DNA of 49,688 bases from Acidimicrobiales bacterium (GTDB lineage Bacteria; Actinomycetota; Acidimicrobiia; Acidimicrobiales; Ilumatobacteraceae), in the NCBI GenBank assembly GCA_947465505.1, contig CANIBN010000002.1:1-49688 (forward strand), in the 5' to 3' direction. Positions 1-49,688 of the stretch are shown piece after piece (position 1 is the first letter of the stretch; the number at the start of each line of letters is the position of its first letter). A program made the position numbers and the translations under genes. Under the pieces are notes generated by a model. That model worked only from the letters and a program-made list of their open reading frames with translations. It was not told the DNA's origin and made no database searches.

Positions 1-806
1 CGAGGCAACACCAGACTGACGGTAAACGAATCGCGTTCGTCCCCACCATGGGTGCTCTGCACCGTGGGCACCTGCACCTGATGGAGGAGGCGAGGAAGTA
101 CGCCGACGTTGTCGTGGCCTCCATCTTTGTCAATCCGTTGCAGTTCAACAATCGGGCAGACTTCGACACCTACCCACGTCCGATGGACGAGGATCTTGCG
201 CTGTGCGACAGCGTCGGCGTCGATGCGGTCTATACGCCAACCGCTGCAGCGATGTACCCGGAGGGTTTTGAGACCCACGTTGAGCCTGGTTCCCTCTCGG
301 ATCCGATGGAGGGTGCCATGCGGCCGGGCCACTTCCGGGGTGTCACCACCGTCGTCGCCAAGTTGTTTGGCGGCGTGCGGCCCGATGTTGCCCTGTTTGG
401 TCAGAAGGATTACCAGCAGCTTGCCGTTATCCGGCGAATGACGATCGACCTCGACATGGGAATCGAGATCATCGGGGTACCCACGGTGCGCGAGCCCGAC
501 GGACTCGCGCTCTCCAGCCGCAACCGCAGGCTGAGCGAGACCGACCGCGCAGGCGCAGTCGTCGTTCCACGTGCGCTGCAGGCCGCCGTCGATGCGCTCC
601 GTGCCGGAGAGCGCAAACGTGAACGTCTCGAGCAGATCGCCAGGGAGACACTGTCGGCCGAGCCGCTCGGTCGTCTCGAGTACGTCGACGTCGTGGATGC
701 GCAGACGCTGCGGGCCATCGACACGGTCGAGCGGGAGGCCGTCATCGCAGCCGCCGTCTGGTTCTCCGACGTGCGGCTCATCGACAACATGCTCCTCACT
801 CCCTGA
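1..806 (+). CDS. panC: Pantoate--beta-alanine ligase, 5'-truncated by the window edge
   Basis: Cytosolic enzyme that condenses pantoate and beta-alanine with ATP in coenzyme A synthesis. The reading frame is open from base 3, with no start before the edge, and the visible part begins inside the N-terminal nucleotide-binding segment (GKRIAFVPTMGALHRGH), so roughly the first 20 residues are missing. Family motifs seen in order are PTMGALHRGH (HIGH-like ATP site), VNPLQF, GQKDYQQ and LSSRNRRL. The ATG at 48 lies inside the conserved PTMG motif and is not the true start. The stop is TGA at 804-806. The neighbour at 850 runs the same way after 43 bases but is functionally unrelated. Confidence 0.95.
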   Translation, partial: RQHQTDGKRIAFVPTMGALHRGHLHLMEEARKYADVVVASIFVNPLQFNNRADFDTYPRPMDEDLALCDSVGVDAVYTPTAAAMYPEGFETHVEPGSLSDPMEGAMRPGHFRGVTTVVAKLFGGVRPDVALFGQKDYQQLAVIRRMTIDLDMGIEIIGVPTVREPDGLALSSRNRRLSETDRAGAVVVPRALQAAVDALRAGERKRERLEQIARETLSAEPLGRLEYVDVVDAQTLRAIDTVEREAVIAAAVWFSDVRLIDNMLLTP

Positions 807-849
807 TTAGCCACGGCACCGTGCGCATCAGCAGTTGGTGTAGCAGAGT

Positions 850-1602
850 GTGGGGATGAGCCAGTCGACGAGCACACCCGCAGACCTCTCCCCCGACGAA
901 TACGCCGCCGAGTATGCAGCGTCACGTCAAAGAATTCGATCCATTGTCGAGGCAGTGTCGGCCGATCCGTCAACCGCGATGGCCGTTGCGTCAACGGTGA
1001 TCCCCGCCTGTCCTGACTGGAGCCTCACCAACATCTGCTCGCACCTTGCCGGAATCTGCCGGGACCTCGTCGAGCGCAACAACCCAGGCGCAGACACGCA
1101 GGCCTGGGTGGACCGTCAGGTTGCCGAACGAACTGGGCGCACGCTCTCCTCCCTCCTTGACGAGTGGGACGAGTTCTCGCCCCGCTTCGAGACGCTCATT
1201 GCGAAGTACCCGAAGGGCTTCTCCGGGCTCGTTCTCGATGTTGTGGCACACGAACACGACATCTGTGGCGCCCTTGGCATTGAGGGTGACCGAACCTCGT
1301 CGGGTGTACGCGCCTGCATGCTCATCGAGGCACGCCAGATCCTCGATCGGGATCTCCCCGCACAGGGGCTTGGCGCGGCGCTCTTTGTTGCCAACGGTGA
1401 GGAATGGCTGTGCGGCACCGGAGAGGTGGGGCTCACGCTCGACCTCGGCGACAATCCTCACGGCACGTGGGAACTCACCCGCCTCCTCGGCTCGCGTCGT
1501 TCGCTTGCCCAGTTGCGTGCCTACCCCTGGCAGGGCGACCTCGACCGCTACCTCCCGGGAATCGCCCACATGTCGCTTCCCGCTGTCGATCTCGCGGAGT
1601 GA
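850..1602 (+). CDS. Maleylpyruvate isomerase / mycothiol-dependent DinB-like family protein
   Basis: A 250-residue protein of the actinobacterial family annotated as mycothiol-dependent maleylpyruvate isomerase-like. Visible marks are the N-terminal helix with a PACPDW segment (about 52-57), the HLAG motif (65-68) and a later HEHDI motif, which supply metal-binding histidines in the DinB-like fold, and the C-terminal WELTRLLGSRRS and YPW pattern of the family. Its true substrate is unknown; thiol transfer using mycothiol is inferred from the family. The start could be GTG 850 or ATG 856, with no clear ribosome site for either. Its stop codon directly abuts the stop of the convergent ProA-like gene, with no base between them. 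Confidence 0.8.
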   Translation: MGMSQSTSTPADLSPDEYAAEYAASRQRIRSIVEAVSADPSTAMAVASTVIPACPDWSLTNICSHLAGICRDLVERNNPGADTQAWVDRQVAERTGRTLSSLLDEWDEFSPRFETLIAKYPKGFSGLVLDVVAHEHDICGALGIEGDRTSSGVRACMLIEARQILDRDLPAQGLGAALFVANGEEWLCGTGEVGLTLDLGDNPHGTWELTRLLGSRRSLAQLRAYPWQGDLDRYLPGIAHMSLPAVDLAE

Positions 1603-3114
1603 CTAGCGGTGAACGTCCGGGCGGTTCTGCACCGCGCGGATGCGCAGGGTGAACGCCGAGTCACCGCCAAGTACACCGCTGCGGGCGAACAGCCTGCCGT
1701 TCTCCCAGTTGGAGAGACCGAGCTCCGGCTTGTCGAGCGCGAACTGTCCGTCCACCCAGCGGGTGAAACCGTTCCCGACGAACGGGGAATCGATCGTTGA
1801 CCAGAATCGCTCTTGCTCGGACGCGTCCCGCGACACGAGCGAGGCCACCAGTCTCGGGCTGTAGGTGTTGAAGAGCTGTACCGCTTGATCAACGTCGTCG
1901 ACGACGCACAGCGAGATCTCGGGAGTCTCCTCCCACTCCCACTCTGTCCCGAGTTGCTCGATGGCGATGCGCTGCGCGTGCGGTTCCATCACCGTTCCCT
2001 CGGCCCGACGAATCTCCACCGCTGCAGAGAAGAGCGACTCCTCCACGAACGGGACGGCACTGTCGGTGACGTGCAGCTTGGCAACGGTATTGCGTCGGTC
2101 CCCGGCCGCTGCTGCAGCAAGAAGCACCTGCGGCATCAGCGTCGGCGCTTGTGAGCGCGGAACACAGATCACGTTGGCGGTGTTGCAGACCTTTCGATCA
2201 AGCGAGTGGTACACGGACTGATAGAGGTCTTCGCTGTTCGATCCCTCTCCGGCAACGATCCACGCCCCTCCTGTGCCATGCAGGCTCACGGGAACGCCGG
2301 CCTGACGAGCCACCGCACCGAGTTGACCGACCGCGTGGCCAGAGCCCCGAGCAACGGCGAGCGACAAGCGCTTCTGGTCGAACAGCGCCCATCCGCTGGC
2401 GCGGGACGGCGAGTCAACCAGGACGGCGGCACCTGCGGGCAAACCTGCAGCGGCAAGTGCCGGCGCAAGCGCGTGCTCAACGATGGCGCGAGCGGTGCCC
2501 AGTGCATCGCTGCCGATCCGGAACACCACCGTGTTCCCGGTACGGAGCACGCCGGTGGCGTCGGCGAACACATTCGGTCGGCCCTCAAACACGAAGCCGA
2601 TCACGCCGAGCGGAGCGCGACGAACCTCGGCGGTCCAACCGTCGTGCTGGACCGCGTCCACGAGAGCGTCCCGACTCACCGGAAAGTCTCGCCAGGTGCG
2701 CAGGCCCGCCACCATGTCGGCACGCATTTTCGGTGACAGCACGAGACGGGTCGTGGAACGACCTCGCCCCCGGGCGTCGGTGACATCGGCTTCGTTCGCG
2801 GCCAGGATCGGGGCACAGGTGGCGTCTGACGCAAGGCGCGCTGCGAACTCCTCAAAGAACGTGCTGATGGCTGCGTCGGACGCTCCACCGAGTTCGGCGA
2901 ACGCTCCGTGCGCCCGATCGACCGCCTGCTCCACACGCACGTATTCGGCGTCTGGAATATGGAGAAGGTCACCAGTCGCCTGAACGACGACGATCCGGTC
3001 GCCCGGCGCGAATGCCGCTGCCAGTTCTGGGCCGACCGTGGCTACTTGATTGCCCCCGAAGAGCACCTGCTGACCGGCTTCAAGACGTTCCAGACGATGA
3101 GTCACGTCGGGCAT
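1603..3114 (-). CDS. Divergent glutamate-5-semialdehyde dehydrogenase-like protein with N-terminal extension
   Basis: An aldehyde dehydrogenase-fold protein of 503 residues whose closest recognisable family is ProA (gamma-glutamyl phosphate reductase, proline synthesis). ProA-like segments are APLGVIGFVFEGRPNV, the presumed catalytic cysteine in RKVCNTANVICVP, and a C-terminal RWVDGQFALDKPELGL stretch corresponding to the RFTDGGQFGLGAEV region. It is unusual in two ways: ProA is about 417 residues, while this has an extra N-terminal segment of about 65-80 residues, and the usual IPRGG motif reads VARGSG. No proB lies nearby. GGAG seven bases before the ATG supports this start. It may be a ProA paralogue acting on another acyl-phosphate or aldehyde; I am sure of the superfamily, not of the substrate. 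Confidence 0.75.
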   Translation of the reverse strand: MPDVTHRLERLEAGQQVLFGGNQVATVGPELAAAFAPGDRIVVVQATGDLLHIPDAEYVRVEQAVDRAHGAFAELGGASDAAISTFFEEFAARLASDATCAPILAANEADVTDARGRGRSTTRLVLSPKMRADMVAGLRTWRDFPVSRDALVDAVQHDGWTAEVRRAPLGVIGFVFEGRPNVFADATGVLRTGNTVVFRIGSDALGTARAIVEHALAPALAAAGLPAGAAVLVDSPSRASGWALFDQKRLSLAVARGSGHAVGQLGAVARQAGVPVSLHGTGGAWIVAGEGSNSEDLYQSVYHSLDRKVCNTANVICVPRSQAPTLMPQVLLAAAAAGDRRNTVAKLHVTDSAVPFVEESLFSAAVEIRRAEGTVMEPHAQRIAIEQLGTEWEWEETPEISLCVVDDVDQAVQLFNTYSPRLVASLVSRDASEQERFWSTIDSPFVGNGFTRWVDGQFALDKPELGLSNWENGRLFARSGVLGGDSAFTLRIRAVQNRPDVHR

Positions 3115-3163
3115 TCTGCCGCTCCGGGGCGCCGCGAGGCATCATCGGAGGATGGAGCGAGGA

Positions 3164-3976
3164 ATGGAACCCCAACCCACGCTCCGCGTCGGCTGCCCGA
3201 TGTGGGCCTTCAAGCCGTGGATCGGCACCTTCTACCCCGCCGGCACACCCCAGAACCGGCTATTGAGCACCTACGCCACGACGTTTGACACCGTCGAGGG
3301 AAATACGACCTTCTATGCGGTCCCCGAGCCGAAGACGGTCGCCCGATGGGCAGAGCAGACACCGGCTCACTTTCGCTTCGTCCTGAAGATGCCGCAGCGC
3401 ATCACACACGAACTCAGGCTGCGTAACGCCGCGGACGAGGTTGCCGAGTTCGTCGAACGATTCGAGCCGCTCGCAGACCGACTCGGCCCCACGTTCGTTC
3501 AGCTTCCCGCCTCGTTCGGTCCCGGCGATCTGGAGGTGTTGCGCGGCTTTCTCTCGCGGCTTCCCCGAGAACGGCGCTGGGCGCTCGAGGTGAGGCATCG
3601 TGACTTCTTTGTGGGCGGTCGATACGAGCAACCCCTCGATGAACTCCTCCGCGAACTCTCCATTGATCGAGTAATCCTCGACGCCCGCTGCGTCCATGCC
3701 GGTCCGTCGAACACGTCGCAGGAGCGCGATGAGATCCGCAGCAAGCCCAATCTCCCGGTTCGGCCTGTTGCAACAGCCGGGTCGCCGATCATTCGCTTCA
3801 TCGGCCAGACCGACCCGGCTGCCCATCCCGGTTTCTGGGAGCCGTGGGTTTCTGTATGCGCGCGGTGGCTCGACGAGGGTTTGAGTCCCTACGTGTTTAT
3901 CCATACCCCCGACAACGTGGCGACCCCGCACCTGGCCATGCGGTTCCGGGAGGAGGTTCTCAACAACCGAAGATGA
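3164..3976 (+). CDS. DUF72 (YecE-like) family protein
   Basis: About 270 residues with typical DUF72 features: an N-terminal GCPMWAFKPWIGTFYP segment, then FDTVEGNTTFYAVPEPKTVARW, then FVLKMPQRITH, and a final MRFREEVL segment. DUF72 proteins adopt a TIM-barrel-like fold and their biochemical role is not established. I chose ATG 3164 over ATG 3152 because GGAG at 3154-3157 sits six bases before it, whereas the purine run for 3152 touches the start codon. It is transcribed divergently from the ProA-like gene across a gap of under 50 bases and converges on menD. Confidence 0.85.
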   Translation: MEPQPTLRVGCPMWAFKPWIGTFYPAGTPQNRLLSTYATTFDTVEGNTTFYAVPEPKTVARWAEQTPAHFRFVLKMPQRITHELRLRNAADEVAEFVERFEPLADRLGPTFVQLPASFGPGDLEVLRGFLSRLPRERRWALEVRHRDFFVGGRYEQPLDELLRELSIDRVILDARCVHAGPSNTSQERDEIRSKPNLPVRPVATAGSPIIRFIGQTDPAAHPGFWEPWVSVCARWLDEGLSPYVFIHTPDNVATPHLAMRFREEVLNNRR

Positions 3977-3990
3977 GCGACGATTGACCG

Positions 3991-5682
3991 TCAGCGCAGC
4001 GCGTCGTGCACGGCGCGGTTGATTCGTTGGTGAGCGACGACATTTGCCGCACGCTCCGAGCGAAGGAGCACCACCGACGGGCCCGCAGTCTGCAGTGCTG
4101 CGAGCAAGGACTCTGCATCGTTCGCCGTGACAACCGGCAGGTGGTGGGCCCGACACAACGCCTCGAGGTCAGTGCCGTGAGGCGTGCCGAACAGTTGCTC
4201 GAATCGCTCGCCCGGCAGGGCAGAAGCCTGCGAGAGAAACGAAAAGATTCCGCCACCGTCGTTGTCCACGACGACGATCCGGAGATCAACACCGCGATGC
4301 GCAAGCGCCGTGAGCGACGTGGAGTCGTGGAGAAATGCCACGTCACCGATCAGCACAACCGTCGGGCCGACTGCTGCAGCGACACCGATCGCAGTGGCGA
4401 TCACGCCATCGATACCGTTTGCTCCTCGGTTGGAGTACACACGGGCGCCGACAGCGACGGGCGCATACCACTCGACGTCGCGGACGGGCATGGACGACGA
4501 GAGCACGAGATTCCGAACCGTCTGCTGCGGCCCGACCTGACTCGCAACGAGCCGAGCGATGGTGGGTTCGGTGAGCGCCTGCATACCGTCCAGGGCCTGA
4601 GCGATGGCCTCCCGGGCGACGCGTTCGCTGTTGCGCCAGCGGGAAGACCACGTCGTCCCACGGGCACCCTGCAGACGTGTCGCCAGCCACTCACACGTCG
4701 GCCCGACCGGAGCGGTGATCCACTGACGCATGACGTGACCGGGATCGAGGGGCCGGGGCAGCGCCGAGAGGTGAACGTGGTAGGCGCCCGAGGACGTCAG
4801 CCACTCGTTCGTCACGCGTGACGCCCAAGGATCCCCGATGTGCAGGACCACTTCTGGTGTGTGGTCACGAGCGAAGTGCTCGTGACGCAACAACGCGTCG
4901 GCGGTCCACACGGCGGAGTCGAGGTGACGGCAGCCCGAGCGGGGGTCGGCGAGCACGGGCCACCCTGTCTCGCTGCTCAGTCGCTCGACGGCGTCGACAT
5001 CGGACGACCGCTCCCCCGCGCCGCGACCCGCAATGATCACACCGCGCTGACGATCCATCCGGGCGACAAGTGCCTCGAGCGACGTGAGGTCGAGCCTCGG
5101 TGACGACACTGCGAGCACCTCAGGTTCGCCGCCCGGAAGCGGGCCTGCTTCGCCGACCAGCGGTTCGCGGAAGGCGAGATTGAGGTGGACCGGTCCCGGC
5201 CGCGTGTCGACGGTGGCTCGGTACGAGCGCCGGGCGAGTGAACGCCACGTACGTGACAACTGCTCATCGGGGGGCCCGGGCGCATGGAACCACCGCACGG
5301 AGTGCCCGAAGAGACGGGTCTGGTCGATGGTCTGGGCGGCACCGACGTCGAGCAGTTCCGGCGGTCGATCGGCCGTGACCACGAGCATCGGAACGCTCGA
5401 CAGGTCGGCCTCCACTACTGCGGCGTGAAAATGAGTGCCGGCAGTGCCGGACGAGCACAGCACGACCGCAGGCTGTCCCGTAGCCAAACCATGGCCGAGC
5501 GCAGCGAATCCGGCGGAGCGCTCGTCGTGGAAGACCTCCAACCGGATACCCGGATGATCCGCCAGCGCAAGCGCCAGCGGCGTCGATCTCGAGCCAGGCG
5601 CCACCATGGCCGCCGACACCCCGGCTCCGACCCACTCCTCGACGAGGGTGGCACAGAAGGTGGCAGCAGGGTTCACGGGCAT
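3991..5682 (-). CDS. menD: 2-succinyl-5-enolpyruvyl-6-hydroxy-3-cyclohexene-1-carboxylate synthase
   Basis: Thiamine-diphosphate enzyme joining isochorismate and 2-oxoglutarate in the first committed step of menaquinone synthesis. At 563 residues it has the usual MenD length. Seen are the N-terminal PGSRSTPLALAL segment, the catalytic glutamate region (EVFHDERSAGFAALG), and the C-terminal ThDP/Mg site starting LIGDVAFLHD and ending VVVDNDGGGIFSFL. It is divergent from the FrnE-like gene, with only 21 bases between the two start codons. Other menaquinone genes (menH, menA, menE) follow within 4 kb on both strands. Confidence 0.95.
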   Translation of the reverse strand: MPVNPAATFCATLVEEWVGAGVSAAMVAPGSRSTPLALALADHPGIRLEVFHDERSAGFAALGHGLATGQPAVVLCSSGTAGTHFHAAVVEADLSSVPMLVVTADRPPELLDVGAAQTIDQTRLFGHSVRWFHAPGPPDEQLSRTWRSLARRSYRATVDTRPGPVHLNLAFREPLVGEAGPLPGGEPEVLAVSSPRLDLTSLEALVARMDRQRGVIIAGRGAGERSSDVDAVERLSSETGWPVLADPRSGCRHLDSAVWTADALLRHEHFARDHTPEVVLHIGDPWASRVTNEWLTSSGAYHVHLSALPRPLDPGHVMRQWITAPVGPTCEWLATRLQGARGTTWSSRWRNSERVAREAIAQALDGMQALTEPTIARLVASQVGPQQTVRNLVLSSSMPVRDVEWYAPVAVGARVYSNRGANGIDGVIATAIGVAAAVGPTVVLIGDVAFLHDSTSLTALAHRGVDLRIVVVDNDGGGIFSFLSQASALPGERFEQLFGTPHGTDLEALCRAHHLPVVTANDAESLLAALQTAGPSVVLLRSERAANVVAHQRINRAVHDALR

Positions 5683-5691
5683 GAGTCGTCG

Positions 5692-5697
5692 TATCGT
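5692..5697 (+). promoter_or_regulatory. -10 box for leaderless frnE-like gene
   Basis: TATCGT lies six bases before ATG 5704, which places the expected transcription start at or next to the start codon. No Shine-Dalgarno sequence is present. The same arrangement recurs at several other genes in this window. Confidence 0.5.
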
Positions 5698-5703
5698 GTC
5701 GGT

Positions 5704-6423
5704 ATGCGTGTGGAGATCTGGTCCGATGTCATCTGTCCGTGGTGCTACATCGGCAAGCGCCGTTTCGAACAGGCACTAGAAGGTTACGAGCGTGCGGACG
5801 AGATCGAGATCGTTTTCCGCCCCTATCAGCTCGACCCCACGGCATCTCCGGGCAAGTCGATGCCCGTTCGCGAGGCCTACGCCAAGAAGTTCGGCGGCTA
5901 CGAGCGGGCGGACGAGATCATGAACCACGTCACCACTGTTGCTGCCGAATCGGGGCTCGAGTTCCATCTCGACCGAGCGCAGCGAGCGAACACGCTGCTC
6001 TCACACCGGCTGCTCTGGGCCGCCGAGGAGGACGGTGGACCCGCTTTGCAGGCCGCACTCAAAGAACTGCTTCTGCAGGCGTATTTCGTGGACGGCGAGA
6101 ACGTTGGAGAACCCGAGACTCTCTCCCGCCTCGCTACCGCTGCAGGTCTTTCGCCAGAGGCGATCAGCGCAGTCCTCGACGGCGATGCCGGTCTCGCCGA
6201 GGTACGAGCACAGCTCGAGGAAGCCACTGATCTCGGCATCACGGCCGTGCCCACGTTCATCTTCGAGGGACGCTGGACGGTTCCCGGCGCTCAAGACGCC
6301 GAGACCTTCATCAACGTGTTCCGCCGCGTCGAGGAATTGACTGCCGAGGCTGCACTCGAGGCACAGCGCACGGCACAGACGGCTGCTGGCGATACCTGCA
6401 CGGACGACGTCTGCGAGGCCTGA
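5704..6423 (+). CDS. DsbA family oxidoreductase, FrnE-like
   Basis: A 239-residue thioredoxin-fold protein of the FrnE/2-hydroxychromene-2-carboxylate isomerase-like DsbA branch. It opens MRVEIWSDVICPWCYIGKRR, where CPWC is the redox motif, and ends with the cis-proline region TAVPTFIFEGRWTVPGAQ. A longer open frame runs upstream through menD, but the family begins at this methionine. The C-terminus carries two further cysteines (CTDDVC), a pattern known in some FrnE proteins where a second disulfide matters. No signal peptide is present, so it is cytosolic. The menH-like gene starts six bases after its stop, suggesting one transcript. Confidence 0.88.
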   Translation: MRVEIWSDVICPWCYIGKRRFEQALEGYERADEIEIVFRPYQLDPTASPGKSMPVREAYAKKFGGYERADEIMNHVTTVAAESGLEFHLDRAQRANTLLSHRLLWAAEEDGGPALQAALKELLLQAYFVDGENVGEPETLSRLATAAGLSPEAISAVLDGDAGLAEVRAQLEEATDLGITAVPTFIFEGRWTVPGAQDAETFINVFRRVEELTAEAALEAQRTAQTAAGDTCTDDVCEA

Positions 6424-6429
6424 GGACAC

Positions 6430-7152
6430 ATGCCCTCGCGGCTCGTCCTTGTTCATGGCTTCACCCAGACGGCCCGTTCCTGGGATGACGTGCGTGCGCT
6501 GCTCGGGAACGGTCTCGAATCGATCGCCCTCGATGCACCCGGTCACGGCTCAGCGCCACTCACCGCGACGCTCTGGGCCGCTGCCGAGCAACTCGTCGCT
6601 AGCGGAGGGGCCGGCACCTACGTCGGCTACTCGATGGGGGCGCGACTGGTACTTCACGCCGCTCTCGCGTTTCCCGAGTCGGTAGAGCGCCTCGTCCTCC
6701 TCGGTGCAACGCCGGGAATTCGGGACGGCCGAGAGCGTGCATCGCGGCGCGCGGGCGACGACGAACTCGCTGAGTCAATCCTTCGGGACGGGGTTCCTGC
6801 TTTCGTCGACCGCTGGCTGGCAGGACCACTGTTTGCGGGGCTTCCCCCACAGGCCTCACAGCGGGAGGAGCGTCTCCGCAACACCCCGGACGGGCTCACC
6901 GGCAGCCTGCGCACCTGTGGCACTGGCACCCAGGATGATCTCTGGCCACGGCTGAACGAACTCAGGATGCCGGTACTCGTCATGGCGGGGGCACTCGATA
7001 CCAAGTTCGCAACAATCGCCGAAGAGATGGCGGGTCGGATCGGCGCAAACGCAACACTCGGCCTGATTCCGGCAGCCGGACACGCCGCTCACCTGGAACA
7101 ACCTCACGACTTCGTGCGTCGGCTCCTCGACTGGTTGCACGCGAACGACTGA
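6430..7152 (+). CDS. menH: Alpha/beta hydrolase, probable SHCHC synthase MenH
   Basis: Alpha/beta hydrolase of 240 residues. MenH eliminates pyruvate from the MenD product to give SHCHC. The nucleophile serine is in GYSMG (Ser68), the oxyanion region is HGFTQT near the start, and the terminal histidine is in AAGHAAHLEQP. A GTGTQ motif around the middle resembles the MenH family pattern. Position among menD, menA and menE supports the MenH call. It is probably co-transcribed with the FrnE-like gene (six-base gap) and converges on menA with a three-base gap. A generic hydrolase cannot be excluded from sequence alone. Confidence 0.8.
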   Translation: MPSRLVLVHGFTQTARSWDDVRALLGNGLESIALDAPGHGSAPLTATLWAAAEQLVASGGAGTYVGYSMGARLVLHAALAFPESVERLVLLGATPGIRDGRERASRRAGDDELAESILRDGVPAFVDRWLAGPLFAGLPPQASQREERLRNTPDGLTGSLRTCGTGTQDDLWPRLNELRMPVLVMAGALDTKFATIAEEMAGRIGANATLGLIPAAGHAAHLEQPHDFVRRLLDWLHAND

Positions 7153-7155
7153 GGC

Positions 7156-8016
7156 CTAGCGAAGCGCTAGACCAACAGCGAATGCCAACCCGTAGGCCAT
7201 CTGCAGTTTCCCGGTACCGGCCAGTGCTGCGATGAGTTCCCGACCGGTTCCACCCCGTCGAACGACTTGGACGGGCGGAACGGCGAGCGGGAGAGCAACC
7301 AACCCCAGTAATGCCCACAGACCATCGGCAGCACACACGGCGACCGCAGCGAACGACGACAGCACCAAGATCACATAGAACCAGCGTGCGCGCGCATCGC
7401 CAAGCCGAACTGCGAGCGTCTTCTTCCCGCTCACGCGATCCGTGGGGATGTCCCGCAAGTTGTTCACCGCAAGCAGTGCACACGCAAGCGCCCCCACCCC
7501 ACACCCCGACACGATGCTCAACCAGGTCATGCGCTCAACGACCACGTACGTAGTACCCACTGTTGCGACGAGACCGAAGAACACGAACACGAAGATCTCG
7601 CCGAGACCCAGATAGCCGTAGGGCTTGGGACCACCGGTGTAGAACCAGCCCGCTGCTACCGCGGCGACACCTACCGGGATCAGTTCCCATCCGACGAGCA
7701 GCACAAGGACTCCCCCGGCGAGCAGTGCGACCCCGAACGAAGCGAACGCAGCGAGCTTGACGGACCGCGCTGGTTTCAGCCCACCGCCCACGAGCCGGGC
7801 TGGGCCAACTCGGACATCGTCGGTACCACGGATGCCGTCGCTGTAATCATTTGCGTAGTTCACGCCAACCTGGAGGGCGAGCGACACCACGAGCGCGAGG
7901 ACGAGGCGCCACCAAACCGCCCCGCCTACCCCGACAGATGCCCCGACCCCCACGGCAACCGGAACCACCGCTGCAGGCAACGTGCGGGGGCGAGCACCGA
8001 GGATCCACGGATTCAC
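7156..8016 (-). CDS. menA: 1,4-dihydroxy-2-naphthoate polyprenyltransferase
   Basis: Integral membrane UbiA-family prenyltransferase that attaches the isoprenoid tail to DHNA to form demethylmenaquinone. The 286-residue protein has about eight or nine hydrophobic segments. The first aspartate motif is NYANDYSDGIRGTDD and a second region is NNLRDIPTDRVSGKKT. The N-terminus NPWILGARPRTLPAA is typical of MenA. Translation starts at GTG 8014-8016 with no Shine-Dalgarno, but with a -10 box eight bases upstream. Confidence 0.93.
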   Translation of the reverse strand: MNPWILGARPRTLPAAVVPVAVGVGASVGVGGAVWWRLVLALVVSLALQVGVNYANDYSDGIRGTDDVRVGPARLVGGGLKPARSVKLAAFASFGVALLAGGVLVLLVGWELIPVGVAAVAAGWFYTGGPKPYGYLGLGEIFVFVFFGLVATVGTTYVVVERMTWLSIVSGCGVGALACALLAVNNLRDIPTDRVSGKKTLAVRLGDARARWFYVILVLSSFAAVAVCAADGLWALLGLVALPLAVPPVQVVRRGGTGRELIAALAGTGKLQMAYGLAFAVGLALR

Positions 8017-8024
8017 GGAGATTG

Positions 8025-8030
8025 ACGCTA
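8025..8030 (-). promoter_or_regulatory. -10 box for leaderless menA
   Basis: On the minus strand TAGCGT is followed after eight bases by the GTG start of menA. The same hexamer and spacing occur before the moxR-like gene at 48.1 kb. Confidence 0.5.
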
Positions 8031-8061
8031 GGCGGCCCAGAGCGGCTTGACTGGTATCGCC

Positions 8062-9192
8062 ATGAACCGTCTCGTCGTGCTCGACCTACCCGGCGGCCAA
8101 ACGTTCGTCGACGCCCTGAAACGCACGTGGGATGACGGCGACGCCGCCTTTGTCCTCGACCAACGTCTGCCCCGTGCGGCGGCCCTGCGGATCGTCTCGG
8201 CCATGGCGCCGTCGATCATCCGCACCGACTCCGGCGACACGGCAGTCGACCATGGCTCTCCGGTCGAACCGGGCGACGCCGCAGTCATCGCGACGAGCGG
8301 CACATCGGGCGAACCCAAGGGTGTGGTGCTCACCCACGACGCCATGCGAGCGTCTGCCGAGGCGACGACAGACCGCATCGGCATACGCGACGACGACCAC
8401 TGGCTGGCCTGCCTACCGGTAGCCCATGTGGGCGGACTTTCCGTCATCACGAAAGCGCTGTACACGGGAACGAAACTCACGGTCCTGCCCGGCTTCGACG
8501 CCGACGCCGCAATGGCATCCGGGGCAACGCTCGCAAGCCTCGTACCTACGGCATTCGCCCGCATTGACCCGTTCCGTTTCCGCGTCCTCCTCGTCGGCGG
8601 CGCGAAGCCACCCGAGAACATGCCGAGTCACTGTTTCACCACCTATGGCATGACCGAGACGGGCAGTGGCTGCGTCTACAGCGGTCGGCCCTTGCGTGGC
8701 GTCGACATCCGCATTGACGACGAGGGACAGATCCATCTTCGCGGCCCCATGCTCCTGCGCGAATACCGACACCTCGGCGACCCAAAGGATGCCGAGGGCT
8801 GGCTCGCCACCGGCGATCTCGGCGGATGGGTCGAGCGCGACGGAGAGCGCTACCTCACGGTCGAGGGACGACGCGGCGAACTCATCAACACGGGGGGCGA
8901 GAAGGTGTGGCCCGAGCCTGTGGAGCGAGCGATTCTCGAGCACCCCTCCGTCGCCGATGCTGCCGCCGCCGGCGTTCCTGACCCCGAATGGGGACAGCGT
9001 GTCGTTGTGTACCTCGTTCCGAAATCCGGCGCACCCGTACCGACGCTCGACGAACTACGCGGACTCGTCAAGGAGACCCTGCCCGGATATTGCGCACCAC
9101 GTCAGTTGGTGGTGGTCGACGAGATCCCGAAGACCGCTGTCGGCAAGATTCGACGTGCAGAACTCGTCAAGGCGACACCACAGCTGCAGTAG
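8062..9192 (+). CDS. menE: o-succinylbenzoate--CoA ligase (AMP-forming)
   Basis: Adenylate-forming enzyme that activates o-succinylbenzoate to its CoA thioester in menaquinone synthesis. The core motifs are all present: [16 protein letters not shown] (phosphate loop), [32 protein letters not shown], and the C-terminal catalytic lysine in [12 protein letters not shown]. About 376 residues is short for an acyl-CoA ligase but normal for actinobacterial MenE, which has a reduced N-terminal domain. ATG 8062 is chosen; an in-frame TTG at 8047 would add five residues. It is divergent from menA across about 45 bases. The next gene begins 23 bases after its stop. Confidence 0.9.
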
Positions 9193-9215
9193 CGACCGAG
9201 GGCCAAGTAGGTACC

Positions 9216-11204
9216 GTGAGTGTGGTGAATCGCCTTACCAACGAGACCAGCCCCTACCTGCGTCAGCACCGGGACAACCCGGTGGATTGGTACCCCTGGG
9301 GCGAGGAAGCGTTCGCTGAGGCACGTCGGCGCGGCGTGCCCGTCCTTCTGTCGATCGGCTACTCCAGCTGCCACTGGTGTCACGTCATGGCACACGAGTG
9401 TTTCGAGGACTCCGAGGTCGCAGACGTGATGAACCGACTGTTCGTCAGCGTGAAAGTCGACCGCGAGGAACGCCCCGACGTCGATGCGCTGTACATGGAT
9501 GCCGTCCAAGCACTTACCCAGAGGGGCGGTTGGCCATTAACGGTCTTCTTGTCGCCCGACGGTTCCCCGTTCTATGGCGGCACCTATTTCCCCAAGACAG
9601 GCTTCCTCAAACTCATGGAGGCAGTCGACGACGCATGGCACAACAAGCGCTCCGACATCGACACCAACATCACCGCCCTTGGCGAGGCGATCAGTCGGAC
9701 AAGCCGCATCGAACCCGACACAGACCTTCCAACAGCGGCAGCCATTGCACACGGGATGCAGCAACTCGCAGAGAGTTTCGATGCCGACTGGGGTGGATTC
9801 GGCAGCGCCCCGAAGTTCCCGTCCACCATGAACCTCGACGTGCTGCTGCGGGCCTACCTCGAGACACGCGACGCCCAGATTGAACAGGTCATCACCACGT
9901 CGCTCGACGCCATGGCGAGCGGTGGCATGTACGACCATCTCGGTGGGGGCTTCGCGCGCTACTCCGTCGACGAGAAATGGCTCGTCCCGCACTTCGAGAA
10001 GATGCTGTACGACCAGGCACTCCTTCTGCGTCTCTATGTGCGTGCCTGGCAGGTGTTCGGACACAATCGCTGGCGTCAGGTGGCCGAGGAGACCGTCGAG
10101 TACGTGCTTCGAGACCTTCGACACGCAGACGGTGGTTTCTACTCAGCAGAGGACGCCGACAGCCTCGACGCTTCAGGCCACAACCACGAAGGGGCCTTCT
10201 ACGTCTGGTCTGTGGAGGAGATGCAAGCCGCTCTCCCTGCCTCCTTGGCTGGAGCAGCGATCGACTGGTTCGGGGCCACTCCCGAGGGCAACTTCGAGAA
10301 CTCCAACGTCCTCAACCGCATCCACGCACGCGGGCAACTTCTTCGTCCACCACACATCGACGAGGCGCGGTCCCTGCTGTTCGCAACGCGCAACACGAGG
10401 CCTCGCCCGGGCCTCGACGACAAGGTGCTCACCGAGTGGAACGCGATGTTCCTCTCAGCACTCGCCGAGGCTGCGGCAGCGATGAACCGGCCGGACTGGT
10501 TGGACGCTGCGCGAGCGAACGCCGACTTTCTCCTCCGCTCGCTGCAGACGTCGAACGGGACCTGGAGCCGCTCATGGCAAGCCGATGGCGGCGCCCGACA
10601 CCACGCGCTCGCCGCCGACTACGCGCACTTGGTGGACGCCTTCACGCGCCTCGCCGAGGCCACCGGCGAGGCGCGTTGGTTGACCGAGGCACAACGTTGC
10701 GCAGATCAACTGCTCGATCGATTCTGGGATGCCGAGCGGGGTGGCGTGTTCACGAACGCCGATGACGTCGAGAACCTGGTTGTGCGACAGAAAGATGTGT
10801 TCGACAACGCCACGCCGTCAGCAAACTCCACGACCGCCATCGCGCTCTATCGCCTTGGGGCGCTCACCGGAGAACGTCGTTACGACAACCACGCCGATCG
10901 CATCCTCCAGTTGCTCGGCCGCATCGTGCACAACGCGCCGACTGCGTTTGGGAACCTTCTTGGCGCAATCGCCATGCGTCTGCACGGACTGGGCGAGATC
11001 GTCATTACCGGGGATCGCCCGGATCTCGTTGCCGAGGTCCAGCGACAATTCCTCCCCTATGCGGTGCTTGCGTGGGGAGAACCGTACGACTCGCCGCTCT
11101 GGTTGGGCCGGGGCGATGGCTTCGCGTACGTCTGCCGTGATTATGCGTGCATGCTGCCCGCAGACTCCGTCGCCGCTCTGCGTGATCGCTTGGCTGGGCG
11201 CTGA
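9216..11204 (+). CDS. Thioredoxin-domain protein of the YyaL/DUF255 family
   Basis: About 662 residues. The N-terminal DUF255 thioredoxin-like domain carries SSCHWCHVM (CxxC at residues 52-55) and the family opening [14 protein letters not shown] and NPVDWYPWG. The remainder is the alpha/alpha-barrel region resembling AGE or six-hairpin glycosidases, for example [17 protein letters not shown]. The bacterial function is not established. The frame is open far upstream inside menE, but family alignment and an AGTAGG-like sequence four bases upstream favour GTG 9216. It overlaps the NUDIX gene by one base (TGATG), which indicates translational coupling. Confidence 0.88.
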
Positions 11205-11620
11205 TGCCGAGCGACATCCTCGCCGCCGGTGGTGTCGTCTGGCGGGTGATCGACGGCGTGCGTCACCTGGGCGTAGTCCGTCGAGTGCGATACGGGGGCG
11301 ACGTGTCGCTCCCCAAGGGCAAGGTCGAGGTCGGCGAGGGCTTCAAGGCGTGCGCGCTGCGAGAGGTGTCAGAAGAACTCGGTGTTGATGCTTCGCTCGG
11401 AGCGTTTGCCGGCCTGATGATCTACCGGGTGGGCGACCGCGACAAGTTCGTGCTCTTCTGGGAGATGGAATACCTCGATGATGTCGGGGATCAGCCTGAT
11501 GGCAAGGAGGTGGCCGAGCGGATGTGGCTGACGCCCGAGGACGCACTTCGGGTGCTCACCTTTCGCACCGACCAGAAGTTGCTCACCGATCTCCTCGCTT
11601 CCCGCGCCGCAGACCGTTAG
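11204..11620 (+). CDS. NUDIX hydrolase
   Basis: A 138-residue single-domain protein. The NUDIX box at residues 39-61 matches GX5EX7REUXEEXGU (GKVEVGEGF, then REVSEELGV), so it should cleave a nucleoside-diphosphate-linked substrate using Mg2+. The LPKGKVE lead-in resembles MutT/Ap4A-type members, but the substrate is not determinable. Its ATG overlaps the stop of the YyaL-like gene. Its stop overlaps the stop of the convergent membrane-anchored unknown by three bases. Confidence 0.9.
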   Translation: MPSDILAAGGVVWRVIDGVRHLGVVRRVRYGGDVSLPKGKVEVGEGFKACALREVSEELGVDASLGAFAGLMIYRVGDRDKFVLFWEMEYLDDVGDQPDGKEVAERMWLTPEDALRVLTFRTDQKLLTDLLASRAADR

Positions 11621-12285
11621 GGGCCGTCCCTCACCACGCGTGTGATCACTCCCGACCTATCCACAACGACGTGGCCACCGGGACTGTTCGGCCCGCTTGC
11701 GTAGAACCGCAGAGTGAGTCCCTCGGTGCCGTAGACACCCGAATCGATCTCCAGATAGCGCACATCGGCATCGGCGACGTTGAGGGTGCGCACCGCTTCG
11801 TCCATCAGGGTCCCGAGCGAGTCCCAGGGAACGTCGTCAATACCGAAGGTGGGCAACGAACGCCCGCCACCGATGAGGTTGACCCGAGCCGTGGTGAACT
11901 GGCCCTGGCGCAGTTCGGCGTGTACCGCTATTGCTGAGTCGGTCGCATCCTTCGAGGTCGCGAATGCGTAGTTCGTGTACAGGTTCATCGCGTAGAACTC
12001 GACGTCGGCCCCGCCGAGCTCGCGTTGCAGATAGTTACCGAGCGCTCGAGCTGCCTCCGGTTCCCAGAGCACGTCCGGGCGTCCAGAAATACCCAGAATT
12101 CTTCGGTCGGTCGCCGAGAGCGTCGCGGAGGAGCGAGCCGAATCGGCACTCCGCTCGCGGTGTGCTTGAACCACACCGCGAACTGCGAACACCACGCCTA
12201 CCACCGCGATGACGAGCACCAACGACAACACCACCGCAGGCAGATACCGAGGTCGACGACTCCCGGTGTCGATGTTGTTCTTCAC
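11617..12285 (-). CDS. Unknown protein with one N-terminal membrane anchor
   Basis: I do not recognise this 222-residue protein. Residues about 14-38 form one strongly hydrophobic helix (LPAVVLSLVLVIAVVGVVFA) preceded by arginines, so the rest is predicted to face outward. The outer part begins with a charged segment and then a mixed alpha/beta domain with no cysteines and no obvious catalytic motif. The start is GTG 12283-12285, six bases after the stop of the nitroreductase gene, so it is the last gene of a leftward group (GNAT-like, nitroreductase, this). Confidence 0.75.
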   Translation of the reverse strand: MKNNIDTGSRRPRYLPAVVLSLVLVIAVVGVVFAVRGVVQAHRERSADSARSSATLSATDRRILGISGRPDVLWEPEAARALGNYLQRELGGADVEFYAMNLYTNYAFATSKDATDSAIAVHAELRQGQFTTARVNLIGGGRSLPTFGIDDVPWDSLGTLMDEAVRTLNVADADVRYLEIDSGVYGTEGLTLRFYASGPNSPGGHVVVDRSGVITRVVRDGP

Positions 12286-12291
12286 TACGCG

Positions 12292-12951
12292 TTACCAACG
12301 CCCGAGATGGATGATCTCTTCCGGTGGCCGCCGTCGCCGACCAACGGATCGACCGCGGCGTTGATCGGCCGACTCGGCGGGAAACCCGATTGCCACGGCA
12401 CCAAGGAGTTCGAGCCCAGAGGGAATGCCCAGACGTTCCCGCAAGGCGTCCTCGTTGCGGCTCACCGCGAAGAACAAGGTGCCGAGGCCGCCGTCTTCGG
12501 CAGCCAACAGGAGTGTCATTGCAGCCATCGCGGTATCGATGGTCCAGTACGGCGCGGACCACGCTTCGATGCCTTCTCCCCAGCCGGTCGCGGCTTTGTC
12601 GGGCTCGGCATACCGATCGACATAGGCCTGCGGATCCGCGAGGACGAGCGCGATGACGGGGGCCGCGAGGAGCCCCGGCCAGGCAAATCCTGCCCGACGT
12701 TCTGCCGGCAGAGTCGTGTCCCAGAACGTCGAGGTAGCAGCACCCTCCAGCACGACCAGGTGCCAGCCTTGGGTCTTGCCTGCGCTCGGCGCGCGGCTCG
12801 CGAGATCGACAAGGTGCCGAACGGTGCTGGCAGGCACGGGACGGGCCGGATCGAAGTTTCGGGTCATCCGCCGCAAGCGGACGACCGACTCGAAGTCGTG
12901 TGACTCGTTCAGCGCTTTCCGAGCTTCAGGAGGTCCTCGGCCATCGTCCAA
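12292..12951 (-). CDS. Nitroreductase family protein
   Basis: FMN-dependent nitroreductase-fold protein of up to 219 residues. The conserved N-terminal pattern is ESVVRLRRMTRNFDPARPVP, the FMN region is ASRAPSAGKTQGW, and the C-terminal part has LAAEDGGLGTLFFAV then LGAVAIGFP. It probably reduces a quinone, flavin or nitro compound with NAD(P)H; the substrate is unknown. ATG 12951 overlaps the upstream gene by 43 bases. A start at ATG 12867 would cut into the conserved first helix, so the longer form or a near-cognate start is more likely. The C-terminus is arginine-rich. Confidence 0.85.
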   Translation of the reverse strand: MDDGRGPPEARKALNESHDFESVVRLRRMTRNFDPARPVPASTVRHLVDLASRAPSAGKTQGWHLVVLEGAATSTFWDTTLPAERRAGFAWPGLLAAPVIALVLADPQAYVDRYAEPDKAATGWGEGIEAWSAPYWTIDTAMAAMTLLLAAEDGGLGTLFFAVSRNEDALRERLGIPSGLELLGAVAIGFPAESADQRRGRSVGRRRRPPEEIIHLGRW

Positions 12952-13565
12952 CCGTGGGCAATGAGGGCACCACCCTTGTCGGCCTTCACGGTCTTGAAGA
13001 GTTCGGCCACGTCGGCAGCAATCTTCTCCGGCTTCAGAGACAGGTGATCGAGAAAACCGCTCTGGCCGCCACTCTTCACCACGAACGTTTGCTCGTCATA
13101 GGTGGCATCGACCCCGAATCGCTTCGCCAGACGGCGGCCCCATGCTCGCTCCTCGCCAACAGCACGGTGCCCGGGCCGCGGAATGATGCCGGTGAGCGAC
13201 TTGAAGGACTCCCAAGCGTCGGGGGTCACCATTCGTGTACCGATCACCACGTCTTCGTCCGGGAAGGCCATGAGCGCACGGTGGTACGCCTCGGCCATCA
13301 ACCCCTTGAGCACGGCGTCACGCTTGGCACTGCGCTTGACCGTGAGTAACCCGATGAGGACGCACGGTGTGCCGCCAATTCGCTCCAACGTCGCGAACAT
13401 GACCCCGTTCAACTTTCCCTCGACTCGCGCCCGTGTGCACAGCACCCAGTCGTCCTTGGCCTTGGAGTACTGCGCCAATCCGAAGGCGGTCCCCAGTGCG
13501 GCCATCTCGTCGAGATCGGGTTCGGCAATGGCGATGCAATCTCTTGTCTCGACTTCAACAGCCAT
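12909..13565 (-). CDS. Conserved unknown protein, possibly GNAT-like
   Basis: About 218 residues from ATG 13563-13565, which follows a G-rich ribosome-site-like stretch. The frame is open further upstream, but that part is of low quality. The middle (VLIGLLTVKRSAKRDAVLKGLMAE, split here as beta strand then helix) resembles the acetyl-CoA-binding strand and helix of GNAT acetyltransferases, followed by MVTPDAWESFKSL. This assignment is tentative: no unambiguous acetyl-CoA signature is visible. It is the first gene of a leftward group with the nitroreductase and the membrane-anchored unknown. Confidence 0.7.
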   Translation of the reverse strand: MAVEVETRDCIAIAEPDLDEMAALGTAFGLAQYSKAKDDWVLCTRARVEGKLNGVMFATLERIGGTPCVLIGLLTVKRSAKRDAVLKGLMAEAYHRALMAFPDEDVVIGTRMVTPDAWESFKSLTGIIPRPGHRAVGEERAWGRRLAKRFGVDATYDEQTFVVKSGGQSGFLDHLSLKPEKIAADVAELFKTVKADKGGALIAHGWTMAEDLLKLGKR

Positions 13566-13723
13566 GTTTCTGCGTGACCCCCCTCGCGATGCGTACCGGA
13601 GCGTCCGGCGAGCCGTACGAGACCGTTCTATTCTGCCACCCACGGGGGCATTTCCCCAAGGTCAGGAGCCTCAGGCTCGCCCATTTGTGGAGAATCGGCA
13701 GTTTCAGCCCCGATCTCGGCAGG

Positions 13724-16700
13724 TCAGGAGGCAATTGCGTCGTGACCGAAGGCCACCCGCAGCTCGCCGATGACCTTGCCCAGGTTCACGTTGAACTGCT
13801 CATTGAGGCGCAGAACGTTGCCGTCGCCGAGATCGAGGAACACCGGGGACTCCCCGGGAAACTCCGAGAGAATGGCCTTCAGCCGGTCAAGGCGGCGGTC
13901 GTCCAACTGCGACACCGGTATCCGCAGGCGAAGCGGTGGGTTGGCAGCCAACTCCGCCACGTCCACCACCGAGATCTCCTGGGCCATGAGTTTGGCGCTC
14001 TCATCGCGCCGGTCGAGGCGCCCACGGATGACTACCACGGCGTCATCGGAGAGTTTGTGCCCATGCTCGGCCATCATCCGCGGGAAGACCGTGACCTCGA
14101 CGGCGTCCTGGAGATCCTCAAGCACAAAGACGGCCATTTGGTCCCCCTTGCGGGTGAACTTGCGAGTGAGGCCCGTCACGAGACCGCCAACGGTGATAAA
14201 CGAGCCATCCTCGCGCTCACCGAGTTCGCCGATCCCACAATCACTCCGGCGGCGCAGCACTCCCTCGACCCCGAACAGTGGATGGTCGGACACGTAGAGA
14301 CCGAGCATCTCCTTTTCGAACTTGAGTCGAGTGGTCTTGTCGAACTCGACGTCGGGGATCGGGATCTTCTGGTCGAACATCGGTTCGTCACCATCGCCGA
14401 GATCGTCGAAGAGCGACATCACGCCCTGATCACGCTCGCGCCGTCGGGCAACGGTGGTGTCGATGATCTGCTCGAACACGGCGAGAAGTCCCTTGCGGGG
14501 ATGGCCGAGCGAATCAAAGCCGCCACCCTTGATGAGGGACTCGACAAGGCGCTTGTTGAGCACGGTCTCGGGGACTCGCTCGACGAAGTCATAGAACGAC
14601 TCATACGGCCCGTTCGCCGAGCGTTCCTCGAGCAGATGTTGGACGAGTCCCTCACCGACGTTGCGCACAGCCGAGAGTCCGAACAGGATCGAGCCGTCCT
14701 CGGTGGGGTCGGGGGCGAAGTCAGTCTCTGAGCGATTGACGTCGGGCACAAGAACCCTGATGCTCGACGCCCGCGCATCTGCCAGGTAGACGCCGGCCTT
14801 GTCGAGGTTCGATTTCACCGAGGTGAGGAGGCACGAGAGGTACTCGACCGGATAGTTCGCCTTCAGGTACGCCGTTTGGTAGGTGATGAGCCCGTAGCCG
14901 TAACTGTGGCTCTTGTTGAAGGCGTAGTCGGCAAACTTTTCGATGACGTCGAAGAGTTCCTTACCCAGTTCGTGGCCGTACCCGGTGGCCTCGCAACCCT
15001 GCTCGAAGCTATTGCGCTCCTTCGCCATGGCCTCGCGGTTCTTCTTACCGCAGGCCTTGCGCAGGTTGTCCGCCTCGGCCATCGAGTATCCAGCGAACTT
15101 CTGGCTGACGCGCATCACGCTCTCCTGATAGATCATCAGGCCGTACGTGCTGCCCAGAACCGCCTCCGCGTCGGGGTGGAAGTACTCCACCGGCTTGCGG
15201 TTGTTCTTGCGGTCCGCGTAGTCGTAGTGCATGTTCACGCCCATCGGCCCGGGGCGGTAGAGCGCAATGAGTGCGGACACGTCGTCGAAGCTGTTCGGTG
15301 CCATCGCCCGGATGAGTGCGCGCATCGGCGGGGACTCGAGCTGGAACACCCCAACGGTGTCGCCACGTCCGAGCAGTTCGTAGGTCTTCGGGTCGTCAAG
15401 CGGTAGGCCGTCCACGTCGAAGTCGGGCGAGTAGCGGCGTCGAATCATGGCAACGGTGTCGCTGATGACGTCCAGGTTTCGCAGTCCGAGGAAGTCCATT
15501 TTCAGCAGACCGAGCGCCTCGACGCCGTGCATTTCGTACTGCGTGACGATGGGGGCGTTCTCGGGGGTGCCGCCGGGTTCGGGCTTGCGTTGGATCGGGA
15601 GGTACTCGGTGAGTGCCTCGCGGGTAATCACGACGGCTGCAGCGTGAATGCCGTCCTGTCGGCGGAGCCCCTCGAGGCCGCGGGCAACATCGACCACTCG
15701 CTTGACGTCGGGGTCCACTTCGTACATGGCCCGGAGTTCTGCTGCGGCGTTGTATCCGTCAGCGAACTTCGGGTGCAGTTCGAGACATGCGTAGAGCGGC
15801 GTGTCGCGACCCATCACGAGTGGGGGCATTGCCTTTGCGACCTTATCGCCCACGCTGTACGGGTAGCCGAGTACTCGTGCAGCGTCGCGAGCCGCTGCAC
15901 GCGCCTTGATGGTGGAGAACGTAACGATCTGTGCGACGTGATCGCGCCCGTACCGTTCCGCCGCATAGCGGATCATCTCGTCGCGGTATCGCGAGTCGAA
16001 GTCCATGTCGATATCGGGCATCGAGACGCGGCTGGGGTTGAGGAATCGCTCGAAGATGAGGTCGTACTTGATGGGATCGAGGTCCGTGATCCAGAGGCAG
16101 TACGCAACGGCGCAGCCGGCGGCGGATCCGCGACCGGGTCCGACCCGGATACCCGCATCGCGTGCGTGCTTGATGAGGTCCCACACGATGAGGAAATACG
16201 AGGAGAAGCCCATGTCGGCAATGACCTTCAACTCGTAGGCGAGTCGTTCGACAACCGATGGCGGGAGGTTCTCGCCCCACCGCTTCTTCGCCCCTTCCCA
16301 GGCGAGGAAGTTGAGGTACTCCGTGTCGTTCCCGTAGCCCTCGGGGACGGGGAACCGCGGAAGCTTTGCCTTGCCGAACTCGATCTCCACGTTGGCCCGT
16401 TCGGCTACCCAGAGCGTGTTGTCGCACGCCTCGGGGTAGTGGCGGAACAGGCTGCGCATCTCTGCCGCCGTCTTCAGATAGTGCTCGGTTCCCTCGAACT
16501 TGAAGCGCTTGGGATCGCTCATCAGCGCGCCTGTCTGGACGCAGAGCAGAGCATCGTGCGCCTCGTGATCCTCGCGGTGCGTGTAGTGCGAGTCGTTCGT
16601 TGCGATGAGCGGCGCTCCGATTCGCCGGGCAATCTCGATGAGTTTCGGGTTCGTCTCGTGCTGAGCAGCCAGACCGTGGTCCTGCAGTTCGACGAAGAGG

Positions 16701-17251
16701 TTGTCCTTGCCGAAGATGTCCTGCAGCCTCGCCGCCTTCTCGAGCGCTCCCTTCTCGTCACCATTGAGCAGGCTCTGCAGCACGTGACCACCGAGACAAC
16801 CCGTGGTGGCGATGAGGCCGGATGAGTGCCGCTGGAGCAACTCCCAGTCCATACGAGGCTTGTAGTAGTACCCCTCGAGAAACGCGAGGCTCGACAACTG
16901 GATGAGGTTGCGATAGCCCTCGTTGTTCTCGGCGAGGAGCGTGAGGTGGTAGTAGAGCTTCTTGCCACCCTCAGTGTCACCGCCGGAGTCGTCTACCCGG
17001 CCTCGGCGTGGCGGCCGCTCGGTGCGGTGGTCGTGCGCGAGGTAGGCCTCGATACCGAGCACGGGCTTCACGCCCTGGTCGTTGCAGCCCTTGTAGAAGT
17101 CGAGGATGCCGTACATGTTGCCGTGGTCGGTGATACCCAACGCAGGCTGTCCATCGGACACCGCCTTGGCCACCAACGCCTCGAGACGTGCTGCCCCATC
17201 GAGCATCGAGTACTCGGTGTGGACATGAAGGTGGGTGAACGAGTCCCCCAC
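13724..17251 (-). CDS. dnaE: DNA polymerase III subunit alpha
   Basis: Replicative polymerase of 1175 residues, the usual DnaE1 length. The N-terminal PHP domain opens THLHVHTEYSMLDG and keeps ITDHGNMYG, TTGCLGGHV and ATNDSHYTHREDHEAHD, metal-binding positions whose retention is associated with PHP 3'-5' proofreading in actinobacterial DnaE1. The palm catalytic aspartates are in PDIDMDFDSRYRDEM near residue 411-425. The C-terminal OB domain is seen as ITVGGLVTGLTRKFTRKGDQ. GAGGAG six bases before GTG 17249-17251 fixes the start. The 200 bases upstream contain no gene and presumably the promoter. Confidence 0.97.
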   Translation of the reverse strand: MGDSFTHLHVHTEYSMLDGAARLEALVAKAVSDGQPALGITDHGNMYGILDFYKGCNDQGVKPVLGIEAYLAHDHRTERPPRRGRVDDSGGDTEGGKKLYYHLTLLAENNEGYRNLIQLSSLAFLEGYYYKPRMDWELLQRHSSGLIATTGCLGGHVLQSLLNGDEKGALEKAARLQDIFGKDNLFVELQDHGLAAQHETNPKLIEIARRIGAPLIATNDSHYTHREDHEAHDALLCVQTGALMSDPKRFKFEGTEHYLKTAAEMRSLFRHYPEACDNTLWVAERANVEIEFGKAKLPRFPVPEGYGNDTEYLNFLAWEGAKKRWGENLPPSVVERLAYELKVIADMGFSSYFLIVWDLIKHARDAGIRVGPGRGSAAGCAVAYCLWITDLDPIKYDLIFERFLNPSRVSMPDIDMDFDSRYRDEMIRYAAERYGRDHVAQIVTFSTIKARAAARDAARVLGYPYSVGDKVAKAMPPLVMGRDTPLYACLELHPKFADGYNAAAELRAMYEVDPDVKRVVDVARGLEGLRRQDGIHAAAVVITREALTEYLPIQRKPEPGGTPENAPIVTQYEMHGVEALGLLKMDFLGLRNLDVISDTVAMIRRRYSPDFDVDGLPLDDPKTYELLGRGDTVGVFQLESPPMRALIRAMAPNSFDDVSALIALYRPGPMGVNMHYDYADRKNNRKPVEYFHPDAEAVLGSTYGLMIYQESVMRVSQKFAGYSMAEADNLRKACGKKNREAMAKERNSFEQGCEATGYGHELGKELFDVIEKFADYAFNKSHSYGYGLITYQTAYLKANYPVEYLSCLLTSVKSNLDKAGVYLADARASSIRVLVPDVNRSETDFAPDPTEDGSILFGLSAVRNVGEGLVQHLLEERSANGPYESFYDFVERVPETVLNKRLVESLIKGGGFDSLGHPRKGLLAVFEQIIDTTVARRRERDQGVMSLFDDLGDGDEPMFDQKIPIPDVEFDKTTRLKFEKEMLGLYVSDHPLFGVEGVLRRRSDCGIGELGEREDGSFITVGGLVTGLTRKFTRKGDQMAVFVLEDLQDAVEVTVFPRMMAEHGHKLSDDAVVVIRGRLDRRDESAKLMAQEISVVDVAELAANPPLRLRIPVSQLDDRRLDRLKAILSEFPGESPVFLDLGDGNVLRLNEQFNVNLGKVIGELRVAFGHDAIAS

Positions 17252-17451
17252 GGCGGTCTCCTCGGGTTTGGGCGAGCAGCAGGGAACTGCGCGCAGACTT
17301 ACAACGATGTGATTCGTCAGGCTAGCAGCAGGGTATCTGACCGTTCCCGGCGGACATCTCCCCTGTTCAGAGGGTGTGTCTGATGGCCTGAATGGGCCAG
17401 TTCACGGCAGTTCCCCACCCGTCTCCGGCCGGATCGTTGCCAACCAGAACG

Positions 17452-18012
17452 CTAGAGATACGTGCCGGGTCGCTCGGGCTGGCCGGGCGCCATGTCCGGC
17501 GTCATCGAACCGTCCGGGCCCATCCCTCGCATTGCCCCAGGCCCCAGTTGCCCGCGCATCTGCTCAAGTTGCTGGCGTGCGGCAATCTGTTGGGCAAACA
17601 GGGTCGCCTGAATGCCGTGGAAGAGACCCTCGAGCCACCCCACCAACTGCGCCTGGGCAACCCTCAACTCTGCATCGCTCGGCACCGTTCCCGCCTCGAA
17701 GGGCAGGGCCATCGAGCGCAGTTCTGCCGCAAGGTCGGGGGACAGCGACGTGGCGAGTTCCTCGAGTGATCGTTGGTAGATGAGTGCCAAACGCTCGCGG
17801 CTGCGGTCATCCAGCGGAGCGGCCTTCACCTCGTCCAGCAACTGCTTGATCATCGAGCCGACACGCATCACCTTTGCCGGTTCGCTGACGGTTTCGGTGG
17901 GCGGGCCGTCCGCGGCCCCGCTCTGTGGCGCCGACAGCAAGAGCACCTCGGGTTGCTCGAGGTTCTCGACACCGTCGAGATTCTCGATGTTCTCGTCCGA
18001 CTGGAATGACAT
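17452..18012 (-). CDS. bpa: Bacterial proteasome activator (Bpa/PafE)
   Basis: ATP-independent ring-shaped activator that opens the 20S proteasome gate for unfolded proteins, known from Mycobacterium. The protein matches the family core: EPAKVMRVGSMIKQLLDEVK, LDDRSRERL, LPFEAGTVPSDAELRVAQAQ and QLVGWLEGLFHGIQ, followed by a glutamine- and methionine-rich tail. It ends in GTYL, corresponding to the C-terminal GQYL motif that docks in the proteasome alpha ring. The start is uncertain: ATG 18012, ATG 18024 and a longer frame to 18066 exist. AGGAG lies 13 bases before the first and touches the second. No proteasome subunit genes are in the window, so they must be elsewhere. Confidence 0.92.
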   Translation of the reverse strand: MSFQSDENIENLDGVENLEQPEVLLLSAPQSGAADGPPTETVSEPAKVMRVGSMIKQLLDEVKAAPLDDRSRERLALIYQRSLEELATSLSPDLAAELRSMALPFEAGTVPSDAELRVAQAQLVGWLEGLFHGIQATLFAQQIAARQQLEQMRGQLGPGAMRGMGPDGSMTPDMAPGQPERPGTYL

Positions 18013-18025
18013 CGCGCTGTCCATT

Positions 18026-18059
18026 CTCCTAGGAATCGGTCTCCTAGGAACCGGTTCCT
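18026..18059. repeat. Tandem 15-nt duplication plus 14-nt palindrome before bpa
   Basis: Two adjacent 15-base copies differ by one base (CTCCTAGGAATCGGT at 18026 and CTCCTAGGAACCGGT at 18041). Each carries AGGAG on the minus strand, so the ribosome-binding region of bpa is duplicated. The second copy merges into the perfect palindrome AGGAACCGGTTCCT (18046-18059), which overlaps the stop codon of the upstream gene. Confidence 0.7.
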
Positions 18060-19153
18060 GAAACAAAGGGTACGTACATCTCTGCGGTCGTGAGCGACCC
18101 GTGGCGACAAATCAGGGTGAACGGACCACTGTCCGCGGGGTCGTCAAACGACACATCGTCCCGAGCCACGAGGGCTACGTCACCGAGGCGCTTCGCCACG
18201 ACCGAGGACAAGTAGGGCCCGAACCATCCTTCATCGATCACCTGCTCGCGTGTTACCACCCAAGCAACATCACGATAGACCTCGCAGGCCTGGGCAAGAT
18301 CGGACGCTGCACCGTGGCGCGCATGCAGCCATCGGAAACGCCCCTCGCCGCTCTGCGACTTTGTCAGCGAAAGCACTTCCGAGCCGAGGGCGATGATCCG
18401 GTCGCCGACATGAACCTGCCCGTGGTCAGCCGTGATGCACAGCACAGCGCCCGGCGGGAGCGACGAGAGCACGTCGCCGACCATGCGATCGATCGTGCGT
18501 AGCTCTGCGTCGTAGAACGGTCCGAAACCAAACTCGTGCGCAACCTTGTCCAGGCCGTCGTAGTAGGCGTAGACGAATGGCTCCCCTGCATCGACAAGCA
18601 GCCGGACCTCGACGGCGAGATTGGATGGGACGCGCCAACCGCGGTGCCGCACTCCGAACAGATGCGCCTCGGTGAACGCCGAGTTCTGCAGGTCGGCGCG
18701 ACTCACGACGGGTACCGACGTCCCGAGGAATGCACGTTGCGACTGGATGTCACGCGGGGGAAACCGATGCCGCGCATCGCCCTTGCTCGAGTTCCACCGG
18801 AGCATGTTGACCACTTCGCCGCCCATGTCGACCCGATAGCCGAGGATCCCGTGCTCGCCCGGGGTCAAGCCGGTGGCAATCGACGTCAATGCTGTTGCGG
18901 TCGTGCTGGGAGCCACCGTGGTGATCGGTCCGCCAGCGAGACCCGCGATTGTCGGGGCGAGCGCCGCCCAGCGCTGCAATTGTTCCCATCCGAGACCGTC
19001 GATGACGAACAGAACGACCTGCCTCGCCTCTGCTAGCGAGGGCGGGAACCACGTCGGGAGCGTACGTCGACCGGTTCCTGCGCCGAGCAGTGCGGGGACG
19101 ATCGACCCGACGTTTGCGCCGGCATAGTGAGGAAGGGTCGGGTTGGCGTCCAC
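18044..19153 (-). CDS. Alkaline phosphatase superfamily / type I phosphodiesterase
   Basis: A 369-residue protein of the phosphodiesterase/nucleotide pyrophosphatase type. Metal and nucleophile positions can be followed: the aspartate in VVLFVIDGLGW, the threonine nucleophile in APSTTATALTSIATG, then YYDGLDKVAHEFG, ITADHGQVHVGD and a late CRHGSLTTAEMYVP. There is no signal peptide, so it appears cytosolic. The substrate is unknown. GTG 19151-19153 is preceded by GGGG four bases upstream. It is read divergently from the Rrf2 regulator, and its stop lies just upstream of bpa on the same strand, so the two are probably co-transcribed. Confidence 0.87.
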   Translation of the reverse strand: MDANPTLPHYAGANVGSIVPALLGAGTGRRTLPTWFPPSLAEARQVVLFVIDGLGWEQLQRWAALAPTIAGLAGGPITTVAPSTTATALTSIATGLTPGEHGILGYRVDMGGEVVNMLRWNSSKGDARHRFPPRDIQSQRAFLGTSVPVVSRADLQNSAFTEAHLFGVRHRGWRVPSNLAVEVRLLVDAGEPFVYAYYDGLDKVAHEFGFGPFYDAELRTIDRMVGDVLSSLPPGAVLCITADHGQVHVGDRIIALGSEVLSLTKSQSGEGRFRWLHARHGAASDLAQACEVYRDVAWVVTREQVIDEGWFGPYLSSVVAKRLGDVALVARDDVSFDDPADSGPFTLICRHGSLTTAEMYVPFVSGTGS

Positions 19154-19232
19154 TGCACCCCTAGTTGACCAGCGTCCCCGGCCCGAAACAACCGGTCATC
19201 GGGCGAGCGCGACGTGAGACAGCCACACCCTC

Positions 19233-19238
19233 TACGAT
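19233..19238 (+). promoter_or_regulatory. -10 box for leaderless Rrf2 gene
   Basis: TACGAT is followed after seven bases by GTG 19246. It overlaps ATG 19237, which argues that GTG 19246 is the real, leaderless start. Confidence 0.5.
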
Positions 19239-19245
19239 GAACGGC

Positions 19246-19698
19246 GTGCGGGTCTCGACGAGGGGTGATTATGCGTGCAGGGCACTGCTGTCCCTCACGC
19301 TCCACGCCGACACCGGCGGGCCGACCTCGGTCCGCGACATCGCCGAGCGAACCGGCCTCCCCCAGCCCTACCTCGAGCAGATCCTGCTCGCCCTCAAAGG
19401 CGCCGGACTGGTGCGCTCCAAGCGTGGCGTGGGCGGTGGATACGTACTCAGCCGACCGGCGGACCAAATTCGACTGTCCGAGATCGTGTCAGCGGTGGAC
19501 GGTCCCATCACGCTCGGGGACTTCGGACAGCCACACCAGGACGGCGCGTGCGACCACGAGGGACAGTGCGTCCTCCTTGCCGTCTGGCAAGAAGCCGGCG
19601 ATCACATGCGTCGCCACCTTGAGAGTTACACACTTGCCGCTATCGCCGCCTCAGCGCGTGGTGAAGCCGACTGGCCATCGCTCGACCATAGTCATTAG
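19246..19698 (+). CDS. Rrf2 family transcriptional regulator
   Basis: A winged-helix regulator of about 150 residues. It begins RVSTRGDYACRALLSL, the standard Rrf2 opening, followed by the recognition part PQPYLEQILLALKGAGLVRS and the wing KRGVGGGYVLSRP. Many Rrf2 proteins bind an Fe-S cluster through three cysteines; here the loop has two (CDHEGQC) and the third position is not a cysteine, so cluster binding would need another ligand, if it occurs at all. GTG 19246 gives the canonical N-terminus; ATG 19237 is possible. The divergent neighbour is the phosphodiesterase, and downstream is a tandem repeat. Confidence 0.9.
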   Translation: MRVSTRGDYACRALLSLTLHADTGGPTSVRDIAERTGLPQPYLEQILLALKGAGLVRSKRGVGGGYVLSRPADQIRLSEIVSAVDGPITLGDFGQPHQDGACDHEGQCVLLAVWQEAGDHMRRHLESYTLAAIAASARGEADWPSLDHSH

Positions 19699-19707
19699 AT
19701 GCTCGGC

Positions 19708-19937
19708 CATAGCCGCCGCTTCGCTTCGGCATAGGGCTCCTGTTCGCTGCGGCTGGCGCCGCGACGCTCACGACCCGCTGATGGTCGCCCATAGCCGCCG
19801 CTTCGCTTCGGCATAGGGCTCCTGTTCGCTGCGGCTGGCGCCGCGACGCTCACGGCCCGCTGATGGTCGCCCATAGCCGCCGCTTCGCTTCGGCATAGGG
19901 CTCCTGTTCGCTGCGGCTGGCGCCGCGACGCTCACGG
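19708..19937. repeat. 82-bp tandem repeat, about 2.8 copies
   Basis: The same sequence starts at 19708, 19790 and 19872, an exact period of 82 bases with almost no divergence (one difference seen: ACGACCCGC against ACGGCCCGC). Each unit contains short inverted repeats, such as GCGGC-TGGC-GCCGC, and the segment GCCGCCGCTTCGCTTCGGC. The array fills the entire gap between the stops of the Rrf2 gene and the convergent rluD-like gene. No T-run follows the hairpins, so a classical terminator is not shown, though a structural terminator or REP-like role is possible. Confidence 0.95.
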
Positions 19938-19938
19938 C

Positions 19939-20868
19939 TTACTGTTCGAGTGCACCCGAATGCAGGCCGTCGAGGATGTGCTGAAGGTCCGCCGGCAGCG
20001 GTGACTCGAACTCGCGTCGCTCTCCCGTCGCGGGGTGTGTGAACGCAAGCCGAGCAGCGTGAAGGAACGGGCGGTCGAGATGAATCTGGCTACGCGCCCC
20101 ACCGTAGGTTGCATCCCCCACCACGGGGTGGCCGGTGCCCTCGAGATGCACACGGATCTGATGCGTCCGACCTGTCTCCAATCGACAGCGGACCAACGTC
20201 ACCCTCGGTCGCCCGAACCGTTCGACCACTTCGAAGCGGGTCCGGGCGGGGCGGCCACTTGCCACGATCGCCATACGGAGCGGGTCGCGCGGATCCCGTC
20301 CGAGTGGAGCATCAATCACACCCTGATTTGCTTCGGGGTGGCCCCACACCAGCGCAAGATACTCACGCGTCACACTCCGCTCGGCGAGTGCTCCCACGAG
20401 CGACTCATAGGCATCTTGTGTACGGGCGACCACCAACAGTCCGGTCGTCCCGATGTCCAGCCGATGAACGATGCCCGGCCTCCCCTGCTCGCCCACACCG
20501 GCAATATCGGGGTAGCGGGCCAGCAGCCCATTCACGAGTGTCCCGGTCGGATTGCCTGCGCCGGGATGCACCACCTGACCGACAGGCTTGTCGATCACGA
20601 TGACGTCATCATCTGCGTAGACGACGTTGCACGGCACGGACGCATCCGGCTCGGGGTCCGCTGGGCCAGGTACACCGGACTCGTCGATGACGATCTGCAT
20701 CCCGACGACGAGACGAACCTTGCCAACGAGGCTCGGGGCGCCGTCCACCTGGACAAATCCGTCGGCCACCAGTGCGGCCGCCTCGGAACGGGTGATGTCA
20801 GCGAGGAGCGACACGACACGGTCAAGGCGTTCCCCGGCAAGCGCCGGAGGAATCTCTTCGATGATCAT
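19939..20868 (-). CDS. rluD: RluA-family 23S rRNA pseudouridine synthase
   Basis: A 309-residue pseudouridine synthase. The N-terminal S4 RNA-binding domain (AGERLDRVVSLLADITRSEA) precedes the catalytic domain with IVHRLDIGTTGLLVVA, where Asp138 is the catalytic aspartate, and a C-terminal GRTHQIRVHLEGTGHPVVGD. The RluD/RluC level of assignment fits the lspA-rluD order common in bacteria; the exact uridine is not determinable. The open frame runs further upstream through lspA, but the family starts at ATG 20868, 28 bases after the lspA stop. Its 3' end borders the 82-bp repeat array. Confidence 0.92.
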   Translation of the reverse strand: MIIEEIPPALAGERLDRVVSLLADITRSEAAALVADGFVQVDGAPSLVGKVRLVVGMQIVIDESGVPGPADPEPDASVPCNVVYADDDVIVIDKPVGQVVHPGAGNPTGTLVNGLLARYPDIAGVGEQGRPGIVHRLDIGTTGLLVVARTQDAYESLVGALAERSVTREYLALVWGHPEANQGVIDAPLGRDPRDPLRMAIVASGRPARTRFEVVERFGRPRVTLVRCRLETGRTHQIRVHLEGTGHPVVGDATYGGARSQIHLDRPFLHAARLAFTHPATGERREFESPLPADLQHILDGLHSGALEQ

Positions 20869-20896
20869 TGGTCCGACTCTCTCGCTGCAGAACGCA

Positions 20897-21424
20897 TCAT
20901 GCCGATTTCTCGGACCGTAACCAGAGCGAGCCGACGACGAGGAGCAACCCACCAACAGTGACGCCAATGTCTGCGATGTTGAACACCGGCCACCAACGGA
21001 GATCGATGAAGTCGACGACGCTGCCGCGGAACCACCCAGCACCTCGGAAGATGCGGTCACAGACGTTGCCAGCGGCTCCGCCCATCACCATGCCAACCGC
21101 AATCGTGCTCAGCCTGCTGCCCTCGGTGCGCAGGCCGATGAGCAGGTACACGACCACCACCAGAGCGACAACGCCGATGACCGGACCGAGGCCCTTGCCC
21201 CGACCGAACGCCATGCCGCTGTTGAACGACAGGTTGAACTGGAGCGAGCCGAGTACGTGGACCACACGACCGTTCGACAATCTCGAGACAGCCCAACTCT
21301 TTGTTCCCTCGTCAAGAGCCAGCACGAGTGCGGCAACAATGAGGCTCAAGGGGTGAACGCGTCGGCGCCAGCCGCCCGTACGCGGGCGCGTCGCGTTTGC
21401 TGTGGACTCGGGGGTGTCGGTCAT
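20897..21424 (-). CDS. lspA: Lipoprotein signal peptidase
   Basis: Membrane aspartyl protease (signal peptidase II) that cleaves prolipoproteins after lipidation. The 175-residue protein has about four hydrophobic segments. The catalytic aspartates are Asp123 in GGAAGNVCDRIFR and Asp152 in FNIADIGVTVGG. The substrate-side motif NLSFNSGMAFG is also present. A 22-residue hydrophilic N-terminal tail precedes the first membrane helix. No Shine-Dalgarno is visible before ATG 21424. It sits 30 bases after the DksA-like gene on the same strand. Confidence 0.95.
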   Translation of the reverse strand: MTDTPESTANATRPRTGGWRRRVHPLSLIVAALVLALDEGTKSWAVSRLSNGRVVHVLGSLQFNLSFNSGMAFGRGKGLGPVIGVVALVVVVYLLIGLRTEGSRLSTIAVGMVMGGAAGNVCDRIFRGAGWFRGSVVDFIDLRWWPVFNIADIGVTVGGLLLVVGSLWLRSEKSA

Positions 21425-21454
21425 GGAGGGGATTCAGTCGGTTCGGACGCGTCG

Positions 21455-22456
21455 TTAGCGCCGGCCGATGCCCCCGGCCTTCTCGTCCACGCGGAGCGTG
21501 GCCCACGGGATCGCCCGCAGACGCTCCTTGGGAATCGGGAGTCCGGACTGCGTGGAATAGCCGTAGGTTCCATTTGCGATGCGGATAACAGCATCGTCGA
21601 TCTCGGTAACGATCTGACGCGCCTGGGCCGAGAGCGCCAAGTCACGCTCGCGTTCCACCACCATCGTGTCACCCTCGCCGCTCTCGTCGTCGAACTGCAC
21701 ATCACCCATCTCGACGTCCTCGATGAGCGAATTGGCCTCGTCCTCGAGTCGGGTCGCCTGGCCGGTGAGCTGGATGCGCTCGTCAAGCAGTGCCTCTCGC
21801 TGACCTTCGAGGAACTTGGCGTCGAAGTCCTTAGAGGCCGTCACCGTCACTCCCGGCTTGGGGACGATCGGCTTCGGCCCCTGATAGACGGGCACCAACA
21901 CCTTTTTCGCGGGCTTCTTCAACGGGGGCAACTTCGGCTCGGGCACCGCCTTGACAGCCTTGTCAACCGTGGCAGCCTTCTCGACTACTTCCACCGCTGC
22001 CGGGGCCTTCTTGACGGAGGCCGGCGCAGCCGCCTTGGCGGGCGCTTTCGCCGGCGCAGCCTTCGTAGCCGGCGCAACCGCCTTGGCCGGAGCCTTCACC
22101 GGTGCCTTCTTGGCGGGCGCAGCCGCCTTGGCCGGAGCAGCCTTCTTCGCCGGAGCAGCCTTCTTGGCCGGAGCCTTCGCCGGTACCTTCTTGGCGGGCG
22201 CAGCCTTCTTCGCAGGAGCGGCCTTCTTCGCCGGTGCCTTCTTGGCGGGCGCAGCCTTCTTCGCAGGAGCGGCCTTCTTCGCAGGAGCCTTCTTCGCCGG
22301 AGCAGCCTTCTTGGCCGGAGCGGCCTTCTTCGCAGGAGCCTTCTTCGCCGGAGCAGCCTTCTTGACCGGGGCTTTCTTGGCCGGCGCAGCCTTCTTCGCA
22401 GGCGCAGCCTTCTTTGCGGGTGCCTTCTTCGCCGGAGTCTTCTTCGCAGTCGCCAT
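21455..22456 (-). CDS. DksA/TraR-like protein with long Lys/Ala/Pro histone H1-like N-terminal tail
   Basis: A 333-residue two-part protein. Residues from about 5 to 155 are repeats of AKKAP/AKKAA, as in histone H1-like and HupB tails, and probably bind nucleic acid. After a proline-rich linker, residues about 207-333 resemble DksA/TraR: a coiled coil (ALLDERIQLTGQATRLEDEA) and a C-terminal GTYGYSTQSGLPIPKERL followed by AIPWATL. The family zinc-finger cysteines are absent: the first is serine and the others are also missing. It may act on RNA polymerase or the nucleoid; this is inference. The start ATG 22456 has AGGAGG 11 bases upstream; the longer frame to 22543 runs into ileS. Confidence 0.85.
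   Translation of the reverse strand: MATAKKTPAKKAPAKKAAPAKKAAPAKKAPVKKAAPAKKAPAKKAAPAKKAAPAKKAPAKKAAPAKKAAPAKKAPAKKAAPAKKAAPAKKVPAKAPAKKAAPAKKAAPAKAAAPAKKAPVKAPAKAVAPATKAAPAKAPAKAAAPASVKKAPAAVEVVEKAATVDKAVKAVPEPKLPPLKKPAKKVLVPVYQGPKPIVPKPGVTVTASKDFDAKFLEGQREALLDERIQLTGQATRLEDEANSLIEDVEMGDVQFDDESGEGDTMVVERERDLALSAQARQIVTEIDDAVIRIANGTYGYSTQSGLPIPKERLRAIPWATLRVDEKAGGIGRR
22090..22455. repeat. Low-complexity repeat encoding AKKAP/AKKAA units
   Basis: Short repeats of 12-15 bases encode the Lys/Ala/Pro tail of the DksA-like protein. The opposite strand gives long artefactual open frames rich in Ala/Gly/Phe. Repeats of this type are prone to length change between strains. Confidence 0.85.
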
Positions 22457-22523
22457 TGGGTCCTCTGCCTCCTTGAGTGCGGTGCGGCACTTTACCGTCT
22501 CAGCACCCCAACTCGGCCCGGAT

Positions 22524-25500
22524 TCAGGCGCGTATGACTTCAATCACCGGACTGTCCACGTCGGCTGTCTCGGCAGAGACCTCCACGGTGAGGGTCTCGC
22601 CAAGCACCAGGGACTCATGTGCCTGCAGAGCGGCCACCCACGCAGTTGCAGCACGCATCCGCAGACGGATTCGGTCGCTGACGGCAAGACCGGCGTCCCG
22701 ACGGGCCTGCTGCACCAGTCGAACGAGGTCTCGGGCTAGGCCTTCTTGCTCGAGTTCAGGCGTCATCTCGGTGTCGAGGACGACGATGCCAGCATTTCGG
22801 GGCAGGGCCGCACAGACCCCATCGGTTGCCGGAACGAGACGACGCTCGAACTCGCCCGGGAACAATTCGATTCCTCCGGCGATCACCCGGTCCCCAGTGA
22901 CCTCCCAGTCCCCGCTCTTCACGGCCTTGATGACGCGCTGGGTATCGCCACCGAGTCTCGGACCGACGGCTTTGGGGAGCACGCTGAGGTCGAAGGTTGC
23001 GTGGCTTGCCACGTCGGTGGTGAGGATGAGGTCTTTCACGTTGACCTCATCACGAATGATGTCGACGTGCGGCGCCACGAGATCCACGGTGCCGTGCTGG
23101 GCGACGAGTGCAGACGCGAGCGGAAGACGTACTCGGAGGCTATGCGCCTTGCGCATCGACAGGATGGTCGAACAGATGTCGCGCGCCTGCTGCATGCCGG
23201 TCATGAGGTTGTCATCGGAAGGGAAGTCATCTGCTGACGGCCAGTCGGTGAGGTGCACGCTGCGCTCGCCCGTGAGCGCTCGATAGACGTGTTCAGTCGT
23301 CAGAGGCAGCAAGGGCGCCGCAACACGACAGATGGTCGCCAGTGCGGTGTGCAGGGTGTCGACTGCGTCCTGGTCGCCTGCCCAGAAGCGATCCCTGCTG
23401 CGCCGGATGTACCAGTTGGTCAGGGTGTCGAGGAATTCGGCGATCGTGTGGCACGCGCTGAACAGGTCGTAGGCATCGAGATGATCGGTGACCGAGCGAA
23501 CCATCGCTCCGATTTCCACGAGGAGATAGCGGTCGAGCACATCGGTCTGGTCGGTCCGTTCGCGGCCAGTGAGCCCCGCAGCATTCGCGTAGAGGGAGAG
23601 GAAGTACCACGAGTTCCAGATGGGAAGAATGACCTGCCGGACGGTCTCTCGAATTCCCGATTCGGTAACCGAGAAGTCTGCTCCGCGCAGAATCGATGAC
23701 GACAACAGGTACCAGCGCATCGCGTCCGACCCGTACGTGTCGAACACGAACATGGGGTCGGGGTAATTGCGCAGGCTCTTGGACATCTTCTGCCCGTCGT
23801 CACCGAGCACCACACCGTGACTCACACAGGTACGGAACGCAGGGCGGTCGAACAGCGCCGTTGCAAGCACGTGCATCGTGTAGAACCAGCCGCGGGTCTG
23901 AGCGATGTACTCGACGATGAAGTCACCCGGGTAGTGGCTCTCGAACCAATCGCTGTTCTCAAAGGGATAATGCACCTGAGCGAACGGCATCGAGCCTGAC
24001 TCGAACCAGCAGTCGAGCACCTCGGGCACCCGGCGCATCATCGAGCGTCCCGTCGGATCGTCCGGGTTCGGGCGGACGAGGTCGTCCACTACCGGCCGGT
24101 GCAAATCCTCGACCCGAACCCCAAAATCCTGCTCGATCTGCTCGATCGAGCCATAGACGTCGATGCGCGGATAGTCGGGGTTATCGCTCTTCCACACCGG
24201 GATCGGCGAACCCCAGAAGCGGTTGCGGCTGATGGACCAATCGCGTGCATTCGCCAGCCACTTGCCGAACGAGCCCTCCTTGACATGCTCGGGAACCCAG
24301 CGGATCTGTTGGTTCAGTTCCACCATCCGGTCGCGGAACTCAGTGACCTTCACGAACCAACTGGAGATCGCCCGATACACGAGTGGCTCGGCACAGCGCC
24401 AGCAGTGTGGGTAGGAGTGTTGGTAGGTGTCGTGACGCACGACGACACCGGCATCTTTCAACTGACGGATGATCTTGGGGTTCGCCTCGAAGACGTGTTC
24501 GCCCACCCAGGAAGTGATCTCCTCGGTGTACTGGCCACGGCTATCCATCGGACAAATGGTCGGGATGCCCACGGTGTTGCAGGCATTCTGGTCGTCCTCG
24601 CCAAAGCCAGGAGCAAGGTGCACCACGCCGGTGCCGTCCTCGGTGGACACGAAGTCGGCCGCAATCACTTGGAAGGCGTGCGGTGTCTCTGCCAAGAACG
24701 GGAAGAGTGGCGTGTAGCGCCGACCAACAAGTTCGGACCCGAGCAGCGTGCCCACACGTGTTGCGCCAGCGAGTTCCTTCTCGTAAGCACCGAGCCTCGA
24801 GTCGGCAACGATGTAGCGCTGACCCGATTCCTCCATCACTGCGTACTCGATGTCAGGCCCGACGGCGAGAGCTAGGTTCGAAGGGAGCGTCCACGGTGTG
24901 GTGGTCCAGGCAAGGATCTTGTCGCCGTTGTCGAGCACGAACGACACGGTGAGCGCGGGATCCTGCCGATCCCGATAGACGTCGTCCATTCGGGTCTCGG
25001 TATTGGAGAGCGGCGTCTCACAGCGCCAGCAGTAGGCGAGCACCCGGAAGCCCTCGTAGACGAGTCCCTTGTCCCAGAGGGTCTTGAACGCCCACATGAC
25101 GCTCTCCATGTACGGGAGATCCAGCGTCTTGTAGTCGTTGTCGAAGTCGACCCAACGTGCCTGACGGGTGACGTACCGCTCCCACTCGTTGGTGTAGCGC
25201 AGCACGCTTGAGCGACAGGCCTCGTTGAACCCGGCAATGCCGTAAGCGGTGATCTCGGGATGACCGCTGATGCCGAGTTCTTTCTCGGTCTGCACCTCGG
25301 CGGGAAGACCATGGCAGTCCCACCCGAAACGACGCTCCACTCGTTGGCCACGCATGCTCCGGTACCGCGGCACGGAGTCCTTCACGAAGCCGGTCAGCAG
25401 GTGTCCGTAGTGAGGGAGTCCGTTGGCGAAGGGCGGCCCGTCGTAGAACACAAACTCATCGTCGAGCGGACGTTGCTCGACCGACTCCACGAAGGTGTGG

Positions 25501-25577
25501 TCACCCTCCCAGAAGGCGAGAACCTCTGATTCGAGTGCGGGCAGATCAGGCTGGGGGTCGACGTTGGGATACACCAT
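22524..25577 (-). CDS. ileS: Isoleucine--tRNA ligase
   Basis: Class I aminoacyl-tRNA synthetase of 1017 residues. The HIGH motif is HYGH at residues 56-59 within [16 protein letters not shown], the KMSKS motif lies at 597-601, and the editing-domain region carries [13 protein letters not shown]. Two CxxC pairs (CWRC) are seen in the middle. Overall length and the N-terminal sequence fit the eukaryote-like type 2 IleS, a group that includes mupirocin-resistant enzymes; resistance itself is inference. The gap to divIVA is only about 50 bases, with a possible -10 TATGCT at 25590-25595 and no room for a T-box leader. Confidence 0.96.
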
Positions 25578-25628
25578 GATGAGCGGTCCAGCATACGGCA
25601 GGTGCTCCGGCGCAGGCCGGGACCGCTG

Positions 25629-26606
25629 TCAGGACTGGTGGTCGGCGGGGGTGGTTCCCTTGGGCTGCACGATGCGGATGCGCACCGACGGGTCCTCGTC
25701 CCAGTCGTCAATCGTGGGAACCGAGACCGGGCCCGACGACGGACGGATGGGAGCCAGTTCGCCCGTGGGGTGCTCGGAGAACGACAGCGTCAACGGAACA
25801 GTTGCCGTGCTCCCGGCGCTCGGGGCGCTGGACGCCTCGGCGGCAACCTTTACCGGCCCCTGTGCAACAACGGGGGCAACCGCAGCGACTGCAGACAGCA
25901 CCGACGCCGACGACTCCGAGCGCAGCGATTCGGCAGCCGAGGACAACGCTGGCGAGTGACCCGGCGAGAAGGGTCCGGACGTGTTCTCGGCGAGTGCCCG
26001 CATGTGCTCGGCCGCGTCCACCAGGCGGCGGCGTTGCGCAACGGCGTAGGTCTCGATCGCCGTGACGTCGTCACGGAGGAAATCGAGTTTGGCGAGCAGC
26101 GCATTGATCTCGTTCGTCACGACCGCACGCTCAGCCTCGCCAGCGCGGCGTGCTTCGGTACGCGCATCGGCGAGCAGGCGGGCTGTCTCAAGTTCGGCGT
26201 CGGAACGCATGCGGAGCGCCTCGGCCTCCGCGGCGGCGCGCAGCACTGCTGCTTGTTCGGTGGCCTCTGCGACAGTTTGCTCAGCAGTCCGCTGAGCAAG
26301 GACGAGTGTCCGGCTGATGATCTCTGCATCGTCAGCCCGGATGACCACGGTGCTCGAGGTAACGGCGGGCTGGTGCGGGGTGTGGTCCACACCATGGGTC
26401 ACCGTGCTCCCGGTACCGGACTGATCGTGCTGGGCGGCCTTGGCTACGGCCGCCTTGGCCCGCTGCTCCATGAGGGCCGCATACTGCAGCGCCTCGTGGA
26501 GGGCCGCTGCAGCATCTTGCTGGAACGCCTGAACCTCTCCCGGGTCATAGCCCTTGCGGACGATGCTGAACGTGGCAGAAACGAACTGGTCCGGGGTGAC
26601 GTCCAT
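25629..26606 (-). CDS. DivIVA/Wag31-like polar growth and division protein
   Basis: A 325-residue cytoplasmic coiled-coil protein. The N-terminal DivIVA domain is DVTPDQFVSATFSIVRKGYDPGEVQAF, split here as two halves of the membrane-curvature-binding module. Coiled coil follows (about residues 30-60 and again 100-200, rich in Ala/Glu/Arg), and the tail is disordered and rich in Ser/Ala/Pro. In Actinomycetota DivIVA/Wag31 recruits the wall-synthesis machinery to poles and septum, consistent with its place after sepF. TACGAT six bases before ATG 26606 suggests a leaderless message. Confidence 0.9.
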   Translation of the reverse strand: MDVTPDQFVSATFSIVRKGYDPGEVQAFQQDAAAALHEALQYAALMEQRAKAAVAKAAQHDQSGTGSTVTHGVDHTPHQPAVTSSTVVIRADDAEIISRTLVLAQRTAEQTVAEATEQAAVLRAAAEAEALRMRSDAELETARLLADARTEARRAGEAERAVVTNEINALLAKLDFLRDDVTAIETYAVAQRRRLVDAAEHMRALAENTSGPFSPGHSPALSSAAESLRSESSASVLSAVAAVAPVVAQGPVKVAAEASSAPSAGSTATVPLTLSFSEHPTGELAPIRPSSGPVSVPTIDDWDEDPSVRIRIVQPKGTTPADHQS

Positions 26607-26612
26607 AATTTG

Positions 26613-26618
26613 ATCGTA
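26613..26618 (-). promoter_or_regulatory. -10 box for leaderless divIVA
   Basis: On the minus strand TACGAT is followed after six bases (CAAATT) by ATG 26606. No Shine-Dalgarno is seen. It gives divIVA its own promoter inside the cluster. Confidence 0.5.
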
Positions 26619-26673
26619 GACGCGCGTAGCACCCCGATCTGCGATTCCACTGCGACGGTTTGATGAACAACTG

Positions 26674-26699
26674 GCTCGCCCCCAATCGGGGTTTCGAGC
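26674..26699 (-). terminator. Hairpin between sepF and divIVA
   Basis: In the transcript sense GCTCG and CGAGC flank CCCC-GATT-GGGG, giving a two-part stem about nine bases after the sepF stop. No T-run follows, so termination is only a possibility. Confidence 0.35.
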
Positions 26700-26707
26700 A
26701 GGCGAAG

Positions 26708-27301
26708 TCAGTCGGAGTAGCCGTCACGGGGGCCGTGCCCCGAGAACGGCTTGAGGAGATAGACGCCCGTCGCCACCTTCTCCATGGTTCCGCTCAGTCC
26801 GTAGCACAGACCACTCGCGAAGTCGATGAGTCGACGAGACACCTCGCGATCGGCCCCCTCAAGGTTCATGATGACCGGCTGGCCCTCTTTGAACTTGTCG
26901 GCAAGCTCTTGGGCTTGGTCAAAGCGTCGTGGTTTCACCGTGTAGGGCTCGCCCGGCGCGGCCTGCTGGCCCCGGGCGACGGGCTGCTGTGCCGGCCCAC
27001 GGTTGGGCAGCCGAACCGTGAGGCCGGAGGGGTCTCCAGCATCCATCGGCGCTGGCCGACGAGGCGGAACTGGCTCAAGGTCTCTCGGGCCGACGCGAGT
27101 TGACGTAGGCCGAACGTTGGCGTCCTCGTCCCATCCACCACCGCGCGGTCGTCCCCGGCTCGGCTCCGGCTCCCACTGCTGGGGGCCCGGACGACCAGGA
27201 CGGCCCCCTCGGGGGTCCGTGTCCTGGGGCATGTCGTAGTCGTCGTATGGGTCCTCTGGGCCAAGACCCAGATAGTCCATAGCCCTCTTCCAGAGCGTCA
27301 T
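26708..27301 (-). CDS. sepF: Cell division protein SepF
   Basis: Membrane anchor for FtsZ in Actinomycetota, which lack FtsA. The 197-residue protein has an N-terminal amphipathic helix (TLWKRAMDYLGLG) for membrane binding, a long acidic and proline/arginine-rich linker, and the C-terminal SepF domain with VIMNLEGADREVSRRLIDFA and YGLSGTMEKVATGVYLLKP. GAGG five bases before ATG 27301 supports the start. It lies between yggS and divIVA as in other actinobacteria. The yggT gene that often sits between sepF and divIVA is absent here. Confidence 0.95.
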   Translation of the reverse strand: MTLWKRAMDYLGLGPEDPYDDYDMPQDTDPRGGRPGRPGPQQWEPEPSRGRPRGGGWDEDANVRPTSTRVGPRDLEPVPPRRPAPMDAGDPSGLTVRLPNRGPAQQPVARGQQAAPGEPYTVKPRRFDQAQELADKFKEGQPVIMNLEGADREVSRRLIDFASGLCYGLSGTMEKVATGVYLLKPFSGHGPRDGYSD

Positions 27302-27357
27302 AGTGTCCTCCGGACCGAAAGGCTAACCCACCGAACTGGGTCGAACGCGGACGCGGC

Positions 27358-28020
27358 TCAGCGGGGCGGGCGTTGCCCGAACAGCGCACTACCTACCCTG
27401 ACCATGGTTGACCCCTCGGCAAGAGCGATGTCGAGGTCGTCGCTCATACCCATGGAGCACTGTTGCAATCCAAGGCGGTCGACCAGCGAGCGCGTCAGGC
27501 GGAATGCATCCCGCGTCCGAGAAGGGTCCCCATCGGTGGGTCCCATCGCCATGAGACCCTCCACGGTCAGTCTGCTCTCCTGGGCCTTCTGGAGCAGGAT
27601 CTCTAGCCCATCGGGAGCACAGCCACCCTTGGTGTCCTCGCCGGTGGCATTCACCTGAAGAAATACTCGGGCACCATCGGGACACCGCCGGGCAAGCTCG
27701 ACTATTGCCGCAGTCCGATCGACGGTTTGCCAGACGTCTATCGCCGGAGCGAGCAGTCGGACCTTGTTGGTCTGCAGGTGTCCGATGAAGTGCGTCTCAA
27801 TGTGCAAACCCTGTGCACGAGCGGCAGCGATCTTCGGGGCGGCTTCTTGGGCGTAATTCTCACCGATTCGAGACAAACCGGCCGCCACCGACGCCGCAAT
27901 TGCGGAGTCGTCAAAGCCTTTGGTGACCGCGAGGATGCCAACGTCGTCTCTTCCCGCGCGGTGAATGCGTTCGCGCAGCAGGTGCGCCCGCTCGGCGACC
28001 TCAGCGAACGAGGTCGCCAC
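27358..28020 (-). CDS. yggS: YggS family pyridoxal-phosphate homeostasis protein
   Basis: A 220-residue PLP-binding TIM-barrel protein that buffers cellular pyridoxal phosphate. The PLP lysine is Lys34 in AVTKGF. Other family marks are GENYAQEAAPK, HFIGHLQTNKV, GLMAMGP, SMGMSDDLDIAL and VRVGSALFG. The start is GTG 28018-28020, three bases after the ftsZ stop, so it is co-transcribed with ftsZ. The pgeF (laccase-domain) gene that often separates ftsZ and yggS is missing here. Confidence 0.95.
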   Translation of the reverse strand: MATSFAEVAERAHLLRERIHRAGRDDVGILAVTKGFDDSAIAASVAAGLSRIGENYAQEAAPKIAAARAQGLHIETHFIGHLQTNKVRLLAPAIDVWQTVDRTAAIVELARRCPDGARVFLQVNATGEDTKGGCAPDGLEILLQKAQESRLTVEGLMAMGPTDGDPSRTRDAFRLTRSLVDRLGLQQCSMGMSDDLDIALAEGSTMVRVGSALFGQRPPR

Positions 28021-28023
28021 GAC

Positions 28024-29121
28024 TCACTTCAGGAACGAGGGGACGTCAAAATCGTCGTCGCCATCATCGAGCGGGTCACGCTGGGGTTCGTCGGAGAACA
28101 GTTCCTTGATGGAGCTCGCCTTCGAGGGGCTGTCGACTGCCTTCAGTGAGGGGGTCTTTGCCGTTGCGGAATCCCAGCGGTCGAAGCCCGCAGCGATGAC
28201 CGTGACCTTCACTTCGTCACCCATCTCGTCGTCGATGACGGTGCCGAAGATGATGTTGGCATCAGGGTGCGCCACGCCCTGAATAATCTCGGCAGCGGCA
28301 TTCATCTCGAACAGGCCGAGATCGCTCGGTCCCGTGATGTTGAGCAGGATGCCGCGTGCGCCATCGATGGTGCTCTCGAGCAACGGACTGCTGATGGCCG
28401 CCTTTGCGGCAGCAGTTGCACGATTATCGCCGTTCGCCTGCCCGATACCCATGAGTGCCGTGCCGGCGTTCTGCAGGATCATCTTGACGTCCGCGAAGTC
28501 GGTGTTGATGAGGCCGGGAGTGGTGATGAGGTTCGTGATGCCAGAGACACCTTGGAGGAGCACCTCGTCGGCCATTTTGAAGGCGTTGAGCACGCTCGTC
28601 TTGTCGTTCGACACCGTGAGCAAGCGATCGTTGGGGATCACGATGATCGTGTCCACCTTCTCGCGGAGCTTCTGGATTCCCGTCTCTGCCTGGACAGCGC
28701 GGCGACGGCCCTCGAACGCGAACGGACGGGTGACAACGCCGATGGTGAGCGCACCGAGGCTGCGGGCGATCTCCGAGATCACCGGGGCTGCGCCCGTACC
28801 CGTTCCACCACCCTCGCCTGCGGTAATGAACACCATGTCGGCGCCCTTGATGACCTCTTCGATCTCATCGCGATGGGCCTCGGCAGCAGCGCGCCCAACC
28901 TCGGGATCGCTGCCAGCACCAAGTCCGCGCGTGAGGTCGCGGCCAACGTCGAGTTTGACGTCGGCGTCACTCATCAGCAACGCCTGAGCGTCGGTGTTCA
29001 CGGCAACGAACTCGACACCCTTCAGGCCAGCGTCGATCATGCGGTTCACGGCGTTGACGCCGCCGCCGCCCACGCCGACCACTTTGATGACGGCGAGATA
29101 GTTCTGGGGTGATCCGGCCAT
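28024..29121 (-). CDS. ftsZ: Cell division GTPase FtsZ
   Basis: Tubulin-like GTPase forming the division ring, 365 residues. The GTP-binding signature GGGTGTG is at residues 104-110, with [15 protein letters not shown] near the N-terminus and NTDAQAL after it. The T7-loop region and the C-terminal peptide [10 protein letters not shown], the binding site for SepF and other partners, are present. GGAGG eight bases before ATG 29121 fixes the start. The 113 bases between ftsQ and ftsZ probably hold an additional ftsZ promoter; I could not identify it with confidence. Confidence 0.98.
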
Positions 29122-29234
29122 CAGGCGTTCCTCCGGGCGTGGGTCATTGGGTCATTCTCCCACGAAACGGCCCGCGGGAGGTGTCTTTCGAATGAGGACA
29201 CGACAGGTTAGAGCCCCGGTCAGGAGATCGCGCG

Positions 29235-30362
29235 TCAGGCGTTCGAGGTGGTGATGAGGTCTGCCTTGCAGGCCGTGATCCGGCCGGGAGGAGCCTGTTT
29301 CGGGTCCACCTTGGTGTTGATGAACGCAGTGAGTGACACGATCTGGAGCACGTCAAGGTTCTTGGCCGCACACAACTCCACCAGAGTGTCGCCCCGCTTG
29401 TTGATGGCGAGCGTCATCGACACGTTGAACTGTTGGTCCACCTCAAACACCTTGACGAGGTCACGCAATGCCGACGGCAGCGCCGTCACCAGCTGAGCGA
29501 CCTTGCCGTATTCGGGGGCAGTCTCACCGGCCTTGAGGCTCGGGCCCGCTCCATAGATCGCCATGTAGTCCACGGGACGACCCTCGAACACGTCGATCAC
29601 TCGACCCTCGATGTCGATTGGCCTCCACTGATTGTCCTCCCCCAGGTATGCGGCGACCGGGGTGCGTTCGGCGATCTGGATCAGCACCGTGTGTGGGAAC
29701 TTCATCTCCACCGTTGCGTATTTCACCCAGGGCAAGGCGGCAAGTCGGCGCTTCACCCCGTCTAGATCGGCCGTGAGAATCGGCTTGTGCCAGACACTCG
29801 AGGTGATCTCGTTCACCTGTTCCTGATCGGTGTAGACGATGCCCGACACCTTGATCTTGTTGATTCCGAAGAGCGGCGTCGAGAGAACGAGCGCAGAAAT
29901 GATCACCAAAAGCACTGCCCCGCCGAGCACAGCCGACCAGACGATCCGGCGACGTCCGGCGCGTTGGCTCACCGCAAGACGTCGGGCCTTCAGACGAGGG
30001 TGTACCCGGGGACCGCGGGCATCGTCGGGCGAGCGAGACGATTGGGCGGTGTAACTGGCATCCGGGAGTTCGTCGTCTCCCTCCTTGCCGATAACGATGA
30101 CGCGGGCGCCGGTTCGGTCGCCCGTCGCATCGTGCGTTTCACCCTCGGGCAACGGAACGTTGACCAGAGTTGTTGCTGCGGTATCGGCGCCGGGTACGAC
30201 CATGACCTCTGTCGGACGCGATCCCGTAGACCGTGTGTCCTCCGGAAGCGGGATCAGTAGCGGATCGATGGTCGGACCCGAACCCGGTGCGGCATCAAGC
30301 GCAGGTTCGCCGATGACCACAGTCCGACGCTTCGGGGTGGTGGATTGCTCCTCGTCGCTCAC
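29235..30362 (-). CDS. ftsQ: Cell division protein FtsQ
   Basis: Bitopic divisome protein of 375 residues. A long, disordered cytoplasmic N-terminus (about 130 residues) precedes one membrane helix (IVWSAVLGGAVLLVIISALV). The POTRA domain follows (FGINKIKVSGIVYTDQEQV and LAALPWVKYATVEMKFPHT), then the FtsQ beta domain (RTPVAAYLGEDNQWRPID). It starts with GTG and overlaps the murB stop by four bases (GTGA), so translation is coupled. It is the last gene of the tightly overlapped cluster before ftsZ. Confidence 0.93.
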   Translation of the reverse strand: MSDEEQSTTPKRRTVVIGEPALDAAPGSGPTIDPLLIPLPEDTRSTGSRPTEVMVVPGADTAATTLVNVPLPEGETHDATGDRTGARVIVIGKEGDDELPDASYTAQSSRSPDDARGPRVHPRLKARRLAVSQRAGRRRIVWSAVLGGAVLLVIISALVLSTPLFGINKIKVSGIVYTDQEQVNEITSSVWHKPILTADLDGVKRRLAALPWVKYATVEMKFPHTVLIQIAERTPVAAYLGEDNQWRPIDIEGRVIDVFEGRPVDYMAIYGAGPSLKAGETAPEYGKVAQLVTALPSALRDLVKVFEVDQQFNVSMTLAINKRGDTLVELCAAKNLDVLQIVSLTAFINTKVDPKQAPPGRITACKADLITTSNA

Positions 30363-31294
30363 GACGCGACCTCGTCAAACCCCACGAGACGGATCTCGCT
30401 TCGCAGGCGAATTCCTCGCTCTGTCCAGACCCGTTCCCTCACGTACTCGATCACCGCTCGGACGTCGGCTGCTGTCCCACCCTCGGTGGCCTGGATGAAG
30501 TTCGCGTGCTTGTCCGAGACGTATGCGGAGCCGATACGCAGCCCGCGCAGACCGAGCTCGTCAATGACCTGGCCTGCCGCCAGTTCTCCGGGAATGGGAT
30601 TCACGAACACCGAACCTGCATTCTGGCCGCCCGGCTGGTGCTCGCGGCGCCACCGGACGATCTCGGCGAGTTCGCGCTCCCCCACTGCGATGTCACCGTG
30701 CCGGAGGGAGAAGCGTGCCGCCACAACAACCTGTTCATCGCGAAGGTCCGAACCGCGAAACCTCAACGCGACCGCATCGGCCGCCAGCCTGGAATAGACC
30801 CCCGACCGAAGGTCGAAAATGTCGACATCAGCCAACGACGCAGCGACATCGGAACCATGGCCCCCGGCGTTCATCCGAACGCCCCCGCCAACTGATCCCG
30901 GAACACCAACAGCCCACTCGAGCCCGGTGAGTCCAGCAGCAACGGTACGTCTCGCGAGGACTGGCAACAGGGTGAACCCGCCAGCAGTCACCTCGGTGCC
31001 CCGTACCTCAATCTCGGCGAAAGCGTCCCCGAAGGACACTGCCAGACCATCGAATCCGGCGTCTGCGACGAGGAGGTTCGAGCCACGCCCCACGACGAGG
31101 ATCGCAAGACCGGTGTCGCTCGCTACTCGATGCACAGCGACCAACTGATCGGGGTGCTCAACTCGAACGAAGACTCGCGCCGCGCCACCGACGCGGTACG
31201 TCGACAGCGGGGCGAGCGGCACTTCGCGTTGAGCGAGCTCCCCGAGCGCCGCTACGGCCCGATCGACAGCCTCGGCGACGGCGCTGCTGGTCAC
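30359..31294 (-). CDS. murB: UDP-N-acetylenolpyruvoylglucosamine reductase
   Basis: FAD enzyme that reduces UDP-GlcNAc-enolpyruvate to UDP-MurNAc with NADPH. The 311-residue protein has the FAD-binding motifs VGRGSNLLVADAGFDGLAV and GLEWAVGVPGSVGGGVRMNAG, and the catalytic serine in NAGSVFVNP. The C-terminal AYVSDKHANFIQ is typical. It starts with GTG overlapping murC by four bases (GTGA) and overlaps ftsQ likewise. A murC-murB-ftsQ order is common in Gram-positive dcw clusters. Confidence 0.95.
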   Translation of the reverse strand: MTSSAVAEAVDRAVAALGELAQREVPLAPLSTYRVGGAARVFVRVEHPDQLVAVHRVASDTGLAILVVGRGSNLLVADAGFDGLAVSFGDAFAEIEVRGTEVTAGGFTLLPVLARRTVAAGLTGLEWAVGVPGSVGGGVRMNAGGHGSDVAASLADVDIFDLRSGVYSRLAADAVALRFRGSDLRDEQVVVAARFSLRHGDIAVGERELAEIVRWRREHQPGGQNAGSVFVNPIPGELAAGQVIDELGLRGLRIGSAYVSDKHANFIQATEGGTAADVRAVIEYVRERVWTERGIRLRSEIRLVGFDEVAS

Positions 31295-32712
31295 CGCTGC
31301 GTCCGTTCCGCGTCCAATTCCGATCGGCGGGCGATCACCTCGGACGGAAGGCTCGCCACATCGCCACAGCCCATCGACACGCAGACGTCACCCGGACGGA
31401 CCTCTCGTGCAAGGAACTCGATGAGGTCGTGTCTGCGAGGGAGCCACACCACCTGCTGGTACGGATGCGCGTCGAGAATCGCGTTGACCACCAGCTTTCC
31501 GGTGACGCCAGGAATCGGGGCATCGCCAGAGGGATAGATGTCGGTAATCACCGCGAGGTCAGCCCCGACGAAGGCATCGCAATACTCGGGTGACATCAGG
31601 GCCATCCGTCGATAGCGGTTGGGCTGGAACACGGCAACGACCCGCGAGAAGCCATCACCGCTGGATCGAAGCGCGTCGATCACCGCAGAGATCTCGTTCG
31701 GGATATGCCCGTAGTCGTCGACGAAGGTCGCACCGCCGTGACGCCCACGGAAGTCGAGCCGTCGAGCAACACCCCCGAAGCGCTCGAGCGCCGCTCCGAT
31801 GGTGTCGAACGGGACGCCGAGTTCAGTCGCCATGGCGATGACCGAGGTGGCATTGAGGACGTTGTGCATCCCCCGAAGCGGAAGGTGCACCTCGCCGAGA
31901 CGTTCGCCCCGACGAGCGACGGCGAACTTCCAACTCCCAGACTCGGACTGTGCCTCGACGACGCGGTAATCGGCATCTGCGGAAACGCCGTAGGTGATGA
32001 CGCTCCGGGTGGAGGCGAGCCGCCGACAAATGTCGTCATCGACGCAGAGCACACGTGGACCGGCGATCTGGTCGAGGTATTGCTCGAAACCATCCACGAT
32101 GGCCTCGAATGAGCCGTAGTTCTCCAGATGGTCGACGTCGACGTTGGTGAGGATGGATGCCGCTAACGGAAGCTGTAGGTGTGTGAGGTCGCTCTCGTCT
32201 GCCTCGACCACAAGCCAATCGCCACCGGTCCATTGCGCACCGGTTCCGGTGTCGGTGACATCACCACCGATCACAAAGCTTGGCCGCATCCCTGCGGCGG
32301 CCAGTACCAGCATGAGCATGGAGGATGTTGTGGTCTTGCCGTGTGTGCCAGCAACCCCGACTGCTTGGGCCATCGCGCAGATGGAGGCGAGCATGCCCGC
32401 CCGATGCAGTGTGGGGATCCCCGCCGCCCGCGACGCCACGAGTTCGATGTTTCTCTCGGGGATCGCTGTCGAGTACGTGACGGCATCGCAACCCTCTACT
32501 ACGGCCCGGTCGTGCCCGATCTGTACGGCAACACCCGCGCTGCGGAGTCGGTCGAGCACTGGTACTTCACGCAGGTCACTCCCCGACACCGTGTGCCCCA
32601 TCTCAGCGAGCACCAGCGCAAGCGCGCTCATGCCCGGCCCACCGACACCCACGACGTGGAAACGACCGGGCCGCGAGAGATCGAGTGGAGCAATGGGCCT
32701 TCGGTTACTCAC
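31291..32712 (-). CDS. murC: UDP-N-acetylmuramate--L-alanine ligase
   Basis: Mur ligase adding L-alanine to UDP-MurNAc, 473 residues from GTG 32712. Motifs are VGVGGPGMSALALVL (UDP-binding start), GVAGTHGKTTTSSML (ATP phosphate loop), the region ILTNVDVDHLENYGS, and DDYGHIPNE. The open frame extends to 32826 but that part lies inside murG; GTG 32712 overlaps the murG stop as GTGAGTAA (eight bases). GPGMS in place of the usual GIGGAGMSG motif is a mild deviation. Confidence 0.95.
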   Translation of the reverse strand: MSNRRPIAPLDLSRPGRFHVVGVGGPGMSALALVLAEMGHTVSGSDLREVPVLDRLRSAGVAVQIGHDRAVVEGCDAVTYSTAIPERNIELVASRAAGIPTLHRAGMLASICAMAQAVGVAGTHGKTTTSSMLMLVLAAAGMRPSFVIGGDVTDTGTGAQWTGGDWLVVEADESDLTHLQLPLAASILTNVDVDHLENYGSFEAIVDGFEQYLDQIAGPRVLCVDDDICRRLASTRSVITYGVSADADYRVVEAQSESGSWKFAVARRGERLGEVHLPLRGMHNVLNATSVIAMATELGVPFDTIGAALERFGGVARRLDFRGRHGGATFVDDYGHIPNEISAVIDALRSSGDGFSRVVAVFQPNRYRRMALMSPEYCDAFVGADLAVITDIYPSGDAPIPGVTGKLVVNAILDAHPYQQVVWLPRRHDLIEFLAREVRPGDVCVSMGCGDVASLPSEVIARRSELDAERTQR

Positions 32713-33826
32713 GGCCGACAGCCTCGATGAGTCGCGCCAGCGAGCGGCTGCGGTGTTTGGTCCCCGCTTCCCGCGCAGCGAGCGCCAGGGCAGATCGGGT
32801 CGCTGCATCGGAGACGAGGCGATCAACCTCTAGAGCGAACCGGGCGGGCGTCAACTGAGCCTCGGAGACCAGCACGGCGCCTCCCTGGTCGGATAGCCAA
32901 CGGACGTTCTCCGTCTGATGATCTTCGGCGGCACCGGCCCACGGAACAAGTATCGAGGGAACCCCCACAGCAGCGACCTCACATACCGTGCTTGCTCCAC
33001 CCCGACCCACGATCAGATCGGCAGCCGCGTACACAGAGGGCATCCTCGACTCAAAGCCGACCACGTCGTACAGAATGCCAGTCGAGCCATCGCGAGCGCT
33101 GGGCATCGAAGCAACAAATCGCTCCCCACAGAGATGACGGACAGCCAGATCCTTTCGCTCGGCGTGGGTGTCGATGTAGGCCGCGACAGCATCGTTGAGC
33201 ACACCCGACCCGAGCGAACCCCCCATGATCACGACGAGGAAGCGGTCCTCGGGCACGCCGAGTTCGCGACGCGCGGCATCACGATCGCGGGAACGGTCCA
33301 CCTCAACGATGGCTCGACGGAGCGGCGCCCCGGTGTACACAGCATGGGGCAACGGTGAATCAGGAAACGCCACGGCACAGGCCGCCGCACGCCCTGCAGC
33401 GAGTCGACTCGCTCTGCCCGGACGCTTGTCGTAACTCACCACGACGACGGGAATGTCGAGACGTCGTGCTGCAAGCACGGCAGGAAGGCTCGCATAGCCC
33501 CCAACCGAGACCACCACGGACGGCTTCAGTTCACCCAGCAGTCGGATAGCCGCCTTGCGGGCGGAGAGCATCTTGACGAGGAATGCAACGTTGTGCCTCA
33601 ACGCAGAGCGGGAGAGCGATCGCTTCAGGCCCACGACATCGAAGTAGGTATGCGGGAAACCGGACTCCGGGAGCAGTTGCACCTCAACGCCACGCCGGGC
33701 GCCCATGTAGTGAATCTCGCTCGGATCGTGACCGAGCGAGACCAAGCCCTCCGCGACGGCAAGCGCCGGGAGCACGTGGCCGGCCGTGCCACCGCCGGCA
33801 ACGACTGCAAAGACCTGAGTGCTCAT
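32705..33826 (-). CDS. murG: Undecaprenyl-PP-MurNAc-pentapeptide GlcNAc transferase
   Basis: Peripheral membrane glycosyltransferase that makes lipid II from lipid I, 373 residues. The N-terminal glycine-rich GGGTAGHVLPALAVAEGL, SVGGYASLPAVLAAR, and the second-domain VIMGGSLGSGVLNDAV and GRGGASTVCEVAAVGVPSI are seen in the usual order. ATG 33826 overlaps the ftsW stop by four bases (ATGA). Confidence 0.95.
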   Translation of the reverse strand: MSTQVFAVVAGGGTAGHVLPALAVAEGLVSLGHDPSEIHYMGARRGVEVQLLPESGFPHTYFDVVGLKRSLSRSALRHNVAFLVKMLSARKAAIRLLGELKPSVVVSVGGYASLPAVLAARRLDIPVVVVSYDKRPGRASRLAAGRAAACAVAFPDSPLPHAVYTGAPLRRAIVEVDRSRDRDAARRELGVPEDRFLVVIMGGSLGSGVLNDAVAAYIDTHAERKDLAVRHLCGERFVASMPSARDGSTGILYDVVGFESRMPSVYAAADLIVGRGGASTVCEVAAVGVPSILVPWAGAAEDHQTENVRWLSDQGGAVLVSEAQLTPARFALEVDRLVSDAATRSALALAAREAGTKHRSRSLARLIEAVGRE

Positions 33827-35016
33827 CGTCCGTTACGGGCCACGTTGAGCAGCAGGCCGCCTGCAGCCATCAGGGCCAGGAGCGAGGAACCGCCGTAGGA
33901 AAGGAACGGGAGGGTGAGACCGGTAACCGGCATCATGCCGACCACGCCGCCAACGTTGATCACAGACTGAATCCCGATCCATGCCACCACGCCACCCGCA
34001 ACGAGCGAACCGAAACGGTCACGGCTCGCCATGGAGACGAGTGTGCCCGCCCAGGCGAGCGCTACATACGCGCCGAGGACTGCGAAGACGCCGAGAAAGC
34101 CGAGTTCCTCGGCAAGCACGGCAAAGATGAAGTCAGAGTGGGCGAGCGGAACGTAGCCCCACTTGCCTGAACCAGCGCCAACACCGCTCCCCGTGAACCC
34201 GCCATTGGAGATGCTCAGGATCGACTGCCAGGTCTGATAGCCGTCGCCCTCTCTGCTGTTCATCAGGTCGAGGAAGGCAGTCCAACGTTGACGCCGGTAT
34301 GGGGTGCTGAGCGCGAAGGCAACAGCCACACCACTCAGCCCTGTGGACACCCCCGCCATCGGGAGCAGCGGAGCCCCACCGAGGAAGAGCACGGAAAGCC
34401 CCACCGAACCGAGCACGATCGCCGAGCCAAGGTCGTTCTGGGCGATCATCATCACAGCGCCGAGTCCGATCACGCTCAGACACGGAAGCATGACTTGTTT
34501 GAGTTCACCCATACGGCTGCCGCGTCGGGCGATCACATCCGCAACGACGAGGAGCACGGCCAGCTTGAGGAACTCAGACGGCTGGAACACGATCGGCCCG
34601 ATTCCTACCCAGGCGCGGGCTCCGCGAACGGACACACCAATACCTGGGACGAATGGAACGAGCATGAGCCCCATCGCCACGAGCCAGAACGTCCTGCAGA
34701 ACATTCGCACACGGCGAAGGGGTGTGCGGAGTGCGACCCACATGCCGAGCATGCCGACGATGGCCCAGATCACCTGCCGCTGGAAGTAGCGCCACGGTGA
34801 GTTACCGGCCTGGAACTGCGTAATCGATGAGGACGAGAGCACCATGACGAGCCCGAGCGGCACGAGAACCGCTATCACCATGGCGATGACGTAGTAACTG
34901 ATCGGCAGCGGCGCCGTCTCGACAACGTTTCTGCCCGACGGATGGCGGCGTCGCGATGCCATCGCGGCACGGCGAAGGTGGCGAGCGGAGGCGAGTTCGG
35001 ACGTGGTCGCTGTCAT
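33823..35016 (-). CDS. ftsW: SEDS peptidoglycan polymerase FtsW
   Basis: Polytopic membrane glycosyltransferase of 397 residues with about ten hydrophobic segments, polymerising lipid II at the septum with FtsI. SEDS motifs include GVGAGSGKWGYVPLAHSDFI, AVLAEELGFLG and TGLTLPFLSYGGSSLLA. An N-terminal cytoplasmic tail rich in Arg/His precedes the first helix. AGGGGG five bases before ATG 35016 supports the start. It is placed between mraY and murG, as is usual apart from the missing murD. Confidence 0.95.
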   Translation of the reverse strand: MTATTSELASARHLRRAAMASRRRHPSGRNVVETAPLPISYYVIAMVIAVLVPLGLVMVLSSSSITQFQAGNSPWRYFQRQVIWAIVGMLGMWVALRTPLRRVRMFCRTFWLVAMGLMLVPFVPGIGVSVRGARAWVGIGPIVFQPSEFLKLAVLLVVADVIARRGSRMGELKQVMLPCLSVIGLGAVMMIAQNDLGSAIVLGSVGLSVLFLGGAPLLPMAGVSTGLSGVAVAFALSTPYRRQRWTAFLDLMNSREGDGYQTWQSILSISNGGFTGSGVGAGSGKWGYVPLAHSDFIFAVLAEELGFLGVFAVLGAYVALAWAGTLVSMASRDRFGSLVAGGVVAWIGIQSVINVGGVVGMMPVTGLTLPFLSYGGSSLLALMAAGGLLLNVARNGR

Positions 35017-35025
35017 CGCGTCCCC

Positions 35026-36099
35026 CTACCCCTGCACGTGAACGAAGTCGGCGATGAACAACGCAAGCGCTGCGGCAACGCAGAGGCCCGAGATGATCCA
35101 GAACCGGATGATGACGGTGGTCTCGGGCCAGCCCGACAGTTCGAAGTGATGATGGATCGGCGACATCTTGAACAGTCGCTTGCGCCTGCCAGTCGCCCGG
35201 AAGTATCCCATCTGGACAGCGACCGAGCCGATCTCCATCACATTCAGGCCGCAGATGAGGATCAGCAGGAGATGTGTATCGGTGGTGATGGCGAGCATCG
35301 AGAGCGCGGCACCAATGCCGAGCGCGCCCACGTCGCCCATGAAGATGCGCGCTGGCGCCGCGTTCCACCACAGGAAGCCGATACACGCGCCGGCAAAAGC
35401 TGCGCCCACGACCGCCAGGTCAAGTGGGTTTACCACCCCACCGCGAACCCCCGCCTTGAAGGCGTAGATACCGGGGTTGCGGAACGCCCAATACGCGATG
35501 ATCGTGAACGCGGCGAATCCCAGGATGGCGGAGCCACCGGCCAGGCCATCAAGTCCGTCGGTGACATTCACGGCGTTCGTCGTGGCAAAGATGATGAAGC
35601 CCGTCCAGATCACCCAAATCACGAGGTGAAGGTGCCAACCCGGGTTGTCATGACGTGTGAACGACAAGGTTCGGGACACGTTGGTCGTGAGTGCCAACAG
35701 CAGGGCAAGTCCGATGCTGATGGCAAAGGTGACGTAGCCCTTCACTTTCCAGAACACGCCGCGATTGCGTCCCTTGCGGACCTTCGCGAGATCGTCTGCC
35801 AGTCCGAGAAGCGCCATCACCACAACGGCGAGCAGCATGATCATCGCCTGATCCGAGAACACCACACCGCGACGTATGTGGGTGACCACATAGCCAACGA
35901 TGGCCGAGAGCACGATGGCGATCCCGCCCATGGTGGGGGTGCCGTGCTTGTGACCGTGGTCGGCGACCACAGCATTGTTCTCGTCCTTGGTCAGGATGGG
36001 TTGACCCTTGCCGAGATTCTTGAAGAAGCGGATGAGGAATCGGGTCGAGAGCAGCGAGGCGACGAGCGAAACCGCCCCAGAGAGAAAGATGGCAATCAC
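35026..36099 (-). CDS. mraY: Phospho-MurNAc-pentapeptide translocase
   Basis: Integral membrane enzyme that makes lipid I from UDP-MurNAc-pentapeptide and undecaprenyl phosphate, 357 residues with about ten membrane segments. Motifs include GTPTMGGIAIVLSA, GLADDLAKVRKGRN, TTNAVNVTDGLDGLAGG, FMGDVGALGIGA and the late HHHFELSGWPETTVIIRFW. The start GTG overlaps the murE stop by four bases (GTGA). murF and murD, which normally flank mraY, are absent. Confidence 0.96.
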   Translation of the reverse strand: MIAIFLSGAVSLVASLLSTRFLIRFFKNLGKGQPILTKDENNAVVADHGHKHGTPTMGGIAIVLSAIVGYVVTHIRRGVVFSDQAMIMLLAVVVMALLGLADDLAKVRKGRNRGVFWKVKGYVTFAISIGLALLLALTTNVSRTLSFTRHDNPGWHLHLVIWVIWTGFIIFATTNAVNVTDGLDGLAGGSAILGFAAFTIIAYWAFRNPGIYAFKAGVRGGVVNPLDLAVVGAAFAGACIGFLWWNAAPARIFMGDVGALGIGAALSMLAITTDTHLLLILICGLNVMEIGSVAVQMGYFRATGRRKRLFKMSPIHHHFELSGWPETTVIIRFWIISGLCVAAALALFIADFVHVQG

Positions 36100-37532
36100 T
36101 GGAGTCCCTCCAGAATCCTGCGCGCCACCACTCGATCGTCGAACTCGCTCACTTGCTCACCAATCGTTTGGGTGGTCTCGTGACCCTTGCCGGCCAGCAC
36201 CACAACGTCCTCAGGTCTGGCGAGTCTAAATGCAGCCTCGATAGCGATGGCGCGATCTGGTTCGACGATCACGGCTTGCCGACTGTCTGACGGTACGCCG
36301 AGGAGAATCTCGTCAATAATGGCCCGCGGATCCTCGCTTCGGGGGTTATCCGAGGTCACGATCACGAGGTCAGCACCACTCGACGCCACACGCCCCATGT
36401 TGGGGCGCTTCGCTCGATCTCGATCGCCCCCGCATCCGAACACAACAATCACTCGCCCATCCGCCGCAACGTGACGCGCCGACGAAAGGACGGTGTCGAG
36501 GGCATCAGCCGTGTGTGCGTAGTCGACAATCACCACGAAGTCCTGGCCCGCCCGTACTGCCTCGAAGCGGCCGGGAATCGGGACTGCCTTCGACAGACCC
36601 GCGGCGATGTCCGCAACGCCCAGACCGAGGGTGACAGCGGTAGTCGCTGCCGCCAGCGAGTTTGAGAGATTGAAGATTCCGCCTACGGGGACGACCACAC
36701 GGGATCCACGCCACCGGTACGAGAGTTGATCAGCACCCACCTCGACATCGGAGAGTTCTCCCAGCGAATACGGCACGATCGGGATGTCTGCGCTGGCAGC
36801 AATCCTGCGCCCAGCCTCGTCGTCCACGTTCACCACACCGACGGAGGCCAAGGAAGGCCGGAACAGGCTCGCCTTGGCCTGGAAGTATCTCTCCATATCG
36901 CCATGCAGGTCGAGGTGGTCGTGGCCCAGGTTCGTGAACACGGCAGCGGCGAAATGCATGCCGTCGACCCGGTGCTGGACGAGTGCGTGAGAGGACACCT
37001 CCATCGCCACCGATGTCACTCCCGAGTCAGCGAGTTCCGCGAGGGTTCGTTGAAGGTCGGGCGCCTCGGGAGTCGTAAGCGTGCCGCCGATCGTCCCGAT
37101 CACAGCGGCGGGCCGTCCCACCGCCTCAAAGATGCTTCGCAAGAGGTGGGTGGTGGTCGTCTTTCCGTTGGTGCCGGTGACGCCGACGACCGCCATGCGG
37201 CGCGATGGGTCGCCATGGACCGCGCACGCGATCCTTGACATCGCCGCACGAACATCTGCAACAACCACCTGGGGTACGTCAACGTCGAGTTCGTGTTCGA
37301 CGATCAGTGCCGAGGCCCCTGCGGCCGCCACAAATGCGGCATCGGCGTGGCCATCATGACGACTCCCCCTGATGCAGCAGAACACTCCACCCGGCACGAC
37401 ATGACGGGAGTCCTGGGAGATCCCAGAGACGACGGTCATCGGGTCGCCAACAATCTGATACGCGCCCTCAAGTGACGCTCGTTCCACGATTGTCTGCAGG
37501 GTGGACTCTCGCCTCACTGCGGTCAACGTCAC
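36096..37532 (-). CDS. murE: UDP-MurNAc-L-Ala-D-Glu--diaminopimelate ligase
   Basis: Mur ligase adding the third residue of the stem peptide. The DNPRSEDP motif predicts meso-diaminopimelate as substrate. Other motifs are VVGVTGTNGKTTTTHLL (ATP loop), AMEVSSHALVQHRVDG, VFTNLGHDHLDLHGDMERY, and VVIVDYAHTADALDTVL. GTG 37532 gives a GTGA overlap with the ftsI stop, the pattern used throughout this cluster; ATG 37559 would lengthen it by nine residues and overlap ftsI by 31 bases. Confidence 0.95.
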   Translation of the reverse strand: MTLTAVRRESTLQTIVERASLEGAYQIVGDPMTVVSGISQDSRHVVPGGVFCCIRGSRHDGHADAAFVAAAGASALIVEHELDVDVPQVVVADVRAAMSRIACAVHGDPSRRMAVVGVTGTNGKTTTTHLLRSIFEAVGRPAAVIGTIGGTLTTPEAPDLQRTLAELADSGVTSVAMEVSSHALVQHRVDGMHFAAAVFTNLGHDHLDLHGDMERYFQAKASLFRPSLASVGVVNVDDEAGRRIAASADIPIVPYSLGELSDVEVGADQLSYRWRGSRVVVPVGGIFNLSNSLAAATTAVTLGLGVADIAAGLSKAVPIPGRFEAVRAGQDFVVIVDYAHTADALDTVLSSARHVAADGRVIVVFGCGGDRDRAKRPNMGRVASSGADLVIVTSDNPRSEDPRAIIDEILLGVPSDSRQAVIVEPDRAIAIEAAFRLARPEDVVVLAGKGHETTQTIGEQVSEFDDRVVARRILEGLQ

Positions 37533-39418
37533 TTCTTCGACGACTTGCTCGTTGGGCATCCACCAGCGCTGGAGGGCGCCTGGATTCCGAGGTCGACGAT
37601 GGCTGCGCGAGCGATCTTGTTGAAGACCGGGGCCGCTGTGTTCGCCCCGAAGTGCTGTGCCCCCGGCGGTGGTTCGTCAATCGAGACGAGCACGGTGATC
37701 TGCGGATCCTCGGCGGGGAGAAATCCGACGAACGATGCGTAGTACGAACGACGGCCCTGCTCGTCAAAGTAGGTGCCGTTCTTCTGCGCCTTGTACCCGG
37801 TTCCGGTCTTGCCGGCAATCGTATAACCCTTGATTCCGGCCCAACCCTTGGCAGTGCCCGTGCACACCACATCGCGCATCAGCAGGTTCATCTGCGCGGC
37901 AACCTCTGCGGACACCACGCGCCGGGTCGCCGACGGCATGGTGTCGGTTCGCTTCCCAAAGGGTGACACCACAGACCTCACCAGCTTCGGCGCAACGTAG
38001 ATGCCGCCGTTGGCAATGACATTCACGGCACTCACCAACTGGATTGCCGTTGCCGAGACACCCTGGCCGTATGCGACGGTCACGTTCTCGGTCCCGCGCC
38101 ACTTCGAGTTGGGCCGCAGGATGCCGCGGCTCTCCCCAGGGAAATCCAGCGCAGTGGGCTCACCGAGACCGAAGGCACGCATGTAGGCCTCCTGTTTGTC
38201 CGGCCCGATGCTCTCCGACACAAAGATCGTCCCGATGTTCGAGGACTTCGCAAGGATCTCGTGCACCGTGAGCGGCATCGTGGGGTGAGCCTCGGCATCA
38301 TGGAGCCATTCGTCCCAGTACTTCTTGCGATAGGGCACGACGAAGCTCGTGTTCGTTGTAACCGTTCGCTCGTTCAACGCCGCAGCGACGGTAACGACCT
38401 TGGCCACAGAGCCCGGTTCGTACGAATCGACTGCGGCGTAGTTCCCCGAGCCAACCTTGATCTCGCCGGTCTGCGCATCACGACGCACAGAGGCCATGGC
38501 GAGCACTTCACCGGTCTTGGAGTTCAGCACGATCGCCGATGCGCCGCGTGCGCCGAGCTCGGCCACCTTCGCGGTGAGTGCCTGTTCGGCCTGATACTGG
38601 AGCGAGAGGTCAAGGGTCAGTTCGATGTCGTTCCCGGGAATCGCCTCGATGAGAGCCTTGTGGCTCGAGGGGATCGAGCGTCCCTTCGTTCCTCGGATCT
38701 GGCGCAACTGACCATCCACACCGGTGAGCAACTTGTCGTACTGCTTCTCGAGCCCGCTGCTTCCGATTCCATCGACATCTGCCGAGCCGATGACCCCTCG
38801 TGCGACCTCGCCGTTCGGCAGATACCGACGTGTCTCATCGATACTGCCGATACCGGGAAGCTTCAGGTTCTCGATGACGAGAGCCGTCTCGGCCTCGACC
38901 TCGCGGGCAACGTAGACAAAGCTCGTATTCGGGACGGACAGCTGAGCGAGGAGCGCCTTCTGACGCTTGGCGCTGAAGCCAAGCAGACGAGCCAGCGCAA
39001 CGACCGTCCGTCCCGCATCGACGATTGCACGCGGGTCGGCATAGATCGACTTGGATGCCACCGACATAGCGAGCGGCCGACCCGAACGATCGAGCAACTG
39101 ACCGCGAGGCGCTGGAAGGCGTTCATTGCGTGCGCGCTGCCTGACCGCGTAGGCCTGATACGCCTTCGCCTGCGTGGTCTGCAGCATTCCGACGCGGACG
39201 AGGATGCCGGTGAAACACAGGGCGATCGCGACGAGAATGACCACCATCCGACGCCGAAGGTTCCCGGTGCGGAATTCGTGAACCGTTCTGCTCTCAGCGG
39301 GAGTGCGGCGACGGAGTTGACTCGCCGAACTCGTCCTCTCGCTGCCGGCTACTACACGAAGGTTCGCACTGGAGTCCCGGCGACCACGACGGCACGCCGG
39401 TCCGTCCACCACGCTCAC
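37529..39418 (-). CDS. ftsI: Septal peptidoglycan transpeptidase (PBP3 / FtsI)
   Basis: Class B penicillin-binding protein of 629 residues. A cytoplasmic N-terminus of about 55 residues and one membrane helix precede the dimerisation domain (RQRARNERLPAPRGQLLDRSGRPLA is split across it). The transpeptidase motifs are SVAK (Ser337), SSN (in LAKSSNIGTIFV) and KTG (Lys537 in IAGKTGTGYK). GTG 39418 overlaps the ftsL-like stop by four bases. The C-terminus ends in a lysine-rich tail. Confidence 0.95.
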   Translation of the reverse strand: MSVVDGPACRRGRRDSSANLRVVAGSERTSSASQLRRRTPAESRTVHEFRTGNLRRRMVVILVAIALCFTGILVRVGMLQTTQAKAYQAYAVRQRARNERLPAPRGQLLDRSGRPLAMSVASKSIYADPRAIVDAGRTVVALARLLGFSAKRQKALLAQLSVPNTSFVYVAREVEAETALVIENLKLPGIGSIDETRRYLPNGEVARGVIGSADVDGIGSSGLEKQYDKLLTGVDGQLRQIRGTKGRSIPSSHKALIEAIPGNDIELTLDLSLQYQAEQALTAKVAELGARGASAIVLNSKTGEVLAMASVRRDAQTGEIKVGSGNYAAVDSYEPGSVAKVVTVAAALNERTVTTNTSFVVPYRKKYWDEWLHDAEAHPTMPLTVHEILAKSSNIGTIFVSESIGPDKQEAYMRAFGLGEPTALDFPGESRGILRPNSKWRGTENVTVAYGQGVSATAIQLVSAVNVIANGGIYVAPKLVRSVVSPFGKRTDTMPSATRRVVSAEVAAQMNLLMRDVVCTGTAKGWAGIKGYTIAGKTGTGYKAQKNGTYFDEQGRRSYYASFVGFLPAEDPQITVLVSIDEPPPGAQHFGANTAAPVFNKIARAAIVDLGIQAPSSAGGCPTSKSSKK

Positions 39419-40140
39419 GGCGTCGTCCCGGGGTCTTCCAGCGACATCCCTGCAGAGGACGTGAGTACCGTGCGGTAGGTAGCGGGATCAACCTCGACAA
39501 ACCCCACCGTTTCGGCGGCGACGAGGTTCAGCCGGCTGGCCTCCCGCCCGAGACGAACCGGCGAACGGAGTTCGGCCTGCTGGCGTTCGAGTGTCTGTTG
39601 CAGGGCGCGAGCCTTGTCCACCTTGACGAGCAGTCGGTCGAGCTGAACCTGGTCCTCGGCCATCCGAGTCTGGAACGTGGTGATCCCGAGCATCGCAAGG
39701 AACACCAAGACGAGTGCGGGCGCGAGGATCGCAGCGATGCGACGACGGCGTGGCACCTCGCGGAGATGGTTGCGCAACGACGGGCGGTGACCACGATGGG
39801 CATCTGTCTCCGACTCGACTCGGGGACGAAAGACCTGCACCTTTGCAAGCGCCGCAAGATCCGCAGGGAGGGGTCGGCTCGCCGCTCGACGCGTCAACGG
39901 GCGCGGTGCGGCCACCGGCTGCACTCGACGGGCTCGTGCCGTTGCCGAGGTCGTCGCTGACTGCGGACGCGACTGCGCACGAGTCACCGGACGCGACTGC
40001 GCACGAGTCACCGGACGCGTCTGCGCACGCGTCACCGGACGCGTCTGCGCACGGTTCACCGGACGGGATTGAGCGTTGGTGTCCGGACGCCGGGGGGCGA
40101 GGTCCGAACGACGCTCGAGTCGCTGGGCTGCGGCAGTCAC
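39415..40140 (-). CDS. FtsL-like bitopic division protein with an N-terminal octapeptide repeat
   Basis: A 241-residue protein in the FtsL position between rsmH and ftsI. It has a basic cytoplasmic N-terminus of about 134 residues, one membrane helix (135-156, IAAILAPALVLVFLAMLGIT), then a coiled coil (about 157-200) and a short C-terminus, as in FtsL/DivIC. The cytoplasmic part carries the octapeptide AQ(S/T)RPV(T/N)R four and a half times (residues 23-59). GTG 40140 overlaps the rsmH stop (GTGA). A frame up to 40308 overlaps rsmH and is not used. Typical FtsL proteins are much shorter, so the tail is unusual. Confidence 0.85.
   Translation of the reverse strand: MTAAAQRLERRSDLAPRRPDTNAQSRPVNRAQTRPVTRAQTRPVTRAQSRPVTRAQSRPQSATTSATARARRVQPVAAPRPLTRRAASRPLPADLAALAKVQVFRPRVESETDAHRGHRPSLRNHLREVPRRRRIAAILAPALVLVFLAMLGITTFQTRMAEDQVQLDRLLVKVDKARALQQTLERQQAELRSPVRLGREASRLNLVAAETVGFVEVDPATYRTVLTSSAGMSLEDPGTTP
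39961..40074. repeat. 24-bp tandem repeat inside the ftsL-like gene
   Basis: About 4.5 units of 24 bases, near-identical (CACGAGTCACCGGACGCG and close variants), encode the octapeptide AQSRPVTR. The array is in frame and cytoplasmic in the protein, so unit number could vary between strains without breaking the gene. Confidence 0.9.
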
Positions 40141-41087
40141 TGCGCATCCCCAACAACGTTGATCTTCTCGACGACACGCAGAATCGCTGACGCCGCACGC
40201 GGATTGCGCTCGATCTCCACTCGGGAGGGCACACGCTTTTCGGGTCGCACGATTCGTGCCGTAGCCACCGCACCGCAGCCACAGGGGTAACCGGCCGGAC
40301 AGGTACATCCGCCTGTTGCCGCCGTGCGGAAGGCGTGCTTCACGATCCGGTCCTCGCCCGAATGGTAGGAAAGCACCGCTACACGCCCACCGGGTGCCGT
40401 TGCGTCGATCGCCTGCACCAGTGCTTCGGCGAGTACGTCGAGTTCCTGGTTCACCTCGATCCGAAGGGCCTGAAACGTGCGCTTGGCTGGGTGGCCGCCG
40501 GTACGCCGCGCCGCCGCCGGGATGGCGGCACGCACGATCTCGGCAAGTTCGCCTGTTGTACGAATGGGTCGGTGCGCTACCAACGATTTGGCGATGCGAA
40601 ATGCGAATCGCTCGTCGCCAAACTCGCGCAACACCCGGGCGAGATCGTCCAGCGAGTACTCGTTCACGACCTCCGCGGCTGTGCGTCCCGTCGTGGGATT
40701 CATGCGCATGTCGAGCGGGCCGTCGAAGCGGTACGAGAAGCCGCGCTCCCCCTCATCGAACTGATGGGACGAGACGCCTAAGTCGAAGAGGATTCCGCTC
40801 ACGTGATCGATCGAGAGGGTTGTCATGACGTCACTGAGGGAGTCGAAACGTGCGTGGCGTGTGACCACCCGCTCGGCAACTGGAGCGAGGTTGGTAGTAG
40901 CCGCTGCGAGCGCCACTAGGTCCTGATCGAGGCCGAGGATCCGACAATCGGGTCGTTCCTCGAGCAGTCGACGGGAGTGCCCGCCGCCACCGAGTGTCAT
41001 GTCCACCAACCAGCCCGTTGGGACTTCGGCGAACACCTCGAGAATCTCAGCGAGCATCACCGGTTCGTGCCGGAACTCACCAGTCAT
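40137..41087 (-). CDS. rsmH: 16S rRNA (cytosine-1402-N4)-methyltransferase RsmH
   Basis: SAM-dependent methyltransferase (MraW), 316 residues from ATG 41087. Motifs include FRHEPVMLAEILEVF, VDMTLGGGGHSRRLL, ILGLDQDLVALAAA, GILFDLGVSSHQFDEGERGF, and LSYHSGEDRIVKHAFR. A cysteine group near the C-terminus (CTCPAGYPCGCG) could bind metal; similar groups occur in actinobacterial members. The frame continues to 41183, but the family begins FRHEPVM. ATG 41087 also overlaps by one base (TGATG) the stop of a 59-codon frame described separately. Confidence 0.95.
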   Translation of the reverse strand: MTGEFRHEPVMLAEILEVFAEVPTGWLVDMTLGGGGHSRRLLEERPDCRILGLDQDLVALAAATTNLAPVAERVVTRHARFDSLSDVMTTLSIDHVSGILFDLGVSSHQFDEGERGFSYRFDGPLDMRMNPTTGRTAAEVVNEYSLDDLARVLREFGDERFAFRIAKSLVAHRPIRTTGELAEIVRAAIPAAARRTGGHPAKRTFQALRIEVNQELDVLAEALVQAIDATAPGGRVAVLSYHSGEDRIVKHAFRTAATGGCTCPAGYPCGCGAVATARIVRPEKRVPSRVEIERNPRAASAILRVVEKINVVGDAQ

Positions 41088-41266
41088 CACTGCCAACCCT
41101 TGGGGCCATGGAGAACCTGGGTCGCCCCGCTCACGGGCAGCTCCCCGACCAGCGAGTGCTGCCGGGATTTCTCCCCGGTACAAGCGAGATGGAAGCGGGC
41201 GGAGTTGGGGCTGTCCATCTTGCTGGTCGGGAAGCTGCCGATGAGCGGAACGTCACCGGGGGCCAT
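41087..41266 (-). CDS. Probable small unannotated ORF (59 aa) between mraZ and rsmH
   Basis: A 59-codon frame starts at ATG 41266, 25 bases after the mraZ stop, and ends in TGATG, sharing one base with the rsmH start as coupled genes do. GAGGA lies 11 bases before the ATG. By my count G+C at codon positions 1, 2 and 3 is about 64, 53 and 85 percent, the pattern of a real gene in a high-GC genome. The product (MAPGDVPLIGSFPTSKMD at the start, GATQVLHGPKGWQ at the end) has no membrane segment and I do not recognise it. It contains the two arms of a long inverted repeat. It may be a leader peptide, a small division protein or a chance frame. Confidence 0.5.
   Translation of the reverse strand: MAPGDVPLIGSFPTSKMDSPNSARFHLACTGEKSRQHSLVGELPVSGATQVLHGPKGWQ
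41125..41250 (-). other. Long imperfect RNA hairpin in the mraZ-rsmH mRNA
   Basis: The arms are 41125-41156 and 41219-41250. Of 32 paired positions 26 are Watson-Crick, four are C/T differences that become G-U pairs only in the minus-strand (mRNA) sense, and two are mismatches. The 62-base loop contains two shorter stems (41162-41178, and GATGG/CCATC at 41188 and 41215). It lies upstream of the rsmH start, so a role in translation or mRNA processing is possible. Confidence 0.65.
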
Positions 41267-41291
41267 GTCTGTCTCGTTCCTCGTCCTCCCC

Positions 41292-41714
41292 TCAGTTCGA
41301 GGTGCCCTTGATGAGGGCACTTCCCTGCTCGATCTGCTGCCCGTAAGCCACGGGGTTCCAGAGCTCGACCCGGTCAAACGAACCCGCGACGACAACCGCC
41401 GCCTTCGGCTCGATACCGGCGAACTCACGCAGTTCTTGGGTGATGAGGAAACGACCCTGCGCATCGAGGGCAACTTCGACGGTGTCACCGGAGAGGGCGC
41501 GCTGTTGCGACTTGCTCATCTCTCCTCGCTTCACCTTCTCGAGTAGTTCGGCAACCATCTCGTCGAACCCCTCCTCCGTCATCACGTCGATACATCCGTC
41601 CTGGCCTCTGGCGAGGAAGCACCGGGGTTCAAAGCGCGCGCGAAACGCTGACGGCAGCGCCAGTCGACCCTTGTCGTCGACTTGGCGCTCGTAGCGACCC
41701 ACGAAGCGCTGCAT
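41292..41714 (-). CDS. mraZ: Transcriptional regulator and division protein MraZ
   Basis: AbrB-like DNA-binding protein of 140 residues, first gene of the dcw cluster. It starts MQRFVGRYERQVDDKGRLAL, with the second AbrB half at DTVEVALDAQGRFLITQELR. MraZ binds TGGGN repeats in the mra promoter and represses it in other bacteria. The ATG 41714 start fits the family; AAGGAG lies 13 bases upstream. A longer frame to 41768 would extend through the promoter-proximal leader and is not used. Confidence 0.93.
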   Translation of the reverse strand: MQRFVGRYERQVDDKGRLALPSAFRARFEPRCFLARGQDGCIDVMTEEGFDEMVAELLEKVKRGEMSKSQQRALSGDTVEVALDAQGRFLITQELREFAGIEPKAAVVVAGSFDRVELWNPVAYGQQIEQGSALIKGTSN

Positions 41715-41772
41715 TGGTTCCCGGTTTCTCCTTGCCTGAGCGGTGGAGTTCGGTTCCCCGTTCTCCACGTGT

Positions 41773-41797
41773 CCCCATTATTCCCCACTTCTCCCCT
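41773..41797 (-). promoter_or_regulatory. MraZ operator: three TGGGG-type boxes at 10-bp spacing
   Basis: On the minus strand AGGGG, TGGGG and TGGGG start at exactly ten-base intervals (CCCC blocks at 41773, 41783 and 41793 on the plus strand). This matches the known MraZ target of TGGGN repeats separated by five bases. The boxes overlap the -35/-10 interval of the putative promoter. Confidence 0.75.
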
Positions 41798-41805
41798 TTC
41801 GTCAA
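41777..41805 (-). promoter_or_regulatory. Putative sigma-70 type promoter of the dcw operon
   Basis: On the minus strand TTGACG (41800-41805) is separated by 17 bases from AATAAT (41777-41782). Transcription would start near 41770, giving a leader of about 55 bases before mraZ. The MraZ boxes lie within it. Confidence 0.65.
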
Positions 41806-41850
41806 GCCTTCTTCCCCACAATTCACCACCAGCCGTGGAATTACCCGTAG

Positions 41851-41877
41851 CGATCTCGCGCGGAGCGCGCGAGATCG
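41851..41877. repeat. Perfect 11-bp inverted repeat
   Basis: CGATCTCGCGC and GCGCGAGATCG flank GGAGC. It lies 46 bases upstream of the dcw -35 box, so it could be an operator or a terminator for a plus-strand transcript. There is no adjoining T-run. Confidence 0.7.
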
Positions 41878-41954
41878 GGCGAAAGATTGACAAAATTGGC
41901 GGGAAAACCTCACAATGCGCGGTTTTTCGCCGCAGGCCGCAGGAGTCCGGGGCA

Positions 41955-41981
41955 GGTGGGGAGAACGGGCTACTCCCCACC
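41955..41981 (-). terminator. Hairpin downstream of cfa-like gene
   Basis: A 9-bp perfect stem (GGTGGGGAG/CTCCCCACC) with a nine-base loop lies about 80 bases past the cfa-like stop. It lacks a T-run, as often in actinobacteria, so terminator function is a guess. Confidence 0.4.
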
Positions 41982-42059
41982 GGCCCCCACCGCCGACTCG
42001 TTGGGTCAGCTGGGGACGCGGGTGGTCAGTGGGTAGTCAGTGGGTGATACCGAAGGGCT

Positions 42060-43316
42060 TCAGCGAAGCGGGTCGGCAGGCCGAGTCAGGCGGAACTGAG
42101 CGACATTGAGGTACCCGCTCGCAAACCCTGCCTCGCAATACGCGAGATAGAACTCCCACATCAACCGGAACACCTCGTCGAAGGGATCGCCAGACACCGA
42201 GTCCCAGTTCGCAAGGAAGCGTTGACGCCAGAGGCGCAGGGTTCGGGCGTAGTCGGCGCCGAAATCGTGTCGAGAGACGACCCGAAGCGACGTAGCCGTG
42301 TTGCAGCATTCCTCGACGGCCTCGACAGACGGGATGATTCCGCCGGGAAACACGTATTTGTGGATCCAGGTGTACGCGTCCTTGGTCGCAAGCAGACGAT
42401 CATGCGCGATCGTGATGGCCTGGACTGCAGCACTACCGCCCGGCCGCAGGAGGCGATCGATGGTGGCGAAGTACTCGGGCCAGAACTTCATTCCGACCGC
42501 CTCGATCATCTCCACGCTCACGATGGCATCGAATGTCCCGGTAGCAAGGCGGTAATCCTCGAGTAAGACGTCCACCGAATCCGTGAGCCCGGCGCGCTCG
42601 ACACGTTCAAGCGCAAGCGCTCGCTGCTCTTGCGACAACGTCAATGACGTCACCCGAGCACCCCGCTGCGCCGCTTGAATCGCCAGCTGGCCCCAACCGG
42701 TTCCGATCTCGAGCACTTCGGTCCCCCGAGTGACACCAGCAAGGTCGAGCACCGCATCAACCTTGCGACGCTGGGCTCCGGCGAGGTCGTCCCCGTGGGC
42801 GAACATCGCAGACGAATAGGTCATCGTCTCGTCGAGGAAACTCGCAAACATCTCGTTCGACAGGTCGTAGTGGCGGCCGATGTTGCGTCGAGCCTGTTCG
42901 ACGGTGTTCTCCTCGTGCGCCGGTTGCGCCGCCTCTGCAAGTCGCCTCAGGCGCTGAAGCGGCCGGGGTACCAGCGTCGCCATGTTGCGAGCAAAGGGCG
43001 TGAGGAGGTCTGCCAGATCGGTCTGCGGACCAGGCGCCCAGTCGCCCGCCATGTACGACTCACCAAAGCCGATCTTCGCGTCCGTGCCAAGCCGGCCGAA
43101 GAACGCCTGTGGATCGCGGACCACCATCTCCAACGATCCATCCACTCCGGCACCCATGCGGTCGCCGTCGGCGAACGTCACGCAGACCGGAAGCGTCTTC
43201 GTCGCGTGACGCATGATTCGGCGAGCAACCGTTCGGCGTACTCGCGAGGACGGGACGTCGAAGAGGCCCGGCCAGCGCGAACGAAGTTCGTCGGAGATCT
43301 CGGGCGAGGGGTTCAT
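42060..43316 (-). CDS. Cyclopropane-fatty-acyl-phospholipid synthase family methyltransferase
   Basis: SAM-dependent methyltransferase of 418 residues acting on unsaturated acyl chains of phospholipids. The N-terminal lipid-binding region (FGESYMAGDW) and the SAM site VLEIGTGWGQLAIQAA are present, with HYDLSNEMFASFLDETMTYS and the late YVFPGGIIPS, both characteristic of the family. The product could be a cyclopropane or a methyl-branched or furan-related chain; the sequence does not decide. ATG 43316 overlaps the DUF1365 stop (ATGA); the longer frame to 43382 is not needed. It is the last gene of the operon. Confidence 0.92.
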   Translation of the reverse strand: MNPSPEISDELRSRWPGLFDVPSSRVRRTVARRIMRHATKTLPVCVTFADGDRMGAGVDGSLEMVVRDPQAFFGRLGTDAKIGFGESYMAGDWAPGPQTDLADLLTPFARNMATLVPRPLQRLRRLAEAAQPAHEENTVEQARRNIGRHYDLSNEMFASFLDETMTYSSAMFAHGDDLAGAQRRKVDAVLDLAGVTRGTEVLEIGTGWGQLAIQAAQRGARVTSLTLSQEQRALALERVERAGLTDSVDVLLEDYRLATGTFDAIVSVEMIEAVGMKFWPEYFATIDRLLRPGGSAAVQAITIAHDRLLATKDAYTWIHKYVFPGGIIPSVEAVEECCNTATSLRVVSRHDFGADYARTLRLWRQRFLANWDSVSGDPFDEVFRLMWEFYLAYCEAGFASGYLNVAQFRLTRPADPLR

Positions 43317-44074
43317 GCGACACCATCTTGGTGAACATGGGGAGCGCGACGCACAACCGGGAGGCGACGGGCCCACAGCCACACCCCGTGGAGTCGGATC
43401 ATGAGCCAGATTCGCTGCGTGAGAAACGGATGGCGGAGCACGGTCCGACGTACGACGCTCGCCGTCGCATGCTGTGCTGCTCCCTCGAATCGCGCCACGA
43501 AGTCGCCCTTGCCCGGTCGCTGGAGAGTGATCGCGGTGCGAACCCGGCCTTGCTCAACACAGAACTCCATGCGGTAGCGCCCTGAGACGTCGTTGAACGG
43601 CGAGACGTAGAACGCCTTGTTGACTCCTGTAACTCCGGAACGATCAGGTACCACGACATAGGCGTGACGCTCGCCGTAGGTGTTGTGCACCTCGGCAACC
43701 ACACAGGTCAACAAACCGGCGGCGTCGAAGCACCAGAAAACTGTGAGCGGGTCAAAGACGTACCCGGCGACACGGGCGTTCGCGAGCATCACGATCCGCC
43801 CTGCCGTCACGTCGAATCCCTCGGTCCGGGCAAACCGTTCAACATTTGCTCGAATCGTCGGCAGTGAATCGTGGCCGGTGCCCCCGAGATGGTCCCGAAC
43901 ATCGAAGCGGCATACCCAACGCCGCCAGTCGGTCGGGCTCGGGACATCGTCGAGATCGACCAGCCACTGATACGTCTCATGTCGAAAGCCATGCCGCACC
44001 GGATCAACACGACGATGGACAAGCGGTCCGCTGACGATGGCGGGAAGTAGCGGCAGGTCGTCGACGGTGTTCAC
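43313..44074 (-). CDS. DUF1365 family protein
   Basis: About 253 residues. Family marks are LVHRRVDPVRHGFRHETYQW near the start, VMLANARVAGYVFDPLTVFW, AEVHNTYGERHAY and KAFYVSPFNDVSGRYRM. The biochemical role is unknown, but DUF1365 proteins repeatedly occur between an FAD oxidoreductase and a cyclopropane-synthase-like enzyme, as here. GTG 44074 overlaps the upstream stop by four bases (GTGA). Confidence 0.9.
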   Translation of the reverse strand: MNTVDDLPLLPAIVSGPLVHRRVDPVRHGFRHETYQWLVDLDDVPSPTDWRRWVCRFDVRDHLGGTGHDSLPTIRANVERFARTEGFDVTAGRIVMLANARVAGYVFDPLTVFWCFDAAGLLTCVVAEVHNTYGERHAYVVVPDRSGVTGVNKAFYVSPFNDVSGRYRMEFCVEQGRVRTAITLQRPGKGDFVARFEGAAQHATASVVRRTVLRHPFLTQRIWLMIRLHGVWLWARRLPVVRRAPHVHQDGVA

Positions 44075-45348
44075 CACACCACCCCGAAATGCTCGGCCGC
44101 AGCAACGCCGGAGCGACACCCATCCTCGTGGAAACCCCAGCCGTGGTAGGCGCCCGCAAACACGGTGTGCTGGGTGTTCAACGACGGCAGTCTGCGCTGC
44201 GCAGCGAGTGCCTCACCGTCGTAGATCGGGTGCTGGTAGTTCATCACTGCCAGAACACGCTCTGGATCGATGTGCTGTCGGGCATTCAGCGTCACCAGGT
44301 AGTGCTGAGTCGACGTAATCCCCTGCAGCCGGTTCATCCAGTACGTCACCACAGGCGCATCGTGCGACCCGTTCGGCGTCAGGTAGTTCCACGACGCACG
44401 GGCATTGCGGGCCCGCGGCAGCAACCGTTCGTCGGTGTGGAGTACCACCTCGCTCGACGAATAGCGGATAGCGCCGAGCACCTCTCGCTCCACATCAGTC
44501 GCGTCGGCGAGCAGAGCGAGCGCCTGGTCTGGGTGCGTGGCAATCACGATCCTGTCAAAGCGTTCGACGGCCCCGGTCGAGTCAACGACCTCGACGTCGG
44601 CATCGCATCGACGCACACCAGTGACCCGACGGTTGGAACGGATGTCGGGCAGCATGCGAGCAATGGATTCGATGTAGGTCGAGGAACCGCCGACGACGGT
44701 GAACCATTGAGGCGATCCCGAGACGGCGAGCATTCCGTGATTGTCGAGGAATCGGAACAGGTAGCGAGCGGGGTAGTCCAGCGCCAACGCGGCACCCATC
44801 GACCACACACAGGAGACAACGGGCACGGCAAAGAGATCGAGGAACCGTTGTGAGAAGCCATTCGCGGCGAGAAACGCCCCGTAGGTCTGCTCTTCCGAAT
44901 CGTCCGTCGACGAGAGAAACTGTGAGGCGAGGCGATGGAAGCGCCGAACCTCGGCGAGGAGTCGGAGGAACTGGGGGTCGAGCACACGGCGAGGCTGAGC
45001 CAGTACCCCACGCGCACCACGGCCACCGGCGTACTCGAGACCACTGGCCCGGTCCACAATGCTCATACTCATCTCGGTGGGATGGCGCACCACGCCGAGC
45101 TCACGAAACAGGCGTCCGAGCAATGGATACGTTCGGTCGTTGTGCACGATGAACCCGCTGTCGACCGCCACCCTGGCCCCTGACGGGTCGGTGATCCGGT
45201 GCGTATGCACGTGACCGCCGAGCCGTGTGTCTTGCTCGAATACGGTGACGTCGTACCGGCGCGACAGCAGGTACGCGGCCGTCATTCCGGCGACACCGGA
45301 ACCCACGACGGCCACGCGGTTGCCCGACGAGACGTCGACACCGCTCAT
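44071..45348 (-). CDS. FAD-dependent amine-oxidase-like oxidoreductase
   Basis: A 425-residue flavoprotein. The Rossmann dinucleotide motif is RVAVVGSGVAGMTAAYLLS near residue 12, followed by VTVFEQDTRLGGHVHTH typical of the amine oxidase/phytoene desaturase superfamily, and a C-terminal FAD-contacting segment (FAGAYHGWGFHEDG). In operon with DUF1365 and the methyltransferase it probably acts on the lipid acyl chain; this is inferred from context. ATG 45348 overlaps the upstream gene by four bases (ATGA), so the frame to 45489 is rejected. Confidence 0.9.
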   Translation of the reverse strand: MSGVDVSSGNRVAVVGSGVAGMTAAYLLSRRYDVTVFEQDTRLGGHVHTHRITDPSGARVAVDSGFIVHNDRTYPLLGRLFRELGVVRHPTEMSMSIVDRASGLEYAGGRGARGVLAQPRRVLDPQFLRLLAEVRRFHRLASQFLSSTDDSEEQTYGAFLAANGFSQRFLDLFAVPVVSCVWSMGAALALDYPARYLFRFLDNHGMLAVSGSPQWFTVVGGSSTYIESIARMLPDIRSNRRVTGVRRCDADVEVVDSTGAVERFDRIVIATHPDQALALLADATDVEREVLGAIRYSSSEVVLHTDERLLPRARNARASWNYLTPNGSHDAPVVTYWMNRLQGITSTQHYLVTLNARQHIDPERVLAVMNYQHPIYDGEALAAQRRLPSLNTQHTVFAGAYHGWGFHEDGCRSGVAAAEHFGVVW

Positions 45349-45980
45349 CGCCGTGCCAGCGATCGTTCGAGATCCGCACGGTCCAACACCACCGGTGCAA
45401 CACAGTCGACCAGCGCGTCTGCAGGTGGGTGATCCGGTGCCAGCAGTTCCAAGAGGCGCTCGGGTCGCCACACCCGATAGGTAGCGCACTGGTACCGAAT
45501 GAGGTTCCGGGTCCGCCGCTGACTGAGCCCGAGCACCTTGCGGTGACCAACTGTCACCTCACCAGGCCCCCATCCAGCAAAGCACGCCAACGACGACCAC
45601 TCGTTGCTGATCAGCGGGCCACGATGGACCGCCAAACCATCCGTGCCGAGAGCCTCCACGACGACCTCGCCAACCCACCAAGCAGCACGCGAGACGTCAC
45701 GTTCCCAGAGCGAGTCTCCTTCGGGAATGATGAGGTCAAACCAGTCGATCTCGCCAGGGATGAGCAGAACTGCTCCCCCGCCGCTGTGCCGACGCACCAC
45801 CTCAACTCCGGCCCGGTCGCATGCCCTCCGATTCACCATCGACTCGTCCTGAGTTGAGCCCAGCACGAGGGCAGGCCGGTCGATCTCGAACCACCACAGT
45901 GTGGGCACGGCATCGACGGGAAGTTCGCGTGCATGAAACGAGGACGCGCTCCCGCTCACAACTTCCGTGGCCCATCTCAC
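45345..45980 (-). CDS. Lipoate-protein ligase A-like (BPL/LplA fold) protein
   Basis: A 211-residue protein of the biotin/lipoate ligase superfamily. It has LVLGSTQDESMVN, VVRRHSGGGAVLLIPGEIDW, and KVLGLSQRRTRNLIRYQC, a pattern of LplA-type acyltransferases (substrate loop RRxSGGGAV and lysine in RKVLG). Catalysis on lipoate is not proven. It is the first gene of the four-gene overlapping operon with the FAD enzyme, DUF1365 and the methyltransferase. GTG 45978-45980 is used; no clear Shine-Dalgarno. Confidence 0.8.
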   Translation of the reverse strand: MRWATEVVSGSASSFHARELPVDAVPTLWWFEIDRPALVLGSTQDESMVNRRACDRAGVEVVRRHSGGGAVLLIPGEIDWFDLIIPEGDSLWERDVSRAAWWVGEVVVEALGTDGLAVHRGPLISNEWSSLACFAGWGPGEVTVGHRKVLGLSQRRTRNLIRYQCATYRVWRPERLLELLAPDHPPADALVDCVAPVVLDRADLERSLARR

Positions 45981-46010
45981 GTAACGAGTCTGCCACCGCC
46001 GATCGCCGAG

Positions 46011-46508
46011 TCAGGAGGCCCGGGCGAGATACGGCAGCCAGTCCTCGGGCACCCGGCCGACGGACGCATCGATCCATGCGCCATCGCGAGGCTGACGGGG
46101 CGCATTGGCGAGTCGCATTCCCGCTTCGTCCGGAGTGCGGTCCCGTTTGCGGAGGTTGCACGGGCGACAGGCAGCAGCAACGTTCTCCCACGTGTGACGA
46201 CCGCCACGCGAACGTGGCATGACGTGGTCGATCGAGTCGGCGTACCCGCCGCAGTACTGACACGCGTACTGATCGCGGATGAACACCGCCTTGCGGGACA
46301 GCGCCGTGCGCCGGAGGAACGGCACGCGCACCACATACCGCAGACGGATCACCGTAGGAGCGCTGAACGCAAGGGTCGCCGAACGGATCATGTTTCCGTC
46401 GTCGTGCACCACTTCGGCCTTCCCTGCCAGCACCAAGCACAGTGCACGGCGGGCAGACACCACGGAGAGCGGCTCGTACGTCGCATTGAGGACGAGCGCG
46501 CTCCGCAT
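46011..46508 (-). CDS. HNH endonuclease family protein
   Basis: A 165-residue protein of the common actinobacterial HNH type. The zinc-type motif has CQYCG, then DSIDHVMPRSRGGRHTWENV and CRPCNLRKRDR, so the HNH core and four metal-binding cysteines are retained. The N-terminal RSALVLNATYEPLSVVS is a hallmark of this subgroup. The role (repair or other) is not established. It lies 30 bases upstream of the lipoate-ligase-like gene on the same strand. Confidence 0.92.
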   Translation of the reverse strand: MRSALVLNATYEPLSVVSARRALCLVLAGKAEVVHDDGNMIRSATLAFSAPTVIRLRYVVRVPFLRRTALSRKAVFIRDQYACQYCGGYADSIDHVMPRSRGGRHTWENVAAACRPCNLRKRDRTPDEAGMRLANAPRQPRDGAWIDASVGRVPEDWLPYLARAS

Positions 46509-46566
46509 GATCAGATGGTCCTTGGCCCTGAGGGCTCGGCGCCTCGAGGAGCACGCAGGCGCTGCG

Positions 46567-46848
46567 TCATCGTGTCGACGTCCCCAAGCGACCCAACTGT
46601 TGGCACCACGTCAGGTAGTGAATCACATCAGCAGGGTCGGGGCGGTGCAGTTCGTCGCCGTACTGCGTCTCCATCCGGAACCGGAGGTAACTGCCGCCCG
46701 GAACCGGAAGGAATGGCGGCCGACGCCACCAACCGGGTCGTGCAAGTCTCCCGGCCTGTCGCATCGCCACCGGCCAGAGTCGCGGACGCGCGGCGACTGC
46801 CGCACCAACGGCTACCCATGCGACAATCGCCGGTCGGCGACGGCTCAA
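46567..46848 (-). CDS. Small conserved-looking protein coupled to acyl-CoA dehydrogenase
   Basis: A 93-residue frame starting at TTG 46848, overlapping the dehydrogenase stop as TTGA. It has a hydrophobic N-terminal segment (AIVAWVAVGAAVAARP), a WWRRPPFLPVPGGSYLRFRM segment and a C-terminal DPADVIHYLTWCQQLGRL. The pattern suggests a membrane-associated protein of unknown function. The full open frame reaches 47202 but that part is out of frame with the dehydrogenase and is not coding. Confidence 0.65.
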   Translation of the reverse strand: MSRRRPAIVAWVAVGAAVAARPRLWPVAMRQAGRLARPGWWRRPPFLPVPGGSYLRFRMETQYGDELHRPDPADVIHYLTWCQQLGRLGTSTR

Positions 46849-48059
46849 CGGGGCTCTTTCGGGAGGCCGAGCACCATCTCGCCGAGAATGTTGCGCTGTA
46901 CCTGTGAGGTACCCGCGTAGATGGTCCCGGCTCGGGCATTGAGGAACGTGTTCGTCCATGAGGCCGTGGAGTTCGGGGCGCTGCCATCGTCGGTCTGGAA
47001 CGAGCTGAGCGGTGCACGGCCCGTCGGCACCAGACCATCTGCGCCCATGATGTCCATGGCGAGTTCGGTGATCACGCGGTGGTACTCGCTCCAATACAGC
47101 TTGAAGATCGATCCGTCCGGTCCGGGATGGTGTCCCTTGAGGAACCCCGTGAGCGTGCGCCACCCGAGCAACTGCATGATCTTCACCTTCGAGTAGCACC
47201 AAGCGAGGCGCTGGCGGATGCGCGGGTCGTTGTCCACCCCGCGCTCACGTGCCATGGCTGCAAGCCGCTCGTACTCCGCCATGTAGCGCAGCGGCATGGT
47301 GGCAGCAGCCTCGCCACGCTCAAAACCGAGCAGCGTCATGGCGACGGCCCAACCGTTGTTGATACCACCGACGACGTTCTCCTTGGGGGCCACCGCATCG
47401 GTGAAGAACGTCTCGTTGAACTCCGAGTCACCCGACATCATCTTGATCGGACGCACCTCGACTCCGGGTTGACGCATGTCGACCAGGATGAACGAGATGC
47501 CCTTGTGCCGCGGAGCGTCGGTGTCGGTGCGGCAGAGCACAAAGATGTGGTCGGCGAGATGTCCGGCGGAGGTCCAGATCTTCTGGCCGTTGATGATCCA
47601 CTGATCGCCGTCGAGCACTGCCCTCGTCCCGAGGTTGGCCAGATCCGAGCCAGCATTGGGCTCGGAGTAACCCTGACACCAAAGATCTGCCCCCGAGAGG
47701 ATGCGCGGAATGTAGTGCTTCTTCTGCTCCTCGGTGCCCCAACGCAAGAGCGTGTTGCCGAGCATGCCGATGCTGAACGCGTCGTTGCTCCCACCTGCCG
47801 GGACGCCGGCACGTACGAACTCCTCGGCCACCACCACCTGTTCCAGCGGGCTCAACCCGCCCCCGCCGTACTCTTTCGGCCAGCCCGGGGCCAGATAGCC
47901 CGCCTCGAAGAGCACGTTGCGCCAGTCCTTGCCGAAGGCTTCCGCTTCTGCGTGGTCGAGTTGACCGATGCCTTTCCAGTCCTTGGGGAGCTTCTCGGCG
48001 AGGAACGCCCGGACCTTCTCGCGATAGGACTCTGCTTCGGCGGGGTACTTGGGCTGCAT
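46845..48059 (-). CDS. Acyl-CoA dehydrogenase
   Basis: FAD flavoprotein of 404 residues, first step of a beta-oxidation-like cycle. Signature regions are CQGYSEPNAGSDLANLGTRA and GQKIWTSAGHLADHIFVLCR, and RNILGEMVLGLPKEP at the end. The C-terminal motif reads IYAGTSQVQ, lacking the glutamate of IYEGTSQIQ that is the catalytic base in MCAD-type enzymes; the base may be elsewhere, as in some other members. ATG 48059 fits the family; TAACGT seven bases before it suggests leaderless expression. Divergent from the moxR-like gene. Confidence 0.93.
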   Translation of the reverse strand: MQPKYPAEAESYREKVRAFLAEKLPKDWKGIGQLDHAEAEAFGKDWRNVLFEAGYLAPGWPKEYGGGGLSPLEQVVVAEEFVRAGVPAGGSNDAFSIGMLGNTLLRWGTEEQKKHYIPRILSGADLWCQGYSEPNAGSDLANLGTRAVLDGDQWIINGQKIWTSAGHLADHIFVLCRTDTDAPRHKGISFILVDMRQPGVEVRPIKMMSGDSEFNETFFTDAVAPKENVVGGINNGWAVAMTLLGFERGEAAATMPLRYMAEYERLAAMARERGVDNDPRIRQRLAWCYSKVKIMQLLGWRTLTGFLKGHHPGPDGSIFKLYWSEYHRVITELAMDIMGADGLVPTGRAPLSSFQTDDGSAPNSTASWTNTFLNARAGTIYAGTSQVQRNILGEMVLGLPKEPR

Positions 48060-48066
48060 GGACGCG

Positions 48067-48072
48067 ACGTTA
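48067..48072 (-). promoter_or_regulatory. -10 box for leaderless acyl-CoA dehydrogenase gene
   Basis: On the minus strand TAACGT is followed after seven bases by ATG 48059. Confidence 0.5.
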
Positions 48073-48091
48073 GCGAGTGTTCCGGGGCCAT

Positions 48092-48097
48092 TAGCGT
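48092..48097 (+). promoter_or_regulatory. -10 box for leaderless moxR-like gene
   Basis: TAGCGT is followed after eight bases by GTG 48106. The hexamer and spacing match those of menA. Confidence 0.5.
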
Positions 48098-48105
48098 GCT
48101 CTCTT

Positions 48106-49104
48106 GTGACGATTACCCCCGATTCGTTCTCCAGCCCCACCTCCCCCGGCGCCGCCCAGTCCGCACGCCGGTTTGCCGACCTCTTCGAGGCGCTCACCTC
48201 GAACATGGCGCGGGTGATCCGGGGAAAGCGGGAAGCAATCGACCTTGCTGCCATCTGCATGCTCGCCGAGGGTCACCTGCTGGTGGAGGACGTACCCGGG
48301 GTAGGCAAGACCAGCCTTGCCAAGGCACTCTCGGCCTCCATCGACTGCAAGTGGCGTCGGGTGCAATTCACCCCCGACCTGCTTCCGACGGACCTCGTCG
48401 GCGTGAACATCTGGCTGAAGGCACGGGAGGCGTTCGAGTTTCAGCCCGGCCCCGTCTTCGCCAACATCCTGCTCGCCGACGAGATCAACCGGGCCTCACC
48501 CAAGGTGCAGTCAGCACTGCTGGAGGCCATGGAGGAGCGCCAGGTCACCGTTGACGGCACCACGTATCCGCTCCCCACCCCGTTCATGGTGATCGCCACG
48601 CAGAACCCGGTGGAGCAGGAAGGCACCTACCGGCTCCCCGAGAGCCAACTCGACCGGTTCCTGCTGCGCATCTCCCTCGGGTATCCCGGACGGGAGGCCG
48701 AGGTTGCCATCCTCGACACGCACGGACAGGGAAACGTCGTGAACGAACTGCGTCCCGTGCTCAGCGTCAACGACGTCCTCGGCATGATCGAGGCGGTGAA
48801 GACCGTGCACCTCGCACCTGCACTCAAGCATTACCTCGTTGCGATTGCGGAAGCCACGAGGCGTCATCCCAGCCTGACCCTCGGGCTGTCGCCACGCGCA
48901 ACGCTCCAGCTCGCTCGTGCTGCGCGGTCACGTGCTGCCGCGTCCGGCCGGGACTACGCCACCCCCGATGATGTGAAGGCCATGGCGCCCTACGTCCTCC
49001 CCCATCGACTCATGCTCCGGCACGAGGCCGCCGCCGCAGGGCAGACCCGCGAGTACGTCACAGCCGACGTACTCGCCACCGTCCCGGTCCCGACAGCACG
49101 TTGA
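48106..49104 (+). CDS. MoxR family AAA+ ATPase
   Basis: A 332-residue ATPase that usually works with DUF58/VWA proteins as a chaperone-like assembly factor. Walker A is VEDVPGVGKTSLAKAL, Walker B is ANILLADEINRA, followed by SALLEAMEERQV and ATQNPVEQEGTYRLPESQLDRF (sensor region), all typical of MoxR. GTG 48106 is chosen; the longer frame to 48049 overlaps the divergent promoter. A DUF58 gene follows 40 bases after its stop, as is usual for this system. Confidence 0.95.
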   Translation: MTITPDSFSSPTSPGAAQSARRFADLFEALTSNMARVIRGKREAIDLAAICMLAEGHLLVEDVPGVGKTSLAKALSASIDCKWRRVQFTPDLLPTDLVGVNIWLKAREAFEFQPGPVFANILLADEINRASPKVQSALLEAMEERQVTVDGTTYPLPTPFMVIATQNPVEQEGTYRLPESQLDRFLLRISLGYPGREAEVAILDTHGQGNVVNELRPVLSVNDVLGMIEAVKTVHLAPALKHYLVAIAEATRRHPSLTLGLSPRATLQLARAARSRAAASGRDYATPDDVKAMAPYVLPHRLMLRHEAAAAGQTREYVTADVLATVPVPTAR

Positions 49105-49144
49105 CGGCCAGACCAACCAGCACGCACCGCCCATCGGGTCACGC

Positions 49145-49688
49145 ATGATCAACCGCTACGGAATCGCCCTCATCGTGTGCGGCGCCCTGTCCGCAGTGCT
49201 GGGACGCGTGTTCGGGGTCATCGAGCTCTACGTCATCGCGGCTGGACTCGTCACCCTGACAGTGCTCAGCACCGTCCTGGTGATCGCGTCGCGGCCGAGC
49301 CTTGCCGTCGATCGGGCGGTGAACCCGAACCGTGTGTTCGTCGACGAATCGGCCACGGTCGAACTGTCGGTCCGCAACGTCGGTTGGCGCACCTCACCAG
49401 TTGTCCGTCTCACCGATCCCGTAGCAGGCACCATCGGCGCCACGCTGAGCGTTGCACCACTCGGGCGCCGCCGTGAGGCCAGGGCGAGCTACCGACTCCC
49501 GTCCGAACGCCGCGGTCACGTACAGATCGGTCCGATGACCGCTGAGCGACGGGATCCGTTCGGTCTCGCCACACACCGATTCACCATCGCAGGCGTCAGC
49601 GACATCCTCGTCTACCCGCGGTGGCAGGTGCTCGACTTTCCCGACCGATGGAACGGACCAGGCCCACTCGCGCAGCTCCTCCGACGCC
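49145..49688 (+). CDS. DUF58 family protein, 3'-truncated by the window edge
   Basis: The frame from ATG 49145 is open to the window end (about 181 codons). It begins with two hydrophobic segments (about residues 6-21 and 26-45), then a beta-rich soluble region with ELSVRNVGWRTSP and ERRGHVQIGPMTAERRDPFGL, followed by ILVYPRW, marks of DUF58. The von Willebrand-like C-terminal half lies outside. No Shine-Dalgarno is evident. Position after a MoxR ATPase supports the call; such pairs often continue with a transglutaminase-domain gene. Confidence 0.88.
   Translation, partial: MINRYGIALIVCGALSAVLGRVFGVIELYVIAAGLVTLTVLSTVLVIASRPSLAVDRAVNPNRVFVDESATVELSVRNVGWRTSPVVRLTDPVAGTIGATLSVAPLGRRREARASYRLPSERRGHVQIGPMTAERRDPFGLATHRFTIAGVSDILVYPRWQVLDFPDRWNGPGPLAQLLRR

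Follow-up and report, generated by a model that had tools for sequence, protein, structure and literature searches.

What occupies the gap between mraZ and rsmH in the Acidimicrobiia, and does it encode a protein? In the window, i.e. the whole 49,688-nt stretch of DNA from a member of the Ilumatobacteraceae that we analysed, a 59-codon frame (translation MAPGDVPLIGSFPTSKMDSPNSARFHLACTGEKSRQHSLVGELPVSGATQVLHGPKGWQ, followed by a stop) fills most of this gap on the minus strand and runs into the rsmH start codon through a TGATG junction (Table 1). The original prediction took the frame for a possible undescribed gene, translationally coupled to rsmH, that could encode a leader peptide or a small division protein. 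The frame and its junction are present as described, but we find that they do not constitute a protein gene, and that the same nucleotides form a structured RNA. Judging from its matches to PF01795 and to the TIGR00006 equivalog, the rsmH product is the 16S rRNA C1402 N4-methyltransferase, and the ATG of this gene at 41087 is located downstream of the RNA element. Upstream of mraZ, three GGGGA repeats separated by 5-nt spacers (GGGGAGAAGTGGGGAATAATGGGGA; 41772–41796, minus strand) resemble an MraZ operator box. Downstream of rsmH, the frame 39415–40308 contains a 24-bp tandem repeat (39964–40065, 4.2 copies, 94% matches) that encodes repeated PVTRAQSR-like units, and a Pfam search with this frame gave no match.

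The composition that had suggested a gene was reproduced exactly, with GC contents of 64, 53, and 85 percent at the first, second, and third codon positions. An open frame, a skewed GC3, and a tight junction with rsmH are all features that a small protein gene would have, and the frame is also open in one relative of the same genus (L004), where the ATG has been lost and is now GTG. However, substitutions relative to two same-genus genomes are spread evenly over the three codon positions (6/6/6 against L003 and 6/5/5 against L004), single-base indels destroy the frame in L003, and the 59-aa product matched no model in either Pfam or NCBIfam; the frame is therefore judged non-coding. The original prediction had staked the gene on a frame that survives in close relatives wherever the flanking genes are intact, and in L003 it is lost while rsmH (77% identical) and mraZ (91%) are preserved. 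Nor does the composition hold up as a sign of coding: the nucleotides belong to a hairpin rich in G+C, any one reading frame is open in only about half of the homologous elements (50–58 of 97), and element lengths fall in all three residues modulo 3. The codon-position counts and the indels rule out the small protein, to which we give almost no credence, and the conservation of the stretch is accounted for by covariation, i.e. by RNA base pairing.

The evidence for pairing comes from sequences upstream of rsmH, collected from the genome of the window and from 56 relatives (57 genomes in all), most of which have a recognisable homologous hairpin between mraZ and rsmH. In an alignment of 33 of these sequences (A1), 91.8% of the cells are paired and 33 of 43 pairs show two-sided changes; none of 500 shuffles reaches any of the covariation measures, and slid controls are all far lower. 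Within the outer stem, 94.6% of the cells are paired and 23 of the 27 pairs have changed on both sides, while the two helices of hairpin 1 (helices 2 and 3) are paired in 90.3 and 90.9% of the cells, respectively, with two-sided changes in all five pairs of helix 2. RNAalifold provided an independent structure prediction for the element, and the minus strand of the window folds with a minimum free energy of −105 kcal/mol (z = −3.5), a stability equalled by none of 200 shuffles. Compensatory base changes thus exceed chance, which is the mark of a conserved structured RNA, and we consider it practically certain that the element is one.

Table 1. Coordinates in the window of the RNA element, its parts, the frames that overlap it, and the flanking genes.
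Feature	Position	Strand	Evidence or remark
rsmH (mraW)	40137..41087	minus	PF01795 E 1e-102; TIGR00006 equivalog E 2.1e-92
15-codon frame VSGATQVLHGPKGWQ	41087..41134	minus	GTG inside the stem to TGATG on rsmH; predicted from sequence
Reported 59-aa frame	41087..41266	minus	Judged non-coding
Structured RNA element, about 129 nt	41124..41252	minus	Between mraZ stop and rsmH start; covariance model R1 match, 135 bits
Outer stem, 3' strand	41124..41152	minus	Contains Shine-Dalgarno-like G-run and start codon
GGGGAG, Shine-Dalgarno-like, paired in the stem	41141..41146	minus	Stem start codon lies 6 nt further on
Hairpin 2, CCGGG-GAGAAAU-CCCGG with short basal stem	41158..41185	minus	Helices 4 and 5; missing in part of the class
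Hairpin 1, bears the near-invariant loop	41187..41220	minus	Helices 2 and 3 of the covariation test
Loop CUCCGCCCG	41196..41204	minus	Column counts in 97 loci; 16S match
Outer stem, 5' strand (27 pairs)	41223..41251	minus	Alignment A1 columns 2-30 paired with 108-136
mraZ, upstream gene	41292..41768	minus	PF02381 E 6.1e-19

Some candidate interpretations of the fold were rejected. The hairpin is not an intrinsic terminator, as no T-run follows it in the sequence read. A contact between the CUCC of loop 1 and the GGAG of hairpin 2 was also discarded: L043, L051, and L058 lose the GGAG and keep the CUCC, and part of the class is without hairpin 2 altogether.

A hairpin is already known from this slot in other actinobacteria, i.e. 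RF01746, the mraW RNA motif of Actinomycetales (Weinberg 2010, PMC2864571). In Corynebacterium, RNA-seq data locate RF01746 either upstream of the point where mraW transcription begins or at that point (PMC3890552, PMC5784534). The same observation favours a reading in which the Acidimicrobiia element acts as DNA, either as an inverted-repeat site for MraZ or another protein or as a promoter region, and hairpin 2 contains GGGGAGAAAT, which resembles one of the units that make up the MraZ-type box ahead of mraZ. Against this, G-U pairs are common in the element, a start codon holds a fixed position in the fold, and R1 scores 135 bits on the element strand vs 44.8 bits on the opposite one, a difference expected for an RNA read in the rsmH sense. 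We regard a DNA-level element as very improbable.

RF01746 and the element described here are both long G+C-rich hairpins in the same mraZ-rsmH (mraW) slot. RF01746, however, occurs in other taxa and is a single unbranched hairpin with the loop ACUUCCCC, whereas the Acidimicrobiia element has the loop ACUCCGCCCGC and is branched in the window and its near relatives. The RF01746 model had no match in the window region at E ≤ 1 or in the whole window genome at E ≤ 10, and the family is absent from all Acidimicrobiia genomes sampled. Membership in RF01746 was thus rejected: the gathering score (50 bits) is not reached, and the loop and the branching differ. Conversely, R1 scores RF01746 loci at about 9–20 bits, with both strands alike, i.e. 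a generic stem signal. A search of Rfam with the window region returned, at E ≤ 1, only chance matches to eukaryotic and archaeal families, and the same search on four other loci found nothing at gathering scores. Among open-access papers, we found none that describes an element in the mraZ-rsmH slot of Acidimicrobiia.

Other Actinomycetota fill the slot in their own ways. In L059–L066, it is occupied by the RF01746 hairpin. In L315, L316, L322, L326, and L328, which belong to the phylum and lie outside the class, it holds a conserved frame of about 45–48 aa upstream of rsmH with a hydrophobic segment (..LLLALTGSSVGGLLGMVAIATRALGR). This frame looks like a real small gene; no model scored above the cut-off when three of its members were searched against Pfam and two against NCBIfam.

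Searches with R1 detect the element in 131 of the 198 genomes from Acidimicrobiia, always at one locus per genome; where a genome gave a second match, this was the complementary strand of that locus. In about a third of the class no copy was detectable, and some of these absences may be missed copies, as the search filters are strict. In a sample of 296 genomes from the phylum, 15 are positive, all of them inside Acidimicrobiia, and the R1 search found no element in the sampled genomes outside this class. Where the nearest relatives have no element, rsmH often follows mraZ directly or overlaps with it (gap of about −10 to 76 nt in most), and many of the more distant class members carry a shorter form that is without hairpin 2 and retains the loop.

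The association with rsmH is consistent. At each of the 97 loci inspected, the element follows mraZ and precedes rsmH, and a DNA pattern scan of the species-genome collection, which is blind to gene context, yielded at least 119 loci; among the matches listed, 102 are flanked by both genes and 17 show the one gene that their stretch reaches. Across the 97 loci and these at least 119 matches, no readable locus is located upstream of a gene other than rsmH. Record titles in the pattern scan include Acidimicrobiales, Ilumatobacteraceae, Acidimicrobiaceae, and Microthrix. Several metagenome-assembled genomes labelled as Bifidobacterium breve or Acidobacteria (L183, L209, L245, L247; L216, L232, L233) also bear the element beside mraZ/rsmH, and these labels are probably wrong. 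Comparison of sequences firmly establishes both the structure and its association with rsmH, and we hold it highly probable that the element acts in cis on this gene.

How it may act is suggested by the outer stem, whose 3' strand has a fixed site for a start codon, 11 nt from the end of the stem. In 48 of the 97 loci, rsmH itself starts here, and in 10 the codon opens another short upstream frame, as in the window, where the GTG at 41134 opens 15 codons that end in TGATG on the rsmH start. The first 34 loci had the same pattern. The G-rich Shine-Dalgarno-like run is retained across loci, and the pairing of the start codon alternates between lineages (AUG/CAU and GUG/CAC). The coupling to rsmH translation that had been proposed for the 59-aa frame therefore survives in another form, i.e. 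through a Shine-Dalgarno-like run and a start codon held in the 3' strand of the stem. From these features, the leader RNA likely controls rsmH translation: the folded hairpin would keep ribosomes off the rsmH start, and rsmH would then be translated at a low, controlled rate and not automatically with mraZ. Simple burial of the start is not universal, since 39 of the 97 loci have no start codon at this site and rsmH mostly begins further downstream of the stem.

The stem is also very stable, which makes a ligand-operated switch hard to picture, and it could instead be an RNase III substrate. Long stems between neighbouring operon genes are typical substrates for double-strand cleavage, and this one has about 27 pairs, is maintained by compensatory changes, and persists in loci where no start codon falls within it. 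Under such a reading, RNase III or a similar nuclease would cut the stem, separate the mraZ and rsmH messages, and set their relative amounts, with the loop serving the nuclease or a tertiary fold. A cleavage site, however, does not require a near-invariant single-stranded loop or the positionally fixed start codon that half of the loci have, and we consider a role in processing or stability unlikely.

Given a leader that likely controls rsmH, we turn to its near-invariant loop, ACUCCGCCCGC, in which each position of the core CCGCCC is identical in 92–97 of the 97 loci. In the window, CCGCCCG at 41196–41202 equals positions 1399–1405 of 16S rRNA, and the base at 41199 corresponds to C1402, i.e. 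the substrate of the protein encoded next to the loop. When an 11-nt matrix of the loop is run over the whole 16S rRNA, the top match in four genomes is 1396–1406 (ACACCGCCCGU), with C1402 at its centre and a score of 9.2 bits against −3.0 to 3.2 for the next best. The same site is the top match in 7-kb rRNA-operon stretches from three genomes, in one of which two matches far downstream score nearly equal. The singling out of C1402 is confined to the 11-nt core, as a loop matrix 20 nt wide fails to do so. After permutation of the matrix, the score over C1402 is reached in 1.9% of cases (P = 0.019), and after permutation of the consensus in 1.6–3.6%, while ordinary 11-mers from these loci do so in 0.03% (same register) or 0.4% (any register). 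Mimicry of the C1402 site by the loop is thus suggestive only (permutation P of about 0.02–0.04).

This level of significance leaves room for chance, and the match has exceptions: the loop has a U where 16S rRNA has A1398, and this mismatched U is conserved in 95 of 97 loci, i.e. as well as the matching bases; the next CUU of the loop differs from the UCA of 16S rRNA. The leader could then bind some other ligand, e.g. another decoding-centre factor such as RsmI, a ribosomal protein, or a small molecule, with the resemblance to C1402 being coincidental. With its conserved loop and its two conserved hairpins at the apex, the fold does resemble a protein or ligand site, but every readable locus is at rsmH and none precedes another gene, which points to the rsmH product. 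We see a different ligand as a possibility, though a doubtful one.

If RsmH itself is the ligand, it would recognise the loop as a copy of 16S rRNA around its target C1402, and its binding would stabilise the closed hairpin, so that RsmH in excess over free 30S substrate would exert negative feedback. Against this, the human homologue METTL15 touches the RNA backbone in vitro and shows no base specificity (PMC10828496). On the strength of the sequence match, we propose RsmH as the ligand only tentatively. In a similarly speculative scenario, and one we would not yet favour, Acidimicrobiia RsmH would bind a copy of the C1402 site in its mRNA leader, perhaps also methylate it, and in this way repress translation of its own message. 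Our best overall reading, with a probability of roughly 0.6, is that of a class-wide cis-acting leader RNA of rsmH, perhaps with feedback by RsmH through mimicry of its substrate.

Some ribosomal proteins (e.g. L1, S8, and S15) have autogenous leaders that mimic their rRNA sites, and the logic proposed here is alike: the protein would attach to an imitation of its rRNA site within the message that encodes it, and so block the start. It differs in that the product is an rRNA methyltransferase, the binding is putative, and the resemblance covers about 11 nt. In Bacillus subtilis, translation of the stem-loop mRNA of cmpA depends on methylation by MraW (PMC13317604). Both systems involve methylation of C1402 and a message with a conserved stem-loop; there, however, the methylated ribosome aids other genes, whereas here the stem is on rsmH itself.

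The element explains away an apparent small gene that any frame-based annotator would call, and it means that two actinobacterial lineages bear different hairpins in the same mraZ-rsmH slot. If the feedback by RsmH is true, the supply of this enzyme would track the amount of unmethylated small subunits, and the leader would subject an rRNA methyltransferase to feedback through a mimic of its substrate. It offers a testable idea of how the gene for such an enzyme could sense its own substrate.
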